From contig NZ_BLIN01000003.1 of the NCBI RefSeq assembly GCF_009811555.1, forward strand, positions 496,001 to 560,000: DNA of 64,000 bases, given 5' to 3'. The DNA comes from Streptomyces caniferus (GTDB lineage: Bacteria > Actinomycetota > Actinomycetes > Streptomycetales > Streptomycetaceae). Every line of letters begins with the position of its first letter. Position 1 is the stretch's first letter. Made by a program: the position numbers and the translations under genes. Positions 1 to 64,000 of the stretch are shown piece after piece. Below the pieces are notes generated by a model. That model was not told the origin of the DNA, made no database searches, and worked only from the letters and a program-made list of their open reading frames with translations.

Positions 1-45
1 GCCCGTGGCAGGAGTGCCCCCGGCCGCCGTGAGGAGGTTGCGGGT

Positions 46-204
46 ATGCCCGGATCTGCTAGGACGATGGCCGTGTGCACGGTGAGCGGGCTGGTGGTGG
101 CGACCGCCTACACCGTGGCGATGGGGGCCAATGGCTGGCTCTGGTTCGCCTGGGTGGTGCTGGCGTTGGTGACGATCGGAGTGGTGGCGGCCCGGCCGGT
201 CTGA
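46..204 (+). CDS. small hydrophobic membrane protein, 52 aa
   Basis: The ATG is preceded by a strong ribosome binding site (GAGGAGG at 31-37, 8 nt upstream). Residues about 10-48 are nearly all Val, Ala, Leu, Trp, Gly and Thr, broken by a Met-Gly-Ala-Asn-Gly turn, which fits two short transmembrane helices with a tiny loop. The protein ends Ala-Ala-Arg-Pro-Val. An internal ATG at 67 is a possible alternative, but the binding site favours 46. I recognise no family. The gene stands 45 bp from the convergent protease-inhibitor gene, and its upstream context lies outside the window. Confidence 0.6.
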   Translation: MPGSARTMAVCTVSGLVVATAYTVAMGANGWLWFAWVVLALVTIGVVAARPV

Positions 205-249
205 GGCCGCCGGTCCGGCGGGCGGCGCGGGCCCGCCGCCGCCGAGGCG

Positions 250-684
250 TCAGAAGCGGAACAGGGGCCCGGTCGCGGAGTCCATCGTGCAGCCGTTGGG
301 GAACTCCTTGTGCCAGTTCACGACGATGCCGTGCCAGGTGCCGGTCGCGGTGGCCGTGATCGGGTCGTACTCCCGGGTGCAGGACTGCGGGTGGCCGGGC
401 AGGGCGTCCAGGTTCCCGCGGGCCCAGGCCAGCGCGTCGCAGGCGGCGGCCGCGTGCGGATGTCTGCGGTGGACGTCCGGGCAGGTGAGGCGCACGCCCC
501 GGCTCCAGGTGTTGCCGGCTCCGGACACCGTCAGCAGCAGGCCCTGATCGGCGGCCGGCGGCTCGTCGGCCTGCGCCGGGCCCGCGGAGAGCGTGCTGAG
601 CAGGGCCGCGGAGAGGGCGGCGAGCGCGGACACGGACACGGTCAGGGTGGCACGGATGGATCGGCGTCGACGGCTCACGGGCAT
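250..684 (-). CDS. secreted subtilisin-inhibitor-like (SSI family) protease inhibitor
   Basis: A 144-residue precursor. The N-terminus (Arg-rich, then a hydrophobic stretch to about residue 39, ending Ala-Gln-Ala-Asp) is a Sec signal peptide; the mature part is about 105 residues, usual for SSI. The four family cysteines are present (C68, C82, C102, C132). The reactive-site loop reads Cys-Thr-Arg-Glu-Tyr-Asp-Pro, putting Arg104 at P1, where the classic SSI has Met. By family knowledge a basic P1 favours trypsin-like targets. The C-terminus ends with the family-typical Phe-x-Phe. SSI proteins inhibit extracellular serine proteases during mycelial growth. The gene converges with the small membrane-protein gene on its left. 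Confidence 0.92.
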   Translation of the reverse strand: MPVSRRRRSIRATLTVSVSALAALSAALLSTLSAGPAQADEPPAADQGLLLTVSGAGNTWSRGVRLTCPDVHRRHPHAAAACDALAWARGNLDALPGHPQSCTREYDPITATATGTWHGIVVNWHKEFPNGCTMDSATGPLFRF

Positions 685-840
685 CGGTGTCTCCTGGGAA
701 GCTCGGTGGGATCGCCTGCCGGAGCCTGACAGCGACGCGTGGCGCCCGGCGGCCCCAGGCCACCGCGCCGGGCCGCGGCGGGCAAGCGGGCACGCCGTCA
801 GGTCGCCCGTACGGACCGTCGATCGCCCCTCGGAGACAGG

Positions 841-881
841 GGTGGCCGGCAGCGGAGGAGGCGTCTCCGCTGCCGGCCACC
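841..881 (-). terminator. strong hairpin terminator
   Basis: A perfect 17-bp GC-rich stem (841-857 pairing with 865-881) with a 7-nt loop lies 9 bp past the stop of the minus-strand gene at 891-1562. There is no U-tract, as is common in actinobacteria. Confidence 0.75.
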
Positions 882-890
882 GGACCGGGA

Positions 891-1562
891 CTACCCGACG
901 CGCTCGATCCGGGCGCGGCGGATCAGGAACTTGCCCTCCTCACGCACCTGCTCGAAGGCCGCGTTGTTGAGCAGGGCACAGCTGCCCGACGTCGACGTCA
1001 CGGAGACCGTCGTCGACTTGTTGTTGTCCAGGTTGGTCACCTTCAGTTTGGTGCCGGTGGGGAACTGGTTGCTGGACGCCGCCGGAGCGCCGCCCTCGCC
1101 GGAGAGGGTCACCGTCGAGCCCGCGCAGACCACGTCGCCGCCGGCGGCCGGCGGGTTGTCCGCCGCGGGCGGGTCGGCGGAGGCGGAGGGGGCGCCGGAG
1201 GCCGACTGGTCCGCCGACCCGGGCGGGGCACTGGACGCGGGCGGCTCGTTGCCCGTCGGCGGGGCGCCCGCCGCGTCGCCCCCGCCCTGTCCCTCGGAGC
1301 AGCCCGCGGCTTTCTGCTTGACCTGGATCTCCTTGATCACGGCCTGGCGGTTGGCGATCCGGGCCGCCGACTGGGCGTCCGGATTCGCCTGCTGATCGGC
1401 GATGAACTTCTCGTTGTTGCTCAGGGCGGTGGCCAGTCCGTCGCACGCCACCGATGCCTGGCTGGTGCCCGCGGTGGCGATGGCGATGCCACCGACGAGC
1501 GCGGCGGCGCTGACGCAGATGACGATCTTCTGACGCTTGCCGACTCTCTTCTTCCGGGACAT
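891..1562 (-). CDS. secreted protein with degenerate double-psi beta-barrel (RlpA-like) C-terminus
   Basis: A 223-residue protein. A basic N-terminus (Ser-Arg-Lys-Lys-Arg) and hydrophobic segment 13-33 form a signal peptide or anchor, followed by a helical region with one Cys pair partner (about 38-88), then a low-complexity Pro/Ala/Ser/Gly linker (about 92-142). The C-terminal 80 residues contain Gly-Thr-Lys-Leu-Lys-Val-Thr-Asn-Leu-Asp followed by Thr-Val-Ser-Val-Thr and Ala-Ala-Phe-Glu-Gln, the strand pattern of RlpA/expansin-type double-psi barrels, but the catalytic Asp of lytic enzymes is not evident. A role at the cell surface is an inference. It is transcribed alone, ending at the hairpin at 841-881. 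Confidence 0.7.
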   Translation of the reverse strand: MSRKKRVGKRQKIVICVSAAALVGGIAIATAGTSQASVACDGLATALSNNEKFIADQQANPDAQSAARIANRQAVIKEIQVKQKAAGCSEGQGGGDAAGAPPTGNEPPASSAPPGSADQSASGAPSASADPPAADNPPAAGGDVVCAGSTVTLSGEGGAPAASSNQFPTGTKLKVTNLDNNKSTTVSVTSTSGSCALLNNAAFEQVREEGKFLIRRARIERVG

Positions 1563-1716
1563 CTCTGACTCCTGTCCTCGGCCTGGACCCTGGGTGCAGG
1601 CTCGGTCACCGTGCAGTACGGCGAGTCAACCCGCCCTCGTTCATGGCGAGTTGAAAGTTGTCCGGGGATGCCAAAGCGGATACCGAAAGGTAACAAGGGC
1701 CTGCGATGATGCCCGG

Positions 1717-2472
1717 ATGCGCGTGCTGATGCCGGTCCCGGACCGCGATTTCGATGTCACCGAAGTGGCGGTGCCCTGGCGGCTGCTCACCGACGCCGGC
1801 CACCACGTCGTCTTCGCCACCGAACGGGCCGGCACCCGGCCCGCCTGCGACCCGCGGCTGCTGACCGGTGTCCTCTTCGGACAGCTCGGCGCCGCGGAGG
1901 AGCCCCGGCACTTCTACGAAGAGCTCACCCGGAGCGAGGAGTTCGCCGCGACCGTCGGCTGGGCGGAGCTGGTCCCGGAGGAGTACGACGGGCTGATCCT
2001 GCCGGGCGGGCACGCACCGGGGATGCGGCAGTACCTGGGTTCGGAGGTACTGCGGCAGCAGGTCGGCAGGTTCTGGGCGCTGGACCGGCCGGTCGGGGCG
2101 ATCTGCCACGGTGTGCTGGTGGCGGCGCGGGCACGGGACGCGTCCACCGGCCGCAGCCTGCTCGCGGACCGGCGGACGACCTGCCTGCCGAAGTACATGG
2201 AGCGGTCGGCGTATCTGGCCACCGCATGGCGGCTCGGCCGCTACTACCGTACGTATCCGGCGTATGTGGAGGACGAGGTCAGGGCCGCGCTGGCCGGCCC
2301 GGACGCCCGCTTCGAGCGGGGGCCCAGGGTCCTGGCCGCGCGGGGCACCGCGACCGACGACTCGGCCGCGTTCGTCGTGCAGGACGGCCGTTACCTCTCC
2401 GCGCGCTGGCCGGGCGATGCCTATCTCTTCGGACGCCGGTTCGGCGCGCTCCTGGAGGCCCGCGAGCGCTGA
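1717..2472 (+). CDS. DJ-1/PfpI-family (type 1 glutamine amidotransferase-like) protein
   Basis: A 251-residue cytosolic protein. The start is taken at the ATG opening Met-Arg-Val-Leu-Met-Pro-Val-Pro; an upstream extension of the reading frame has no signal and poor codon use. The nucleophile elbow Ala-Ile-Cys-His-Gly places the catalytic pair at Cys130-His131, and the loop Leu-Pro-Gly-Gly-His-Ala (about 95-100) is the conserved oxyanion region of the DJ-1/Hsp31 group. Its length and inserted C-terminal part resemble Hsp31-like members (glyoxalase, deglycase or chaperone) more than short PfpI proteases. The substrate cannot be named. It is monocistronic. Confidence 0.88.
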   Translation: MRVLMPVPDRDFDVTEVAVPWRLLTDAGHHVVFATERAGTRPACDPRLLTGVLFGQLGAAEEPRHFYEELTRSEEFAATVGWAELVPEEYDGLILPGGHAPGMRQYLGSEVLRQQVGRFWALDRPVGAICHGVLVAARARDASTGRSLLADRRTTCLPKYMERSAYLATAWRLGRYYRTYPAYVEDEVRAALAGPDARFERGPRVLAARGTATDDSAAFVVQDGRYLSARWPGDAYLFGRRFGALLEARER

Positions 2473-2798
2473 GGTGACGGCAGCGCTCCGGCGGCCCTCC
2501 GGGGCAGCGGGCCGGCGGCTCAGCCGCGCGCCCGCCGTCAGCACCTGCCCGGCCTGCCCGGGCAGCTTTCCGCCGGGCCCTTGGCGTGTCCACCGGGGCC
2601 GACGGAGCGGTGGCTGCGATGCGTCCGAGCCCCGTCGTGGGGGTAGCCGTCAGGCATCGGAAAGAGTCCGCATCGATCCGGCCGAAGGTGCTCACCCGCG
2701 ACGACAGGTGCCCATAGACTCACTGACCGTCCCCGGGCACCCCTTGTGACCTGGCACGACGCAGCCGCCCGGGCGAGCCGACGGAATGGGGTTGCCCT
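2473..2798. other. intergenic region, no gene seen
   Basis: This 326-bp stretch separates the PfpI and PlsC genes. The first 100 bp are very GC-rich with imperfect inverted repeats that may end PfpI transcription. A TANNNT-type hexamer (TAGACT, 2715-2720) about 80 bp before the plsC-like start is a weak -10 candidate without a convincing -35. Confidence 0.4.
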
Positions 2799-3527
2799 GT
2801 GTTCTATCAGGTGCTGAAGTACCTGCTTCTCGGGCCGTTGCTGCGGCTGGTGTTCCGGCCGCGGATCGAGGGGCTCGATCATGTGCCGGAAGAGGGCGCG
2901 GCGATCATCGCGGGCAATCATCTGTCGTTCGCCGACCACTTCGTGATGCCGGCGATCGTGCCGCGCCGGGTGACGTTTCTGGCCAAGGCCGAGTACTTCA
3001 CCGGGCCCGGCCTGAAGGGGCGGCTGACCGCGGCGTTCTTCCGGGGCGTCGGGCAGATTCCGGTGGACCGGTCCGGGGGCCGTGCCTCGCAGGCGGCGAT
3101 CTCCTCGGGGCTCTCCGTCCTGCGCAAGGGCCGGCTGCTGGGCATCTATCCGGAGGGCACCCGCTCGCACGACGGCCGGCTCTACAAGGGGCGTACGGGC
3201 GTCGCCTCGATGGCCATCAAGGCCGGGGTTCCGGTGGTGCCGTGCGCGATGATCGGCACGTTCGAGGCACAGCCGACGGGCCGGCGGCTGCCGCGCATCA
3301 TGCGCATCACCATCCGCTTCGGCGCCCCGCTGGACTTCTCGCGCTATGCGGGGCTGGAGGACGAACGCATCGCACTGCGCGCCGTCACCGACGAGATCAT
3401 GTACGCGATCCTCACCCTGTCGGGACAGGAGTACGTCGACACCTACGCGGGCGAGGCCAAGGCCGCGGCACAGGCACAGGCGCGCGCCCACGGACGGCGC
3501 GGGCACGGGAGGGAGACCGCGGACTGA
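2799..3527 (+). CDS. 1-acyl-glycerol-3-phosphate acyltransferase family protein (PlsC-like)
   Basis: A 242-residue membrane-associated enzyme starting at GTG. The acyltransferase blocks are clear: Asn-His-Leu-Ser-Phe-Ala-Asp (HX4D, His41-Asp46), Phe-x-Arg-x-Val-Gly-Gln-Ile-Pro-Val-Asp-Arg (about 85-96), and Tyr-Pro-Glu-Gly-Thr-Arg-Ser (about 117-123). By family knowledge it transfers an acyl chain from acyl-CoA or acyl-ACP to lysophosphatidic acid or a related glycerolipid at the inner face of the membrane. Streptomycetes have several paralogues, so the exact acceptor is uncertain. The Lys/Arg-rich C-terminus is typical. A separate promoter for the downstream epimerase is likely (90-bp gap). 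Confidence 0.9.
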   Translation: MFYQVLKYLLLGPLLRLVFRPRIEGLDHVPEEGAAIIAGNHLSFADHFVMPAIVPRRVTFLAKAEYFTGPGLKGRLTAAFFRGVGQIPVDRSGGRASQAAISSGLSVLRKGRLLGIYPEGTRSHDGRLYKGRTGVASMAIKAGVPVVPCAMIGTFEAQPTGRRLPRIMRITIRFGAPLDFSRYAGLEDERIALRAVTDEIMYAILTLSGQEYVDTYAGEAKAAAQAQARAHGRRGHGRETAD

Positions 3528-3617
3528 ACGGCCGGCCCGGGTCGGCCGACGGCGGTCTCCTTGCGCCGTCGGCGAACCCCTCCGACGCCCACTGCGCTCC
3601 TTCCTAGGGTTCCTGTC

Positions 3618-4676
3618 ATGACATCAGGCAGCGCAGTGGTGATCGGGGCGAGCGGGCAGATCGGGCGGGCGGCGGTGCGGGCCCTGGCGCGGGACGGCTG
3701 GGAGGTACGGGCGGCGTCCCGGCGCGGCGGGCGCGACGACTCCTGGCCCGCGGGGGTCCGCCCGGTGACGGCGGACCGGGAGGACGACGCGGCGCTGGCC
3801 GGACTGGTCGGCGAGGGCTGTGATGTGCTGCTGGACTGTGTGGCGTACGGGGCCGCGCACGCGGAGCAGCTGACGGCGCTGGCGGACCGGATCGGTTCGG
3901 CCGTGGTGGTCTCCAGTTGCGCGGTGTACGAGGACGACCGCGGGCGCAGCTTCGCGACGATGGGCGAACCGGACGGCTCCCCCGTCTATCCGCTGCCCGT
4001 CCCGGAGTCCCAGCCGACCGTGCGGCCCGGCGACGACAACTACGTCAGCCGCAAGGCCGCCCTGGAACGGACGCTGCTGGCGCAGGGCGACCGGCTGCCG
4101 GTGACGCTGCTGCGGGCCTGCGCCGTGCACGGCCCGTACAGTCCGCTGCCCCGTGAGCTGCACTTCGTCAAGCGGGTGCTGGACGGGCGCCGGGTGCGGG
4201 TGCTCGCCTACGGCGGCAGCAGCCGTTTCCATCCGGTGCATGTGGACAACCTCGCGGAGCTGGTCCGGCTGGCGGCCCGCCGGCCGGGCTCGCGGGTGCT
4301 CAACGCGGCCGATCCGCAGGCGCCGACGGTGGCCGAGATCTCGGCGGCGGTGGATGCGGCGATGGGCGCGCCGGAGAGCGAGATCGTACGGCTGGACGGC
4401 GCCCCGCCGTCGTCCGACGTCGGCGACACCCCCTGGTCGGTCCCGCATCCCCTCGTCTACGACATGACCGCGGCGGAGCGCGAGTTGGGCTACCGCCCCG
4501 TGACGACCTACGAGGAGTCGCTGCCGGCGACGGTGGAATGGCTGACCGGCCGGGTCGAGGGGCGGGACTGGCGGGAGGTGTTCCCGATGATGGCCGGCGT
4601 CTACTCGGACGAGAAGCTGTTCGGGTACGCGGCCGAGGACCGCTGGCTGGCGGGGCGGGGCGGCGAGCAGGGCTGA
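3618..4676 (+). CDS. NAD-dependent epimerase/dehydratase (extended SDR)
   Basis: A 352-residue protein. The N-terminal Rossmann motif Gly-Ala-Ser-Gly-Gln-Ile-Gly (about 10-16) is the GxxGxxG of extended SDR and atypical SDR proteins. The usual Tyr-x3-Lys is replaced by a Tyr-Val-Ser-Arg-Lys arrangement around residue 145 (Asn-Tyr-Val-Ser-Arg-Lys), still compatible with a Tyr-Lys pair. The C-terminal half carries the sugar-epimerase-like substrate region. ATG 3618 is chosen because the preceding in-frame codons look non-coding and the Rossmann fold begins immediately after. Substrate unknown; nucleotide-sugar or isoflavone-reductase-like chemistry is possible. Not obviously co-transcribed with the next gene (about 100 bp away). 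Confidence 0.85.
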   Translation: MTSGSAVVIGASGQIGRAAVRALARDGWEVRAASRRGGRDDSWPAGVRPVTADREDDAALAGLVGEGCDVLLDCVAYGAAHAEQLTALADRIGSAVVVSSCAVYEDDRGRSFATMGEPDGSPVYPLPVPESQPTVRPGDDNYVSRKAALERTLLAQGDRLPVTLLRACAVHGPYSPLPRELHFVKRVLDGRRVRVLAYGGSSRFHPVHVDNLAELVRLAARRPGSRVLNAADPQAPTVAEISAAVDAAMGAPESEIVRLDGAPPSSDVGDTPWSVPHPLVYDMTAAERELGYRPVTTYEESLPATVEWLTGRVEGRDWREVFPMMAGVYSDEKLFGYAAEDRWLAGRGGEQG

Positions 4677-4774
4677 TGACCGCGGCGGGCGGCGGGCGGC
4701 GAAATCCGATCGCAGGGCGCACCGCCTGCCCGTACCTTGATCGTTATGAACGACCGGATACGGGGGTGCCGACG

Positions 4775-5599
4775 ATGAGCGCCCGACTGCGTGGCATGGC
4801 ACAGGAAACGGAACGGATCGTCGCGGCGGGCGCGTACCGCGCGCCGGGCGGACGGCTGGTGGAGATCGGCGCTGCGGTCCGCCGGGCCCGGGCCGGGACC
4901 CGGCTGTACGGGCCGGACCCGGTGGCGGTCGAGGCGCCGTCGTCGAAGGTGCGCACGGTGTTCGAGGTGACGGGAGAGGGCAGCCTCACGGCGGGGCAGC
5001 GGCTGGCACAGACGGGCGAAGGGCCGACGGCCGTGCTGAACTTCGCCTCCGCACGCAATCCCGGCGGCGGCTACCTCAACGGTGCGCAGGCCCAGGAGGA
5101 AGCGCTGTGCCGGGGGTCGGCGCTCTACACCTGTGTGCGTGAGGCCCCGGACTTCTATGCCGCGCACCGGGCCGAGCCAAGCCCGTTCTACAGCGACCGG
5201 GTGGTCCTCTCCCCCGGCGTGCCGGTGTTCCGCGACGACCGCGGCACCCTGCTCGACGTGCCGTACGAGGCGGGCTTTCTGACGGCCGCCGCGCCGAACG
5301 CGGGAGTGATCGCGCGGCAGCGGCCGGCCGAGACGGGCCGCGTCGCGGCGGCCCTGGCGACGCGTGCGGAGCGGGTGCTGGAGGTGGCGGCGGCCGGCGG
5401 GCACCGCCGGCTGGTGCTCGGCGCCTGGGGCTGCGGGGTCTTCCGCAACGAACCGGCCGAGGTGGCAGGGGCGTTCGCGGCCGCGCTGCTGGACGGCGGC
5501 CGGTTCAGCGGCTGGTTCGACCATATTGTGTTCGCCGTGCTGGACCGTCGGGCGGACTCCCCCACCAGGGCCGCCTTCTCCGCGATTTTTCCGGCATGA
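4775..5599 (+). CDS. bacterial-type poly(ADP-ribose) glycohydrolase (TIGR02452 family)
   Basis: A 274-residue macrodomain-fold enzyme. The PARG signature is intact: Asn-Pro-Gly-Gly-Gly (glycines 97-99) followed by Gln107-Glu108-Glu109, the GGG-X6-8-QEE motif in which the second Glu is catalytic. A further conserved segment, Gly-Ala-Trp-Gly-Cys-Gly-Val-Phe (about 221-228), is the phosphate-binding loop typical of the family. By family knowledge it hydrolyses ribose-ribose bonds of poly(ADP-ribose) in the cytosol. An in-frame GTG three codons upstream (4766) is an alternative start. The gene is followed 27 bp later by the YbaK-type gene, so the two may be co-expressed. Confidence 0.9.
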   Translation: MSARLRGMAQETERIVAAGAYRAPGGRLVEIGAAVRRARAGTRLYGPDPVAVEAPSSKVRTVFEVTGEGSLTAGQRLAQTGEGPTAVLNFASARNPGGGYLNGAQAQEEALCRGSALYTCVREAPDFYAAHRAEPSPFYSDRVVLSPGVPVFRDDRGTLLDVPYEAGFLTAAAPNAGVIARQRPAETGRVAAALATRAERVLEVAAAGGHRRLVLGAWGCGVFRNEPAEVAGAFAAALLDGGRFSGWFDHIVFAVLDRRADSPTRAAFSAIFPA

Positions 5600-5626
5600 G
5601 CAACGAGAGCAGGAGTGCGTACCACG

Positions 5627-6112
5627 ATGACCGAACACGAGACCTACACCAAGCTGATCGGGCTGCTGGACGAGCGCGGGGCGCGCTACCGGATCTACCA
5701 GCATGCCGAGGAGGGCGCGACGGAGGCGGTCAGCGCGCTGCGCGGGAACGCCGTCGAGCAGGCCGCCAAATGCATCGTGGTGATGGTCAAGCTGGGCAAG
5801 AAGACCAAGCGCCATGTGCTGGCGGTCGTGCCGGGTGACCGGCGGGTGGATCTGGGGGCGGTGAAGGCCCTGCTGGGCGGCTCGTACGCCGGGTTCGCCA
5901 CGCCCGAGGTCGCGGAGCGGCTGGCGCGCAGTGTCAGCGGGACCATCCTGCCGTTCTCCTTCGACGAGGAGCTGGCACTGATCGTCGATCCGACGCTGCT
6001 GGAACAGCCGGAGATCTTCTTCAACGCGGCCCGGCTGGACCGCTCGCTGGCGCTGGTCACGGCGGACTATGTGGCGATCGCGGAGCCGCGGGTCGAACCG
6101 ATCGCGGGCTGA
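5627..6112 (+). CDS. YbaK/EbsC-type aminoacyl-tRNA deacylase
   Basis: A 161-residue protein. ATG 5627 is preferred over an in-frame GTG at 5615 because AGGAG at 5611-5615 gives a normal spacing to the ATG. The YbaK fold is recognised from the segment Ala-Ala-Lys-Cys-Ile-Val-Val-Met-Val (about residues 46-54, with the invariant Lys), a Gly-Gly-Ser-Tyr-Ala-Gly-Phe-Ala-Thr-Pro stretch near residue 88, and the C-terminal Ile-Phe-Phe-Asn-Ala-Ala-Arg-Leu-Asp. Members hydrolyse misacylated tRNAs (for example Cys-tRNA-Pro) in trans, or act on related substrates; the specificity here is unknown. It ends at a strong hairpin terminator shared with the convergent aminopeptidase gene. Confidence 0.88.
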   Translation: MTEHETYTKLIGLLDERGARYRIYQHAEEGATEAVSALRGNAVEQAAKCIVVMVKLGKKTKRHVLAVVPGDRRVDLGAVKALLGGSYAGFATPEVAERLARSVSGTILPFSFDEELALIVDPTLLEQPEIFFNAARLDRSLALVTADYVAIAEPRVEPIAG

Positions 6113-6118
6113 CGACGA

Positions 6119-6152
6119 CAGGGGCGGCCGGGAGGAATCCCGGCCGCCCCTG
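6119..6152. terminator. bidirectional hairpin terminator
   Basis: A perfect 15-bp stem (6119-6133 with 6138-6152) closed by a GGAA tetraloop, in the 78-bp space between two convergent genes. It can serve both strands. Confidence 0.85.
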
Positions 6153-6190
6153 CGTGCCGTCATGCGGTGCCGGCACCTTTCATGCCGTCA

Positions 6191-7828
6191 TCAGCCCACA
6201 GCAGGAAGGTCCAAGGACCCCAGGAGGGACTTCGCCGCCGACAGCTTGTTGGGCTGGGGCGTGGCGTGCGGGGCGCAGGTCACGTCCTTGGCGTCGGTCT
6301 TCCCTTCCAGGAAGTACGCGTCGACCCGGTCGTTGATGCAGGGGTTGACCTGACCGGTGACACCGTGCGATCCGGCGTCCCGCTCGGTGATCAGGCGCGA
6401 GCCCTTGAACCGCTTGTGCAGCTCGACCGCACCGCCGTACGGCGTGGCCGCGTCGCGGGTGCTCTGCACGATCAGCACGCTCGGCAGGCCCTTGCCGGTC
6501 TTGACGTCGACCGGTCGCTGCTGCTTGACCGGCCACGTGGCGCAGGGCAGGTTCATCCAGGCGTTGGACCAGGTCATGAACGGTGCCTGCTGGTGGATGC
6601 GGGTGTTGTCGCGGTCCCACTTCTTCCAGCTGGTGGGCCACTTGGCGTCGGTGCACTCGACGGCCGTGTAGACCGCGTTGCCGTTCTCCGCGGAGATGTT
6701 GCCCGCGGTGTCCTCGAGGTTCGGACCGGCGTTCTCCACCAGCGGCTTGCTGTCGCCGGAGAGGTACGCGCTCCAGACCTCGGCGACCGAGGCCCACATC
6801 GAGTCGTAGTACGGCGCGTTCTGGAAGAAGCCGGTCAGCTCGGCGGGGCCGACGACGCCGCCGATGGGGTTCTTCTTGGCGGTCGCGCGCAGCTTCTCCC
6901 ACGCCGCCTGGACCTTCTGGGGAGTGGCGCCGATGTGGTAGGTGGCGTCGTTCTTGGCCACCCACTTCTTCCAGTCGCCCCAGCGGGTCTCGAAGGCGAT
7001 GTCCTGGTCCAGGTTGGCCTGGTACCAGATGTTCTCGCGGGCCGGGTTGACGACGCTGTCGACGAGCATCCGGCGGACGTGGTTCGGGAAGAGCGTGCCG
7101 TAGACGGCGCCCAGGTAGGTGCCGTAGGACACGCCCAGGTAGTTGAGCTTCTTCTCACCGAGCGCGGCGCGGATCACATCCAGGTCGCGGACGGTGTTCT
7201 TGGTCGTCATGTACGGCAGGAGGCCGCCGCTGCGCTCGGCACAGCCGTCGGCGTACTCCTTGGCCAGCTTGCGCTGGGCGCGCTTGTCGGCCTCGCTGTC
7301 CGGCACCGGATCGGCCTTGGGCGCCTTGACGAACTCCTGCGGGTTCATGCAGGAGATCGGCGCGGAGTGGCCCACGCCCCGCGGGTCGAAGCCCACGAAG
7401 TCGTACGCCTTGGCGGTCTTGGCCCACAGGGGGCTCTTGGTGGTGATGCGGGCCGGGAACCTCATGCCCGAGCCGCCGGGGCCGCCGGGGTTGTAGACGA
7501 GGGCGCCCTGACGCTCCTTCTTGGTGCCGGTGCTGACGGCACGGTCCACGGCGATCTTGATGGTGCGGCCGTTGGGCCGGGCGTAGTCGACCGGGACGCT
7601 GACATAGCCGCACTGGATGGGCGGCTTGAAGCCCCAGTCGGCAGGACAGTCCTGCCAGTCGATGCCCTTCTTGGCCGCGCGCGCGGCGGCGATCGCCACA
7701 CCGCGTGCTTCGGCCGAACCGCGCTGGTGCTTGTCGCCCGCGCTGGCGGGCGTGGCGGATATCGCTCCGGCGAGGAGCGCACCGGTCACCAGGGTGCCGG
7801 CGGCGCCGAGCGCTGCTGTTTTTCTCAC
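6191..7828 (-). CDS. secreted tripeptidyl aminopeptidase-like alpha/beta hydrolase
   Basis: A 545-residue exported serine peptidase of the S33 tripeptidyl-aminopeptidase (Tap/SlpD/SlpE) group. The start is placed at GTG 7828 because a GGGGGA element lies 8 nt upstream; an ATG ten codons further out has no such site. A signal peptide ends about residue 30 (Thr-Pro-Ala-Ser-Ala). The oxyanion region Asn-Pro-Gly-Gly-Pro-Gly-Gly-Ser-Gly (about 113-121) and nucleophile Gly-Val-Ser-Tyr-Gly (Ser234) are present, and the C-terminal TAP-like domain carries a Ser-Thr-Arg-Asp and an Asp-Ala-Gly-Ser-His, candidates for the acid and base. It releases N-terminal tripeptides from extracellular proteins. Confidence 0.93.
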   Translation of the reverse strand: MRKTAALGAAGTLVTGALLAGAISATPASAGDKHQRGSAEARGVAIAAARAAKKGIDWQDCPADWGFKPPIQCGYVSVPVDYARPNGRTIKIAVDRAVSTGTKKERQGALVYNPGGPGGSGMRFPARITTKSPLWAKTAKAYDFVGFDPRGVGHSAPISCMNPQEFVKAPKADPVPDSEADKRAQRKLAKEYADGCAERSGGLLPYMTTKNTVRDLDVIRAALGEKKLNYLGVSYGTYLGAVYGTLFPNHVRRMLVDSVVNPARENIWYQANLDQDIAFETRWGDWKKWVAKNDATYHIGATPQKVQAAWEKLRATAKKNPIGGVVGPAELTGFFQNAPYYDSMWASVAEVWSAYLSGDSKPLVENAGPNLEDTAGNISAENGNAVYTAVECTDAKWPTSWKKWDRDNTRIHQQAPFMTWSNAWMNLPCATWPVKQQRPVDVKTGKGLPSVLIVQSTRDAATPYGGAVELHKRFKGSRLITERDAGSHGVTGQVNPCINDRVDAYFLEGKTDAKDVTCAPHATPQPNKLSAAKSLLGSLDLPAVG

Positions 7829-8468
7829 GTGGTTGATTCCCCCTGCATGGTGTGCCACTTGTGGCGGCGTCGATCACAGGCTTACGGGGGGATCCTGTCG
7901 TGCGGCATCTGCTCTTGAACAGGTTTGACCCACACTTCTTTACCAAGCTGTAGGTTTCCGGCGGCGGCGGATCCGGCCCCGTCGACGTGCGGAGGTACGC
8001 CCGGCAGCGGAGCCCGACCGGTTGCCGCACGGGCGCACCGGCGGTGCGGAGGCCGGCCCTCCGTACGGTCGGCGAACGGCCGGAGATCGCAGCGGAACCT
8101 CACCTTTCCGGCCAACACCGCCCGTCGACTGTGCCCGATCCCGCGTCACCCCCCTCACACCCGTGCGACCCTCAACTCGGGCCCTCTGGGGTGTGGATGA
8201 CGGGGCAACACCAGAGTTCGTCGCCAGGTCAGGCCGCTCGGCGGGGAGTTCACGGCCAGGTGCAACCTGATGGAGTGCGGTACGGCGCAATGGCTCCCGG
8301 AGGGGCGCGCAGGGGCGAGAATACGTCAATTGCCGTAGACCTGCCCATCGGGCATGTGCCAGCCGCACACCTTCAGTAACCTTCCGTGAAGGCTCTCCCA
8401 CTCACCGCCACAAGGGAGGGCTTCGGCGTTTTCACGCCGCGTCCGGGCCGTCGCGAAGGAGATCCGAA
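7829..8468. other. divergent intergenic region, 640 bp
   Basis: The region holds the promoters for the minus-strand aminopeptidase and the plus-strand Roadblock cluster. No convincing gene is seen; short reading frames here have poor codon use. The AT-richer part 7905-7960 is close enough to carry the aminopeptidase promoter. An inverted repeat (CCTTCA at 8370-8375, TGAAGG at 8387-8392) lies about 80 bp before the Roadblock start and could be an operator. No riboswitch was recognised. Confidence 0.45.
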
Positions 8469-8852
8469 GTGCCGGGTATCGATCAGGTGTTGTCCCAAGC
8501 GATGGGGATCCCCGGCGTTCAGGGCGCCGGACTGATCGACTGGACCAGCGGTCTGACCCTCGGCACGGCGGGCCGGGCGCCGCACGACGATCACGACGCG
8601 GCCGCGGCGGACACCGCGGAGGTGGTGCAGGCCGTGACGCGCAACGCCACCTTCGACACCACCGGCGCCGTGGGCCCGGACCTCGAAGACCTCATCATCA
8701 CGGCTGCGGGCAGCTACCACCTCATCCGTTTTGTGCACACGGCCTTCGACAGTCAGACCTATCTCTACCTCTGGCTGGACCGCACGCAGGCCAATCTCGC
8801 CGTCGCCCGGCTCCGGCTGCGCGATCTGGCGGCGGAGCTGGTCGCGTCCTGA
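8469..8852 (+). CDS. Roadblock/LC7 domain protein (first of three)
   Basis: A 127-residue protein starting at GTG behind GAAGGAGA. The whole chain fits one Roadblock/LC7 fold: the N-terminal helix, then Gly-Val-Gln-Gly-Ala-Gly-Leu-Ile-Asp-Trp-Thr-Ser-Gly (about 16-28), a central Leu-Glu-Asp-Leu-Ile-Ile-Thr strand, His-Leu-Ile-Arg-Phe, and Leu-Tyr-Leu-Trp-Leu-Asp-Arg before the last helix. It is clearly paralogous to the protein at 10306-10680 (same Asp-x-Thr-Ser-Gly turn and Leu-Asp-Arg-x-x-Ala-Asn-Leu-Ala ending). Roadblock proteins dimerise and usually act as activating partners of small Ras/MglA-like GTPases. It opens a four-gene cluster; the next gene starts 44 bp later. Confidence 0.82.
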   Translation: MPGIDQVLSQAMGIPGVQGAGLIDWTSGLTLGTAGRAPHDDHDAAAADTAEVVQAVTRNATFDTTGAVGPDLEDLIITAAGSYHLIRFVHTAFDSQTYLYLWLDRTQANLAVARLRLRDLAAELVAS

Positions 8853-8896
8853 ACGGCGCGCTCCGCCACACCGCACGAACGCTAAGGGAACCAGCC

Positions 8897-9751
8897 ATGG
8901 GCCTGCCCATATCTCCTCACCCGCCCGCCCCGGCCGGGCTGCTCGACCGGTTCGCCGCCGAACGCGTCACCGGCGCCCTCAACGGCCCGCACGGCTGCCT
9001 CTACCTCCTCGACGGCGAGGTCTACTGCATCGAGGGCACCGCCGCCCCCGGCCTCGACCTCCGGCTCTCCGCGTCCGGGAAGCTGCCGCCGCAGGGCTGG
9101 CAGTACGCCGCGGAATCGGCCGGACCGGAGCAGAGCGGGGGCCAATTACTGGTCGGCAAGGGGTGGTTGACCCAGGCCGAACTGGAGATATGCCATCTCG
9201 CCGCGCTGCTCGACGCCGCGTTCTTCGCCCTTCCGCTGACGCCCGAGACCACGACCTTCACGCCCGGGGCCGGGCACTGGCTGGGGGTCATACGCCCGGT
9301 CAGCGCCACCGCGCTGCAGCAGGCGACGGCCCACCGCCGGCTGCTGCTCGACCGGCTACGCCCCTGGGCGGCGGTCGACTCCTCCCCCGTCGTTCCCGTC
9401 CACCCGCGCACCCCGGCCCCCACCACGAGCCGCCAACGGCGGCTGCTCGCCCTCGCCGACGGCCGGCACACGCCGTACGACCTGGCCCGGGCGCTGGGAC
9501 AGTCCGCGTTCGGAACGCTGCTCGACATCCGCCGCCTCGCCGCCGCCGGCCTCGTCCGCATCCCCCGGGCGCCGTCCCCGCTCCCCCGGCGTCGGCCCGG
9601 CGCCTGCCTGACCGGTCCCGCCCCCGCCCCCGTCACCGAAGGAGGCCCCGCCGCGACCTGGCAACTACCGGTACCGGACGCGCTCGCCACCGCCGATCCG
9701 GATATTGCCCTCCTTGTCCGACTGCGTACGGCGCTGGAGGAGAACCTGTGA
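8897..9751 (+). CDS. PATAN/DUF4388-like domain protein with C-terminal winged helix, TTA codon
   Basis: A 284-residue cytosolic protein. Residues about 12-60 read Val-Thr-Gly-Ala-Leu ... Gly-Cys-Leu-Tyr-Leu-Leu-Asp-Gly-Glu-Val-Tyr-Cys-Ile-Glu, the pattern of DUF4388/PATAN domains found with Roadblock proteins and Ras-like GTPases. Residues about 178-222 look like a winged-helix domain (Leu-Ala-Asp-Gly-Arg-His-Thr-Pro-Tyr-Asp-Leu-Ala-Arg-Ala-Leu ... Leu-Ala-Ala-Ala-Gly-Leu-Val). The tail is Pro/Ala-rich. Leu84 is encoded by TTA (9146-9148), very rare in such genomes and usually a sign of dependence on the bldA tRNA. It lies between Roadblock genes, suggesting one complex. Domain calls are by pattern, not alignment. 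Confidence 0.72.
   Translation: MGLPISPHPPAPAGLLDRFAAERVTGALNGPHGCLYLLDGEVYCIEGTAAPGLDLRLSASGKLPPQGWQYAAESAGPEQSGGQLLVGKGWLTQAELEICHLAALLDAAFFALPLTPETTTFTPGAGHWLGVIRPVSATALQQATAHRRLLLDRLRPWAAVDSSPVVPVHPRTPAPTTSRQRRLLALADGRHTPYDLARALGQSAFGTLLDIRRLAAAGLVRIPRAPSPLPRRRPGACLTGPAPAPVTEGGPAATWQLPVPDALATADPDIALLVRLRTALEENL
9146..9148 (+). promoter_or_regulatory. in-frame TTA leucine codon (candidate bldA control point)
   Basis: Codon 84 of the PATAN-winged-helix gene. Scanning the coding strands by eye, I found no other TTA in a confident gene of this window. In Streptomyces TTA is read by the bldA tRNA, whose mature form is abundant late in growth. Confidence 0.7.
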
Positions 9752-9821
9752 GTCCTCGCGCACGAAGACAGTGCACCCCATGAGGCGCGTCCTCAGAAAG
9801 CACGCCGTGAAAAGGAGACTG

Positions 9822-10202
9822 ATGACGATCGAACCCCGGATACGGGAGGAACTGCATACGCTGCGCGATCAAGTGCGCCACTTCCAGGGCGGGATGGTGG
9901 CGAGCGTGGACGGCATGGTGATCGCCCATGATCTGCCGGATATCGAGCCGGACGGCCTGGCCGCCCTCACCGCGGCCGCGATCGGCGTCGCCAAACGGCT
10001 CACCGACGCGACCGGGCAGGGCGCCTTCGAGGAATCCCTGACCCGCGGCACGGACGGCTATATCGCGGCCTACTCGGCCGGGCGGCGGGCGGTCCTGACC
10101 GCCGTGGCGAGCCCGGACACCAACGTGGGGCGGCTCCATCTGCAGGCCCGAAGGGCAGCGGAGCGGATCGGCGCCCTCGTGGACGCACCGCCCCACCGGT
10201 AG
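9822..10202 (+). CDS. Roadblock/LC7 domain protein (second of three)
   Basis: A 126-residue protein. The ATG at 9822 follows AAAGGAGA (9811-9818) at normal spacing. The first helix contains Leu-Arg-Asp-Gln-Val, followed by Gly-Gly-Met-Val-Ala-Ser-Val-Asp-Gly-Met-Val-Ile-Ala, the typical first strand pair of Roadblock folds, and a middle strand Gly-Tyr-Ile-Ala-Ala-Tyr-Ser-Ala-Gly. It differs from the flanking paralogues and resembles the longer MglB-like subgroup, so the cluster encodes at least two Roadblock types that could form heteromers. There are 70 bp to the preceding gene. Confidence 0.82.
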   Translation: MTIEPRIREELHTLRDQVRHFQGGMVASVDGMVIAHDLPDIEPDGLAALTAAAIGVAKRLTDATGQGAFEESLTRGTDGYIAAYSAGRRAVLTAVASPDTNVGRLHLQARRAAERIGALVDAPPHR

Positions 10203-10305
10203 CGGAACGTCCGCCCCGCACCCGGAGGAACGCAGCACCCGGAACCCGAAAGCCGGACCCGGAACCCCGGAAACACCCCTGAAAAGCGAAAGGTCTGAAC
10301 CCCTC

Positions 10306-10680
10306 ATGGCTCAACTGGAATCCGCTCTCGCCGACGCGATGTCGACCATCGAGGGCGCGGTCGGCGTCGCCCTGGTCGACTACACCAGCGGTATGGCCCT
10401 GGCCACCCTGGGCGACAAGCAGGCCCTGGACCTCAATGTCGCGGCGGCCGGGAACACCGATGTCGTACGGGCCAAGATGCGCACCATGGAGATGCTGGAA
10501 CTCCAGGGCGCCATCGAGGACATGCTCATCACGCTGACCGCGCAGTACCACATCATCCGCCCGGTGACGGGCAAGAACGGCAGCGGTCTCTTCCTCTATC
10601 TGGTGCTGGACCGCAAGCGCGCCAACCTCGCGCTGGCGCGGCTGCGCCTGGCGCGGCTGGAAGGCGACCTGGAGATCTGA
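10306..10680 (+). CDS. Roadblock/LC7 domain protein (third of three)
   Basis: A 124-residue Roadblock protein. N-terminal Leu-Glu-Ser-Ala-Leu-Ala-Asp-Ala-Met, then Gly-Val-Ala-Leu-Val-Asp-Tyr-Thr-Ser-Gly-Met, and a C-terminal Leu-Val-Leu-Asp-Arg-Lys-Arg-Ala-Asn-Leu-Ala match the first cluster member position for position, indicating a local duplication. It is the last gene of the cluster and converges with ureD (16 bp between stops). No MglA-like GTPase, histidine kinase or DUF742 gene follows, so this is not a standard conservon. Confidence 0.83.
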   Translation: MAQLESALADAMSTIEGAVGVALVDYTSGMALATLGDKQALDLNVAAAGNTDVVRAKMRTMEMLELQGAIEDMLITLTAQYHIIRPVTGKNGSGLFLYLVLDRKRANLALARLRLARLEGDLEI

Positions 10681-10696
10681 GGCGGCGCGGCCGCCG

Positions 10697-11520
10697 TCAC
10701 CCGGCGGCCGCACTCAGCGCGGCCTCGTCCAGGAGGCGCCGCAGCCGGAGCGCGTCCGGGGCCACGGCCGTGGCCAGGGCCCCGGGACCCGCCAGCGGTG
10801 CGAGGACGCCCTGTCCCGCACCGTCGCCGGCTCCCTCTCCCGCCGCGCCGCCGAGCAGCCGCACCTCGGCCGAGTGCTCCTCGAACTCCGGCCCGACGAC
10901 CAGGAGTTGGCCGACGGCGCGATGCCCGCCCAGGACGGCCGAGGTGTCCCAGCCGGGGACGCCGGGCCCGTACGCCGTCTCCTGGTCGAGCAGCGTCCGG
11001 CCGCCCCGTCGGACGGTGAGCCGGCTGCGCAGGGTGCCGGTCTCCTCACCGCTGCGTCCCAGAACCTGTTCCTCACGGAGTACCAGGCGTGCGGTGGGGG
11101 CCAGTTCGACGGTGGTGGTCATCCGCAGGTCGCTGCCCGCCGCGGAGATCAGCGGTTCGGGCAGCCAGTCGAGCCGTGCGCCGTCGCCCACCGTCAACCA
11201 CACGTCGTAGCGGGCGTGTTCGCCGGTACGGCCGGGCAGCGCGACGGTCGCGGCGGCGGCCGTGAGGTGCAGCGCGCTGCCGGCCTCGGCGGTGGCTTCG
11301 ATGCCCAGCCGGTCGCCGCCGAGCGGGGCGCTCATGGCGCCCACGACACAGACCCGGGCCTGGCTTCCCTGCCCGCGGATGCGGCGCAACGCGAACGGGC
11401 CGTCGCCGTCGAGGACGGGCAGCCGGGTGGGGCCACCCTTGTCGGCCCGCGCGACGATGCGGGCGGTGGCGCACAGCCCGGTGGCGGCGCGGGCCGTCTT
11501 TGGTGGGGAAGGTGCGAGGG

Positions 11521-11524
<4 letters not shown>
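10697..11524 (-). CDS. ureD: urease accessory protein UreD
   Basis: A 275-residue UreD/UreH protein. The start ATG at 11524 overlaps the ureG stop in an ATGA arrangement, implying translational coupling; extension to 11542 is unnecessary. Family blocks seen: Gly-Pro-Thr-Arg-Leu-Pro-Val-Leu near the N-terminus, Gly-Gly-Asp-Arg-Leu-Gly-Ile-Glu, and [11 protein letters not shown] in the centre. UreD forms the urease-binding end of the UreD-UreF-UreG scaffold through which nickel passes during active-site maturation. Last gene of the urease operon. Confidence 0.93.
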
Positions 11525-12216
<692 letters not shown>

Positions 12217-12267
12217 GGTCACTCCGGTGGTGGGGTGCGGCGGCGCGGGGTCCGCCGGCCGGCCGGG

Positions 12268-12942
12268 TCAGGACGCGAAGAGGCGTACCGGCCAGGCGGC
12301 GTGCTGTTGGGCGGTGATGTCGAGCAGCGGCGCGGAGGCCGCGGGCAGTGCGCCGGTCCCTTCTTCGCCGATCCGCAGCGCGGCTTCGGTGGCCCGGTGC
12401 ACGACCTGGTCGAGCTCGGCGGTGAGACGGGCGAGTACGGCGGTGGCGTCGAAGGGGTCCAGGCTCAGCAGGCGGACGGCCGCGGTGGCCGGGCCGCTGA
12501 TGTTCTCGTAGGCCACGGCGTAGGCGGCATCGAGCGGTGGCAGGCCCGCCGACCGGGCGGCCAGGCCCAGGACGACGGGCTGGTGGGCGCCGCGGGGACG
12601 GGCCGCGGCGAGCGCGTCGAGTGCCTCGCTCGGCCAGGTCGCCCGGGCGGCCCGCATCATCTGCCGGCCGAGGCGCCGCGCGATCTGCCGTAGCGCGGGT
12701 ACCGGCGTTCGGGCATCGGCCGCGTCGTCCAGGAGGAGCGGGTCGTGGCCGGCCGCGGCCGCGGCGGCGAGCGCCGCGGCGACCAGGCCCACGGTGTGCA
12801 GCCGGCCCCGGCAGAAGGTCTCCAGGGTGGCGGCGTCCTTGATCCGTCCCGCGGCGACGGCCGGTTCGGCGCCGCCCGAGTGGGCGTGCCCTCCGGCGGG
12901 GAACCGGCCGTCGGCGAGGACGAGCAGCGCTGCGCGGCTCAT
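12268..12942 (-). CDS. ureF: urease accessory protein UreF
   Basis: A 224-residue all-helical UreF. The N-terminal Leu-Ala-Asp-Gly-Arg-Phe-Pro-Ala-Gly-Gly-His-Ala-His-Ser-Gly-Gly is the UreF signature (usually Asp-Ser-x-x-Pro-x-Gly-x-x-x-His-Ser-Gly), and the conserved Ala-Tyr-Glu-Asn-Ile-Ser-Gly-Pro region lies near residue 165. UreF bridges UreD and UreG in the maturation complex. Gaps of 42 bp to ureC and 51 bp to ureG are consistent with one operon. Confidence 0.94.
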   Translation of the reverse strand: MSRAALLVLADGRFPAGGHAHSGGAEPAVAAGRIKDAATLETFCRGRLHTVGLVAAALAAAAAAGHDPLLLDDAADARTPVPALRQIARRLGRQMMRAARATWPSEALDALAAARPRGAHQPVVLGLAARSAGLPPLDAAYAVAYENISGPATAAVRLLSLDPFDATAVLARLTAELDQVVHRATEAALRIGEEGTGALPAASAPLLDITAQQHAAWPVRLFAS

Positions 12943-12984
12943 CGGTGGTCCGGGGTGTGTGTCGGGATGGTCATCGGCGGGTGC

Positions 12985-14706
12985 TCAGAAGAGGAAGTAC
13001 CGCTGGGCCATGGGCAGCTCGGCGGCGGGCTGCGGCTCGACCACCTCGCCGTCGATGGTCACGGTGAAGGTGTCGGGGTCGACATGGACGCGGGGCAGGG
13101 CATCGTTGTTGCGCATATCGGCCTTGGCGCGGCCGCGGGTGCTGTGGATGGCCTCGAAGGGCTTGGCCAGCGCGAGGCGCTCGGGCAACGCGTCGTCCAG
13201 GGCCTGTCGGGAGACGAAGTTGACCGAGTTGCTGCCGGGGGCGCGGCCGGTGGCACCGAACATCGGACGGGGCAGCACCGGCTGCGGCGTGGGGATCGAG
13301 GCGTTGGCGTCGCCCATCTGCGCATAGGCGATCTGGCCGCCCTTGATGACCAGCTGCGGTTTGACGCCGAAGAACGCCGGGTCCCACAGCACGAGGTCGG
13401 CGAGCTTGCCGTCCTCGACGGAGCCGACGACATGGTCGATGCCCTGGGCGATGGCCGCGTTGATGGTGTACTTGGCGACATAGCGGCGGGCCCGGTGGTT
13501 GTCCGCACCGCCATCGCCCGGGAGGGCGCCGCGGCGGCGCTTCATGACATGGGCGGTCTGCCACGTCCGCAGCACGACCTCGCCGATCCGCCCCATGGCC
13601 TGGGCGTCGGAGGCCATGATCGAGATGGCGCCGAGGTCGTGCAGGATGTCCTCGGCCGCGATGGTGGAGGGCCGGATCCGGGACTCGGCGAAGGCCAGGT
13701 CCTCGGGGACGGCCGGGTTGAGGTGATGACAGACCATCAGCATGTCGAGGTGCTCCTCGACGGTGTTGACGGTGTGCGGCCGGGTGGGGTTGGTGGAGGC
13801 CGGGAGCACGTTCGGCTCGGAGACCATCGCGATCATGTCGGGGGCATGACCGCCGCCGGCGCCCTCGACGTGGAAGGCGTGGATGGAGCGGCCGGCGATG
13901 GCGGCGAGGGTGTCGCCGAGGAATCCGGCTTCGTTGAGGGTGTCGGTGTGGATCGCGAGCTGGGCGCCGCTCTCGTCGCAGATCCGCAGGCAGGCGTCGA
14001 TGACGGCGGGGGTCGCGCCCCAGTCCTCGTGGATCTTGAAGCCGAGGACGCCGGCCCGCAGCTGGTCGCGCATCGACGCGAGGGAGGTGGTGTTGCCCTT
14101 GCCGAGCAGACCGACGTTGACCGGCAGCGAGTCCATCGACTCGAACATCCGGGCAAGGTGCCAGGCGCCGGGGGTGATGGTGGTGGCCTTGCTGCCCTCG
14201 GCCGGGCCGGTGCCGCCGCCGACGAGCGTGGTGACACCGGAGGCCAGCGCCTCGTCCGCCTGCTGGGGACAGATGAAGTGGACGTGGGTGTCGATGCCGC
14301 CGGCCGTGAGGATCTTGCCGTTGCCGGCGATGACCTCGGTCTCGGGGCCGATGACCAGATCGGGGTGGACGCCGTCCATGGTGTCGGGGTTGCCGGCCTT
14401 GCCCAGGGCGGTGATCCGCCCGTCGCGGATGCCGACATCGGCCTTGACGATGCCCCAGTGGTCCAGCACGACCGCGCCGGTGATCACGGTGTCGGGGGTG
14501 CCCTCGGCGCGGGTGGCGCGGGACTGGCCCATCGACTCGCGGATCACCTTGCCGCCGCCGAAGACGGCCTCGTCACCGGCCCGGCCGGGCCCGCCCGACC
14601 GGTCTTCGGTGATCTCGATGACCAGGTCGGTGTCGGCGAGCCGGATCCGGTCGCCGGCGGTCGGGCCGAAGAGATCGGCGTACGCCTGGCGCGTCAGCTC
14701 AGCCAT
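12985..14706 (-). CDS. ureC: urease alpha subunit (catalytic)
   Basis: A 573-residue catalytic subunit that hydrolyses urea to ammonia and carbamate in the cytosol. All dinickel ligands are readable: His141 and His143 (Asp-Thr-His-Val-His), the Lys224 to be carbamylated (Gly-Phe-Lys-Ile-His-Glu-Asp-Trp-Gly), His253, His279 and Asp367 (Ala-Ser-Asp-Ala-Gln-Ala-Met-Gly-Arg). The mobile flap Met-Val-Cys-His-His-Leu has Cys326 and catalytic His327. Numbering is shifted by +7 from the Klebsiella enzyme. The start overlaps the ureB end by 8 nt, so translation is probably coupled. Nothing suggests inactivity. Confidence 0.98.
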
Positions 14707-15010
14707 CGAGGGTGCCTCCGGTCTCGCCCCGCAGGCCCACGACGATGCGCTTGCCCCCGAGGGGGACGAGTTCGACCTCGGTGGGGATGCCGGGCTCGAA
14801 GCGCACGGCGGAGCCGGCCGGGACGTTCAGCCGCTTGCCGTGCGCGGCCGCGCGGTCGAAGTCGAGGCCGGGATTGGCCTCGGCGAAGTGGTAGTGGGAA
14901 CCGACCTGGACGGGGCGGTCGGCGGCGTTGAGGACGGTCATGCGCGTGAGGGGAAGGCCTTCGTTGAGGCGCACCGGCTCGTCGGCGTAGAGGATCTGTC
15001 CCGGGATCAT
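14699..15010 (-). CDS. ureB: urease beta subunit
   Basis: A 103-residue protein beginning Met-Ile-Pro-Gly-Gln-Ile, with the family block [11 protein letters not shown] (about 37-47) and Gly-Lys-Arg-Leu-Asn-Val-Pro-Ala-Gly. It is a structural subunit of the UreABC heterotrimer, here a separate gene rather than a UreA-UreB fusion. It lies 17 bp after ureA and overlaps ureC. Confidence 0.97.
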
Positions 15011-15027
15011 CGTCTGCTCTCCCGTGG

Positions 15028-16812
<1,785 letters not shown>

Positions 16813-16851
16813 GCCACCCGCCCCACCGCACGGTCAGCACCTGCTGAACCG

Positions 16852-17166
16852 TCAACTCTCGCGACCCGGCCGCCGGTCCCCGGCAGCCGGGTCGCGGTGT
16901 TCTGCCGCGATCCCGAAGCGCCGCCGTTCGCCCGGAGCGGACGGGAGCTGCCGCACGGACGAGACCGTGCTGATCACCTGCTCGTCCTCCGAGCCCTCTT
17001 CACGCCGCCCCAGCTCTTCGAGTAGCTGCAGGTCAGCGGCGGACACCAGCGCGACCAGCGGCTTGCCGTGGCGGGTGACGACCACCCGCTCACCGCCGTA
17101 GACAACACGGTTGATCAGATCTGCCAGCTCCGCACGAGCTTGCGTCACCGGAATTTCGTAGGCCAT
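16852..17166 (-). CDS. orphan YefM/Phd-family antitoxin-like regulator
   Basis: A 104-residue protein. Residues 1-55 show the Phd/YefM DNA-binding fold: [18 protein letters not shown], then [14 protein letters not shown]. The tail (60-104) is Glu/Arg/Pro-rich and looks disordered, as in toxin-neutralising regions. No YoeB, Doc or PIN toxin gene follows: the next gene downstream is the convergent M28 peptidase. It is divergent from clpP with only 57 bp between starts, and that gap contains two TGTACA hexamers. It may act mainly as a repressor of itself and clpP (inference). Confidence 0.88.
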
Positions 17167-17180
17167 GCTCCCATTCTAAC

Positions 17181-17200
17181 GGGATGTACATCCTGTACAT
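17181..17200. promoter_or_regulatory. TGTACA repeat operator between antitoxin and clpP
   Basis: The 57-bp divergent region contains TGTACA at 17185-17190 and 17194-17199. Together they form the perfect dyad ATGTACA-N3-TGTACAT (17184-17200), and the left copy is itself inside a 12-bp palindrome (GGATGTACATCC). TGTACA is the published core operator hexamer of the E. coli YefM-YoeB system, so binding by the adjacent YefM-like protein is a natural prediction. Confidence 0.7.
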
Positions 17201-17223
17201 TTTTTACGGAGAGAGGAGCAGAC

Positions 17224-17859
17224 ATGCTGCGACCGACGGCCCGCTATGTCCTTCCGGAGTTCACCGAGCGCACCTCGCAGGGGACGCGCACCATGGACCC
17301 GTATTCCAAGCTGCTCGGCGAGCGGATCATCTTCCTGGGCACCCCGATCGACGACACCTCGGCCAACGATGTGATGGCGCAGTTCATCCACCTCGAACAT
17401 GCCGCGCCCGAGCAGGACATCTCGCTCTACATCAACTCCCCCGGCGGCTCCTTCACCGCGATGACCGCCATCTACGACACGATGCGCTTCGTGTCGTGCG
17501 ACGTGGAGACCGTCTGCCTGGGGCAGGCCGCCTCCTCCGCCGCGGTGCTGCTGGCCGCCGGCACACCCGGAAAACGACTGGCCCTGCCCGGCGCCCGGAT
17601 CCTGATCCATCAGCCGTCGTTCAGCGAACCGATCCAGGGACAGGCCAGCGACCTGCAGATCCAGGCGCAGGAGATGCTGCGCACCCGCGACCTGCTGGAG
17701 GAGATGCTGGCGCAGCACACCGGACAGCCCCGCGAGCGGATCGCCACCGATATCGAGCGCGACAAGATCTTCGATGCCCGCGCCGCCCAGGAGTACGGCC
17801 TGATCGACCAGATCACCCGCACCCGCAAGCAGTCGGCGCTCCAGCCCATGGCCCGGTGA
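17224..17859 (+). CDS. clpP: ATP-dependent Clp protease proteolytic subunit (paralogue)
   Basis: A 211-residue serine protease subunit with ATG 17224 behind GAGAGGAGCA. The catalytic triad is complete: Ser104 (Gly-Gln-Ala-Ala-Ser), His129 (Leu-Ile-His-Gln-Pro) and Asp180 (Glu-Arg-Asp-Lys). Asn-Ser-Pro-Gly-Gly-Ser (71-76) is the oxyanion strand. ClpP forms a double-heptamer barrel fed by ClpX/ClpC ATPases. Streptomycetes carry several clpP genes in pairs; here there is no second clpP or clpX nearby, so this is a solitary paralogue and cannot be given a number from sequence alone. Its stop overlaps the next gene (GTGA), and its promoter region holds the TGTACA dyad. Confidence 0.95.
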
Positions 17860-18173
17860 GTCCGATGCTGCCGCCCGAACCGCCGCCACTGCCCGCACTC
17901 ACCCGCGCCGAGGGTGAATTCATCGACAGCTATCTCGAAGTGATCGATCTGCTCGGCCGGATCAACCCGACCCGCGCCGCCGGCACCTACAGCGGGCTGC
18001 GCGCGGCCCAGGCGCTGGTCGGCAAGGCCACCCGGCTGCGGGACGCGCTGACACTGATGCACAGCCGGGGCGAGAGCGAGCTGCACTGCGCGACGCTGAC
18101 CCGGGCGCTGCGGGTGCTGGACGGCGAACGCCGGGCCGGACTCGTGTCGATGCCGCCACCCGAGGACATCTGA
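17856..18173 (+). CDS. hypothetical protein translationally coupled to clpP
   Basis: A 105-residue protein whose GTG overlaps the clpP stop (GTGA), implying coupled translation; an in-frame ATG at 17865 is an alternative. After a Pro-rich start it is predicted helical ([18 protein letters not shown], then a Leu-Arg-Ala-Ala-Gln-Ala-Leu-Val helix) with heptad-like Leu spacing, and no signal peptide or membrane segment. I do not recognise a family. The coupling suggests a partner or modulator of the ClpP paralogue, which is an inference. Confidence 0.72.
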
Positions 18174-18352
18174 CGCCCGACACACGGAGAGGCTGCGCAG
18201 ACGGCGTAGCGTCCGCACCCGATCTGAGGAGGCGACGAATTGCGCGGTGCGGGCACAATTCCCTCGGTCCCGGATGTTTCGCCGCTGGTCCGCGGGGTGC
18301 AACGCCCCGCACCGCGGCACCTGAGGGAACAAATCTAACCATTCGGGTCAAT

Positions 18353-18368
18353 TGTGACGCATCTCACA
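18353..18368. promoter_or_regulatory. perfect CRP-type palindrome
   Basis: TGTGA-CGCATC-TCACA exactly matches the canonical CRP site TGTGA-N6-TCACA. It lies about 290 bp before the NlpC/P60 start and upstream of the riboswitch, in the AT-richest part of the region, where a promoter would be expected. Confidence 0.72.
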
Positions 18369-18492
18369 TACGGCATTTTCAGCTCGGAATTCGGGTGCCG
18401 GGTGCGTGACGATCCCTTCGACGACAAGACCCCGCCACAGCGACGGGGCGGTCCGGACGGGCGCCTAATCCCGCCGCCGTGCCGGATGTCCG

Positions 18493-18636
18493 GTCGACGA
18501 TGTGGATCGGCGGGAGCGGAGGACCCGAGCAGGACGGGGTCCCGGCCGTCACGGCCGAGGGCTCCTTGGGGTGAAGTCGTATGCACGGCCGGGCATCTTC
18601 GCCTGCCCGAACCCGACAGGTCTTCCTTCGCAGGCG
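18493..18636 (+). promoter_or_regulatory. ydaO-type c-di-AMP riboswitch
   Basis: The conserved elements of the ydaO/yuaA aptamer appear in order: GGACCCGAG (18521-18529), GGGGTGAAGTCG (18568-18579), GGGCATCTTC (18591-18600), GCCCGAACCCGACAG (18605-18619) and TTCGCAGGCG (18627-18636). The aptamer ends 19 nt before the ATG, with the ribosome binding site (GAAGGG, 18642-18647) immediately after it. In streptomycetes this riboswitch class precedes cell-wall hydrolase genes and turns expression down when c-di-AMP is high. The 5' boundary is approximate. An Rfam covariance search (RF00379) would settle it. Confidence 0.82.
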
Positions 18637-18655
18637 GCTGACGAAGGGTTTGCGC

Positions 18656-19129
18656 ATGACCGTGCGCATGCATACGCCGAATTTGCTGGCGCGCGCCGGC
18701 ACCGTCACCGCTCTGACGCTGGTCACGCTCGGCGGGACCACCGTCGCGCCAGGAGCGGCCGGTAATGCCGAAGCCGCGTCCGTGTCCGTCCATGCGTTGC
18801 GGATCGCGGCTTCCAAGAGCGGAGCTCCCTACCGGTACGGCGCCCAGGGGCCGCACGCCTTCGACTGTTCGGGGCTGACGCTGTACTCGTTCAAGCGCGC
18901 CGGCCGGGCCCTGCCACGCACCGCCGCGGCGCAGTACGGCCGCACCCGGCACATCCCGGCCGGCGCGCGCCGACGCGGCGATCTGGTCTTCTTCCATTCG
19001 CGCAGCGGCATCTACCACGTCGGCATCTACGCGGGCCGGGGCCGGATGTGGCATGCGCCCAAGGCCGGGAGCGTGGTGCGGCTGGAGCGGATCTGGAGCC
19101 GTTCCGTCTGGTACGGGCGGGTGGGCTGA
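18656..19129 (+). CDS. secreted NlpC/P60 peptidoglycan hydrolase
   Basis: A 157-residue precursor starting at ATG 18656. The signal peptide spans about residues 1-40 (Ala-Gly-Asn-Ala-Glu-Ala-Ala). The mature chain is a single NlpC/P60 domain with catalytic Cys71 (Phe-Asp-Cys-Ser-Gly-Leu), His121 (Tyr-His-Val-Gly-Ile-Tyr) and third polar residue His133 (Met-Trp-His-Ala-Pro). Such enzymes cut the D-Glu-diaminopimelate or related bond in peptidoglycan stem peptides. No cell-wall anchor or repeat domain is present. It is preceded by a c-di-AMP riboswitch and a CRP palindrome, the same pair of controls described for rpfA in S. coelicolor, and followed by a terminator. Confidence 0.94.
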   Translation: MTVRMHTPNLLARAGTVTALTLVTLGGTTVAPGAAGNAEAASVSVHALRIAASKSGAPYRYGAQGPHAFDCSGLTLYSFKRAGRALPRTAAAQYGRTRHIPAGARRRGDLVFFHSRSGIYHVGIYAGRGRMWHAPKAGSVVRLERIWSRSVWYGRVG

Positions 19130-19289
19130 CCTGCCATTTCGTCACACCGCGCCCGGTCGGGCAGCAGTGGGACCGGGTGGGGCGGCAGGGCGGCTCCGCC
19201 GCCGGGCGCGCTGCCGCGTTCCGCCGCCCTGGGGAGCTTTACGCCCCCCAGCGGGCCGGGCGGTGACGACGCTGCGCCCGGCAAGTGCG

Positions 19290-19310
19290 CGCCGCCCTCC
19301 AAGGGCGGCG
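19290..19310. terminator. hairpin terminator between convergent genes
   Basis: A 9-bp GC stem (19290-19298 with 19302-19310) with a CCA loop lies between the NlpC/P60 stop and the stop of the convergent lysE-like gene. Confidence 0.65.
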
Positions 19311-19338
19311 GTACCTGCGGCGCCCAGGGACGCCGTCG

Positions 19339-20007
19339 TCAGGCCAGCGCCAGCTCGACGAGCAGGATGCCGCCCAGGACCGTGAGCAGCGCTCCGGTGG
19401 TGGCTTCCAGCGCGCGGGCCACCGAGGGACGGCGCAACCAGACGCCCAGCCGGTCGACCAGCAGCGCGACGAGCGGGAACCACACCAGCGCCATGACGAC
19501 GATCATCGTCGCGAGCAGCAGGGTTCGGGGCAGCGCGGGCGCTCCCGCCGGGACGAACTGCGGAAGCAGGCTGAGGAAGAGGACCGGGGCCTTGGGGTTG
19601 AGCGCATTGGTCAGGAAGCCCTGGCGCAGACCTTGTGCGGTACCCAGGAGAGCGGCGGGCCGGGGGCCGTCGGCCGGTGCGTCGGCAGCGGGTCCGGACG
19701 TGCGCCGCGCCGCGGCCGGCGGGCGGCGGAGGACCGCGGCCAGGGCGCGGATGCCGAGATACAACAGGTAGACGCCGCCGAGGAGTTGGACGGCGCCCAG
19801 GAGCGCGGGCACGGCGACCAGTACCGCCGCGAGCCCGGCCACCGCCAGTGCGGTGTGCACCAGCAGCCCGCCCGCGACTCCGACGGCGGTCGCCACCCCC
19901 GCCCGCCGCGAGTCGAGGGCATTGCGCACCACGACCGCGAAGTCCGCGCCCGGCATGGCGACCATGCCAGCGGCGACTCCGGTGAAGGCGATCAGCTGTC
20001 CGTCCAT
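19339..20007 (-). CDS. LysE-family amino-acid exporter
   Basis: A 222-residue inner-membrane protein with about six hydrophobic helices. Met-Pro-Gly-Ala-Asp-Phe-Ala-Val-Val (about 18-26) corresponds to the conserved Pro-Gly-Pro region of LysE/RhtB exporters, and Phe-Leu-Thr-Asn-Ala-Leu-Asn-Pro-Lys-Ala (about 131-140) is the family hallmark. An Arg/Pro/Ala-rich loop (about 93-118) is probably cytoplasmic. It is divergent from a LysR regulator (71 bp between starts), the arrangement of lysE-lysG and argO-argP, so basic or other amino-acid export under LysR control is likely. Substrate unproven. Confidence 0.9.
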   Translation of the reverse strand: MDGQLIAFTGVAAGMVAMPGADFAVVVRNALDSRRAGVATAVGVAGGLLVHTALAVAGLAAVLVAVPALLGAVQLLGGVYLLYLGIRALAAVLRRPPAAARRTSGPAADAPADGPRPAALLGTAQGLRQGFLTNALNPKAPVLFLSLLPQFVPAGAPALPRTLLLATMIVVMALVWFPLVALLVDRLGVWLRRPSVARALEATTGALLTVLGGILLVELALA

Positions 20008-20036
20008 ACGAGCAGTCTCGCTGGTCAGAGCCTTTA

Positions 20037-20057
20037 ATGGGTATTGGCAATATTCAT
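20037..20057. promoter_or_regulatory. LysR-type operator dyad
   Basis: ATG-N2-TATTG-G-CAATA-N2-CAT is an interrupted dyad centred between the divergent lysE-like and lysR-like genes, 22 bp before the regulator start. It contains the T-N11-A pattern used by LysR-type regulators and is far more AT-rich than its surroundings. Confidence 0.62.
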
Positions 20058-20078
20058 GGACAGCCTAAAGAGATTCTT

Positions 20079-20993
20079 ATGTACGACCCCACGCGGCTGG
20101 CCGCCCTGGTAGCGGTGGCGGAGGCCGGTTCGATCACCCGGGCCGCGGCCCGGCTGGGCTACACGGCGCCCGCGCTCTCCCAGCAGCTCGCCAAGCTGGA
20201 GCGGGAGACCGGGGCGGCCCTGCTGGTGCGCCACCACCGCGGGGCGCGGCTGACGGCGGCCGGTGAGCTGCTGCTCGTACGCGCCCGGCGGGTCCTCGAC
20301 GAGCTGGACCAGGCGCGGCACGAGCTGTCCCGGCTGGCGGGGCTGTCCGGCGGGCTGCTGCGGGTCGGCACGTTCATGACCGCAGGCACCCATCTGCTGC
20401 CGCCCGCGCTCAGCGCGTTCCGGCGGGCGCACCCCGATGTGGAGCTGAGCGTGACGGAGTACGTACCGCCGCAGGCGGCGGGGGCGGTGGCACTGGGCGA
20501 GGTGGATCTGGCGCTGACGCACGAGTACGTGCCGGGCGAGGCGATGCCGGCGCCGGAGGGGGTGCGTCTGGAGCCGCTGCTGACCGAGGAGCTGGTGCTG
20601 GTGACGGCGCCCGGTCACGCCCTGTCGGCGGGCTCCGGACGGCTGCCGCTCGCCGAGCTGGCCGGTCAGCCGCTGGTCAGCATGGCGCCGGCGAACCCCA
20701 ACCGACGCGAGGTGGAGGCCGCGCTGGCGGCCGCCGGGGCGAGTGTGGCGGTGCGCTGTGAGTCGCCGAGCTATGCGGTGGTGTGCGCGCTGGTGAGCGC
20801 GGGGCTCGGGGTGGCGGTGGTCCCGGAGATGGTGGCGGAGGGGTCGATGACGCCGCTGGGGGTCCGGCGGCTCGATCCGCCGGAGCTGCACCGCCGGATC
20901 TCGGTGGCCTACCGCCCCGGCGGCACCCCGGCCGCGGACACCCTGCGTGCCCTGTTGCGCGGGGCCTTCATCCGCCACTCCCCCGCGCCGTGA
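20079..20993 (+). CDS. LysR-family transcriptional regulator
   Basis: A 304-residue regulator. ATG 20079 opens Met-Tyr-Asp-Pro-Thr-Arg-Leu-Ala-Ala-Leu; the winged helix (Ile-Thr-Arg-Ala-Ala-Ala-Arg-Leu-Gly-Tyr-Thr-Ala-Pro-Ala-Leu-Ser-Gln-Gln, about 20-37) is typical, followed by the periplasmic-binding-like effector domain (about 90-295). A 14-codon upstream extension would run through the operator and is rejected. It probably senses an amino acid and controls the divergent LysE-type exporter. Autoregulation through the dyad at 20037-20057 is expected. Confidence 0.93.
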   Translation: MYDPTRLAALVAVAEAGSITRAAARLGYTAPALSQQLAKLERETGAALLVRHHRGARLTAAGELLLVRARRVLDELDQARHELSRLAGLSGGLLRVGTFMTAGTHLLPPALSAFRRAHPDVELSVTEYVPPQAAGAVALGEVDLALTHEYVPGEAMPAPEGVRLEPLLTEELVLVTAPGHALSAGSGRLPLAELAGQPLVSMAPANPNRREVEAALAAAGASVAVRCESPSYAVVCALVSAGLGVAVVPEMVAEGSMTPLGVRRLDPPELHRRISVAYRPGGTPAADTLRALLRGAFIRHSPAP

Positions 20994-21117
20994 CGGCGGA
21001 CGGGCGCGGCGGAGAACAGATGCCCCCGGACCGCGGCTGCCGGAGAAGGAGGCAGCCGCGGACGGTGGGCCGCCACCGGGGCGGCCGCCGTACCGGGGCG
21101 CGGACGGTTGGCCGGGT

Positions 21118-22344
21118 TCAGTCCAGCGGCGCGGTGGCCACGATCGTGCCCACCGCCCGGTCGAGCTGAGCATCCGTCAGGTCCGCGCGGGCGGTGAGCC
21201 GCAGCCGGGAGATCCCGTCGGGGACGGACGGGGGCCGGAAACAGCCGACCGCGAGTCCGGCCGTACGGCAGTCGGCGGCCCAGCGGAGCGCCGCTTCCGG
21301 CGAGGGGGCACGGACGGAGATCACCGCCGCGTCCGGACGGACCGCCGTCAGGCCCGCCGCCGTCAGCCGGTCGTACAGCCCCTGGGCGACCGCGACGGCC
21401 CGGTCGGCACGCTGCGGTTCGCGGCGCAGCAGCCGTAGCGCGGCGAGGGCGCCGCCGACCGCCGCCGGGGCGAGACCGGTGTCGAAGATGAACGACCGGG
21501 CGGTGTTGACCAGATGCTCGATGACCCGGGCCGGGCCGAGCACCACACCGCCCTGGGAGCCGAGCGACTTGGAGAGCGTCACGGTGGTCACCACATCACC
21601 GTCACCGGCGAGACCGGCCGCCCACGGCGCGCCGCGGCCCCCCTCGCCCAGCACGCCCAGGCCGTGTGCGTCGTCGACGAGGAGTCCGGCGCCCCGTGTC
21701 CGGCAGGCCTCGGCCAGCGCGGGGAGCGGCGCGGCGTCCCCGTCGACCGAGAACACCGCGTCGGTCACGACGAGTGCCCGGCCGTCGTGGCCGGTCAGCG
21801 CGGCGCGCACGGCCTCGGGGTCGGCGTGCGGGGCGACTTCGGTACGGGCCCGGGAGAGCCGGCAGCCGTCGATGAGGGAGGCGTGGTTGCCGGCGTCGGA
21901 GACGATCAGGGTGCCGGGGGCGGTGAGCGCGGTGACCGCGGCAAGATTTGCGGCATAACCGGAGGACAGCACCAAAGCGGCCTCGAAGCCGCAGAACTCC
22001 GCGAGTTCCGTCTCCAGCCGCGCGTGCAGTTCGGTGCTGCCGGTGACCAGCCGGGAGCCGGTCGCGCCGGCGCCCCAGCGGTGCGCGGCCTCGGCCGCGC
22101 CACGGGTGACCTCGGGGTGCCGGGCGAGTCCGAGGTAGTCGTTGCCGGCCAGATCCAGCAGCGGGGAGTCGGCCGGGCGGGGGCGCAGGGTGCGCACGAG
22201 TCCGGCGTCACGGCGTGCCTCGCCGGCCGCATCGAGCCAGTCGAAGGCCGCGCCGTACGCCGGACGGGCCGGCTCGGTCGCGGGCTCGGCGAGCCTCGCC
22301 GGGGCGGTGTCGCGAAGCAGCGACGGGGCGGAGTCCTGCGGCAT
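21118..22344 (-). CDS. bioF: 8-amino-7-oxononanoate synthase
   Basis: A 408-residue PLP enzyme of the alpha-oxoamine synthase family, condensing pimeloyl-ACP/CoA with L-alanine in biotin synthesis. The PLP lysine sits in [19 protein letters not shown] and Ser-Gly-Tyr-Ala-Ala-Asn are the other hallmark loops. The reading frame stays open far upstream on this strand through bioB, but that is antisense. The start is set at ATG 22344 (Met-Pro-Gln-Asp-Ser), since upstream residues do not resemble the family. Divergent from bioB with a 156-bp gap. Confidence 0.95.
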
Positions 22345-22500
22345 CGGCGTCCTTCGTCTGTCGGCTTCGATTGTGGGCTGTCGATAGACGTTAGCGGTCG
22401 TTCCGCAGCCCCACGGTGTGGCGATACACACACCTCGATCGCGGCTCGTTGTGGGAATCCTCCTTGGCCGGGAGCGGTGGCGTACGTCAGGATCAACGCC

Positions 22501-23661
22501 ATGGACCTGCTGAACACACTGGTGGACAAGGGACTGCGGCGCGAGTTGCCGACCCGCGAAGAGGCGCTGGCCGTGCTGGCGACCTCTGATGACGAACTGC
22601 TCGATGTCGTGGCCGCGGCCGGAAAGGTACGCCGTCAGTGGTTCGGGCGGCGGGTCAAACTCAACTACCTCGTCAACCTCAAGTCGGGCCTGTGCCCCGA
22701 GGACTGCTCGTACTGCTCCCAGCGGCTGGGGTCGAAGGCCGAGATCCTCAAGTACACCTGGCTCAAGCCCGACGACGCCTCCAAGGCGGCGGCCGCCGGG
22801 GTGGCCGGCGGTGCCAAGCGCGTCTGTCTGGTGGCCAGTGGCCGTGGCCCGACGGACAAGGACGTGGACCGCGTCTCGGAGACCATCTCCACCATCAAGG
22901 AGCAGAACGAGGGCGTCGAGGTGTGCGCCTGCCTCGGTCTGCTGTCCGACGGTCAGGCCGGGCGGCTGCGCGCGGCGGGCGCCGATGCGTACAACCACAA
23001 CCTCAACACCTCGGAAGCCACCTACGGCGACATCTGCACCACGCACGACTTCTCGGACCGGGTCTCCACCGTCCAGCAGGCCCAGGCGGCCGGCATGTCG
23101 GCCTGCTCCGGGCTGATCGCCGGTATGGGGGAGAGCGACGCCGATCTCGTCGATGTGGTCTTCGCGCTGCGCGACCTGGACCCGGACTCCGTCCCGGTGA
23201 ACTTTCTGATCCCCTTCGAGGGCACTCCGCTCGCCAAGGAATGGAACCTCACCCCGCAGCGGGCCCTGCGCATCCTGGCGATGGTGCGGTTCGTCTGCCC
23301 GGACATCGAGGTACGGCTGGCCGGCGGCCGTGAGGTGCATCTGCGCAGTCTGCAGCCGCTCGCGCTGCACCTGGTCAACTCCATCTTCCTCGGCGACTAC
23401 CTGACCAGCGAGGGGCAGGCCGGCAAGGACGACCTCGCGATGATCGAGGACGCCGGCTTCGAGGTCGAGGGCACCGACACCACGACGCTGCCCGAGCACC
23501 GCAGGCAGGACTCCGGCGAGGCGGCCGACCCGGCCGAGGCCGCCGACGGCGAGACCGGGGACCCGGCCGCCACCGTTCCGGCACCCTCCGACGAGACCCG
23601 CCGCGATCTGGTCTCGGTGCGCCGCCGCGGCGCCGGTACCGACCTTCCGCCCAATGCCTGA
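22501..23661 (+). CDS. bioB: biotin synthase
   Basis: A 386-residue radical SAM enzyme inserting sulfur into dethiobiotin. The radical cluster motif Cys65-x3-Cys69-x2-Cys72 is present ([11 protein letters not shown]), as are the [2Fe-2S] ligand region Val-Cys-Ala-Cys-Leu-Gly and Tyr-Asn-His-Asn-Leu-Asn-Thr. The tail after about residue 320 is an Asp/Glu/Ala-rich extension absent from short BioBs but common in streptomycetes. Its end overlaps bioA by 8 nt, so the two are translationally coupled. Confidence 0.97.
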
Positions 23662-24958
23662 GCCACTCACCCCGGGCGCCCTGCTCGCGCTCGACCGGCA
23701 GCATGTGTGGCATCCGTACGGGCCGATGCCCGGCACCGCCGCACCGCTGCTGGTCGAGTCGGCTTCCGGCGTCCGGCTGCGGCTGGGCGAACCGGTCGAG
23801 GGCCGGGACGAGTTGGTGGACGGGATGTCCTCCTGGTGGTCGGCGGTGCACGGCTACAACCACCCGGTGCTCAATGACGCCGCGCGGGACCAGCTGGGGC
23901 GGATGAGTCATGTGATGTTCGGCGGGCTCACCCACGAGCCCGCCGTGCGGCTGGCGAAGCGGCTGGTCGACCTGACCCCGGAGCCGCTGCAGCACGTCTT
24001 TCTCGCCGACTCGGGTTCGGTGTCGGTCGAGGTCGCGGTCAAGATGTGCCTGCAGTACTGGCGCTCGCTCGGCAAGCCGCGCAAGCAGCGGCTGTTGACC
24101 TGGCGGGGCGGCTACCACGGCGACACCTGGCAGCCGATGTCGGTCTGCGATCCGGACGGCGGTATGCACGAGCTGTGGCAGGGGGTGCTGCCGCGGCAGA
24201 TCTTCGCGGACACACCACCGGCCGGTTTCGACGCCGAGCCCGACGAGGCGTACGCGGCACATCTGCGGGAGCTGATCGGCCGGCACGCCGAGGAGCTGGC
24301 GGCGGTGATCGTGGAGCCCGTGGTGCAGGGGGCGGGCGGGATGTCGTTCCACTCCCCCGAGTATCTGCGGGTGCTGCGCGAGGCCTGTGATGAGCACGGC
24401 GTCCTGCTCGTCTTCGACGAGATCGCCACCGGCTTCGGACGTACGGGCGCGCTGTTCGCCGCCGAACACGCCGGGGTCGCACCGGATGTGATGTGCCTCG
24501 GCAAGGCGCTGACCGGCGGATATATGACCCTGGCGGCGACGTTGTGCACGACGGCCATCGCGGACGGCATCTCGCGCGGGGCCCTGCCGGTGCTGGCGCA
24601 CGGCCCCACCTTCATGGGAAATCCGCTCGCCGCCGCCGTCGCCGACGCCTCGATCGAACTGCTGCTGGCCCAGGACTGGGCGCAGGAGGTCAAGCGGATC
24701 GAGGCCGGGCTGCGGAACGGTCTGGCGCCGGCCGCGGGCATCGCCGGGGTGCGCGAGGTGCGCGTACTGGGCGCGATCGGTGTCGTCCAGCTCGACCACG
24801 AGGTGGACATGGCCGCCGCGACCCGGGCGGCGGTCCGGGAGGGCGTATGGCTGCGCCCGTTCCGGGATCTGATCTACACCATGCCGCCGTACATCACCGG
24901 TGACGACGATGTGGCCCGCATCTGTGCCGCGGTGTGCGCGGCGGCCCGCGAGGGCTGA
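23654..24958 (+). CDS. bioA: adenosylmethionine-8-amino-7-oxononanoate aminotransferase
   Basis: A 434-residue class III aminotransferase using S-adenosylmethionine as amino donor to make 7,8-diaminopelargonate. [13 protein letters not shown] (about 55-67) is specific to BioA; the PLP lysine is in Leu-Gly-Lys-Ala-Leu-Thr-Gly-Gly-Tyr, and [12 protein letters not shown] is the cofactor loop. The start lies inside bioB (8-nt overlap). A strong hairpin follows before bioD. Confidence 0.97.
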
Positions 24959-24965
24959 ACACACC

Positions 24966-25009
24966 GGCGGCGGTGGCCGGCCCGTCCGTGACGGCCGGCC
25001 ACCGCCGCC
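24966..25009 (+). terminator. strong hairpin between bioA and bioD
   Basis: A perfect 16-bp stem (24966-24981 with 24994-25009) with a 12-nt loop begins 8 bp after the bioA stop. It may terminate bioBA transcription or attenuate readthrough into bioD. Confidence 0.75.
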
Positions 25010-25102
25010 CCTTGGCGACAGCCGCTCGCCCACGAGCCGCTCGCCCGGGCATCATTCGCAGAATCCCGCGCGGAATCGGCCGCGCAGAGTCGGAGGAAGA
25101 CC

Positions 25103-25804
25103 ATGTCGGTGCTGTTCGTGACGGGCACGGGGACGGAGATCGGCAAGACCGTGACCACGGCCGCGATCGCCGCGGCGGCGCTCGCCCGGGGCCGGTCGGT
25201 GGCCGTGCTCAAGCCGGCCCAGACCGGCGTCACGGCGGACGAGACCGGCGACGCGGCGGAGGTCGAACGGCTGGCCGGCCCGGTGACCACCCTCGAACTC
25301 GCCCGCTTCCCCGACCCGTTGGCACCCTCGACGGCCGCGCAGCGGGCCGGTCTGCCGCCGGTGCTCCCCCAGGACATCGCCGAGGCCGCCGCCAAACTGG
25401 ACGCCTCGCACGATCTGGTCCTGGTGGAGGGGGCGGGTGGGCTGCTCGTCCGTTTCGACGCCGAGGGCCGTACCCTCGCCGACGCCGCGCGGCTGGCGGA
25501 CGCGCCCGTCCTGGTGGTCGCCCAGGCGGGCCTGGGCACCCTCAACGCCACCGCACTGACCGCCCTGGCGCTGCGCTCGTACGGGCTCGACTCCCCGGGC
25601 GTCGTCATCGGCAGCTGGCCGGCCGAGCCCGACCTGGCCTCCCGCTGCAATCTGGCGGATCTGCCCGAGGCCGCGGGCGCACCGCTCCTCGGCCTGATCC
25701 CGGAGGGCTCCGGCGGGCTTTCGCCGCAGGCCTTCCGCACCGCGGCCCCCGAATGGCTGGCGCCGGCGCTCGGCGGCTCGGACGCGTTCCACATCCCCTC
25801 ATGA
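25103..25804 (+). CDS. bioD: dethiobiotin synthetase
   Basis: A 233-residue P-loop ATPase making the ureido ring of dethiobiotin from diaminopelargonate, CO2 and ATP. The P-loop Gly-Thr-Gly-Thr-Glu-Ile-Gly-Lys-Thr (about 8-16) is the BioD variant; Leu-Lys-Pro-Ala-Gln-Thr-Gly and Val-Glu-Gly-Ala-Gly-Gly-Leu-Leu are further family blocks. The ATG is preceded by GGAGGAAG. It follows bioA after 144 bp that contain a strong hairpin, so it may have its own promoter or depend on readthrough. With bioF, B and A the later biotin pathway is complete; bioC/bioH functions are elsewhere. Confidence 0.96.
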   Translation: MSVLFVTGTGTEIGKTVTTAAIAAAALARGRSVAVLKPAQTGVTADETGDAAEVERLAGPVTTLELARFPDPLAPSTAAQRAGLPPVLPQDIAEAAAKLDASHDLVLVEGAGGLLVRFDAEGRTLADAARLADAPVLVVAQAGLGTLNATALTALALRSYGLDSPGVVIGSWPAEPDLASRCNLADLPEAAGAPLLGLIPEGSGGLSPQAFRTAAPEWLAPALGGSDAFHIPS

Positions 25805-26080
25805 CGCCGGCGGGACGTGCGGCACGCCATGACGGTGGTGGACCGCGCGCCCTCCGATGACAGCCTCGCGGTGCCCTACGCCCCCTGCGCCCGGCGCGGA
25901 CCGAGCGACGAGTTCCTGGCGGACGGCCCCGGCCCCGGCAGGGGACCTGGTGCGCCCGTGACGGCGCGACAGCCCGTACAGATTTCCGACCGGCGGATGC
26001 GGCTGCTCCTTACGGCTCCCGGTCCGCCCGGTGGGAAGACTGAACACCAGGAGCGGGCATCGTCGGCGAAAGGGTCCGTC

Positions 26081-26752
26081 ATGTGGCAGCGCGCAAGAGT
26101 TCCGCACGGCAGCGTCCACCACCCGGTGTTCGCCCGCTTCTACGCGAACTGCTGCGGTCCGGCCGCGGACGCGCGGGCGGGGGTGGCCGCGCTCCGGAAG
26201 GAGTTGCTGACCGGTACCACGGGCCGGGTCATCGAGGTCGGCGCGGGGACCGGCCTGAACTTCGCGCACTATCCGGGCACGGTCTCGGAGGTGGTGGCGA
26301 TCGAACCGGAGGCCACCCTGCGGGAGGTGGCCAGAGCCGCTGCGGCGCGTGCGGAGGTGCCGGTGGACCTGGTGCCCGGGGTGGCGGAGGCCCTGCCGGT
26401 CAAGAGCGAGGCGTTCGATACGGCGGTGGCGTCGCTGGTGCTGTGTTCCGTGTACGAGGTGCAGCGTGCGCTGGTGGAACTGCGGCGGGTGCTGCGTCCG
26501 GGCGGTGAGCTGCGGTTCTTCGAGCACGGGCGGGCCGCGGGGCGGGGGCTGCGGGCAGTGCAGTGGTCGCTGGACCGGACGGTCTGGCCGTTGCTGATGG
26601 GCGGCTGTCACACCGGCCGGGACCCGTTGGGCGAGATCCGGACGGCCGGGTTCGAGGTGCTGCGGGTGCGCCGGCTGAAGGTGCCGGAGCGCGGGCCGAC
26701 GCTGCCGACGTCACCGGCGGTGCTGGGCGCGGCCCGGCGGCCGGCCGGCTGA
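26081..26752 (+). CDS. class I SAM-dependent methyltransferase (UbiE/Methyltransf_11 type)
   Basis: A 223-residue enzyme. SAM motif I is Val-Ile-Glu-Val-Gly-Ala-Gly-Thr-Gly (50-58); post-I acidic Ile-Glu-Pro-Glu and motif Ala-Ser-Leu-Val-Leu-Cys-Ser-Val follow. The C-terminal part (Phe-Glu-His-Gly-Arg-Ala-Ala-Gly) resembles the METTL7/thiol-methyltransferase-like branch rather than menaquinone UbiE. The frame is open to 25817, but those codons encode an atypical Pro/Gly-rich stretch, and ATG 26081 precedes the conserved region, so the shorter form is chosen. Substrate unknown. Convergent with the toxin-antitoxin pair (19 bp). Confidence 0.85.
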   Translation: MWQRARVPHGSVHHPVFARFYANCCGPAADARAGVAALRKELLTGTTGRVIEVGAGTGLNFAHYPGTVSEVVAIEPEATLREVARAAAARAEVPVDLVPGVAEALPVKSEAFDTAVASLVLCSVYEVQRALVELRRVLRPGGELRFFEHGRAAGRGLRAVQWSLDRTVWPLLMGGCHTGRDPLGEIRTAGFEVLRVRRLKVPERGPTLPTSPAVLGAARRPAG

Positions 26753-26771
26753 CCGGTCCGCGTCGCGGCCG

Positions 26772-27143
26772 TCAGACCGTCCAGGTGCGCAGCTCGTCCG
26801 CGATGGTGCGGATGTCGGCCGTGCCCGCCTTGACGAGGCGGGCGAGGTCGCGGACCTGCTCGGGAGAGATGGTGATCTTCAGTCCACTGGCGACGAGATA
26901 GCCGTAGGCCACGGCGGTCGCGAACATGGCGTTCGAGCGCTCCAACGCCGGTACCCGGAGCAGGAGTTGCAGGAGGGATGCGGCCCGTTCCTGGGGCTCG
27001 GTGTAGACGGGCACGCCGAATATCTCGGCCTCATGGCGGCTGACGGCGGCCACCAGAGCGCCCCAGTCGGTGACCTGGGGGTCTCCGGGGGTGTGCTGTT
27101 CGGCGATGAGAAGGAGCCAGGCGAGGTCGATGCGCAGCGTCAC
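26772..27143 (-). CDS. Fic/Doc-like toxin with degenerate catalytic motif
   Basis: A 123-residue helical protein in the length range of Doc toxins. Residues 50-90 (Gln-Glu-Arg-Ala-Ala-Ser-Leu-Leu-Gln ... Ala-Val-Ala-Tyr-Gly-Tyr-Leu-Val-Ala-Ser-Gly) align with the two helices around the Fic loop. The loop itself, which should read His-x-Phe-x-(Asp/Asn)-(Gly/Ala)-Asn-Lys-Arg, is here Val-Pro-Ala-Leu-Glu-Arg-Ser-Asn-Ala (64-72): the His and the Lys/Arg are missing. The gene overlaps the upstream antitoxin by 4 nt. The protein may be toxic by another route or may only form the regulatory complex. The Doc assignment rests on context and helix pattern. Confidence 0.7.
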   Translation of the reverse strand: MTLRIDLAWLLLIAEQHTPGDPQVTDWGALVAAVSRHEAEIFGVPVYTEPQERAASLLQLLLRVPALERSNAMFATAVAYGYLVASGLKITISPEQVRDLARLVKAGTADIRTIADELRTWTV

Positions 27144-27412
27144 GTGGTGCCCGGCAGTCCTTCGTGGTGGGTGGGGGTCGCGGCACCCTCGGCACCGCCC
27201 GGTTCCAGGCCGAATTCCTCGGCGAAGACGCGCTCGTACTGCTTCATGAAGTCGGAGGCGGCCTCGACGAAGGTCTGGCCCACCTCACCGGCGTCCTTGA
27301 GGACGAGCTCCTCGATATAGCGGTTCATGCTCACTCCCCGCTGCAGGGCGCGCTCCCGCGCCGCTTCGGCGGTGGCCTCATCCACGCGGACGTTCAGTTG
27401 CGTCTTCGCCAC
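27140..27412 (-). CDS. ribbon-helix-helix antitoxin
   Basis: A 90-residue protein. Residues 4-45 show an RHH fold: strand Gln-Leu-Asn-Val-Arg-Val-Asp, helix Glu-Ala-Thr-Ala-Glu-Ala-Ala-Arg-Glu-Arg-Ala-Leu, turn Arg-Gly-Val-Ser-Met-Asn-Arg, helix Tyr-Ile-Glu-Glu-Leu-Val. The C-terminal half (46-90, acidic then Gly/Pro-rich) probably wraps the toxin. The GTG start has a GGAGGG directly abutting it and a TAGCTT hexamer 6 nt further up, which suggests a leaderless transcript. A perfect dyad upstream fits autorepression. Confidence 0.85.
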   Translation of the reverse strand: MAKTQLNVRVDEATAEAARERALQRGVSMNRYIEELVLKDAGEVGQTFVEAASDFMKQYERVFAEEFGLEPGGAEGAATPTHHEGLPGTT

Positions 27413-27420
27413 CCCTCCAA

Positions 27421-27440
27421 GCTAGCGCGCATCCGCTAGC
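27421..27440 (-). promoter_or_regulatory. dyad operator inside the toxin-antitoxin promoter
   Basis: GCTAGCG-N6-CGCTAGC is a perfect 7+7 inverted repeat. On the minus strand it lies between a TTGCCG -35-like hexamer and overlaps a TAGCTT -10-like hexamer (18-bp spacer), ideal for autorepression. The predicted +1 falls on the GTG start codon itself (27412). Confidence 0.68.
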
Positions 27441-27557
27441 AGCGGCAAGCGGCGGCTGGGGTGCGAGGGGGCGGGGCGGGAGGCGCGAGTGACTGACGGT
27501 GCACTGGAAGATCCGGTCGCGGGCGACAGGTACGGGGCCGGCGCCGCGGCCGCCCGG

Positions 27558-28283
27558 TCACACCGCACACAGGAAGCCGCCCGCCCGGAGGCCGCGCGGT
27601 GCGGTCGTCGGGCAGGCGGGCGGCACCCAGCGGGCCAGGGTCTGCTTGTAGCCGAAGTCCTGGGTCCAGTAGGCCCGGAGCTTGCCGCCCAGGGCGACAC
27701 CTATGCCGGTGGCCTTGGAGTGGCAGCCGAGGAGGTTGGCCCGGTGGCCGGGGCTGTGCATCCAGGCGTCGAACGCGCCTTGCGGCGTCCTCGGCCAGGC
27801 GTCGATGTTCTCCCCGGAGGCGTCGTCGTATCCCTGCGCCTCCATCCGCTCCTTGGGGCCCTTGCCGTCGGGGCCGGTGTGCGCGTAGAAGCCGTGGGCC
27901 GCCATGTCCTGGCTGTGCAGCCGGGCCGCCTTGTCCATGCGCGGGTCGCGGTGCAGGGGCGCGCAGCCGTGCTGCTTCCTGGCGTTGTTGACGAGTCGGT
28001 TGATCTCCGCCTCGTAGCGTTCGACCTTGCTGGTGCCGCGCTTGGTGGCGGTCGGCGTGGCCGCGGGAGCGGACGGCTGCCCACCCGGCTCGGCCGTGGC
28101 GGTACCGGACCGCGAGGACGGCGGGAAGGCCTCACTGGCCTTCGCGTCGTCGTGGGACTGGAACACGGCCAGCGAGCCGGCGAGAACTCCGACCGCGCCC
28201 ACGATACCGAGCGGAATCATCCTGGCCCGGCGCCGGTGCGCACCACGCGTCTCACGCTTCGGCGAAGAGAATTTCACGTTCAA
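27558..28283 (-). CDS. secreted or membrane-anchored CAP-domain (SCP/PR-1-like) protein
   Basis: A 241-residue protein. TTG 28283 is chosen because GGAGA lies 8 nt upstream; a GTG two codons later would be too far from it. Residues 21-42 (Met-Ile-Pro-Leu-Gly-Ile-Val-Gly-Ala-Val-Gly-Val-Leu-Ala-Gly) form a signal-anchor, then a Ser/Pro/Ala/Thr linker (50-88), then a CAP domain: His in His-Ser-Gln-Asp-Met-Ala, His-Thr-Gly-Pro, Glu in Ser-Gly-Glu-Asn-Ile, and Met-His-Ser-Pro-Gly-His-Arg-Ala-Asn-Leu. These are the CAP cavity residues. The function of bacterial CAP proteins is not settled; surface roles are likely. Confidence 0.9.
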   Translation of the reverse strand: MNVKFSSPKRETRGAHRRRARMIPLGIVGAVGVLAGSLAVFQSHDDAKASEAFPPSSRSGTATAEPGGQPSAPAATPTATKRGTSKVERYEAEINRLVNNARKQHGCAPLHRDPRMDKAARLHSQDMAAHGFYAHTGPDGKGPKERMEAQGYDDASGENIDAWPRTPQGAFDAWMHSPGHRANLLGCHSKATGIGVALGGKLRAYWTQDFGYKQTLARWVPPACPTTAPRGLRAGGFLCAV

Positions 28284-29051
28284 CTAAATCGTCTCCATGG
28301 GGGGATACCGGAAGGGAAAGGGGCGGACACAAGGAAGGGCCGCCACTGCCCATAGGCTCGCGCGGCAAACCGAACTGCCTTTCCGAGAACGGCATTACCG
28401 TAACAAAACAATGAGCCGCCGGATCCCGGCCAATGAAGTGTGACGGTCCGCCCGGTGCGGCCGGCATGCCGGAACACGCCCGCTTTTCACCGCTCTTCGA
28501 ACCCCTGGCACGCTCCCCCGATCACCCCTGCAATACCGCCCCCACACATCAACGACGCCTTCATATACGCGAGTTCACCGGAGGGGCCTCCGAGGAATCC
28601 GATATGCCCGAATAGGAGATCGGGGCCACCGACGAAAAACCGCCGCCTCGGCGGCACTTGCACGGGATACCCGCGGCAGTACGGCGTCCGGCCTGAAGAA
28701 TCCGCGCACCACGGAACCCGCCCCCACGCGCACCAGGGAAAGGAAATCGCGGGCCCAGCCACAGAAAATGTACGCCTGGGCGGCGACCGGAGACCCGGCA
28801 CGGATATCGAGTTTCCTCTGTGATATCCGGGGGTGCATTTTCCCCGTGTCCGCACGGGACTTCCGGGAGCAGCCGGGCACGGGCACCCGGAGGCCAAGGG
28901 CGGAGCCGCTCATCGACCCCGGCACTCATCGGCCCCGGCGCTCATCGGCCACGAGGCCCCTCGGCCCCGGCGCCCGCGTGCCGCTGCCGCTGCCACCGGA
29001 GCGGATGCCGCACGATGTGATCCGTCGTCAGGCCCTCAGGAGGACCACGCC
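28284..29051. other. long intergenic region, no gene seen
   Basis: 768 bp between divergent genes, lower in GC than the window average up to about 28830. No reading frame here has streptomycete codon bias. Two structured elements precede the permease: an inverted repeat GGATATC (28802-28808) / GATATCC (28822-28828) and a hairpin CCCGTG (28843-28848) / CACGGG (28853-28858). They could be operator sites or part of a structured 5' leader. I match no known riboswitch. Confidence 0.5.
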
Positions 29052-30533
29052 GTGTCCGTCCCAGCCCCCGTCCCGCATCTGAAGCGCAGTCTGCGGCGCT
29101 TCGACATCATGGCGATGGGCGTCGCCGCAGTGATCTCGTTCGATGTGATCGGGCAGATCGCGGCCGGGGGCGGGGAGGCAGTCGTCTGGATCGCCGTGAT
29201 CGCGGTGGCGTTCCTGGTGCCCTACGCCCTGGTCTTCGCCGAGACCGGGGCCGCGTTCCCGCAGGAAGGCGGGCCGTATGTCTGGGTGGAGGTGGCCTTC
29301 GGCCGGCCGGCGGCCGCGCTGACCACCATGTTCTATTGGGTCACCAATCCCGTCTGGCTCGGTGGTTCGCTGGTCTTCGTGGCCGCGCAGGCCTGGGACG
29401 GCTTCGTCTTCCCGCTCGGCTCGGGCACGGTGGCCGACCACGCGTTCAAGCTGGTCTTCATCTGGGCCGCCATTCTCACCGCGGTGGTCTCGCTGCGCCG
29501 CGGCAAATGGATCACCACGGCCGGCGCCGGGGCCAAGGTCCTGGCACTGGCCTTCTTCACCGGTACGGCGGTGGCCTACGGGATCCGGCACGGCTTCCGC
29601 GGTCTGGAGGGCGCCGGCTTCGCCCCCACCGGGGCGGGGTTCCTGGCGCTGGTGCCGGTATTGCTGTTCGCCTTCGTCGGGTTCGAGGCACCCAACGCGG
29701 CGGGGGACGAGATGCTGGACCCGCAGCGCGATGTACCGGTCGCGATCGGAGCGTCGGGAGCCATCGCGACCTGCTGCTATCTGCTGCCGGTGCTGGCCAT
29801 CCTCTCTGCCGTACCGGCCGGCCGGGTCACCGGCGTCGGCGGCTTCATGGATGCCGCCCGGCTGGTCTTCGGGATCTACGGGGGCTGGCGCGGGCCGCTG
29901 CTGACCGGTGTCGCCGTGCTGTTCGTGGTGGCGCTGCTGACCCAGGGCAGCGCCTGGATGATCGTCGCCGACCGGATGCAGGCCATGGTGGCGGCCGACG
30001 GCGGGTTCTTCGGCCCGGGCCTGGGTGCCTTCCACCCGCGGCTGGGCACCCCCGTGCGGATGAATCTGCTCTCCGGCGTCACCGCCACCGCCTTCATGGT
30101 CGCCGCGATGAACCTGGCGAACGGGGACGCCTCGGCCGTCTTCGGCGTGGTGCTGGCCGTCGCGATCACCACGCTGCTGCTGTCCTACCTCGCCGTGGTC
30201 CCCGCGCTGCTGGCACTGCGGCTGCGCCACCGCGAGGTGCCCCGGCCCTACCAGGTCCCGTTCGGCACCCGGGGCTTCACCGTCGCGACGCTGCTCGTCT
30301 ACGCCTGGATCCTGCTCGGGTCGTGGGTGGCCCTGTTCCCCGGCTCCCTGGAGCAGCTCTTCGGGATCCCGTACGACTTCCGGGCGACCTGGGGCGTCTC
30401 CCGCCTCACCTTCGAGACGTTCACCCTCGGCACCGTCGCCTTGCTGCTCGTGGTCGCCGCCACCGGGTATCTGACGCAGCACGCGCGCGCCCGGCACCGG
30501 GACCACCAGGGCGCGGGCGGAACGGGCCGGTAG
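29052..30533 (+). CDS. APC-superfamily amino-acid permease
   Basis: A 493-residue integral membrane protein starting at GTG 29052 with CAGGAGGA upstream. Hydrophobic analysis by eye gives about 12 helices. The first helix has the APC break Gly-Gly-Gly-Glu preceded by Ile-Gly-Gln-Ile-Ala-Ala, and the second contains Pro-Tyr-Ala-Leu-Val-Phe-Ala-Glu-Thr-Gly-Ala-Ala-Phe-Pro-Gln-Glu-Gly-Gly-Pro-Tyr-style residues typical of amino-acid/polyamine antiporters. The loop Ala-Pro-Asn-Ala-Ala-Gly-Asp-Glu-Met is characteristic of the glutamate/GABA-type branch. Substrate not determinable. Monocistronic, behind a long leader. Confidence 0.92.
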   Translation: MSVPAPVPHLKRSLRRFDIMAMGVAAVISFDVIGQIAAGGGEAVVWIAVIAVAFLVPYALVFAETGAAFPQEGGPYVWVEVAFGRPAAALTTMFYWVTNPVWLGGSLVFVAAQAWDGFVFPLGSGTVADHAFKLVFIWAAILTAVVSLRRGKWITTAGAGAKVLALAFFTGTAVAYGIRHGFRGLEGAGFAPTGAGFLALVPVLLFAFVGFEAPNAAGDEMLDPQRDVPVAIGASGAIATCCYLLPVLAILSAVPAGRVTGVGGFMDAARLVFGIYGGWRGPLLTGVAVLFVVALLTQGSAWMIVADRMQAMVAADGGFFGPGLGAFHPRLGTPVRMNLLSGVTATAFMVAAMNLANGDASAVFGVVLAVAITTLLLSYLAVVPALLALRLRHREVPRPYQVPFGTRGFTVATLLVYAWILLGSWVALFPGSLEQLFGIPYDFRATWGVSRLTFETFTLGTVALLLVVAATGYLTQHARARHRDHQGAGGTGR

Positions 30534-30789
30534 CGTCCGCCTGCCGGGCCCGGAGCTCGGCGGGAGTTGGCGCCGTCGGTCGGGAGGGCGCGCTGCCCAG
30601 GACGGCGGCGGTGCCCGTCGTCGCGAGCGGGCGCGGCGTACGCGGGCGAGCACCGCCGGAAGGGTACGGAGGCCGGGCCACCGGCGGCCCCCTGCGTCCG
30701 CGCCCGGACCTGCTACGCCGCTTCCTCCTGATGCCGTCCTCGTACTCGGCGGCGGTCAGCAGGTCGTCGAGTTCCTTCGGGTCGGACAT
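30421..30789 (-). pseudogene. possible degenerate or spurious small gene antisense to permease end
   Basis: From an ATG at 30789 the minus strand encodes Met-Ser-Asp-Pro-Lys-Glu-Leu-Asp-Asp-Leu-Leu-Thr-Ala-Ala-Glu-Tyr-Glu-Asp-Gly-Ile, with good helix propensity and ideal streptomycete codons for about 23 codons. It then dissolves into an Arg/Pro-rich stretch with rare AGG codons and runs 113 bp into the 3' end of the permease gene. This looks like an intact 5' end followed by a decayed or frameshifted body; alternatively it is chance. The 322 bp between permease and acetyltransferase otherwise hold nothing recognisable. Confidence 0.3.
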
Positions 30790-30855
30790 CGTGATCACCA
30801 TCAGCGAGTCGGAAACCGTTCGCCGGGCAGGCCGGCGCTCTGCTTGGCTCGTCCC

Positions 30856-31275
30856 ATGAGTGATCTTCACATCCGCCACGCCACCCTCTCGGACATCGAT
30901 GCCGTGCTGCGCTTCTGGCGCGAAGCCGCGGAAGGCACGAGCATCAGCGACGACCACGACGGAGTGGCCCGCCTCATCACCACGGACCCCGAAGCCCTGC
31001 TCCTCGCGGAGCGCGACGGCCTCCTCACGGGGACCGTGATAGCCGGCTTCGACGGATGGCGCTGCTCCGCGTACCGGCTCGCCGTGCACCCGGACTGCCG
31101 CCGGCAGGGAGTCGCCACCGCGTTGATGGAAGCGGTGGAACAACGGTTCCTCGCCCTGGGCGGCCGACGGGTCGACGCCATGGTCCTGGAAGCCAACGAC
31201 CGGGCACAGCGCACATGGGGCGCGGCCGGCTACCAGCGCGAGGACCACTGGCGGCGTTGGGTCAAGCCGCTGTGA
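30856..31275 (+). CDS. GNAT-family N-acetyltransferase
   Basis: A 139-residue single GNAT domain. The acetyl-CoA loop is Cys-Arg-Arg-Gln-Gly-Val-Ala-Thr-Ala-Leu-Met (motif A, about 80-90), preceded by Tyr-Arg-Leu-Ala-Val-His-Pro-Asp and followed by Leu-Glu-Ala-Asn-Asp-Arg-Ala-Gln-Arg-Thr-Trp-Gly-Ala-Ala-Gly-Tyr, the motif B region. ATG 30856 is chosen over a TTG four codons earlier. Compact size and N-terminus resemble RimI-like and small-molecule acetyltransferases; acceptor unknown. Confidence 0.9.
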   Translation: MSDLHIRHATLSDIDAVLRFWREAAEGTSISDDHDGVARLITTDPEALLLAERDGLLTGTVIAGFDGWRCSAYRLAVHPDCRRQGVATALMEAVEQRFLALGGRRVDAMVLEANDRAQRTWGAAGYQREDHWRRWVKPL

Positions 31276-31571
31276 ACACCGGCGGCGCTGCCGGGCCGGG
31301 CGCTGATGCGCGGCCGAGAGGCGAGTGGGGCAACCGTCTCCTCGGCAGAGCGGTGCGCGTCGGAGTGCGCAGCCACCGCCCCCGGCCCGGGGCGGTGGGC
31401 GAACTCGCCCCGACCGCCTACTTTGCTGATCCTTTACCATGGAGTCTCCCTATACCCCGAGTGAAAGGTGTGTGAGCGTCCAGCCATGGACGAGCCTCCT
31501 AGTTGTCGATCATCGTTTCGACAGAGCGCGAACCTCCCGATCCTGTTCGATCATGGGACGGAGGTGACTCG
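31276..31571 (+). other. leader region of the CNNM/CorC operon
   Basis: About 296 bp. The part 31420-31570 is markedly less GC-rich and contains short self-complementary pieces (GTCCA-GCCA-TGGAC near 31477-31490; TGTCGA/TTCGACA around 31505-31524). This would be an unusually long structured leader for a transport gene, but no known Mg2+ or Mn2+ riboswitch motif could be matched. The ribosome binding site GGAGGTGA lies just before the start at 31572. Confidence 0.4.
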
Positions 31572-32915
31572 ATGACCGACCTGCTCTTTCTGGGCGTGGC
31601 GCTCCTTCTGACCCTGGCCTGCGGGGTCTTCGTCGCCGCCGAGTTCTCCCTGACGACCGTCGAGCGCAGCGACCTCGAACGCGCCGCCGAGCGCGGCGAC
31701 CGGGGCGCGGACAGCGCCCTGAAGGCGGTCCGCGGCCTCACCTTCCAGCTCTCCGGTGCCCAGCTCGGCATCACCGTCACCGGCCTGGTCATCGGCATGC
31801 TCTCCAAGCCGGCCATCGCCACTCTGCTGGCGGGACCGCTGGACGCGATGGGCCTGTCGCGGGCGGTGGCGGATTCCGCCGCCCTGGTGCTCGGCACGGC
31901 GATCTCGACGGTCGTGCTGATGGTCGTCGGCGAGCTGGTCCCGAAGAACTGGGCCATCTCCAGCCCGCTGGTCATCGCGAAGAAGGTCGCCACCGCCCAG
32001 CGCGGCTTCAGCGCCGCCTTCAAGCCGCTGATCCGGCACCTCAACAACGCCGCGAACCGCATGGTCCGCCGGATGGGCCTGGAGCCCGCCGAGGAGCTGG
32101 CCTCGGCCCGCGGCCCGCAGGAGCTGGTGGCGCTGGCGCGGCACTCCGCCAAGGAGGGCGCGCTGGCGCCCGACACCGCCGAGCTGTTCGTCCGCACCCT
32201 CAATCTCGGCGATCTGACCGCGGAGAACGTGATGACACCGCGGGTGCAGGTGATCGCGCTGGAGGTGCAGTCCACCGCGGAGGACGTGGCCAACGCGACC
32301 CGGGCGACCGGGCTGTCCCGCTTCCCCGTCTACCGCGGCAGCCTCGACAGCGTCGTCGGGGTGGCGCACATCAAGGACGTCCTCGCCGTCCCGGCCGAGC
32401 GCCGGCCCCGGCACCCGGTCTCCGAGCTGGTGCGCGAGCCGTTGCTGGTGCCCACGACGCTGACCGTGGACCGGCTGCTGGACCGGCTCTCCGGCAAGCG
32501 CACGATGGCCGTGGTGATCGACGAATACGGCGGCACGGCCGGCGTGGTGACCCTGGAGGACATCGTCGAGGAGGTGGTCGGCGAGGTCCGCGACGAACAC
32601 GACCCGATGGAGACCCCCGACCTGGCGCCGGCCGGCAGCGATGCCGAGGGCCGCAGCGTCTATCAGGCCGACGGCGCCGCCCGCACCGACCAGCTGGAAC
32701 GGATCGGCCTGCGGCTGCCGGAGGGCCCGTACGAGACCCTGGCCGGCCTGATCGCCACCGAACTCGGCCGGATACCGGTCGCCGGCGACACCCTGGAGGT
32801 GGCCGGCTGGCGGATGGACGTACTCGACGCCGCCGGCCATCGTGCGGCGCGGGTGCTGCTGCACGCCCCGCGCCCCGGCAGCACCGGGGAGCAGGAGAAG
32901 GAGGCCCGCCGATGA
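31572..32915 (+). CDS. CNNM/CorC-family protein (DUF21-CBS-CBS-CorC_HlyC)
   Basis: A 447-residue membrane protein. The N-terminal DUF21/CNNM domain (about 1-190) has four hydrophobic segments, with Ala-Glu-Phe-Ser-Leu (22-26) and Val-Gly-Glu-Leu-Val-Pro-Lys-Asn-Trp-Ala typical of the family. Two CBS motifs follow (Val-Met-Thr-Pro-Arg-Val near 215 and a second to about 345, ending Gly-Thr-Ala-Gly-Val-Val-Thr-Leu-Glu-Asp-Ile), then the CorC_HlyC domain (about 360-435). CNNM proteins are Mg2+ transporters or regulators of divalent-metal efflux; the haemolysin label is historical. Overlaps the next gene by 4 nt. Confidence 0.95.
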   Translation: MTDLLFLGVALLLTLACGVFVAAEFSLTTVERSDLERAAERGDRGADSALKAVRGLTFQLSGAQLGITVTGLVIGMLSKPAIATLLAGPLDAMGLSRAVADSAALVLGTAISTVVLMVVGELVPKNWAISSPLVIAKKVATAQRGFSAAFKPLIRHLNNAANRMVRRMGLEPAEELASARGPQELVALARHSAKEGALAPDTAELFVRTLNLGDLTAENVMTPRVQVIALEVQSTAEDVANATRATGLSRFPVYRGSLDSVVGVAHIKDVLAVPAERRPRHPVSELVREPLLVPTTLTVDRLLDRLSGKRTMAVVIDEYGGTAGVVTLEDIVEEVVGEVRDEHDPMETPDLAPAGSDAEGRSVYQADGAARTDQLERIGLRLPEGPYETLAGLIATELGRIPVAGDTLEVAGWRMDVLDAAGHRAARVLLHAPRPGSTGEQEKEARR

Positions 32916-33931
32916 CCGCGCTCCAGCTTTTCGTGGGTCTGCTGACGCTGGTCGTCAACGCCTTCTTCGTGGGCGCCGAGTTCGCCCTGATCTCGGTGCG
33001 CCGCAGTCAGATCGAGCCGTACGCCGAGCGCGGTGACCGCCGGGCGACCAGCGTGCTGTGGGGTCTGCAGCATGTGTCGGCCCTGCTGGCGGCCGCCCAG
33101 CTGGGCATCACACTGTGCACCCTGGTGCTGGGCGCGGTCGCCGAACCGGCCATCGCGCATCTCCTGGAGCCGGTGTTCCACGCGGTGGGGATCTCGCAGA
33201 CGCTGATCCACCCGATCTCGTTCGTGATCGCGCTGTCGCTGGCGACCTATCTGCACATGCTCTTCGGCGAGATGGTGCCGAAGAACGTCGCGCTGGCCGA
33301 GCCGGTCCGCACCGCCCTGCTGCTGGGGCCGCCGCTGGTCGCGCTGACCCGGGCGCTGCGCCCGGTGATCTTCGCGATCAACGCCCTCGCCAACGCGCTG
33401 CTCAAGCTGCTGCGGGTGGAGACCAGGGACGAGGTCGCCGCGACGTTCTCGGACGACCAGCTGGCGAAGATGGTCGAGGATTCCCGGGCGGCCGGGCTGC
33501 TCGACGAACGGGCGCAGGAACGGCTGCGGGACGCCCTGGAGCTGGGCCGCCGCCCGGTCAGGGACGTGGTGCTGCCGGTCGAGAAGGTCGTCTCCGCCCG
33601 GATGGGGACCACCGCCGAGGAGCTGGAGCAGCTGGCCGCCGAGTCCGGCTTCTCCCGCTTCCCCGTCGTCGACGACACCCGCCGCATCCTCGGCTATCTG
33701 CACGTCAAGGACGCGCTGGACGCCACGCCCCGCACGGTGCCCTTCCCGGTGTCCGCGCTGCGGCCGATCGCCCGGGTCAAGGCCTCGACGCCGCTGGACG
33801 ACGTGCTGACCGCGATGCGCGGATCCCGTACGCATCTGGCCGCGGTGATCGGCGACGACGGGCGGCTGTCCGGGCTGGTGACGATGGAGGACGTCCTGCG
33901 CGAGGTGGTGTTGCAGCAGCCCGCGGCCTGA
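32912..33931 (+). CDS. CNNM/CorC-family protein, short paralogue lacking CorC_HlyC domain
   Basis: A 339-residue partner of the preceding gene, joined by an ATGA overlap. The DUF21 domain (about 1-180) has Ala-Glu-Phe-Ala-Leu-Ile-Ser-Val-Arg and Gly-Glu-Met-Val-Pro-Lys-Asn-Val-Ala; the CBS pair spans about 200-335, ending Gly-Leu-Val-Thr-Met-Glu-Asp-Val-Leu. The C-terminal transporter-associated CorC domain is missing, so the protein stops shortly after the second CBS motif. Paired long and short CNNM genes are common in actinobacteria, and the two products may form heteromers (inference). Confidence 0.95.
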   Translation: MTALQLFVGLLTLVVNAFFVGAEFALISVRRSQIEPYAERGDRRATSVLWGLQHVSALLAAAQLGITLCTLVLGAVAEPAIAHLLEPVFHAVGISQTLIHPISFVIALSLATYLHMLFGEMVPKNVALAEPVRTALLLGPPLVALTRALRPVIFAINALANALLKLLRVETRDEVAATFSDDQLAKMVEDSRAAGLLDERAQERLRDALELGRRPVRDVVLPVEKVVSARMGTTAEELEQLAAESGFSRFPVVDDTRRILGYLHVKDALDATPRTVPFPVSALRPIARVKASTPLDDVLTAMRGSRTHLAAVIGDDGRLSGLVTMEDVLREVVLQQPAA

Positions 33932-33956
33932 CGACGGGGCGGCATCCCCCAGGCTC

Positions 33957-33990
33957 TGACCGATCGGTTAGATTGTTGACCGATCGGTCA
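33957..33990. promoter_or_regulatory. tandem TetR-type palindromic operators
   Basis: TGACCGATCGGTTA (33957-33970, one mismatch) and TGACCGATCGGTCA (33977-33990, perfect palindrome) lie 20 bp apart centre to centre, about 62 bp before the FAD-oxygenase start. ACCGATCGGT is a common core for TetR repressors; the TetR gene at 35344-36003 is the obvious candidate. Confidence 0.8.
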
Positions 33991-34051
33991 GACGCGTTGT
34001 TGCGTGCTCGCCGGTCGCATCGCATCCGTGCGCGACGAGGGGGGCAGGAAC

Positions 34052-35369
34052 ATGGATCGCACCACGTGCTGCATAGCGGGCGGCGGACCGGCGGGGATGA
34101 TGCTCGGACTGCTGTTGGCCAGGGCCGGCGTCGAGGTGACCGTCCTGGAGAAGCACCGCGACTTCCTGCGGGACTTCCGCGGGGACACCGTCCATCCGTC
34201 GACCCTGCGCCTGCTGGACGAACTCGGTCTCGGCGAGGCCTTCGCGCGGCTGCCGTTCGTCAAGCTGGAAGAGATGCGGGCGCATATCGGCACCACCTCG
34301 GTGGTGCTCAGCGATATGCGGCGCATCCCCGGCCGGCACAAGTACTTCGCCATGGTCCCGCAGTGGGACTTCCTCGATCTGCTGGCGCGGGCGGCCGCCG
34401 AGGAGCCGTGCTTCACGCTGCGGATGCGGACCGAGGTGACCGGGCTGCTGACCGACGGCGGCCGCGTCACGGGGGTGCGGTTCCGCGACGAGCACGGCAG
34501 CCCCGGCGAGCTGGCCGCGGATCTGACGGTCGCCTGCGACGGCCGGGACTCGCGGGTGCGGGAGGCGGCCGGGCTCCGGCAGCGGCTGTTCGAGGTGCCG
34601 ATGGACGTCTGGCAGGTGCGGGTGGAGGCTCCCCCGAGCTCTCGACTGCTCCCCCACTCTCGGCTTCGCTCGAGCGGGGGGGACCCCCATGCGCAGGGGG
34701 GACCCCCATGCCGACGCCCTCAAGGACGGCCGGGTCTTCGCGCGCTTCGGCGGCGGCCAGGCGGCCGTCACGATGGACCGCGGCGCGTACTACCAGACGT
34801 CCTATCTGATCGAGAAGGGCCGGGACGCGGAGCTGCGCACCCAGGACGTCCAGTGGCTGCGCGACCGGCTCGGGGCGCTGTTCGACTGGGACGACGAGGT
34901 GACCGGCGCCATCGCCTCATGGGACGACGTCAAGCTGCTGGAGGTGACCTTCGGGAGGCTGCGGCGCTGGTACCGGGACGGCCTGCTGTGCATCGGGGAC
35001 GCCGCGCACACCATGTCGCCGGTCGGCGGGTTGGGCGTCGGCCTGGCGCTGCAGGACGCGGTCGCGGCGTCCCGGATCCTGGCGGCACCGCTGCGCCGCG
35101 GCACGGTCCGGGTGGCCGACCTGGCGCGGGTGCAGAAGCGGCGGCAGCTGCCGACGGCCGTGCTGCAGAAGGCCCAGCAGGCCGAGCACACGATGATCCG
35201 TTCCGCGCTGGCCGGCACGCTCGACGGCGACCGGCTGCCGGTGCCGATGCGGCTGCTGCGGCGGGTGCCGCCGCTGCGGACGGTGTCCGGCTGTCTGGGC
35301 GGGTTCGGGATCCGCCCGGAGCGGGCCCCCGGGTTCGCCCGGGTCAGGCCCGGCGCTCGATCGCGTTGA
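34052..35369 (+). pseudogene. FAD-dependent monooxygenase, frameshifted by a repeat insertion
   Basis: Two adjacent frames together encode one PHBH-fold flavoprotein of about 410 residues. Frame one (34052 to about 34630) has the dinucleotide motif Gly-Gly-Gly-Pro-Ala-Gly, the Leu-Glu-Lys ribose acid, and the Ala-Cys-Asp-Gly-Arg-Asp-Ser motif. Frame two (about 34710-35369) has Phe-Ala-Arg-Phe-Gly-Gly-Gly-Gln-Ala and the FAD-phosphate motif Cys-Ile-Gly-Asp-Ala-Ala-His-Thr-Met-Ser-Pro-Val-Gly-Gly. Between them lies an 82-nt stretch made of C5/G5-rich repeats that shifts the frame by +1. Unless the G run at 34676-34682 is a sequencing error, the gene is broken. The family hydroxylates aromatic substrates. 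Under predicted TetR control. Confidence 0.8.
34629..34709. repeat. interspersed palindromic repeat (copy 1) inside the monooxygenase gene
   Basis: The 30-nt core 34649-34678 begins CTCCCCCACTCTCGG and ends CTCGAGCGGG; its two halves can form an imperfect hairpin with a GCTTCG loop. Around it are extra CTCCCCC and GGACCCCCATGC units, the latter repeated twice (34681-34709). Flanking protein sequence is continuous without it. Confidence 0.75.
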
Positions 35370-36003
35370 GGGTGAACTCCTCCAGCTCCGCGGCCGCGGC
35401 GTCCAGGTCCAGTTCCGGGTGGGCCAGCCAGTGCGCGATCACCCCGTCGATCGATCCGCCGATCGCCAGGGCGATGGTCTGGACATCGAACTCGCGCAGT
35501 ACGCCGGCCTTCTGACCTGCTGTCAGCAGTTCGGCGAGGGCCTGCCAGCGGCCGTGGGTGTCGTGCGAGCCGGGCGTCTTGAGCCGGGTTCCTCCCCCAC
35601 TCTCGGCTTCGCTCGAGCGGGAGGTGCCCCCACCGTCGTCGAGCAGCATCTCGGTGATCACGCGCACCTGGCGGCGGTTGGCCTGCTGGTAGCCGATCAT
35701 CGCCCGCACATAGGCGATGACCGCCTCCCGCGGGCCGTCCGCCCGGGCCAGCCGCTCGGTGACGTAGGCGCCGAACTGCTCCATCACCTGCTCCAGCGCC
35801 GCGCGGGTCAGGTTGTCCTTCGAGGAGAAGTGGTAGAGCACCGCGGCCTTGGACACCCCGGCGCGCTCGGCGATCGCCGACAGCGAGGTGGCGGGGTGGC
35901 CGCGGGTGGAGATCAGGTCGATGGTGGCGTCGATCAGCTGTTGGCGGCGGGCCCGTTCGGTGAAGGTCGGCGCGTCGGGACCGTCGCCCCGGCGAGGAGT
36001 CAT
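35344..36003 (-). CDS. TetR-family transcriptional regulator with in-frame repeat
   Basis: A 219-residue repressor. The N-terminal helix-turn-helix (Ala-Thr-Ser-Leu-Ser-Ala-Ile-Ala-Glu-Arg-Ala-Gly-Val-Ser-Lys-Ala-Ala-Val-Leu-Tyr, about 37-56) is canonical. Residues about 126-143 (Gly-Gly-Gly-Thr-Ser-Arg-Ser-Ser-Glu-Ala-Glu-Ser-Gly-Gly-Gly) are encoded by the same 30-nt repeat core that breaks the neighbouring gene, here in frame in a loop between ligand-domain helices. It converges with the monooxygenase gene (26-nt tail overlap) and probably represses it through the dyads at 33957-33990. Its ligand is unknown. Confidence 0.9.
   Translation of the reverse strand: MTPRRGDGPDAPTFTERARRQQLIDATIDLISTRGHPATSLSAIAERAGVSKAAVLYHFSSKDNLTRAALEQVMEQFGAYVTERLARADGPREAVIAYVRAMIGYQQANRRQVRVITEMLLDDGGGTSRSSEAESGGGTRLKTPGSHDTHGRWQALAELLTAGQKAGVLREFDVQTIALAIGGSIDGVIAHWLAHPELDLDAAAAELEEFTLNAIERRA
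35592..35621. repeat. interspersed palindromic repeat core (copy 2) inside the tetR gene
   Basis: Thirty nucleotides identical to 34649-34678, about 940 bp away, followed by a variant of the same flank (GAGGTGCCCCCA). It keeps the TetR frame open. Confidence 0.85.
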
Positions 36004-36128
36004 CGCGCTGCCACCTGTGCCTTTCCTCGCCCTCTCGACGAGATCAGACCGTACACCGCGGGCGCCGTGGGCATCAGCGGGGACCGGGGCATACCGCGCG
36101 GTATGGCGAGCGGTAGGATCACCGCGCC

Positions 36129-36899
36129 ATGGAGATGAATGCGCAATACACCAGTTTCGTCGCGGTCGGCGACAGCTTCACCGAAGGCATGTCGGACGGC
36201 TTGCCGGACGGCTCGTACCGCGGCTGGGCCGATCTGCTCGCCGCCCGGCTGGCGGCCGCCTCGCCCGGGTTCCGGTACGCCAATCTCGCGGTGCGCGGCA
36301 AGCTCATCGGGCAGATCGCCGACGAGCAGTGCGGGCCGGCCGCCTCGATGGGCGCCGACCTGGTGACGCTGGTCGGCGGGCTCAATGACGTCCTGCGGCC
36401 CCGTTGCGAGGTGGAGCAGGTGTGCGCACGGTTCGAGGAGGCCGCGGCGCTGCTGGCGCGCGGCGGCGGGCAACTGGTGCTGATGCGCAGTCCGGGCCGG
36501 CAGGGCCCGGTGCTGGAGCGCTTCCGGCCGCGGATGGAGCAGCTCTTCGCCTGGATCGACGAGGTGGCCGCGCGGCACGGCGCGGTGGTCGTGGACCTGT
36601 ACGCGTCGCGGGCGCTGTCCGACCCGCGACTGTGGGCCGATGACCGGCTGCATCTGAACGCCGAGGGGCACCGCCGGGTGGCGGAGGCCGTCTGGCAGAC
36701 GCTCGGACTGCCCGCCGCCGCGGACTGGGACGCGCCGCTGCCGGCCGCCGCGCCGCCGGGCTGGGGTGCGCGGCGCACCGCGGATCTGCGCTTCGCGCGC
36801 GAGCATCTGGTGCCGTGGATAGGCCGGCGGCTCACCGGCCGCTCCTCGGGCGACGGCCGTCCCGCGAAGCGCCCCGAGCTGCTGCCGTACGAGGGCTGA
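36129..36899 (+). CDS. SGNH/GDSL-family hydrolase
   Basis: A 256-residue esterase or lipase-like enzyme without a signal peptide, hence cytosolic. Block I Gly-Asp-Ser-Phe-Thr-Glu-Gly has nucleophile Ser16; block III Gly-Gly-Leu-Asn-Asp places Asn86; block V Asp-Asp-Arg-Leu-His-Leu-Asn-Ala-Glu-Gly-His carries the catalytic Asp and His near 177-180. The C-terminal 70 residues are Pro/Arg-rich. An ATG two codons downstream (36135) is an alternative start. Divergent from the tetR gene with a 125-bp gap. Substrate unknown. Confidence 0.92.
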   Translation: MEMNAQYTSFVAVGDSFTEGMSDGLPDGSYRGWADLLAARLAAASPGFRYANLAVRGKLIGQIADEQCGPAASMGADLVTLVGGLNDVLRPRCEVEQVCARFEEAAALLARGGGQLVLMRSPGRQGPVLERFRPRMEQLFAWIDEVAARHGAVVVDLYASRALSDPRLWADDRLHLNAEGHRRVAEAVWQTLGLPAAADWDAPLPAAAPPGWGARRTADLRFAREHLVPWIGRRLTGRSSGDGRPAKRPELLPYEG

Positions 36900-36990
36900 T
36901 CGCCCGCTCGTCACCGGGCGCCGCACCCGCCGCCGCGGCTTGGAGGAACGTACAGCCGGGACCGGGGCGCTGGCCTGCGCAAACCGCCAG

Positions 36991-36996
36991 TAGACT
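36991..36996 (+). promoter_or_regulatory. -10 hexamer of purB giving an (almost) leaderless mRNA
   Basis: TAGACT fits the TANNNT consensus of the main vegetative promoter and ends 8 nt before the GTG start at 37005, which lacks a nearby ribosome binding site. Transcription would begin within 1-2 nt of the start codon. The -35 region is weak. Confidence 0.5.
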
Positions 36997-37004
36997 CTGA
37001 CCAC

Positions 37005-38447
37005 GTGACTGCTGTGTCTGCGAAGCCTCGCATCCCCAATGTCCTGGCCGGCCGCTACGCCTCCGCGGAGCTGGCCGTGCTGTGGTCCCCCGAGTACAAG
37101 GTCAAGCTGGAGCGGAAGCTCTGGCTCGCCGTGCTGCGCGCGCAGAAGGACCTGGGGGTGGAGGTCCCCGAGCAGGCGCTGGCCGACTACGAACGGGTCC
37201 TGGAGACCGTCGACCTGGCCTCCATCGCCGAGCGCGAGAAGGTCACCCGGCACGACGTCAAGGCCCGCATCGAGGAGTTCAACGCCCTGGCCGGCCATGA
37301 GCAGGTCCACAAGGGCATGACCTCCCGCGACCTGACGGAGAACGTCGAGCAGCTGCAGGTGCGGCTGTCCCTGGAGCTGATGCGGGACCGTACGGTCGCC
37401 GTGCTGGCGCGCCTGGGCTCGCTGGCCGCCCAGAACGCCGAGCTGGTGATGGCGGGCCGCTCGCACAACGTCGCGGCGCAGACCACGACGCTGGGCAAGC
37501 GCTTCGCGACCGCGGCCGACGAGCTGCTGGTGGCGTACGGCCGGCTGGAGGATCTGCTCTCCCGCTACCCGCTGCGCGGTATCAAGGGCCCGGTCGGCAC
37601 CGCTCAGGACATGCTCGACCTGCTCGGCGGGGACGCCGCCAAGCTCGCCGACCTGGAGCAGCGGATCGCCGCACACCTCGGCTTCGGCCAGGCCTTCACC
37701 TCCGTCGGCCAGGTCTACCCGCGCTCGCTCGACTACGACGTGGTGACCTCGCTGGTGCAGCTGGCCGCCGCCCCGTCCTCGCTGGCCAAGACGATCCGGC
37801 TGATGGCCGGGCACGAGCTGGTCACCGAGGGCTTCAAGCCCGGCCAGGTCGGCTCCTCGGCGATGCCGCACAAGATGAACACCCGCTCCTGCGAGCGCGT
37901 CAACGGCCTGATGGTGATCCTGCGCGGCTACGCCTCGATGGCCGGTGAGCTCTCCGGTGACCAGTGGAACGAGGGGGATGTGTCCTGCTCGGTGGTGCGC
38001 CGGATCGCGCTGCCGGACTCGTTCTTCGCGCTGGACGGCCTGCTGGAGACGTTCCTGACCGTGCTCGACGAGTTCGGCGCCTTCCCCGCCGTCATCGCCC
38101 GCGAGCTCGACCGCTACCTGCCCTTCCTCGCCACCACGAAGGTGCTGATGGGTGCGGTGCGTGCCGGTGTGGGCCGCGAGGAGGCGCACGAGGCGATCAA
38201 GGAGAACGCGGTCGCGTCGGCGCTGGCCATGCGCGAACAGGGCGCGGAGCGCAACGAGCTGCTGGACAAGCTGGCCTCGGATGCGCGGATCCCGCTGGAC
38301 AAGACGCAGTTGGACGCCCTGATGGCGGACAAGCTCTCCTTCACGGGTGCGGCGGCCGACCAGGTGGCGTCCGTCGTCGCCCGGATCGAGGAGATCGCCA
38401 AGCAGCACCCGGAGGCCGCGGCGTACACCCCCGGCTCGATCCTCTGA
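37005..38447 (+). CDS. purB: adenylosuccinate lyase
   Basis: A 480-residue enzyme of the fumarase/aspartase superfamily acting twice in purine synthesis (SAICAR to AICAR, adenylosuccinate to AMP). The superfamily signature Gly-Ser-Ser-Ala-Met-Pro-His-Lys-Met-Asn (about 284-293) is intact, as are Gly-Met-Thr-Ser-Arg-Asp-Leu-Thr-Glu-Asn (about 104-113) and Gly-Arg-Ser-His-Asn-Val-Ala-Ala-Gln-Thr-Thr. It starts at GTG with no Shine-Dalgarno but a -10 hexamer just upstream. The DNA glycosylase gene follows 11 bp later and is probably co-transcribed. Confidence 0.97.
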   Translation: MTAVSAKPRIPNVLAGRYASAELAVLWSPEYKVKLERKLWLAVLRAQKDLGVEVPEQALADYERVLETVDLASIAEREKVTRHDVKARIEEFNALAGHEQVHKGMTSRDLTENVEQLQVRLSLELMRDRTVAVLARLGSLAAQNAELVMAGRSHNVAAQTTTLGKRFATAADELLVAYGRLEDLLSRYPLRGIKGPVGTAQDMLDLLGGDAAKLADLEQRIAAHLGFGQAFTSVGQVYPRSLDYDVVTSLVQLAAAPSSLAKTIRLMAGHELVTEGFKPGQVGSSAMPHKMNTRSCERVNGLMVILRGYASMAGELSGDQWNEGDVSCSVVRRIALPDSFFALDGLLETFLTVLDEFGAFPAVIARELDRYLPFLATTKVLMGAVRAGVGREEAHEAIKENAVASALAMREQGAERNELLDKLASDARIPLDKTQLDALMADKLSFTGAAADQVASVVARIEEIAKQHPEAAAYTPGSIL

Positions 38448-38458
38448 CACGAGGGCCC

Positions 38459-39016
38459 GTGCGTTTCACCCCCGAAGAGCTGGAAGCCGCTCGCGACCGC
38501 CTCGTCCCCGACGTGGCCGCGAGCGGTCTTCGCGTGCTCTTCTGCGGTATCAATCCCGGGCTGATGTCGGCGGCCTCCGGCCACCACTTCGCCCGGCCCG
38601 GCAACCGGTTCTGGCCGGTCCTGCACGCCGCCGGGTTCACCCCGCGGCAGTTCCGGCCCGCCGAGCAGGACGAGCTGCTCGCCCATGGCCTCGGGATCAC
38701 CAATGTGGTGGCGCGGGCGACGGCCAAGGCCGACGAGCTGACCGCACAGGAGTACCGCGAGGGCGGCCGGCTGCTGGCCGAGAAGGTGGCCCGGCTGCGC
38801 CCCCGTTGGCTCGCCGTCGCCGGTGTCACGGCGTACCGCGTCGCCTTCGACGACAAGAAGGCCGCGATCGGGCCGCAGCAGCGGATGCTGGGCGACACCC
38901 GCATCTGGGCGCTGCCCAATCCCAGCGGCCTGAACGCCCATTGGACGGTGGCGGCCATGGCGGAGGAGTACGGGCGGCTGCGCGCCGCGGCGTTCGCGGA
39001 GGGCGGCGGCGCATAG
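38459..39016 (+). CDS. mug: mismatch-specific uracil-DNA glycosylase (MUG family)
   Basis: A 185-residue enzyme starting at GTG 11 bp after purB. Gly-Ile-Asn-Pro-Gly (30-34) is the MUG/TDG catalytic motif in which Asn32 activates water; Asn-Pro-Ser-Gly-Leu-Asn (about 153-158) is the strand-intercalation loop. His-His-Phe-Ala-Arg-Pro-Gly-Asn-Arg-Phe-Trp is another conserved block. It removes uracil or thymine mispaired with guanine, relevant in a very GC-rich genome where cytosine deamination is frequent. The length is usual. Confidence 0.94.
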   Translation: MRFTPEELEAARDRLVPDVAASGLRVLFCGINPGLMSAASGHHFARPGNRFWPVLHAAGFTPRQFRPAEQDELLAHGLGITNVVARATAKADELTAQEYREGGRLLAEKVARLRPRWLAVAGVTAYRVAFDDKKAAIGPQQRMLGDTRIWALPNPSGLNAHWTVAAMAEEYGRLRAAAFAEGGGA

Positions 39017-39147
39017 GGCGCAGAGCGGCGGCGCATAAGGACGTCCGCCGTTCGGCCGGGCGTCATTTCGAAGGCATGTACATGCCCGGGTGACAGTTCT
39101 ACTCTGACGCCGCCCGCGCAGCCCTCCCCCCTTGTACGGAGACTCCC

Positions 39148-40074
39148 GTGCCCGCTACGCCCGCGTCACCTTCCCCCGCCGACTCCCCCGCCTCCCACCG
39201 CGGCCGCCGCAAAATCACCGCCCTCGCCGCAGCGTTCACCCTCGCCACCGCCGGTCTCGGCGTCTGGGCCGGCAACAGCTTCGGCGCCCAGCCGGCCGCG
39301 GCCGCGACCGCCGTGCCCACCCCCGACCACGTGGTCGTGGTGGTCTTCGAGAACCACGCCTACGACCAGGTGATGGGCAGCTCCAGCGCCCCGTACATCA
39401 ACTCCCTGGCCTCCGGCGGCGCAAGCCTGACCGCGTCCTACGCCGAGACCCACCCCAGCCAGCCCAACTACTACGCCCTCTTCTCCGGCGACACCCAGGG
39501 CGTCACCGACGACAGCTGCGTCACCCCGGGGTTCAGCAACGCCCCCAACCTCGCCTCCGAGGTGACGGCGGCCGGCAAGTCCTGGGCGAGCTACAACGAG
39601 TCGCTGCCGTCCGAGGGCTCGACCACCTGCAAGAGCGGCAACTACGCGCAGAAGCACAACCCGTGGTTCGGCTTCAGCAACGTCTCCACCAACTCGGCCC
39701 ACACCTTCGGCGCCTTCCCCAGCGACTTCACGAAGCTGCCCACCGTGTCGTTCGTGGTGCCGAACCTGTGCAGCGACATGCACGACTGCTCGGTGTCCAC
39801 CGGTGACACCTGGCTCAAGAACAACCTCAAGAGCTACGCCGACTGGGCCAAGACCCACAACAGCCTGCTCCTGGTCACCTTCGACGAGGACAACCGGCTC
39901 AGCGGCAACCGCATCGCGACCGTGCTGTACGGCCAGTCCGTGCAGGCGGGCTCCACCTCGGCCAGCACCTACAACCACTACGACGTGCTGCGCACCCTCG
40001 AGGACATGTACGGCACCTCGCACGCGGGCCACGCCGCCGACGCCAAGGACATCGACGGCATCTGGGCCGGCTGA
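39148..40074 (+). CDS. secreted acid phosphatase/phosphoesterase-family protein
   Basis: A 308-residue precursor starting at GTG behind TACGGAGA. A long N-region then hydrophobic segment 24-43 and Ala-Ala-Ala-Ala (about 50-53) make a signal peptide. The mature protein begins Asp-His-Val-Val-Val-Val-Val-Phe-Glu-Asn-His-Ala-Tyr-Asp, the N-terminal metal/nucleophile block of the phosphoesterase (AcpA/phospholipase C) superfamily; Thr-His-Pro-Ser-Gln-Pro-Asn-Tyr and Thr-Phe-Asp-Glu-Asp-Asn, and a C-terminal Asn-His-Tyr-Asp-Val-Leu-Arg-Thr, complete the site. It probably releases phosphate from extracellular esters. The next gene follows after 3 bp, so they form an operon. Confidence 0.9.
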   Translation: MPATPASPSPADSPASHRGRRKITALAAAFTLATAGLGVWAGNSFGAQPAAAATAVPTPDHVVVVVFENHAYDQVMGSSSAPYINSLASGGASLTASYAETHPSQPNYYALFSGDTQGVTDDSCVTPGFSNAPNLASEVTAAGKSWASYNESLPSEGSTTCKSGNYAQKHNPWFGFSNVSTNSAHTFGAFPSDFTKLPTVSFVVPNLCSDMHDCSVSTGDTWLKNNLKSYADWAKTHNSLLLVTFDEDNRLSGNRIATVLYGQSVQAGSTSASTYNHYDVLRTLEDMYGTSHAGHAADAKDIDGIWAG

Positions 40075-40077
40075 CCC

Positions 40078-41400
40078 GTGTATCTCACAGACGGCCGCCC
40101 GGCACCCGCCACCTCCGGCACGCCGGGCGGCCGGCGCACCCGCAGAATCCGCCGCGCCGGAGCCGCCGTACCCTCCACGGTGCTGGTCCTGGGCACCGTC
40201 AGCCTCATCACCGACATCTCCTCGGAGATGGTCACCGCCGTGCTCCCGCTGTACCTCGTCGCCGAACTCGGCCTGTCCCCGCTGGGATTCGGCGTGCTGG
40301 ACGGGATCTACAACGGGGTGAGCGCGCTGGTCCGGCTGGTGGGCGGGCGGCTGTCGGACCGGGGCGGGGGCGGCGGCCACAAGGCGGTGGCCGCGGTGGG
40401 GTACGGGCTCTCCGCCCTGTGCAAGCCGTTGTTGCTGATGGTGCACTCGCTGCCGTTGATCGGGGCGGTGCTGGCGGTGGACCGTACCGGCAAGGGGCTG
40501 CGGACCGCCCCGCGGGACGCGATGATCTCCCTGGCCGCCGAACCGGCCGTCCGTGGGCGGGCGTTCGGGGTGCACCGGGCCATGGACACGGCCGGTGCGC
40601 TGTGCGGGCCGCTGGTGGCGTTCGTGCTGCTGCGGGTGGCGGCCGAAGGCTATGACGCGGTCTTCACGGTCAGCTTCTGTGTGGCCGTACTGGGCGTGGT
40701 CGTGCTGCTGCTGTTCGTGCCGCGCCGCGTCCCGGCCGAGGCCGCTGCCGAGACCGACGTCGAACGGGCTCCGGCCACCCCGCGGACGCCGGTGCGCGCC
40801 CTGCTGAAGCGGCCGGAGGTGCGCCGGCTGACCGGGTGTGCGGTGCTGCTGGGGCTGACCACCGTCAGCGACTCGTTCCTCTATCTGACCCTGCAGCGGC
40901 GGCTGGAGCTGCCGACGGGGTGGTTCCCGCTGCTCCCCCTGGGCACGGCCGCGGCGTTCCTGCTGCTGGCGGTGCCGTTGGGGGCCGTCGCCGACCGGAT
41001 CGGCCGCCGCCGGCTGTTCCTCTGCGGGCATCTGGCGCTGCTGTGTGCCTACGGGCTGCTGCTGGTCCCCACGGCCGGCGGGACGGTCCTGGTCGGTGCC
41101 GTGCTCGGGCTGCACGGTGCCTTCTACGCGGCCACCGACGGAGTGCTGGCGGCGGCGACCGCCGATGCGGTGCCCGAGGACGCGCGCGGCAGTGGGCTGG
41201 CCGTGGTGCAGACCGGCCAGACCGCCGCCCGCTTCGTCTGCTCCCTCGCCTTCGGCGCCGCCTGGACCGCCTGGGGCGACCGCACCGCCGTGCTCACCGC
41301 GGCCCTCGGCCTGGCGCTCGCGGCGTCCCTCAGCGCCCTCCTCCTGCGCCGTGCCGTCCCGGCACCGGCCCCGAACTCCCCCTCGGAGCAAGCACGGTGA
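40078..41400 (+). CDS. MFS transporter
   Basis: A 440-residue protein with about 12 hydrophobic segments. The loop 2-3 motif is Gly-Gly-Arg-Leu-Ser-Asp-Arg-Gly (about 82-89), and a second copy, Ala-Val-Ala-Asp-Arg-Ile-Gly-Arg-Arg, appears in the C-terminal half. Asp-Arg-Thr-Gly-Lys-Gly-Leu-Arg-Thr-Ala-Pro-Arg-Asp (about 135-147) is typical of one actinobacterial MFS subgroup whose substrates are undefined. Starts at GTG 3 bp after the phosphoesterase stop and overlaps the next gene (GTGA), so all three are one operon. Confidence 0.92.
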   Translation: MYLTDGRPAPATSGTPGGRRTRRIRRAGAAVPSTVLVLGTVSLITDISSEMVTAVLPLYLVAELGLSPLGFGVLDGIYNGVSALVRLVGGRLSDRGGGGGHKAVAAVGYGLSALCKPLLLMVHSLPLIGAVLAVDRTGKGLRTAPRDAMISLAAEPAVRGRAFGVHRAMDTAGALCGPLVAFVLLRVAAEGYDAVFTVSFCVAVLGVVVLLLFVPRRVPAEAAAETDVERAPATPRTPVRALLKRPEVRRLTGCAVLLGLTTVSDSFLYLTLQRRLELPTGWFPLLPLGTAAAFLLLAVPLGAVADRIGRRRLFLCGHLALLCAYGLLLVPTAGGTVLVGAVLGLHGAFYAATDGVLAAATADAVPEDARGSGLAVVQTGQTAARFVCSLAFGAAWTAWGDRTAVLTAALGLALAASLSALLLRRAVPAPAPNSPSEQAR

Positions 41401-42428
41401 CCCACACCCCCTTGAGCCTCAGCGCACGCCTGTCCCTCCTGCTCGTCGCCGTGCTCGTGCTCGGCGGGGTCGCCGTCGGCGCGACCCTGCACGCCGCTGG
41501 GCGCGCCGCCCGCAAGGAGCACGCCCCGGCGGGCGGTCCCGCGGTCGCCTCCGGGGCCGTGCGCCTGGACGACCCGCGCCGCGTCTTCTTCCGGACCATG
41601 GCCTGGGGCCCGCACCGCGACGAGATCACCGCTGTCCCCGCGGACCGTCCCACCGGCCCGCGCACCGCCTCCGGCGTCCGCTGCCTGCGCTTCCACGCGG
41701 CCGCCGGCACCGGGATCTGTCTCCAGGCCGTCCGCGGCGCACTCCGCGACACCTACCGGGCCGTGATCCTCGACCACCGCCTGCGCCCGCTGCACCGCTA
41801 CGACCTGGCCGGCACCCCCACCCGCGCCCGGGTCTCCCCCAGCGGCCGTACCGTCGCCTGGACCGTCTTCGTCAGCGGCGACTCCTACGCGGGTACCGCC
41901 TTCTCCACCCGCACCTCCATCGTCGACACCCGCGGCCGGCATCTGGACGCCAACCTGGAGACCTACGCACTGACCGTGGGCGGGCGCGCGGTGCATGCGG
42001 CCGACATCAATGTCTGGGGCGTCACCTTCGCCGACGACACGCACTTCTATGCCACCGTCGCCACGGCCGGGAAGACCTACCTCGTCCGCGGCGACCGCAC
42101 CACCCGGACCCTCCGGGCGCTGCATCCCAACGTCGAATGCCCCTCGCTGTCCCCCGACGGCACCCGTCTCGCGTACAAGAAGCGCGTCAAGGGCGCCGAC
42201 CCGGACGCGCCGTGGCGTTTGTACGTGCTCGATCTGCGCACCCTGCACGAGTCCGCGACCGGTGAACACCGCAACGTCGACGACCAGGCCGCCTGGCGCG
42301 ACGACCACACCCTGGTCTACTCCCTGCCGGGCGACTTCGGCTCGGACCTGTGGACCGTCCCGGCCGACGGCTCCGGCGCCCCGCACCGGCTCGTCACCGC
42401 GGCGCTCGCCCCCGTCTTCCCCCGCTGA
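41397..42428 (+). CDS. TolB-like beta-propeller protein with N-terminal membrane anchor
   Basis: A 343-residue protein. One transmembrane segment (about 10-32: Leu-Ser-Leu-Leu-Leu-Val-Ala-Val-Leu-Val-Leu-Gly-Gly-Val) anchors an extracellular domain with recurring WD/PD40-like elements such as Ala-Arg-Val-Ser-Pro-Ser-Gly-Arg-Thr-Val-Ala-Trp, Cys-Pro-Ser-Leu-Ser-Pro-Asp-Gly-Thr-Arg-Leu-Ala-Tyr, and Leu-Tyr-Val-Leu-Asp-Leu. The blade repeats match TolB/PD40. GTG start overlaps the MFS stop. The operon (phosphoesterase, transporter, propeller) suggests a joint extracellular role, but no pathway can be named. Confidence 0.82.
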   Translation: MTHTPLSLSARLSLLLVAVLVLGGVAVGATLHAAGRAARKEHAPAGGPAVASGAVRLDDPRRVFFRTMAWGPHRDEITAVPADRPTGPRTASGVRCLRFHAAAGTGICLQAVRGALRDTYRAVILDHRLRPLHRYDLAGTPTRARVSPSGRTVAWTVFVSGDSYAGTAFSTRTSIVDTRGRHLDANLETYALTVGGRAVHAADINVWGVTFADDTHFYATVATAGKTYLVRGDRTTRTLRALHPNVECPSLSPDGTRLAYKKRVKGADPDAPWRLYVLDLRTLHESATGEHRNVDDQAAWRDDHTLVYSLPGDFGSDLWTVPADGSGAPHRLVTAALAPVFPR

Positions 42429-42441
42429 CACCGCCTCCGCG

Positions 42442-42873
42442 TCACCTCCCCTCCCCCACCGCCACCAGCAGTTGGAAGGGCAGCTCCCGGCCGCCCTGCC
42501 CCACGCCCACCCCGATCCAGCGGCTCTGCACCCGCCAGCCGTGCATCCGCGGCACATATCCGCACAGCGTGTCCAGCGGTGGGCGGACGGGCAGTCCCCT
42601 CGCCGTCCGCTCCAACTCCTCGACGAGATCGACCGTCCGGGGCTCGCCCCACCGTAAGGACAACGCCGCTACCAGCGCGGACAGTTCGGCCTCGAACTCC
42701 TCCGCCGTTTCGGCCACCTCGGCGAGGTCGGCGTCCCAGAACTCCTGGCTGACCCGCAGCCCGGCTATGTGGAACCCCGGCCCGCTCTCGACCATGGCGG
42801 ACCGGCCCGGAACGGCAGGGAAGTCCTGGAGCCGCAACCGGTCGATGGTGGCCAGATACGCGTCGATGGTCAT
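42442..42873 (-). CDS. hypothetical protein, 143 aa
   Basis: A cytosolic, mostly alpha/beta protein with no signal or membrane segment. The N-terminus is Met-Thr-Ile-Asp-Ala-Tyr-Leu-Ala-Thr-Ile-Asp-Arg-Leu; the middle is an acidic helix (Ala-Glu-Val-Ala-Glu-Thr-Ala-Glu-Glu-Phe-Glu-Ala-Glu-Leu) followed by Leu-Ser-Leu-Arg-Trp-Gly. Codon use is fully streptomycete, supporting a real gene. I recognise no family. It converges with the propeller gene (13 bp between stops). Confidence 0.75.
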   Translation of the reverse strand: MTIDAYLATIDRLRLQDFPAVPGRSAMVESGPGFHIAGLRVSQEFWDADLAEVAETAEEFEAELSALVAALSLRWGEPRTVDLVEELERTARGLPVRPPLDTLCGYVPRMHGWRVQSRWIGVGVGQGGRELPFQLLVAVGEGR

Positions 42874-42963
42874 GCCGTCAGTAAACCGCCCGGGTCTGAC
42901 AATTGGCCCTCCCGAGCCGTGCGGGGGCGCCCCGGCCCGCTGCCGGGAACGCCGGTGCCGGGG

Positions 42964-43701
42964 TCATGCCCCTGCCGTCAGACCGTTGATCATGCGGCCG
43001 AGGAGGCGGTCGAAGACGGCTTGCGGTGCCGGTTCGTCGCGCGTCACCTCCAGGGCCTGTGCGAGATGGGGAAGAGTGCCGGCGGCGGCGGACCGGAGGT
43101 AGCGGGCCTGTGCGTCGAGGAGGTCGCCGGAGGTGCGGCCGGCGGCCTCGATCGCCCGCTCCTGGGCGAGTTCGTACAGCACGTGGCTGGCCACGAAGCC
43201 GGTCAGCAGGCTGAAGGTCTCCAGCCTCGCCCGGGCGTCCAGGCCGGCGGGGGCGAGGACGGCGAGGGTGTACTCCCAGACGGCGAGGGTGTTCGGGCCG
43301 AGCGTCTGCTGAGCGGGAAGTGCGCCGGGCAGCCAGGGGTGGCGATGCATGATCGCGCGCTGTTCATGGGCGATCCGGCTCAGGTCGGCGCGCCAGTCGC
43401 CGGAGGGTTCGGGCGGCAGCCGGTGGTCGCCGCTCACGTGGTCGATCATCAGCTCCAGCAGCGTCTCCTTGTTGGGGACGTAGCTGTAGAGGGACATCGC
43501 CCCCGCTCCGATCCGGCCGGCGACCGCGCGCATCGTGACGGCGGCCAGCCCTTCGGCGTCGGCCAGGGCAACGGCCTCGGCGGTGATCGCGGCGCGGTCG
43601 TGCGCCGGCGGCCTGCCGCGTCGCGGGCGTTCGGCCCGCGACCAGAGCAGCTCGGGGTCCACCCCGGTACGACGGCCGGATGAGCCTCCTGTACGGGCCA
43701 C
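42964..43701 (-). CDS. TetR-family transcriptional regulator (TetR_C-type)
   Basis: A 245-residue regulator. GTG 43701 is chosen because GAGGAG lies 8 nt upstream; a longer frame to 43737 crosses that site. The HTH (Ala-Ala-Val-Thr-Met-Arg-Ala-Val-Ala-Gly-Arg-Ile-Gly-Ala-Gly-Ala-Met-Ser-Leu-Tyr, about 52-71) is the variant of the tetracycline-repressor-C subgroup, preceded by a basic Gly-Arg-Pro-Pro arm. The large C-terminal domain binds an unknown ligand. Divergent from the CocE-type hydrolase (97 bp), which it probably represses through the GTAC dyad between them. Confidence 0.92.
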   Translation of the reverse strand: MARTGGSSGRRTGVDPELLWSRAERPRRGRPPAHDRAAITAEAVALADAEGLAAVTMRAVAGRIGAGAMSLYSYVPNKETLLELMIDHVSGDHRLPPEPSGDWRADLSRIAHEQRAIMHRHPWLPGALPAQQTLGPNTLAVWEYTLAVLAPAGLDARARLETFSLLTGFVASHVLYELAQERAIEAAGRTSGDLLDAQARYLRSAAAGTLPHLAQALEVTRDEPAPQAVFDRLLGRMINGLTAGA

Positions 43702-43742
43702 GGCAACCTCTCCTCGGTTCTGGGACCATCCCACCACACGCT

Positions 43743-43766
43743 ATTCTCGTACAACGTACTGGAAAT
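43743..43766. promoter_or_regulatory. TetR-type dyad between regulator and hydrolase
   Basis: Core GTAC-AAC-GTAC (43749-43759) inside a wider imperfect dyad from ATTCTC to GGAAAT (43743-43766), the AT-rich spot of the 97-bp divergent region, 33 bp before the hydrolase start. Confidence 0.65.
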
Positions 43767-43798
43767 ATCGCGGAGACCGCTCCAGGAATCGAGGCACC

Positions 43799-45499
43799 AT
43801 GACGACGGCGACGCACCACCCGTCCGCAAAGAAGCCGCCCCTGTCCACCCGCGCCATGCGACGCGTCCTGCGGGGCCTGCCGCCCAAGCGCCACGACATC
43901 GCCTACGAGCCCGGTCTCGCGGTACCCGCCGCCGACGGCAGCACCCTGCTGACCGACCACTACTTCCCCCTGGCCGACGGCGACTTCCCCACGCTGCTGG
44001 TCCGCTCGCCGTACGGCCGGGGCTTCCCCTGGGCGCCGATGTACGGCGTGCTCTTCGCCGAACAGGGCTTCCACGTCGTGCTGCAGAGCTGCCGCGGCAC
44101 CGGAGGGTCCGGCGGCGCGTTCGACCTGTGGCGCCACGAGGCCGCCGACGGCCGGGCCACCGTCGACTGGCTGCGGGAACAGCCCTGGTTCACCGGTGCG
44201 TTGGGGACGATCGGCGCCAGCTACCTCGGCTACGTCCAGTGGGCACTCGCCCTGGAGCCGCCGCCGGAGCTGCGCGCGATGGTGGTCCACGTCGGCCTGC
44301 ACGACATGCACCGCTACTTCTACCCCGCGGGCGCGCTCGCCCTGGAGAACACCCTCACCAGCACCATGGGCCTGACGAGCCAGCACCGGGGCACGCGGAA
44401 CCTGCTGCGGGGATCCCTGCGGCTGCAGCGCCACCTGCCGAAGATCCAGCGGAACCTGCCGCTCGGCGAGGCGTACGTACCCGGTCTCGGCGGCCGGGTG
44501 CCGTTCCTGGAGGACGCGTTGGCGCACCCCGACCCGGAGGACGCCCACTGGCAGGGGGTGGACATGGGGGTCGCGGCCGAACGCCAGACCGTGCCGACCT
44601 GCCTGGTCACCGGCTGGCACGACGTGGGCCTGGACCAGACCCTCCAGCAGTACGGCAGACTGCGGCGGGCCGGCTGCGACGCCGCTCTGCTCGTCGGCCC
44701 CTGGACGCACCACTCCGCACTGCAAGAGGGCTGGCCCGAGGTCTTCGCCGAGAGCCTCGCCTGGCTGCGGGCCCACCTGTGCGACGACCCGTCCGGCCTG
44801 CGCAGGACGAGGGCACGCGTCCACGTGGGCGGCCGGCAGGCGTGGCAGGACCTTCCCGACTGGCCCCCGGCAACGACGGGCCGGCACTGGTACCTCGACG
44901 GCGACGGCACCCTGCGCACCCGGATACCGGAGAACACGTCGGCGGCCGGGTCCTTCCGTTACGACCCGGCCGACCCGACCCCCTCGGTCGGCGGTCCCCT
45001 GCTGTCCGGCAAGGCCGGGTATCAGGACAACACCGCTCTGGAGGCCAGGGACGACGTGCTGACCTTCACCACCGCGCCGCTCACCGAGCCGGTCGACGTC
45101 CTCGGACCGGTCCGTGTGGAACTGCGGGTCACCACGGACACCGGCCATGCCGATGTCTTCGCCCGGCTCTGCGACGTCGACGACCGGGGCCGCTCGACCA
45201 ACGTCTGCGACGGGCTGCGACGACTGCGGCCCGTCGCACCCACGGACACCACCGAAGCCGCCCCGGCGGCGGTCACGGTGGCGATGAGTTCCACCGCCCA
45301 CCGCTTCCCCGCGGGACACCGGATCCGTCTCCAGGTCAGCGGCGGCGCCCACCCCCGCTTCGCCCGCCACACCGGCACCGGCGAGCCGCCCGCGACGGCC
45401 ACCCGGCTCCTGCCGTCCGAGGTCGCGCTCCACCACCCGTCCCGACTGGTCCTTCCCGTCGCGGAAGAGGAGCCCGCGGGCACCGGCCCCGCACACTGA
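43799..45499 (+). CDS. CocE/NonD-family serine hydrolase (X-Pro dipeptidyl-peptidase-like)
   Basis: A 566-residue protein without signal peptide. The alpha/beta hydrolase part has nucleophile Ser141 (Gly-Ala-Ser-Tyr-Leu-Gly), acid Asp in Gly-Trp-His-Asp-Val-Gly (about 281), and base His in Pro-Trp-Thr-His-His-Ser (about 305). Gln-Ser-Cys-Arg-Gly-Thr-Gly-Gly-Ser-Gly-Gly is the conserved oxyanion-side loop of the family. The C-terminal 190 residues form the jelly-roll X-Pro dipeptidyl-peptidase domain. Family members cleave esters or acyl-amino-acid bonds. The start ATG follows the TetR dyad, and a terminator hairpin follows at 45512-45541. Confidence 0.93.
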   Translation: MTTATHHPSAKKPPLSTRAMRRVLRGLPPKRHDIAYEPGLAVPAADGSTLLTDHYFPLADGDFPTLLVRSPYGRGFPWAPMYGVLFAEQGFHVVLQSCRGTGGSGGAFDLWRHEAADGRATVDWLREQPWFTGALGTIGASYLGYVQWALALEPPPELRAMVVHVGLHDMHRYFYPAGALALENTLTSTMGLTSQHRGTRNLLRGSLRLQRHLPKIQRNLPLGEAYVPGLGGRVPFLEDALAHPDPEDAHWQGVDMGVAAERQTVPTCLVTGWHDVGLDQTLQQYGRLRRAGCDAALLVGPWTHHSALQEGWPEVFAESLAWLRAHLCDDPSGLRRTRARVHVGGRQAWQDLPDWPPATTGRHWYLDGDGTLRTRIPENTSAAGSFRYDPADPTPSVGGPLLSGKAGYQDNTALEARDDVLTFTTAPLTEPVDVLGPVRVELRVTTDTGHADVFARLCDVDDRGRSTNVCDGLRRLRPVAPTDTTEAAPAAVTVAMSSTAHRFPAGHRIRLQVSGGAHPRFARHTGTGEPPATATRLLPSEVALHHPSRLVLPVAEEEPAGTGPAH

Positions 45500-45511
45500 C
45501 CGGGCCACCGG

Positions 45512-45541
45512 CGCCCTCGCCGTCCCGCGGCGGCGAGGGCG
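45512..45541 (+). terminator. hairpin terminator after the CocE-type gene
   Basis: An 11-bp stem (CGCCCTCGCCG at 45512-45522 pairing with 45531-45541) with an 8-nt loop, 13 bp after the stop. Confidence 0.7.
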
Positions 45542-45668
45542 GCGTCCGTACCGTTCCTCCGCCGCGGGTTCGCGCCGGGGCGGGCTCCTGGGCCGCCCCT
45601 GTGGGGCTCGCCGCCCACCCGGCGACCGGCTACGATCCGCCACACACGCAAAGCGAGGGAGACGAACG

Positions 45669-46856
45669 TTGGGGCGGCTCACCGGCGGGGACCCCTCTCT
45701 GCTGCGACGGATCAACTCCGCTGTGGTGCTGCATGCGTTGCGCGCCGCCGACTCCCCCACGCTCACCCATCTCGTCCAGGTGACGGGCCTGTCCCGGCCG
45801 ACCGTCGAGGGCGTGGTCGAGGGCCTGATCGAAACCGGTCTGGTGGTGGAGGCGGCCGCCGAGGAGGGCGGGACGCGCCGCCAGGGACGGCCGGCCCGCC
45901 GGTTCCGGTTCCGTACGGAGGCCGGCCATCTGCTGGGCATCGAGATCGGCCCGCACCGCGTCGCGGCCCTGCTGTCCGATCTGAGCGGCCAGGTGCTGGA
46001 CACCGCGCACCGCCCCGTGGAGGAGGCGGCACCGGCCGACGAGCGGCTGGAGCGGGTCCGCACCGTGGTGGCCGATCTGCTGCGCCGTACGGGCGTGCCC
46101 CGCAGTTCGCTGCGGGCCGTCGGGGTGGCCGGTCCCGGCATCGTGGAGGCGGACGGCACCGTACGGCTGAGCACGGCGCTGCCGGGCTGGACGGGTCTGC
46201 CGCTGGGCGAGCGGCTGCGGCGGTCGTTCCGCTGCCCGGTGCTGGTCGAGAACGACGCGAACGCCGCCGCGGTGGCCGAGCACTGGCAGGGCGCCGCCAC
46301 CGCCTCCGATGACATCGTTTTCGTGCTGGCGGGGCTCAGCCCGGGCGCCGGCTCGCTGATCGGCGGCCGCCTGCACCGGGGCTTCGGCGGGGCCGCCGGG
46401 GAGATCGGCGCCCTGCATCTGCTCGGCCGCGAGGCGACACCGGAGAAGCTGCTGTCGACGACCGGCGAGCCGCTGCACCCCCTGGACGAGGCGCAGGTAG
46501 CGGCCGTCTTCGCCGCGGCGCGGGAGGGCGACGCACAGGCACGCGACGCGGTCGACCGGTTCGTCCGGCGGCTGGTGCACGATGTCGCGGCGCTGGTGCT
46601 GGCACTCGACCCGGAGCTGGTGGTGATCGGCGGCTGGGCGGCCGGGCTGGACGGCGTACTGGAGCCGCTGCGCCGGGAGTTGGCGCGCTACTGTCTGCGC
46701 CCGCCGCAGGTCGCCCTGTCCCAGCTGGGCGAGGCGGCGGTCGCCACCGGGGCGCTGCGGCTCGCGCTCGATCATGTCGAGGGCGAGCTCTTCGCGGTGG
46801 AGAGCACGGTGACGGGCCGCGGCACGAGCCCGGAGGCGGTGACCGGCCGGCGCTGA
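45669..46856 (+). CDS. ROK-family transcriptional regulator lacking the zinc motif
   Basis: A 395-residue protein starting at TTG 45669, with GCGAGGGAG about 8 nt upstream. The N-terminal winged helix (about 15-75: Leu-Thr-His-Leu-Val-Gln-Val-Thr-Gly-Leu-Ser-Arg-Pro-Thr-Val-Glu-Gly) precedes the actin-like ROK domain with Gly-Val-Ala-Gly-Pro-Gly-Ile-Val (phosphate 2 region) and Val-Glu-Asn-Asp-Ala-Asn-Ala-Ala-Ala (sugar-binding Asn-Asp). The usual ROK cysteine motif (CxCGxxGC) is absent: the matching place reads Gly-Glu-Ile-Gly-Ala-Leu-His-Leu-Leu. It is therefore more likely a DNA-binding sugar sensor than an active kinase. Confidence 0.88.
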   Translation: MGRLTGGDPSLLRRINSAVVLHALRAADSPTLTHLVQVTGLSRPTVEGVVEGLIETGLVVEAAAEEGGTRRQGRPARRFRFRTEAGHLLGIEIGPHRVAALLSDLSGQVLDTAHRPVEEAAPADERLERVRTVVADLLRRTGVPRSSLRAVGVAGPGIVEADGTVRLSTALPGWTGLPLGERLRRSFRCPVLVENDANAAAVAEHWQGAATASDDIVFVLAGLSPGAGSLIGGRLHRGFGGAAGEIGALHLLGREATPEKLLSTTGEPLHPLDEAQVAAVFAAAREGDAQARDAVDRFVRRLVHDVAALVLALDPELVVIGGWAAGLDGVLEPLRRELARYCLRPPQVALSQLGEAAVATGALRLALDHVEGELFAVESTVTGRGTSPEAVTGRR

Positions 46857-46953
46857 ACCGACGGCCGGGACGGAAGGACGCCGAGCCACCGGTCCCTACC
46901 GGCCGACCAGCCGGCCGGGACGGACCGCCGCCCGGCCTGCACCCGCACGAGAA

Positions 46954-46989
46954 CGGGCCCCCACCGGAACGCTCTCCGGTGCGGGCCCG
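46954..46989. terminator. hairpin terminator between convergent ROK and GntR genes
   Basis: A 14-bp stem with one internal C-C mismatch (46954-46968 with 46975-46989) and a 6-nt loop. Confidence 0.68.
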
Positions 46990-47011
46990 GGCGCCTCTGA
47001 GGTCGGGCGCC

Positions 47012-47758
47012 TCAGCCCGCGAGCAGGGCGACCGCGTCGCTCTCGCCGAAGGTCAGACGGCAGGTGTCCGCACGGTAGGTGGAGACCGCCACGGCAGCCG
47101 TACGGCCCCCGGAGACATAGCGGGTGGTGACCACCAGGACGGGCGCGCCGGGCAGCCGGTCCAGTTCCCTGGCGTCCTCCGCACGGGCCGAGCCGAGCTC
47201 GACGGTACGGTCCTGGCCGTCCAGCTCCAGCGTCTGCAGCTCATGGAGCACCGCGCGGGCCCGGGCCGGGGCGCTGAGCGAGGCGGCCGGCGCCCAGCCC
47301 GGTACCGCGGCCGCGGGGACATACAGCAGCTCGGTCGCGACGGGCCGGCCGTGCGTGACCCGGCTGCGGCGCACGACGTGCACCGGGTCGCCGGGCGCCG
47401 TCGCCAGCAGACCGGCCACCGCGGCGGGCACCGCGTCGCTCTCGACGGCGTCGACCGGCTGCCAGTCGTCACCGGCGGCGCCGGGCCAGGTGTGACGGAC
47501 GGGGTCGACGGCCACGCCGACCCGCGGCGGTGCGACCGTGGTGCCGACACCGCGGCGGCGCTGGAGTCTGCCTTCCAGCTCCAGCTGTTCGAGCGCCTGC
47601 CGCAGCGTGGCCCGGGCGACGCCGAAACGGGCCGCCAGATCACGCTCGTTGGGCAGAATCTCGCCGACCGCGAACTCCGAGTCCAGCGCATCGCTGAGCA
47701 CGGTCTTGAGGTGCCAGTACTTCGGCTCCGGCACCGTTTCGAGCTGCGTGGTCCCCAC
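47012..47758 (-). CDS. GntR-family (HutC/UTRA) transcriptional regulator
   Basis: A 248-residue regulator. GTG 47758 follows GGAGGA at 5-6 nt; the frame is open far upstream to 48064 but that part is GC-skewed and unlike the family. The winged helix (Leu-Pro-Asn-Glu-Arg-Asp-Leu-Ala-Ala-Arg-Phe-Gly-Val-Ala-Arg-Ala-Thr-Leu-Arg, about 35-53) is canonical; the UTRA ligand domain fills about 90-245, including Arg-Ser-Arg-Val-Thr-His-Gly-Arg-Pro-Val-Ala. In streptomycetes such HutC/DasR-like proteins sense amino sugars or other metabolites. No sugar operon is adjacent, so the target is unknown. An AT-rich stretch (47875-47910) upstream is its likely promoter. Confidence 0.92.
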   Translation of the reverse strand: MGTTQLETVPEPKYWHLKTVLSDALDSEFAVGEILPNERDLAARFGVARATLRQALEQLELEGRLQRRRGVGTTVAPPRVGVAVDPVRHTWPGAAGDDWQPVDAVESDAVPAAVAGLLATAPGDPVHVVRRSRVTHGRPVATELLYVPAAAVPGWAPAASLSAPARARAVLHELQTLELDGQDRTVELGSARAEDARELDRLPGAPVLVVTTRYVSGGRTAAVAVSTYRADTCRLTFGESDAVALLAG

Positions 47759-48029
47759 CCTGTCCTCCGCATTGGCCGTTACCGGGGCTGCGCCCCCATG
47801 GGGCTCGGGCCCCCGCACAAGGCTCTGCCTTGGCGGGCCCGCCTGCGCGCTCGATGACGAGCCTGCCTTATCGAGCGCTTCTTTATTAAAGGTTGTTGCA
47901 GTATCCCGACGATATGGCCGCCCCCACCCTTGGTCAAGACCAATCCGGCATCCCTTTGGGTTCCGGCGACCGCCCGCACGGCGCGCCCCGCCCATGCCGT
48001 TCGCCGCGCCGCTCGCTACAGTCACCGGC

Positions 48030-48695
48030 ATGCTCGCCCTGCTGCACACCTCTCCCCTGCACATCCCGGTCTTCGACGCGCTGCGCGACGAGGAGGCCCC
48101 CGGCCTGGCGATGCATCACCTCGTACGTCCCGAACTCCTGGACCGGGCAAGGGCGCAGGGGCCCGACGCCGTGGCGGAGGATCTCGCCGCCGAGCTCGCG
48201 GAAGCGGCCCGCAACGGGGCGCGGGCCGCGCTGTGCACGTGCTCGACGATCGGTTCGGTCGCCGAGGCGGCCGGTGCGGCGCTGGGCCTCCCCGTCCTGC
48301 GGGTGGACCGCCCGATGGCCGCGGCCGCCGTGGCCGCCGGGCCGCGCATCGCCGTCCTCGTCACCGTGGAGAGCACCCGCATCCCCACGGAGGACCTGAT
48401 CGAGCAGGAGGCCCACCGGGCCGGCCGCACGGTCGCGGTCCGTACCGTGCTGGTGCCCGGTGCCTGGGAGCGTTTCGAGGCGGGCGACCACGACGGCTGC
48501 CTGACGGCGGTCGCGGCCGCGGCGCGGGAGATCGGGGACGCCGATGTGATCGTCCTGGCGCAGGCCTCCATGGCACCGGCGGCCGAGGGGCTCGACCTCG
48601 GCGTGCCGGTGCTGACCGGCCCGCGGACCGGGCTGCGGGCCGCCGCTCAGGCGGCCGCGAGCGATACCAGCTTGTCCGGATTGCGGACGACGTAG
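48030..48695 (+). CDS. aspartate/glutamate racemase-family protein
   Basis: A 221-residue protein. The first catalytic cysteine is in Leu-Cys-Thr-Cys-Ser-Thr-Ile-Gly (about 70-77). The second half-site, usually Leu-Gly-Cys-Thr, reads Leu-Ala-Gln-Ala-Ser-Met-Ala (about 173-179) and lacks the second Cys. So the protein may be a one-base or non-racemising member (arylmalonate decarboxylase or hydantoin-racemase-like relatives), or inactive as a racemase. The last 49 nt overlap tail-to-tail with the sigma-factor gene on the other strand. Confidence 0.85.
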   Translation: MLALLHTSPLHIPVFDALRDEEAPGLAMHHLVRPELLDRARAQGPDAVAEDLAAELAEAARNGARAALCTCSTIGSVAEAAGAALGLPVLRVDRPMAAAAVAAGPRIAVLVTVESTRIPTEDLIEQEAHRAGRTVAVRTVLVPGAWERFEAGDHDGCLTAVAAAAREIGDADVIVLAQASMAPAAEGLDLGVPVLTGPRTGLRAAAQAAASDTSLSGLRTT

Positions 48696-49540
48696 ACCGT
48701 CTGGATCCTGCCGTCCCGGACACCGAGCTGGATGACGGTGTCCGGGACGCCGCCCTGGTGCGTCAACAGTGCGATCCGGCCGTTGAGTTCGAGGAAGGTG
48801 ACCTCCGTACCGGGCGGCGCGGACGGGGCGACACCGACGAGGAAGCGGGCGACCTTGTCCGCGGACTCGATGATCCGCAGCGGGGCCTTGGCCTTGCCTC
48901 CGCTGTCCCCGACCAGCCGCGCGTCGGCCGCCAGGAGGTCCAGCAGGCCCGCCAGATCGTCGCCGGCCGCCGCGGCCAGGAACCGCTCGGTCAGCTCGCG
49001 CTGCCGGTCCTGGTCGACCTCGTAGCGGGGCCTGCCCTCCTCGACGTGCCGCCGGGCGCGGCCCGCCAGTTGGCGTATGGCGGCCTCACTGCGGTCGAGG
49101 GCTGCGGCGATCTCCGCATACGGATAGCCGAAGGCCTCCCGCAGCACGAACACGGCGCGTTCCAGCGGGGAGAGCGACTCCAGGACGACGAGCACGGCGA
49201 GGGTGACGGATTCGTGGAACACCGCGCGGTCCGCGGTGTCCGGGGCGGTGCCGCCGATGTCGGTGGCCAGCGGCTCCGGCAGCCAGGGGCCCACATAGGA
49301 CTCGCGGCGCGACTGGACCTGGCGCAGCCGGTCGATGGCCAGCCGGGTGGTGATCCGTACGAGGAAGGCGCGCGGCTCGCGCACCTCCGCCCGGTCCGCC
49401 CCCGACCAGCGCAGCCAGGCGTCCTGCACCACGTCCTCGGCGTCGGCCACCCGGCCGAGCATCCGGTAGGCCACCCCGAACAGCACGGGGCGGTGTTCCT
49501 GGAAGACATCGGTGAGGTCGGTCGCGGAGTCGCTCAGCAC
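48647..49540 (-). CDS. sigJ: ECF41-type RNA polymerase sigma factor (SigJ-like)
   Basis: A 297-residue ECF sigma factor with a fused SnoaL-like C-terminal domain. Region 2 contains Tyr-Arg-Met-Leu-Gly ... Asp-Ala-Glu-Asp-Val-Val-Gln-Asp; region 4 Tyr-Pro-Tyr-Ala-Glu-Ile-Ala-Ala-Ala-Leu. The ECF41 hallmarks are present: Trp-Leu-Pro-Glu-Pro in the linker (86-90), Asp-Ser-Gly-Gly-Lys (212-216; the consensus is DGGGK, so one residue differs) and Asn-Pro-Asp-Lys-Leu (287-291). In this group the C-terminal domain replaces an anti-sigma factor and controls activity. The usual partner gene (carboxymuconolactone decarboxylase-like) is not adjacent. The start is at GTG 49540. Confidence 0.95.
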   Translation of the reverse strand: MLSDSATDLTDVFQEHRPVLFGVAYRMLGRVADAEDVVQDAWLRWSGADRAEVREPRAFLVRITTRLAIDRLRQVQSRRESYVGPWLPEPLATDIGGTAPDTADRAVFHESVTLAVLVVLESLSPLERAVFVLREAFGYPYAEIAAALDRSEAAIRQLAGRARRHVEEGRPRYEVDQDRQRELTERFLAAAAGDDLAGLLDLLAADARLVGDSGGKAKAPLRIIESADKVARFLVGVAPSAPPGTEVTFLELNGRIALLTHQGGVPDTVIQLGVRDGRIQTVYVVRNPDKLVSLAAA

Positions 49541-49727
49541 CCCTCCATCCCACCGGTCCGCCTCCGCCTTGTCCAGCGGAATCCGCGCGGTGCGGCGAAG
49601 CGGGTGCGTGGCGTGGGACACCTCCCCTGCTCGCCCCGGCTGCCCCATACCGCTCAGTAGTCCCACCTGGCATCGTGTCAGCCCACGCCCGGCACCACCG
49701 CAAGCACCGCACCCCCGAGGAGTTCTG

Positions 49728-50570
49728 ATGGCCACCCCGGTCTCCTACGCCCGCGTCACCCCCGCGGACCGGCCGCCGTTCACGGTCGCCTATGAGCGCA
49801 AGGGCGCGGGCGATCCCGTCGTCCTGCTGCACGGCATAGGCCACCACCTCCAGGCCTGGCGCCCGGTGTGCGACATCCTGGCCGCGTCCCACGAGGTCAT
49901 CGCCCTCGATCTGCCGGGCTTCGGCGCCTCCCCCGCGCTGCCCGGCGGTTCCTCCTACGAGCTGTCGTCGGTGGTCCCGCTGCTCATCGCGGCGTTCGAG
50001 GAGCTCGGCGCCGACCGCCCGCATGTGGTGGGGAACTCGCTGGGCGGGCTGCTCGCCCTGGAGCTGGGCCGGGAGCGGGCCGTCCGGTCGGTCACCGCGC
50101 TCTCGCCCGCGGGCTTCTGGACTCCGGCGGAGCGGCGGTACGCCTTCGGTGTGCTGCGCGGCATGTACGCCGGGGCGCAGGCGCTGCCCCAGCCGGTGGT
50201 GGAGACCCTGGCCCGGTCCGCACTCGGCCGGGCCTCGCTGACCGGCACCATCTACGCCCACCCCGGCCGTCGTTCGGCCGCGGCCGTCGTGGCGGAGACC
50301 CGGGCGCTGCGCGAGGGGCCCGGTTTCGTCCCGACGCTGGCGGCCGGGCGGGAGGTGCGGTTCACGGCCGATGTGCCGGACGTCCCGGTGACGATCGGCT
50401 GGGGCAGCCGGGACCGGCTGCTGCTCCCCCGCCAGGGCGTGCGCGCCAAGCACACGATTCCGGGCGCGCGGCTCGTACGGCTGCCGGGCTGCGGGCACGT
50501 GCCGATGCACGACGATCCGGCGCTGGTGGCACGGGTCATCCTCGACACCGTCGGCCGGGGCGCTTCCTAG
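49728..50570 (+). CDS. alpha/beta-fold hydrolase
   Basis: A 280-residue cytosolic hydrolase with ATG 49728 behind GAGGAG. Leu-Leu-His-Gly-Ile-Gly-His-His (about 33-40) is the oxyanion strand, Gly-Asn-Ser-Leu-Gly-Gly (about 101-106) the nucleophile elbow, Gly-Ser-Arg-Asp-Arg-Leu the acid loop and Gly-Cys-Gly-His-Val-Pro-Met-His-Asp-Asp-Pro the His loop. It resembles haloperoxidase/epoxide-hydrolase-like members; substrate unknown. It is divergent from the ECF41 sigma gene (187 bp), so it could belong to that sigma factor's regulon (inference). Confidence 0.92.
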   Translation: MATPVSYARVTPADRPPFTVAYERKGAGDPVVLLHGIGHHLQAWRPVCDILAASHEVIALDLPGFGASPALPGGSSYELSSVVPLLIAAFEELGADRPHVVGNSLGGLLALELGRERAVRSVTALSPAGFWTPAERRYAFGVLRGMYAGAQALPQPVVETLARSALGRASLTGTIYAHPGRRSAAAVVAETRALREGPGFVPTLAAGREVRFTADVPDVPVTIGWGSRDRLLLPRQGVRAKHTIPGARLVRLPGCGHVPMHDDPALVARVILDTVGRGAS

Positions 50571-50882
50571 GGCGTGTCCGCAAAGAACCGTCCGGGGCGG
50601 GACGGGGCACGGTGGGGCGGCCCGCGGTGTCCCTCTCCCCGGGGCGGCCGTCGCGGCGGCGCGTACCGGAGCCGTAAACGTCCCGGCGGCATCCTGGCGA
50701 TCGGCCGGTGGTCTTGCGACGATGGCCCGGGTCCGGTGGACCGCTGGGCCGGTGACCATCCGGCCGAAGGGCGCACCGGAGAACGCGAACGGGCCGCTGT
50801 TCACCGTCCGTTCGGCTGCGCGGCACCGGACAGCGATACGAACGAGTCGGCAGTGAAGTCGGTCGAGGCATGGAGGTTGGAG
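50571..50882 (+). other. intergenic region upstream of phoD
   Basis: 312 bp, GC-rich, no gene seen. It contains the PHO-box-like direct repeats at 50799-50820. The PhoD ribosome binding region (GGAGGTTGGAG) lies immediately before the ATG at 50883. An in-frame GTG at 50852 cannot be excluded as start. Confidence 0.5.
50799..50820 (+). promoter_or_regulatory. candidate PHO box (PhoP binding site)
   Basis: Two consecutive 11-bp direct-repeat units, GTTCACCGTCC and GTTCGGCTGCG, match the start of the streptomycete PHO-box unit (GTTCACC), the first strongly and the second only in GTTC. It lies 62 bp before the PhoD-type start, a gene type known to be PhoP-controlled. Confidence 0.5.
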
Positions 50883-52535
50883 ATGGCGCAGGGATCCGGC
50901 GGCGGCTTCGGACGGCGGTCGCTGCTGCAGGGCGCGGCGGCCGGCTCGGCGGCACTGGCGCTGCCCGCAATCTCCTGTGCCGCGCCGGCGCAGGCCCGCG
51001 GCGGGCGGCCGGGCGCCGACTGGGGCGTGCAGGTCGGGGATGTGACCACGTCCTCGGGTCTGGTGTGGGTGCGGTCCGACCGGCCTGCCCGGATGACGGT
51101 GCAGACCGCGGCGACCGAGTCGTTCCGCAACGCCCGTACCTGGCACGGGCCGGTGCTCGGGGCGGGGACGGACCTCACCGGCGTGACCTCGCTGCACGGT
51201 CTGCCGTCCGGTGAGCAGATCCACTACCGGGTGGTGCTCGCGGACCCGGACGATCCCCGGCGCACCGGCGAGCCGGTCACCGGCACCTTCCGCACGGCGC
51301 CCACGCGCCGCCGTCCGAAAGACACCTCGCGGTGGGGGTCTGCCCAGGGGGAGTCCGGGGGAGCTCTTGGCCGAGCCGGCACCGGACCGCAGGAAGGCGT
51401 CCGCTTCCACTGGTCGGGCGATCTGGCCGGGCAGGGCTGGGGGATCAACCCGGAACGCGGCGGCTACCGCATCTACGAGGACATGCGGCGGCGCGACCCG
51501 GACTTCTTCCTGTGCAGCGGCGACAACATCTACGCCGACAGCCCGATCCCCGAGCGGGTGACACTGCCGGACGGCCGGATCTGGCGGAACGTGACGACCG
51601 AGGAGAAGTCGAAGGTCGCCGAGACGCTGGCGGAGTTCCGCGGCGCGTTCCGCTACAACCTGCTGGACGACAATCTGCGCCGCTTCAACGCGCAGGTGCC
51701 GACGATCACGCAGTGGGACGACCACGAGGTGCACAACAACTGGTACCCGGGCCAACTGCTCGACGACGACCGGTACACGGTGAAGGAGACGGACGTGCTG
51801 TCCGCGCGCTCGCTGCGCGCGTTCAGCGAGTACTTCCCGATCCGTACGCTGCGGCCCGACCGGGGCGGCCGGGTCTATCGCGTGGTCTCTCACGGCCCGC
51901 TGCTCGATGTGTTCGTCCTGGACATGCGCCGCTACCGCAACGCCAATTCTCCCGGCCGGCAGACCGACGACCCGCAGGGCATCCTCGGGGCCGAGCAGCT
52001 GCGCTGGCTCAAGCGGGAGCTGTCCCGCTCTCAGGCGGTGTGGAAGGTGATCGCCTCCGATATGCCGCTGGGTCTGGTCGTCCCGGACGGCAAGACCGAC
52101 TTCGAGGCGGTGGCGCAGGGCGATCCGGGCGCCCCCCTGGGGCGCGAACTGCAGTTGGCCGAGCTGCTGCGGCACATCAAGCACGACCGGGTGACCGGCA
52201 CCGTATGGCTGACGACGGACGTCCACTACACCGCGGCGCAGCACTACGCGCCGGAGCGGGCCGCGTTCAAGGACTTCGCGCCGTTCTGGGAGTTCGTGTC
52301 GGGGCCGCTGAACGCGGGCGGATTCCAGGCGTTGAAGCTGGATGGAACGTTCGGGCCCGAGCAGCCGTTCATCAAGGCGCCGGACCGCGCCAACACCTCT
52401 CCCGCGGAGAGTCCGCAGTACTTCGGCGAGATCGACATCGACGGGGGAAGCGGCGAGATGACGGTGCGGCTGCGTCAGGAAGGCGGCGAGGTGTTGTTCA
52501 GCAAGGTGCTGCAACCGGGACAGGTAGGACAGTAG
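50883..52535 (+). CDS. phoD: secreted alkaline phosphatase D (PhoD) family phosphodiesterase
   Basis: A 550-residue Tat substrate: Phe-Gly-Arg-Arg-Ser-Leu-Leu-Gln-Gly (about 9-17) is the twin-arginine motif, followed by a hydrophobic stretch and Ala-Gln-Ala. Metal-binding blocks: Gly-Asp-Asn-Ile-Tyr-Ala-Asp, Gln-Trp-Asp-Asp-His-Glu-Val-His-Asn-Asn-Trp and Thr-Thr-Asp-Val-His-Tyr. PhoD enzymes cleave phosphodiesters, including teichoic acids, outside the cell under phosphate starvation. Residues about 145-170 (Ser-Arg-Trp-Gly-Ser-Ala-Gln-Gly-Glu-Ser-Gly-Gly) look like an in-frame insertion of a G5-rich repeat relative to the family core. A candidate PHO box lies upstream. Confidence 0.94.
   Translation: MAQGSGGGFGRRSLLQGAAAGSAALALPAISCAAPAQARGGRPGADWGVQVGDVTTSSGLVWVRSDRPARMTVQTAATESFRNARTWHGPVLGAGTDLTGVTSLHGLPSGEQIHYRVVLADPDDPRRTGEPVTGTFRTAPTRRRPKDTSRWGSAQGESGGALGRAGTGPQEGVRFHWSGDLAGQGWGINPERGGYRIYEDMRRRDPDFFLCSGDNIYADSPIPERVTLPDGRIWRNVTTEEKSKVAETLAEFRGAFRYNLLDDNLRRFNAQVPTITQWDDHEVHNNWYPGQLLDDDRYTVKETDVLSARSLRAFSEYFPIRTLRPDRGGRVYRVVSHGPLLDVFVLDMRRYRNANSPGRQTDDPQGILGAEQLRWLKRELSRSQAVWKVIASDMPLGLVVPDGKTDFEAVAQGDPGAPLGRELQLAELLRHIKHDRVTGTVWLTTDVHYTAAQHYAPERAAFKDFAPFWEFVSGPLNAGGFQALKLDGTFGPEQPFIKAPDRANTSPAESPQYFGEIDIDGGSGEMTVRLRQEGGEVLFSKVLQPGQVGQ
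51333..51366. repeat. C5/G5-rich repeat inside phoD, related to the monooxygenase repeat
   Basis: TGGGGGTCTGCCC then GGGGGAGTCCGGGGGAGCTC: on the reverse strand it has the same frame as the repeats at 34649 and 35592 (CTCCCCC ... GACCCCCA) with a different middle. It sits in frame in a surface loop. Confidence 0.5.
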
Positions 52536-52619
52536 AGGCCAATGCGTCGATTGCGTCTTTTACCCGTCGGACACAATGTGTTGGCGATCAGGCAACACCT
52601 GTACGCCAGGCTTGTGTGC

Positions 52620-54014
52620 ATGACTGAAGCATCCTCTGCCCGTTCCACCCGCCGCCATCACTGGCGGCGGGACATCATCGAGCTGGCCGCCCTCCTCGGC
52701 GCCGTGGCGGTGGCCGACGTCCTCGCCCACACCCTCACGCACGCCCCGTCGGGCCCCGTCCTGTTCTGCTCCGCCGCGGTGGCCCTCCTGGCCGCGGCCG
52801 GCTTCCACATCTGGTCACGACGCCACGAAAACGCCCCGCCGCCGACCGATACCGGCGCCACGGCGGCGTCCCCGTCCGGCCGGGCCCCCGGGGCCGCCGG
52901 ACAGGAGACGGTGCTGTGGCGGATGCGCACCACGGTCCGGGACCAGCCCGGCAGCCTGGCCGCGCTGTGCACGGCGCTGGCCGCGCGACGGGTGGACATC
53001 CTGAGCCTGCAGACCCACCCGCTGTCCGACGGCGCGGTCGACGAGTTCCTGCTGCGCGCCCCGGAGGCGCTGACACCCGAAGAGCTGACCCGTACGGTGG
53101 CCGGTGCGGGCGGCGCACGCAGCTGGCTGGAGCGCGCCGATGCGCACGACCTCGTCGATGCGCCGACCCGGATGCTGGGCCTGGCGACCCGCACCGCGCT
53201 GGACTCGGCCGAACTCCCCCTGGCACTGCGCCAGTTGCTGGGGCGCTGCACGATCCATTCGGTCCCCGCCCGCTCGCTGCACGGTCAGCCGCTCGCGGAG
53301 CAGGTGCCCACGGAAGGCGTACTGGAGGAACACCTCATGAAGTTCCGCGACCCCTCCGGGGGCTCGCTCACCATCGAAAGGCCGCAATTGCCGTTCACCC
53401 CGACCGAGTTCGCCCGGGTACGCGCCCTGGTCGACCTGGACGCCAGACTCGGCCAGCGGGTGCCCCCGCGACGTGATGTGCTGACGCTGCCCGAGGGCAA
53501 CGAGATCACGGTCCGCCGCGCCGACACCTCCGATCTGGCCGCGGCCCGCGAGATGCACGACCGCTGCTCCTCGAAGACCCTGGGGCTGCGCTACCACGGC
53601 CCGGTCGGTGACGCGGACCGCTATCTCGGCCATCTGCTCAGCCCGCGGTTCGGCCGCACCCTGGCGGTGGAGACCGCCTCCGGCCGGCTGGTGGCGCTCG
53701 GCCATCTGCTGTGGGACGGCGACGAGACCGAGGTCGCCCTGCTGGTCGAGGACGCCTGGCAGCAGCGCGGCATCGGCGCCGAACTGCTGCGCCGGCTGGT
53801 GACCATGGCGGCCGAGACCGGCTGCGAGAGCGTCTACGCGATCACCCAGGCCTCCAACACCGGCATGGTGGCGGCGATGCGCGGCCTCGGACTACCGCTC
53901 GACTACCAGATCGAGGAAGGCACGCTGGTGATCACCACCCGCCCCGCGGGGGTGCCCACCCGGCGGGAGACCCGGGAGAGCGTACGGATCCAGGACGGCA
54001 CGGGACGCCGCTGA
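52620..54014 (+). CDS. membrane-anchored ACT-GNAT acetyltransferase
   Basis: A 464-residue protein with ATG 52620 (Met-Thr-Glu-Ala-Ser-Ser); a longer frame to 52542 is less likely. Residues about 19-62 form two hydrophobic segments, then a Pro/Ala linker, an ACT-like domain from about 100 (Thr-Val-Arg-Asp-Gln-Pro-Gly-Ser-Leu-Ala-Ala-Leu ... Val-Asp-Ile-Leu-Ser-Leu-Gln), a middle domain, and a GNAT domain from about 293 (Ile-Thr-Val-Arg-Arg-Ala) with acetyl-CoA loop Gln-Gln-Arg-Gly-Ile-Gly-Ala-Glu-Leu-Leu near 378. ACT-GNAT enzymes in actinobacteria acetylate proteins under amino-acid control. Membrane tethering is the unusual element here. Confidence 0.85.
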   Translation: MTEASSARSTRRHHWRRDIIELAALLGAVAVADVLAHTLTHAPSGPVLFCSAAVALLAAAGFHIWSRRHENAPPPTDTGATAASPSGRAPGAAGQETVLWRMRTTVRDQPGSLAALCTALAARRVDILSLQTHPLSDGAVDEFLLRAPEALTPEELTRTVAGAGGARSWLERADAHDLVDAPTRMLGLATRTALDSAELPLALRQLLGRCTIHSVPARSLHGQPLAEQVPTEGVLEEHLMKFRDPSGGSLTIERPQLPFTPTEFARVRALVDLDARLGQRVPPRRDVLTLPEGNEITVRRADTSDLAAAREMHDRCSSKTLGLRYHGPVGDADRYLGHLLSPRFGRTLAVETASGRLVALGHLLWDGDETEVALLVEDAWQQRGIGAELLRRLVTMAAETGCESVYAITQASNTGMVAAMRGLGLPLDYQIEEGTLVITTRPAGVPTRRETRESVRIQDGTGRR

Positions 54015-54173
54015 GCACCGCCCCGCGGTGCGCCACCGAGCACCCGAGCCGCCGGCCGGGCGGACCGACGCCCGGCCGGCGCCGCCGCGCGCAGGCAGGA
54101 ACGGCGTCAAGCGACAGGAACGTACCGCCTCATGATGGTGACGCGGCGGGGCCATCCGTACGAGGATGGCCGT

Positions 54174-55868
54174 ATGTCCCACACCACTACTTCCGGGGGC
54201 GGTCCGCTGCCCCGCCAGGTCGCCGATGCCTATGTCGACGCCCTCGTCGACCTGGACCCGATCACCGGCACCTTCCTCGGCATCGCCGAGAGCTCCGGCA
54301 AGCTCCCCGACTTCTCACCGACGGGCCAGGAAGCGGTGGCCCAGCTCGCCCGGACGACGCTGGAGAAACTCACCGAGGCCGAGTCCCGGCCGGGCGCCGA
54401 GCACACCGCCGAGCAGATCTGCGCGCGGCTGCTGCGCGAGCGGCTGACCGCCGAGCTGGCGGTCCACGAGGCGGGCGAGGGCCTGCGCACGGTCAGCAAC
54501 CTCAGCTCGCCGCTGCACCACGTCCGTGAGGTCTTCACGGTCACCCCGGCCGAGACCGACGCGGACTGGGCGGCGATCGCCCAGCGGCTGCGGGCCGTGC
54601 CCGCCGCGCTGGAGGGCTACCGCGCCGCCCTGGACGCCGGTCTGAAGCGCGATCTGCCCGCCGGACCGACCCAGGTCCGCACGGTCATCGGCCAGTTGGA
54701 CGAATGGATCGGTACCGACCGCGGCTGGTTCGCCGAGTTCACGGACGCGGGCCCGGACGCCCTGCGCGCCGAGCTGACCGAGGCCGCCCAGGTGGCGACC
54801 GGTGCCCTGGTGGAGCTGCGCGACTGGTTCCGTGACAGCTACGCGCCGGCCGTCGAGGGCGCCCCGGACGTGGTGGGCCGGGAGCGATACGCCCGCCTCG
54901 CCCGCTACTTCAACGGCGCCGACCTCGACCCGGAAGAGGCGTACGCGTACGGCTGGTCCGAGTTCCACCGGCTGCTGGCCGAGATGGCGACCGAGGCCGA
55001 GAAGGTCCTGCCCGGCGCGAAGACCCCGTGGGAGGCGCTGGCCTGGTGCGATGAGCACGGCGAGGCCGTCGAGGGCGTCGAGGAGACCCGGGCGTGGCTC
55101 CAGTCGCTCATGGACGAGGCCATCGAGGGGCTCGACGGCACCCACTTCGAGCTGGCGGAGCGGGTTCGCCGGGTCGAGTCGCGGATCGCCCCGCCCGGCG
55201 GCGCGGCCGCCCCGTACTACACCCAGCCGTCGCTGGACTTCTCCCGTCCGGGCCGGACCTGGCTGCCGACCATGGGCGAGACCCGCTTCCCGGCGTACGA
55301 CCTGGTCTCCACCTGGTACCACGAGGGGGTGCCCGGCCATCACCTCCAGCTGGCGCAGTGGGTGCATGTCGCCGACTCGCTCTCGCGCTACCAGACGACG
55401 GTGGGCATCGTCAGCGCGAACGCCGAGGGCTGGGCGCTGTACGCCGAACGGCTCATGGACGAGCTGGGCTTCCTGACCAACGCCGAACGGCGCCTGGGAT
55501 ATCTCGACGCGCAGATGATGCGGGCGGTCCGGGTCATCATCGACATCGGGATGCACCTGGAGCTGGAGATCCCGGCGGACTCCCCCTTCCACCCGGGCGA
55601 GCGCTGGACGCCACAGCTGGCGCACGCGTTCTTCGCCCAGCACAGCAGCCGTCCGGCCGACTTCGTCGAGAGCGAGATCATCCGCTATCAGGGCATGGCC
55701 GGCCAGGCGATCGGCTACAAGCTCGGCGAGCGGGTGTGGCTGGCGGGCCGGGAGGCGGCCCGCGCCCGGCACGGCGCGGACTTCGACCTCAAGGCCTGGC
55801 ACATGGCTGCGCTGTCGCAGGGCTCGCTGGGCCTGGACGACCTGCTCAGCGAGCTGTCGGCGCTCTGA
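54174..55868 (+). CDS. DUF885-family putative metallopeptidase
   Basis: A 564-residue protein without signal peptide. The zinc-site candidate is His-Glu-Gly-Val-Pro-Gly-His-His (about 383-390), a variant HExxxxHH, with a downstream Glu in Asn-Ala-Glu-Gly-Trp-Ala-Leu-Tyr-Ala-Glu (about 415-424). Asp-Pro-Ile-Thr-Gly-Thr-Phe-Leu-Gly near the N-terminus is the family entry block. DUF885 proteins are predicted zinc peptidases, mostly uncharacterised. ATG 54174 is preferred to an ATG 14 codons earlier because family homology begins there. Followed 78 bp later by the ATP-grasp gene. Confidence 0.9.
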   Translation: MSHTTTSGGGPLPRQVADAYVDALVDLDPITGTFLGIAESSGKLPDFSPTGQEAVAQLARTTLEKLTEAESRPGAEHTAEQICARLLRERLTAELAVHEAGEGLRTVSNLSSPLHHVREVFTVTPAETDADWAAIAQRLRAVPAALEGYRAALDAGLKRDLPAGPTQVRTVIGQLDEWIGTDRGWFAEFTDAGPDALRAELTEAAQVATGALVELRDWFRDSYAPAVEGAPDVVGRERYARLARYFNGADLDPEEAYAYGWSEFHRLLAEMATEAEKVLPGAKTPWEALAWCDEHGEAVEGVEETRAWLQSLMDEAIEGLDGTHFELAERVRRVESRIAPPGGAAAPYYTQPSLDFSRPGRTWLPTMGETRFPAYDLVSTWYHEGVPGHHLQLAQWVHVADSLSRYQTTVGIVSANAEGWALYAERLMDELGFLTNAERRLGYLDAQMMRAVRVIIDIGMHLELEIPADSPFHPGERWTPQLAHAFFAQHSSRPADFVESEIIRYQGMAGQAIGYKLGERVWLAGREAARARHGADFDLKAWHMAALSQGSLGLDDLLSELSAL

Positions 55869-55946
55869 GCACGGCCCGGGTGCACGGTGGCCGGCCGCTC
55901 CACGGGGTGTTGTGGCCGGCCACCACCGTCCGTAGGGTCCGCTGAC

Positions 55947-57398
55947 ATGACAGTGGACCTCGCGGTGGACCGGCCGCTCCTTCTGCTCCCCGGCGACCCG
56001 CTGCGTCCCCGGCCGGGGGCATCTCGCGGCCGGGGGCCGGCGGCCGATCCGCACTTCGCGGCCGAGGCCGCCGCGGCGCAGTCGGCCGGCGCGGCGACCG
56101 CGGTGCTCGACCACGAGGCACTGATCGCCGGGGACGCGGAAGCGGCGGTGGCACGGGTCCCGCGCGAGGCCGGTCCGGTCTGGTACCGCGGCTGGATGCT
56201 GCCCGCGGACCGTTATGCCGGCCTGTCCGCGGCGCTCGCCGACCGCGGCTGCCGCCTGCTGACCTCCCCCGCCGCCTACCGGTGTGCCCATGAGCTCCCG
56301 GGCTGGTACGACACCTTCCGTGCGCTCACCCCGGACAGCGTCTGGCTCCCCTGCCCGCCCGGCCGGGCCCCGGAGCGGGCGGCGCTGGCGGAGCTCGCCG
56401 GAGCGCTCGGCACGCCGGGCCGGGCCCGTCCGCTGGTCGTGAAGGACTGGGTCAAGTCCCGTAAGCACGAATGGGACGAGGCCGCCTACGTCCCGGACGC
56501 GGACGACACCGAGCGGCTGACCGCGGTCGTCGGCCGCTTCGTCGCCCTCCAGGAGGAGTTCCTGACCGGTGGCGTGGTGCTGCGTGCCTTCGAGTCCTTC
56601 GACACGGTGGGCGAGGCCCGGGTGTGGTGGGTGGACGGCGAGCCGGTGCTGACCGGACCGCACCCCGATACCCCGGCGCTGCGCCCGGCCCCCGACCTGA
56701 CCCGGGTGGCACCCGCGGTACGGGAGCTGGGCCTGCGCTTCGTCACCACGGACCTGGCGCTGCGCACCGACGGCGTGTGGCGGGTGGTGGAGGTCGGCGA
56801 CGGGCAGGTCAGCGGTCTGCCCGCGGGGACGGACCACCGGCCGCTGTTCGAGGCGCTGGTCACCGCGGGGGCGGGCTACCCGCTGGCGCTCACGGCCGGC
56901 CGGGTGGCGCTGCGCGCGCTGCTGCCGGCCACCGCCGCCCGGGTCGCGGACGGCGAGTCCGCGGGCTTCGACTGGATCGACGGCACACCGCCCGAGTCCA
57001 CCTCGGGCGGCGCCGGTATCGCCGTACGGGCGGCCGCGGCCGGCCACTACCGGCCCGGCTGGGGCGTCTTCGTCCTGACCGACGCGGCCACGGGGACGGC
57101 GCTCGGCAGCATCGGCTTCCACGGCCCACCGGATGCCGAGGGCTTCGTGGAGATCGGCTACGACCTCTCCCCGTCCGCGCGCGGCGCCGGCTGGGCGACC
57201 GACGCGACCCGGCTGCTCGCCGGCTGGGCGGCCGCCCGCCCCGAGGTGCGGACGGTGTGCGCCCTGACGGAGCCGGAGAACGTGGCCTCCCAACGGGTGC
57301 TGCAGCGGGCGGGATTCCGGTTCGTCGGGGAGCGCGAGGGGCTGCGCGCCTACGAGATCGACGGCGCGGCGGCAGCCGGGGTCGGCGTCAACGCCTGA
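55947..57398 (+). CDS. fusion: ATP-grasp (R2K clade) domain plus GNAT acetyltransferase
   Basis: A 483-residue two-domain protein. The N-terminal part (about 1-300) matches ATP-grasp R2K family 3 (DUF4343): Ala-Tyr-Arg-Cys-Ala-His-Glu-Leu-Pro, then Val-Val-Lys-Asp-Trp-Val-Lys-Ser-Arg-Lys-His-Glu-Trp-Asp-Glu (about 162-177, with the clade's Lys pair), Phe-Arg/Ala-Phe-Glu-Ser-Phe, and a Val-Val-Glu-Val-Gly-Asp-Gly-Gln-Val-Ser metal-binding end. The C-terminal part (about 340-470) is GNAT (Gly-Ala-Gly-Trp-Ala-Thr-Asp-Ala-Thr-Arg-Leu-Leu; Ala-Ser-Gln-Arg-Val-Leu-Gln-Arg-Ala-Gly-Phe). It may ligate and then acetylate, but no substrate is known. Tail overlaps the SDR gene by 11 nt. Confidence 0.82.
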   Translation: MTVDLAVDRPLLLLPGDPLRPRPGASRGRGPAADPHFAAEAAAAQSAGAATAVLDHEALIAGDAEAAVARVPREAGPVWYRGWMLPADRYAGLSAALADRGCRLLTSPAAYRCAHELPGWYDTFRALTPDSVWLPCPPGRAPERAALAELAGALGTPGRARPLVVKDWVKSRKHEWDEAAYVPDADDTERLTAVVGRFVALQEEFLTGGVVLRAFESFDTVGEARVWWVDGEPVLTGPHPDTPALRPAPDLTRVAPAVRELGLRFVTTDLALRTDGVWRVVEVGDGQVSGLPAGTDHRPLFEALVTAGAGYPLALTAGRVALRALLPATAARVADGESAGFDWIDGTPPESTSGGAGIAVRAAAAGHYRPGWGVFVLTDAATGTALGSIGFHGPPDAEGFVEIGYDLSPSARGAGWATDATRLLAGWAAARPEVRTVCALTEPENVASQRVLQRAGFRFVGEREGLRAYEIDGAAAAGVGVNA

Positions 57399-58254
57399 AG
57401 CCGCCCTCGGAGTTGATGACCTCCCCGGTGATCCAGGCCGCCTCGTCGGTCGTGAGCCAGGCGATCAGCCGGGCCGGGTCGTCGGGCGTGCCCCACTGCC
57501 CGCCGGGAAAACGCCCGGCGACCTGCTCGCGCAGGGCGCCGACCGCGTAACCGGTGTCCACGGGGCCCGGGTTGACGGCGTTCACGGTCACCCCGAGGTC
57601 GGCGAAGGTGGTGGCGAGGCTGCGGGTCGCCGAGGCCAGTGCCCCTTTCGCCAGACCGTAGGCGATCTCCTCCGGCATCCCGTCGCCCAGGTCCTGTCCG
57701 GAGGTCATCAGTACGATCCTGCCGCCCGGCAGCCCTTTGGTGCGCCGGCGCGCGTAGGCCTGGGCGAGGAGGATCACCGAGCGGGCGTCGACCGCCCAAT
57801 GGGCGTCGAGCATCGCCGCGTCGAGGGCGTCCAGGGGGCCGTCGCTGCCGCTGAGGGCGTGGTTGGCGACGAGGATGTCCAGTCTGCCGCCGAGCGCCTC
57901 GGCCGCGGTGTCCAGGAGACGGGCGGGGGCATCCGGCCGTGCCAGATCGGCGGGCCCCTGGGCCACCACCGCTCCCGGGGCGGCGAGTTCACGTACCCCG
58001 GCGGCGACCGCGTCCGGGCCGCCCGGGTCCGCTCCCCAGGGCTGCCGGGCGTCGTGCGGGACATGGTGGTGCAGATAGACGCCGGCGCCGTACGCGGCCA
58101 GCCGCCGGGCGACGGCGTAGCCGATACCGCGGCGCCGGCTCGCTCCGGTGACCAGTGCGGTACGCCCGAGGAGCGGCAGCGGGTCGCGGCGCGGCACGTC
58201 GGCGTCCATGGCGGGGCGGGGGCTCTGCTCGGGACGGCTGGTGTCGTAGGTCAT
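57388..58254 (-). CDS. short-chain dehydrogenase/reductase
   Basis: A 288-residue classical-type SDR. The NAD(P) motif is Thr-Gly-Ala-Ser-Arg-Arg-Arg-Gly-Ile-Gly (36-45), Asn-His-Ala-Leu-Ser (Asn-Ala-Gly equivalent) follows, catalytic Ser lies in Met-Thr-Ser-Gly-Gln-Asp and Tyr-Gly-Leu-Ala-Lys gives the Tyr-x3-Lys pair. The start is set at ATG 58254, leaving a 30-residue Pro/Arg-rich lead; an ATG at residue 16 is possible. Many streptomycete proteins like this are annotated as FabG-like oxidoreductases; substrate unknown. Divergent from the Lrp regulator. Confidence 0.92.
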   Translation of the reverse strand: MTYDTSRPEQSPRPAMDADVPRRDPLPLLGRTALVTGASRRRGIGYAVARRLAAYGAGVYLHHHVPHDARQPWGADPGGPDAVAAGVRELAAPGAVVAQGPADLARPDAPARLLDTAAEALGGRLDILVANHALSGSDGPLDALDAAMLDAHWAVDARSVILLAQAYARRRTKGLPGGRIVLMTSGQDLGDGMPEEIAYGLAKGALASATRSLATTFADLGVTVNAVNPGPVDTGYAVGALREQVAGRFPGGQWGTPDDPARLIAWLTTDEAAWITGEVINSEGGFRR

Positions 58255-58479
58255 GGCACAGCAGGCTGGCGGTCGCCCGGCGGCGATGTCACCCGGTTTT
58301 CCGCGGTGGCGCCCTCGCCCCGCCGGCACAAGGGCCGGGGTTCGGGGAACCTCGGCCCTCTCCTCTCCCCGGCCCGGTGGTCCGGGCGGGCCCGGTCGAT
58401 GGCCCGTTTCCGGCCCGCACAGTGATGATCAACGGCGAAACCCTTGCTCTGCCGGTGATTCCCCTGCTAGACAGCGCCA

Positions 58480-58926
58480 ATGACCGGTTATTCCCCCGAC
58501 GCCACCGACTGGCGCATCCTCGACGTCCTGCAGCACAACGGCCGCGCGGGCTACGCCGAGCTGGCCCGCGCCGTGGAGATGTCCGCCAGCGCGGTCACCG
58601 AACGCGTCCGCCGGCTGGAGGACGCCGGGGTGATCTCGGGCTATGCGGCGGTGATCGATCCGGAGCGCCTCGGGCTGCCGGTGCTGGCCTTCGTCCGGCT
58701 GCGCTACCCGAACGGAAACGACGAGCCGTTCCACGACCTGCTGGAGACGACGCCGGAGATCCTGGAGGCGCACCACGTCACGGGCGACGACTGCTTCGTC
58801 ATCAAGGTCGCCGCCCGGTCGATGAGGCATCTGGAGGAGGTGTCCGGCCGGATCGGCGCACTGGGCGCGGTCACCACCAGCGTCGTCTACTCCTCCCCGC
58901 TGGCCCGCCGCGCCGTCAGCCGGTGA
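58480..58926 (+). CDS. Lrp/AsnC-family transcriptional regulator
   Basis: A 148-residue regulator. The helix-turn-helix covers about 7-50 (Ala-Thr-Asp-Trp-Arg-Ile-Leu-Asp-Val-Leu-Gln-His-Asn-Gly-Arg-Ala ... Ser-Ala-Ser-Ala-Val-Thr-Glu-Arg-Val-Arg-Arg-Leu-Glu) and the RAM ligand domain the rest, with His-His-Val-Thr-Gly-Asp-Asp-Cys-Phe-Val near 99. It probably responds to an amino acid. It is divergent from the SDR gene (225 bp), the most likely target besides itself. No clear dyad was found in the gap. Confidence 0.94.
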   Translation: MTGYSPDATDWRILDVLQHNGRAGYAELARAVEMSASAVTERVRRLEDAGVISGYAAVIDPERLGLPVLAFVRLRYPNGNDEPFHDLLETTPEILEAHHVTGDDCFVIKVAARSMRHLEEVSGRIGALGAVTTSVVYSSPLARRAVSR

Positions 58927-58972
58927 CCGGCGGCCGGTGGCCGGCGAGCCCCTGACGTCTCACGCGGCGGAC

Positions 58973-61900
58973 TCAGCCCCGTACGCGGTGCCGGACCGTG
59001 GATCCCGAGCGGTCCTTGACGACCTCCAGCTGCGCGGGGATCCGTGCCTTGAGGTCGGCGACATGGCTGACGATGCCGACGCTGCGGTCGCGTTCGCGCA
59101 GTGAGTCCAGGACGTCCAGCACCTCGTCCAGGGTCTGTTCGTCCAGACTGCCGAACCCCTCGTCGATGAAGAGGGTGTCCAGCCGGGTGCCGCCCGCCTC
59201 GTCGGTGACGACATCGGCGAGGCCGAGCGCCAGCGCGAGCGAGGCGAAGAAGGTCTCGCCGCCGGACAGGCTGGAGGTGTCCCGTTCGTGGCCGGTCCAG
59301 GCGTCGATGACATGCAGACCGAGGCCGGAGCGCCGGGCGCCGCCGGCCCGTTCGTCGGAGTGGACCAGGGTGTAGCGGCCGGCGGACATCCGGTGCAGCC
59401 GGGCCGTGGCGGCGGCCGCCACCTGTTCGAGCCGGGCGGCGAGCACATACGACTCCAGCCGCATCCGCCGCTCGTTCTCCGCGGACGTGCCGGAGGCGAG
59501 CGCGGCGAGGCGGGCGATGCGGTCGTAGGCGGCGCGCAAGGGGGCCAGTGCGCGGGCGTCGGCCTCAGCGCGGGCGGAGAGCCGGTCGAGTTCGGCGCAG
59601 CGTTCCCGGGCTGCGGCGTGGGTGGCCGCGGCGGTACGCAGCCGCGCTGCCGCGGCCTGGTGCGCGGTCTGGGCGGCAGCCGGGTCCGCGGGCGGCAGCG
59701 CCGCGGCGGCGGAGGCCTCGGGGTCGGCCAACTCCGCCTCCACGGCGGCCGATTCGGCCTGCCAGTCGTCGAGCCGCTGCTGCAGTGCGCGCCATGCGTC
59801 GTCCCGCAGCAGGGCCTCGGCGGCGGCCTGCGGGGTGTCGAATCCGGCACGGTAGGCGGCATCGGACAGCCCGGCGTCGGCGTCCTTGAGGCGCTGGGCA
59901 CAGCCGTCGGCCGTACGGGCCGCCTCCGCCGCCGCGGCGAGCAGGGCGACCTGCCGTTCCAGGCGCGCGGCCCGGTCGGCCACGCTCGGGCAGTCGGCCC
60001 GCGCCCGGGTCAGCTCCTCTTCCAGTGCGGCCCGTTCGCGGTCCAGCGCCTCGCGGTGGGACGTACGGGCGGCGGCCCGGCGCTCGGCCTGCTGCTGCCC
60101 GGCGCGGCGCTGCTCGTACTCCCGTTCGGCGCGGTCGAGCGTCCCGCGGGCGGCGGGGAGGTCGGCGCCGAGTGCCCGGTCCCGGGCGAAGTCTGCCCGC
60201 AACTCCTCGACCTCCGCGGCGAGTTCCTCCGTCGGCGTGTCCCCCGCCGTGGCGGCAGCGGCGGCCAGCGCCTCCTTGGCGGACTGGCAGCGGGCCTCCG
60301 CCTGCTGCCGTGCCTCCTCGGCCCTGCGGTGAGTCTCCAGTGCGGCCTCCTCGGCCGTCCGGTCGACATGGCCCGCTCCGGCCCGGGCCGGCGCGGGGTG
60401 CTCGGTCGCGCCGCACACCGCGCACGCCTGCCCGTCGCGCAGCCCGTCCGCGAGTTCGGCGGCGATCCCGCGCAGTCTGCGGTCCTTGAGATCCAGCCAG
60501 TGCTCATGGGCGGCCGCGGACCGTTCCCGGGCGGCGAGCAGCTCCGCTTCCGCCGTCCGCACATCGGCGGAGAGACGGTCACGGCGACGGGCCGCTTCCC
60601 AGCGTTCGGCGGCCGGTTCGATCCGGGCACCGAGCTGGTCGGCCCGGGTGGCGGCCTCCTGCGCCGTTTCGATGCGCTGCCGATGGGCGCGCTGGGCCTC
60701 ACCCCACCCGGCGAGCCACTCGGCGGCCTCCAGCAGCGTCCGCTCGTCGGCGCGCGCCTCGCGGTCGAGGGCGGTCCGCTCCCGGCCGATGTCGGCGGCC
60801 CGCCGCTCGGCCCGCCGGGCCGCCCCGAGCGAGCCCAGGTCCTCCCGCAACCGGCGTTCCATCGAGGCGAGCTGATCGCTCTCGGCATCGGTGAGGCCGG
60901 ACGGCAGCGGGCTTCTGCTCTGCCGCTCGGCCCGCTGGGCGGAGTCCAGTTCGTGCCAGGCGGCGTCGCGCAGGGCGAGCGCGGGCGCGACCTCAGCGGC
61001 CGCACGAGCCCGCTCCAGCCGCTCGCGGGTGCGTTCCCGCTCCTCGGCACCGGCATCGAGCCGGGCGGCCCGTTGCCGGGCGTCCGCGTAGCGCTGCTGG
61101 AGCCGGTGACACTCACGGGTCTCTTCCCACCGCCGGGCCGCCTGCTGCTCCGCGACCTCGGCGGCGCGCTCCGCGGCATGGGCGACGGCCAGCCGCTCCC
61201 GTGCGCCCACTCGGGCGACGGCGGCCCTGACCAGCACCGCTTCCGCGAATCCCGGCTCACCGGGTCCCGGTACGGCCGGGGCCTCCCCGGCCGCGGTACG
61301 GACCGGCCCACCACGACCGCCGCCCTCCGCGGGCCCGGCCTGCCCCGGTACGGTCGCCCGCGTGGCCGTCGCGCCCGCCCCGGCCGTCGTGGCCGATGCC
61401 CGGCCGCGGCCGCGTGCCGGTGCGCCCGAGGTCGTCTGCCCGGCAGCCCGTTCCGGCGCCGGAACCGACGGATCGTCGAGATCAGCGCTCTCCCCGGCCG
61501 CCTGCGCCATCCGGTGTGCCAGCGCCAGCAGCCGTTCGTCACCTGCCGTGACCGTGTCCGCGGCGGCCTTGCGGCGCGCGTTCAACTGCTCTTCGAGGGC
61601 CGCGAAGCGCCGGGTGTCGAAGAGCCGCCCCAGCAGCCGGGACCGGGCTTCCGCGTCGGCCCGCAGGAAGCGCGCGAAGTCGCCCTGCGGCAGCAGCACC
61701 ACCTGGCAGAACTGCTCCTTGCTCATCCCGAGCAGCTGGCCGATCTCCTCACCGATCTCCTGGTGCGAACGGCTCAGCGCCTTCCAGTGACCGCCCGCGC
61801 CGTCCGCGGGCCCGTCGCCGTCCGCCGCTCCCCCGGCGTCCGCCCCCGCCGGCACGAATTCCCGCAGCCTGCTCTGCGCCTTCTCCCTCGTCGTGCCGCT

Positions 61901-62215
61901 GCCCCGCTTCTTGGGGCGCGGCTGCTCGGGGAGCCGCGTGATCTCCAACCGCCGTTCCGCCACGGTCAGTTCGAGGACGACCTCGGTGAGGGTCAGCGGG
62001 TCGGCCAGATCACTGCGCAGGGCCTGCCCGCTCTGCCGCGCCCCGGGCACCGACCCGTACAGCGCAAAGCACACCGCGTCCAGGACCGAGGTCTTCCCCG
62101 CGCCGGTCGGGCCGTGCAGCAGGAACAGTCCGTCCCGCGACAGCCGGTCGAAGTCGATGGTCTGGGTGCCGCCGAAGGGTCCGAAGGCGGTGAGGGTGAG
62201 CCGGTGCAGCCTCAA
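58973..62215 (-). CDS. sbcC: exonuclease SbcC subunit (SMC-like ATPase)
   Basis: A 1080-residue SMC-family ATPase starting at TTG 62215. Walker A Gly-Pro-Thr-Gly-Ala-Gly-Lys-Thr (35-42) lies at the N-terminus; long Ala/Glu/Arg-rich coiled coils flank a zinc hook Cys-Ala-Val-Cys-Gly near residue 600; the C-terminus has signature Leu-Ser-Gly-Gly-Glu and Walker B Leu-Phe-Ile-Asp-Glu-Gly-Phe-Gly-Ser-Leu-Asp. With SbcD it opens DNA hairpins and trims double-strand ends. An Ala/Gly/Pro-rich insert (about 255-330) in the coiled coil is unusual in composition. Its TTG overlaps the sbcD stop (TTGA), so translation is coupled. Confidence 0.96.
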   Translation of the reverse strand: MRLHRLTLTAFGPFGGTQTIDFDRLSRDGLFLLHGPTGAGKTSVLDAVCFALYGSVPGARQSGQALRSDLADPLTLTEVVLELTVAERRLEITRLPEQPRPKKRGSGTTREKAQSRLREFVPAGADAGGAADGDGPADGAGGHWKALSRSHQEIGEEIGQLLGMSKEQFCQVVLLPQGDFARFLRADAEARSRLLGRLFDTRRFAALEEQLNARRKAAADTVTAGDERLLALAHRMAQAAGESADLDDPSVPAPERAAGQTTSGAPARGRGRASATTAGAGATATRATVPGQAGPAEGGGRGGPVRTAAGEAPAVPGPGEPGFAEAVLVRAAVARVGARERLAVAHAAERAAEVAEQQAARRWEETRECHRLQQRYADARQRAARLDAGAEERERTRERLERARAAAEVAPALALRDAAWHELDSAQRAERQSRSPLPSGLTDAESDQLASMERRLREDLGSLGAARRAERRAADIGRERTALDREARADERTLLEAAEWLAGWGEAQRAHRQRIETAQEAATRADQLGARIEPAAERWEAARRRDRLSADVRTAEAELLAARERSAAAHEHWLDLKDRRLRGIAAELADGLRDGQACAVCGATEHPAPARAGAGHVDRTAEEAALETHRRAEEARQQAEARCQSAKEALAAAAATAGDTPTEELAAEVEELRADFARDRALGADLPAARGTLDRAEREYEQRRAGQQQAERRAAARTSHREALDRERAALEEELTRARADCPSVADRAARLERQVALLAAAAEAARTADGCAQRLKDADAGLSDAAYRAGFDTPQAAAEALLRDDAWRALQQRLDDWQAESAAVEAELADPEASAAAALPPADPAAAQTAHQAAAARLRTAAATHAAARERCAELDRLSARAEADARALAPLRAAYDRIARLAALASGTSAENERRMRLESYVLAARLEQVAAAATARLHRMSAGRYTLVHSDERAGGARRSGLGLHVIDAWTGHERDTSSLSGGETFFASLALALGLADVVTDEAGGTRLDTLFIDEGFGSLDEQTLDEVLDVLDSLRERDRSVGIVSHVADLKARIPAQLEVVKDRSGSTVRHRVRG

Positions 62216-63378
62216 CGCGCCACCTCTGCCGCCATGTCGTCGACGCGTACCTCGTCGATCGCCGAGCGCAGTTCGCCCCGCTCCTGCTCATCGGCCGCCC
62301 GGCCGGAGCGTACGTGTTCCACGAAGTCCTCGGCGATCTCCTGGTCGCTGCGCCCGCGCAGCCGCTGCGCGTACGAGGCGAGCGAGCGGGCGGGTCCCTC
62401 GTCGGGATCGAAGACGAGGCTGACGATGTGCGGGAAGCGCCGGGCGAGCCGGGCCATGGGCTCGTGCGGGCGGACGGTGTCGGTGAGCGTCGCCTCGACC
62501 CAGGACTCCTCGTGCCGGGCCTGCTCCGGTTCCTCCAGCAACTGCTCCAGCGGCCCCCGGACCCGGGCCAGCGGCCGCGGCACCGGGCAGTCCACCCGCT
62601 CGGCCTGCACGGCGCCGTCCGCGTCGAGCTCGACGATCCATGACGACTTGCGGTGCCCGGCCTCCGAGAAGGAGTAGGCGAGCGGCGAGCCCGAGTAGCG
62701 GACCCGTTCGGTGAGGGTCTGGCAGCCGTGCAGATGGCCGAGGGCGACGTAGTCCACCCCGTCGAACACGGCCACGGGGACGGAGGCGACCCCGCCGACG
62801 GTGATATCGCGCTCGCTGTCGCTGACCGCGCCGCCGGTGACGAAGGCATGCGCCAGCACCACGGAACGGGTCCCCGCGGGCCGGCCGACGAGATCGGCCC
62901 GCACCCGGTCCATCGCCGCGCCCAGCACCTCCGCATGGTCGGCCCGCCGCGCGCCGAGAGTGTCGCGCACCATCGCGGGTTCGAGATACGGCAGTCCGTA
63001 GAGCGCCACCGGGCCATGGGCGTCGGAGAGCAGCACGGGTGTGCCGCAGCCGGCCGGGTCGGTGCGGAGATGGATGCCGGCCTGCTCCATCAGCCCGGCA
63101 CCGACACCCAGCCGGCGGGCGGAGTCATGGTTGCCGGAGATCATCACGGTCGGGACGCCGAGCGCGGCGAGCCGGTGCAGGGCGTCGTCGAAGAGCTCGA
63201 CCGCGGCGAGCGGCGGCACGGCACGGTCGTAGACGTCACCGGCGACCAGCACCGCATCGATGTCCCGCTCCCGCACCGTCTCGACCAGATGATCGAGAAA
63301 CGCCCGCTGCGCGGAGAGCAGGCTCACCCGGTGGAAGGACCGCCCCAGATGCCAGTCGGAGGTGTGCAGAAATCTCAC
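62212..63378 (-). CDS. sbcD: exonuclease SbcD subunit (calcineurin-like nuclease)
   Basis: A 388-residue metallophosphoesterase. GTG 63378 opens Val-Arg-Phe-Leu-His-Thr-Ser-Asp-Trp-His-Leu-Gly (metal ligands Asp8, His10); Gly-Asp-Val-Tyr-Asp-Arg (about 46-51), Gly-Asn-His-Asp (about 79-82), Ala-His-Ala-Phe and Gly-His-Leu-His complete the Mre11-type site. A 63-codon upstream extension of the frame is Arg/Cys-rich and is rejected. It is the nuclease partner of SbcC, directly upstream in the operon; overlap 4 nt. Confidence 0.96.
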   Translation of the reverse strand: MRFLHTSDWHLGRSFHRVSLLSAQRAFLDHLVETVRERDIDAVLVAGDVYDRAVPPLAAVELFDDALHRLAALGVPTVMISGNHDSARRLGVGAGLMEQAGIHLRTDPAGCGTPVLLSDAHGPVALYGLPYLEPAMVRDTLGARRADHAEVLGAAMDRVRADLVGRPAGTRSVVLAHAFVTGGAVSDSERDITVGGVASVPVAVFDGVDYVALGHLHGCQTLTERVRYSGSPLAYSFSEAGHRKSSWIVELDADGAVQAERVDCPVPRPLARVRGPLEQLLEEPEQARHEESWVEATLTDTVRPHEPMARLARRFPHIVSLVFDPDEGPARSLASYAQRLRGRSDQEIAEDFVEHVRSGRAADEQERGELRSAIDEVRVDDMAAEVAR

Positions 63379-63980
63379 GTAGCGACTCCGACCTGCATCT
63401 TCTTCCCCTCCGTAGGCCACGAGTCGGCGCGGCCGGCATCGGCTGCGGCAAGCACCCCGTCCATCACGGGCCCCATTCTCGCACCCACATCTGGCGTCAC
63501 ATGACGGTCGACGGGAGCCGTGATCCGAGGGGCGGCGCGGGCCGGCCGACGCGTCACCACAGCGCACGGGCTACCCGGGACACGTGAGCCGGAACCGAGC
63601 AGAGGCGGGCATCGAAAGTACGCACGAGGACCAGAGCCTGCGCCGAAGTACCGGAGGAACGAGGGTCATACAGTGCGCCGCCCCCGGCGATTTCCCGAAT
63701 GGCTGCACATCTTGTGAGCGTTCTCCCCGGGTCTGCATATCGTCAGCACATCGTCCTGACCGGGCCTCAGGGACCCGGGTGCCGACGAGCCCGGGCCGAT
63801 CCGGCCCGTGATCTCCGGCACGTGGCACATGGCCACGGATGAGGCGCGAGGGACGTGTTCGGCGTTGGCCCGTAGCGAGCAAATGGCATCAAAACAGATT
63901 TATGCCCTGAAAGTGTGAAACCTTCGGAAAAAACCTCAGTCTCGGGCCGCACGAACCGAAGGGAAGTACAGGAAGCGGCA
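63379..63980. other. intergenic region upstream of sbcD
   Basis: 602 bp. It should contain the sbcDC promoter (leftward) and that of a gene lying beyond the right edge. The last 130 bp (63870-63960) are distinctly AT-richer, as expected of a promoter, with a run of six A at 63929-63934. No complete gene, repeat or riboswitch was recognised. Confidence 0.45.
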
Positions 63981-64000
63981 GTGAGCCGCTTAGATCGATC
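63981..64000 (+). CDS. possible 5' end of a gene cut by the window edge
   Basis: GTG at 63981 follows AGGAAG (63970-63975) with 5-nt spacing and begins Met-Ser-Arg-Leu-Asp-Arg. If real, its fourth codon is TTA (63990-63992), which would make it a candidate bldA-dependent gene. Only six codons are visible, so this rests on the ribosome binding site and the AT-rich promoter-like sequence upstream. Confidence 0.35.

Follow-up and report, generated by a model that had tools for sequence, protein, structure and literature searches.

Within the window, the whole 64,000-nucleotide stretch of Streptomyces caniferus DNA analysed here, a gene for an orphan Phd/YefM-family protein diverges from an accessory clpP, which is followed by a gene for a small conserved protein (Table 1). 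The sequence was re-read, giving the same coordinates and strands for yefM, the gap and clpP as the first-pass annotation. Profile searches bore out its description of yefM as an orphan: the gene is the sole PF02604 match in the genome, and a search of the genome for YoeB (PF06769) found none. The solitary state of clpP was likewise upheld, as the genome contains one other clpP pair and so three clpP genes in total.

Table 1. Features of the yefM-clpP region, with positions in the window
Feature	Position	Strand	Evidence
Orphan Phd/YefM-family protein, 104 aa	16852-17166	-	PF02604 47 bits (cut-off 29.8), TIGR01552 match
yefM-clpP gap, 57 bp	17167-17223		Between divergent genes
Putative -10 hexamer TAGAAT of yefM	17173-17178	-	TANNNT conserved
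Perfect dyad ATGTACA-TCC-TGTACAT (ATGTACATCCTGTACAT)	17184-17200	none	Sequence; pattern search of window and genome
Conserved element, here GTACATCCTGTACATTTTTTACGG	17186-17209	+	Consensus of 36 non-redundant loci; putative YefM operator, clpP control site
Accessory ClpP, 211 aa	17224-17859	+	PF00574 242.9 bits; S104, H129, D180 present
Small conserved protein, 102 aa	17865-18173	+	Predicted three helices; no known family

The product of yefM carries a Phd/YefM antitoxin domain, with both PF02604 and TIGR01552 above cut-off. Its R11 and R32 align by position with R10 and R31 of E. coli YefM, and both residues were kept in all 117 distinct YefM sequences. A C-terminal motif around RFGIAA is also conserved, and an RFGIAA-like sequence was present in 105 of the 117. 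The structure model was poor (pLDDT 61) and had no PDB match at E ≤ 0.001. The clpP product carries a Clp protease domain (PF00574), and the solved chains nearest to it are named ClpP subunit 2 (for example, 5dzk).

Comparison of the best 80 of 396 YefM relatives, all from Streptomyces except four from Actinacidiphila and one from a metagenome-assembled genome, located clpP within the fetched stretch in 75 loci. Typically, urease genes and/or an M28 peptidase gene come first, followed by yefM, clpP, the small ORF and NlpC/P60, so that yefM has M28 peptidase or urease genes on one side and clpP on the other. The small ORF was seen in the same 75 of 80 loci, accompanying clpP in 75 of 75, and is probably co-transcribed with it. 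Its membership of the unit, suggested as a possibility at first pass, thus stood; the proposed GTG start overlapping clpP (17856) gave way to the ATG at 17865, 5 bp past the clpP stop, which is more likely given the length of about 102 aa in most of the listed homologues. The small protein has 1469 homologues, and the organisms named among 120 listed are Streptomyces. It had no Pfam or NCBIfam match, and its structure model (pLDDT 74) had no PDB match at E ≤ 0.001. L115 is a locus at which clpP was found without an adjacent small ORF. Further downstream, a c-di-AMP riboswitch (RF00379, 40.1 bits versus a cut-off of 38) lies at 18465-18651 on the forward strand, at the NlpC/P60 ORF (18581-19129); the first ATG of this ORF falls within the riboswitch, and the gene start is therefore probably further downstream.

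The yefM promoter was read in 117 loci, with eight loci left out. A TANNNT hexamer begins 11 to 14 bp ahead of the yefM ATG in all 117, and the transcript is therefore probably leaderless. Of these loci, 84 have the conserved element next to yefM and 33 lack it there; where present, it spans about -37 to -20 of the yefM promoter, covering the spacer and the -35 region. A search for sigma-70-like promoters in 16800-18500 returned none, and the clpP promoter is otherwise unrecognisable. The reported ClgR motif and the PopR motif, the latter tested in part, were absent from 17167-17223. A match to the ClgR motif (GTTCGC-N5-GCG) at 16926-16939 lies inside the 3' part of yefM, a conserved coding stretch, and is probably due to chance; a match to part of the PopR motif lies inside clpP.

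The GTAC element and its adherence to clpP

The perfect dyad in the gap, reported at first pass, is the sole match in the window at up to two mismatches, and 100 shuffles gave none. Among the matches listed for the 9.15-Mb genome, ordered by mismatches, TGTACA-N3-TGTACA had a single exact match; one further site with one mismatch lies inside a long reading frame resembling acetyl-CoA synthetase by eye. As a conserved unit the perfect dyad was ruled out, since a search of the 130 bp beside yefM found it in 11 of 80 loci, in one case with a shifted register. The conserved form is GTAC[G/A]TCCTGTACATTTTTTACAGA, in which the GTAC cores are spaced 9 bp apart. Its consensus was derived from sites with up to three mismatches, found in 117 of 129 stretches including the window and thinned to 36 non-redundant loci; this selection partly fixes the 18 core columns, while columns 19-24 are free of it. 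Three loci (L121, L124 and L196) contain extra GTAC cores at further 9-bp steps. An intrinsic terminator at 17179-17196 was also rejected: it was one pattern match, built on the window-specific GGATGTACATCC palindrome and not on the conserved form.

The likeness to the E. coli YefM-YoeB operator noted at first pass holds for the TGTACA core and fails for the spacing, as the centres are 9 bp apart instead of 12 bp. In the excerpts of the published work used here, the E. coli operator core is TGTACA with centres 12 bp apart, R10 and R31 matter for binding, and a Streptomyces yefM-yoeB promoter also has its GTAC cores at 12 bp (PMC7730913, PMC3303803, PMC4803016). Given this published core and the roles of R10 and R31, with R11 and R32 kept here, YefM probably binds the GTAC element. 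The 9-bp steps may imply a different stacking of dimers.

Co-occurrence was assessed in 150 Streptomyces genomes, using E ≤ 1e-15 for yefM, up to one mismatch for the element and a strict threshold of E ≤ 1e-85 for clpP. The three were found in 122, 112 and 98 genomes, respectively, and were all absent at these thresholds in 28; the reversed control pattern of the element gave one match across all 150. The element never occurred without yefM (0/112), nor did a strict clpP match (0/98). Fisher's test for element versus yefM gave 2e-22, which is not a true probability because the genomes share kinship, and the co-occurrence may stem from common descent and an ancestral linkage. The absence of clpP without yefM is firm for strict matches alone, because 21 of the 24 yefM genomes lacking a strict match held a diverged clpP (in G032 in a second module only; in G161 as two frames); of the remaining three, G103 shows a deletion, G123 a fragment and G155 a contig edge. 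Some of the 28 yefM-less genomes may likewise hold a diverged clpP. Six genomes with a strict clpP match have the element only at two to three mismatches. Individual loci that kept yefM and the element without an intact clpP there (L096, L104 and L125), or yefM with neither (L193 and L194), were also found.

At up to one mismatch the element is single-copy in 111 of 112 genomes, and no wide YefM regulon was seen at this threshold; the lone second copy, in G074, lies beside a second yefM-clpP module. The resulting 113 sites fall into 71 next to both yefM and clpP, 21 next to clpP with yefM 73 bp to 347 kb away or on another contig, 12 next to yefM with no strict clpP match nearby, and 9 next to neither gene.

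In 34 read loci, intervening sequence separates yefM from the element, and the element adjoins clpP in every one (34/34). These comprise five loci with yefM far off, nine insertions, nine more, five with elements of two to three mismatches and six identified by coordinates. The usual yefM-element distance is 19-21 bp; in these loci it runs from about 40 bp (L063) up to 347 kb (G144), and in G048 the two are on different contigs. None of the 34 has GTAC-N5-GTAC in the 45 nt that precede yefM; this absence is partly by construction, because the loci were chosen that way, and it is the adjacency to clpP that is informative. A further 15 genomes are parted alike by coordinates only, and one plasmid locus (L209) shows the same arrangement. 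On the ClpP tree, in which 29 of 110 rows are parted, parting required at least 16 changes. The yefM -10 lies 6-7 bp from the element, while the element lies 14 bp from the clpP start in the window and further in most loci; random breaks would therefore more often split the element from clpP. An intact clpP split from an element retained by yefM was not seen, save in second modules (L095, L103 and L126). The element is thus best read as a control site of the clpP operon, and a role mainly as the operator or -35 region of yefM itself was ruled out, since it stays by clpP when the genes are parted and yefM retains its -10. At one parted locus (L086, 1138-12723), about 11.6 kb with several long reading frames, one cytochrome P450-like by eye, lies between yefM and the element, and the edges of this insert resemble those in the genomes of L087-L090.

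Second yefM-clpP modules were found in four genomes (G074, G032, G080 and G409). At L095, L103, L126 and L195 a yefM paralogue and element are accompanied by a clpP with an intact triad about 1 kb on and a small ORF. At L095, L103 and L126 the element and clpP are separated by a hydrolase gene, thioesterase-like by eye, as if that gene were first in the controlled operon. Among 296 genomes of the class, 24 held a yefM relative (E ≤ 1e-14), four of them outside Streptomyces, in two families. In three of the four, clpP adjoins yefM: two genomes from a single genus carry a lone clpP there and the third a pair; in the other (L189) clpP was not found within 12 kb. GTAC-N5-GTAC stands just upstream of yefM in three of the four. 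The yefM-linked clpP genes outside the genus differ from that of the window and come on top of at least one further clpP pair per genome. The occurrence of yefM with different accessory ClpPs argues for a functional tie, and the first-pass view of yefM, TGTACA element and clpP as one unit was supported by this synteny comparison: the unit is conserved across Streptomyces and echoed outside.

Our main reading, to which we assign a probability of about 0.57, is that the YefM-like protein is a former antitoxin that would now serve as a regulator dedicated to the accessory clpP and the small gene, binding DNA and most likely repressing them. This reading is drawn from sequence comparison. The placement of the element in the yefM promoter suggests repression; the alternative role would be that of an activator or co-regulator of clpP.

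It seems unlikely that the element instead forms the core promoter of clpP or serves a different regulator, with YefM a neighbour engaged in some other job. Such a function would fit the way the element follows clpP and not yefM in the parted loci, and the lack of another recognisable clpP promoter in 16800-18500. It would leave unaccounted for that no element was found without yefM, even in genomes where the two are unlinked, that the element core is that of the known YefM operator, and that outside the genus GTAC-N5-GTAC again accompanies yefM, beside other clpP genes; moreover, the ClgR and PopR motifs, as given in excerpts of PMC9775585 and tested in part for PopR, are absent from the 57-bp gap.

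A toxin-antitoxin-like set is more doubtful still. Here ClpP or the small protein would take the toxin's place and bind the YefM C-terminus, as a co-repressor or as a neutralised partner. The retained RFGIAA-like motif, the absence of a toxin gene adjacent to yefM, the constant company of clpP and the small ORF, and the potential of a triad-less ClpP to poison mixed rings are compatible with such a set, against which stand the frequent distance of yefM from the clpP-small ORF pair, the lack of a solved-structure match for the small-protein model, the L115 clpP without an adjacent small ORF and the fact that no toxicity or complex is known.

Recurrent loss of the ClpP catalytic triad

The window ClpP has a complete Ser-His-Asp triad (S104/H129/D180). 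For the triad comparison, identical sequences and ORFs outside 0.6-2x the query length were removed, which left 110 rows: the window and 109 distinct sequences, three of which come from second modules. Of these rows, 63, the window included, keep the triad intact; the other 47 have lost it through a wide variety of replacements. The ClpP tree, from which the triad columns and those adjacent to them were excluded, requires at least 10 changes for this loss, at least six of them forced by well-supported branches. The other main pair, taken to be ClpP1 and ClpP2, kept its triads in 30 of 30 sequences from 15 genomes picked for a triad-less copy. Three ClpP relatives that are not yefM-linked (L154, L157 and L159) read Gly at the aligned His position (SGD), reflecting either an inactive ClpP or an alignment slip.

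In genomes with five clpP genes, the yefM-linked clpP is the one outside the two pairs. In S. lividans, five clpP genes have been described, with clpP5 monocistronic and the pairs under the control of PopR and ClgR (excerpts of PMC9765437). By that placement, the window clpP, in a genome with three clpP genes, is probably 'ClpP5'.

The repeated loss of catalysis, set beside a near-unchanged control element, suggests a structural or regulatory role for the subunit. A tentative extension, which we hold possible but not probable, is that a dead, ClpR-like ClpP and its small helical partner would tune or poison the ClpP1P2 ring, with the domesticated antitoxin and its operator as the switch, giving control by subunit swapping instead of added proteolysis.

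The triad losses also bear on how YefM might be removed. Excerpts of PMC6521030 describe another Streptomyces YefM, expressed in E. coli, that was stabilised by loss of Lon and not by loss of ClpP or ClpX, and ClpP1P2 substrates such as ClgR are reported to need a terminal AA (excerpts of PMC9775585), an ending found in none of the 117 YefM sequences. Lon is thus the better candidate for removal of YefM. The feedback loop of the first-pass annotation, in which YefM represses clpP, the same ClpP degrades YefM and clpP is induced, draws on the intact triad of the window ClpP, on the reported degradation of S. cattleya RelB2 by ClpP proteins (PMC4989188, in part) and on that of PopR and ClgR by ClpP1P2 (PMC9765437, in part), yet is very improbable, given the triad missing from 47 of 110 relatives while ClpP1 and ClpP2 keep theirs, the Lon dependence of the related YefM, the lack of an -AA ending, and the latch that would result if a repressor were degraded by the enzyme under its repression.

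A proposed mechanism and its relation to known systems

A mechanism can be proposed for the YefM-like protein as a dedicated regulator. YefM dimers would use their N-terminal Phd/YefM domains to contact the GTAC repeats at their 9-bp spacing. In loci with adjoining genes, these repeats span the yefM -35 and spacer as well as the clpP promoter region, and both genes would be held down; where the genes are parted, yefM would be freed of the element and its product would act on clpP in trans. Loss of YefM by proteolysis, for which Lon is favoured, or its capture at the C-terminal motif, may then turn on clpP and the small gene, and the ClpP product may join or modify Clp rings.

The module resembles the yefM-yoeB operons of E. 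coli and of S. lividans and S. coelicolor (SCO2235/2236) in its Phd/YefM domain, both key arginines and GTAC-core promoter palindromes, and, like yefM-yoeB in Streptomyces and E. coli, it has a divergent neighbour (PMC3303803, in part). It differs in that the genome lacks YoeB, the centres are 9 bp and not 12 bp apart, and the element follows clpP and not yefM.

As with PopR and ClgR, a clpP operon would be under a dedicated regulator. PopR and ClgR belong to a protein family other than that of YefM. In the present module YefM has no AA ending and the gap has no ClgR or PopR motif, whereas PopR and ClgR are described as activators that use other motifs and are ClpP1P2 substrates with a terminal AA (excerpts of PMC9765437 and PMC9775585). 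The window clpP is like S. lividans clpP5 in being solitary and, in genomes with five clpP genes, in having its counterpart outside two pairs; unlike clpP5 as described in excerpts of PMC9765437, it is followed by a small ORF, and those excerpts name no clpP5 regulator. Cyanobacterial and plastid ClpR resemble the triad-less relatives in being ClpP paralogues that lack the catalytic triad (PMC4673316, in part). ClpR is described there as an inactive subunit of mixed rings, whereas here the loss recurs within one gene group in which many members, including that of the window, are intact.

A literature search, covering titles and abstract openings with few subscription journals, found no report of YefM control of a clpP. 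The operators of yefM-yoeB and the five clpP genes of S. lividans were already known; what is new here is the proposal of a domesticated antitoxin as regulator of an accessory ClpP. To our knowledge, the roles of orphan antitoxins are largely open. The locus makes such an antitoxin and the fifth ClpP of Streptomyces testable against each other: the element is single-copy, nature supplies mutants with yefM and clpP apart, and the active site is present in some relatives and missing from others. The locus also offers a protease subunit whose catalytic function has been lost repeatedly under a control element that has barely altered.

In a check of 16 genomes, a further element was found before a dehydratase-like gene, exact in G007 and with one mismatch in G010. 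At L091:3022 (exact) and L092:12978 (one mismatch) the element lies 24 bp upstream of the ATG start codon of a gene that by eye resembles an NAD-dependent dehydratase; this gene sits beyond the urease cluster at both loci and is a possible second target.
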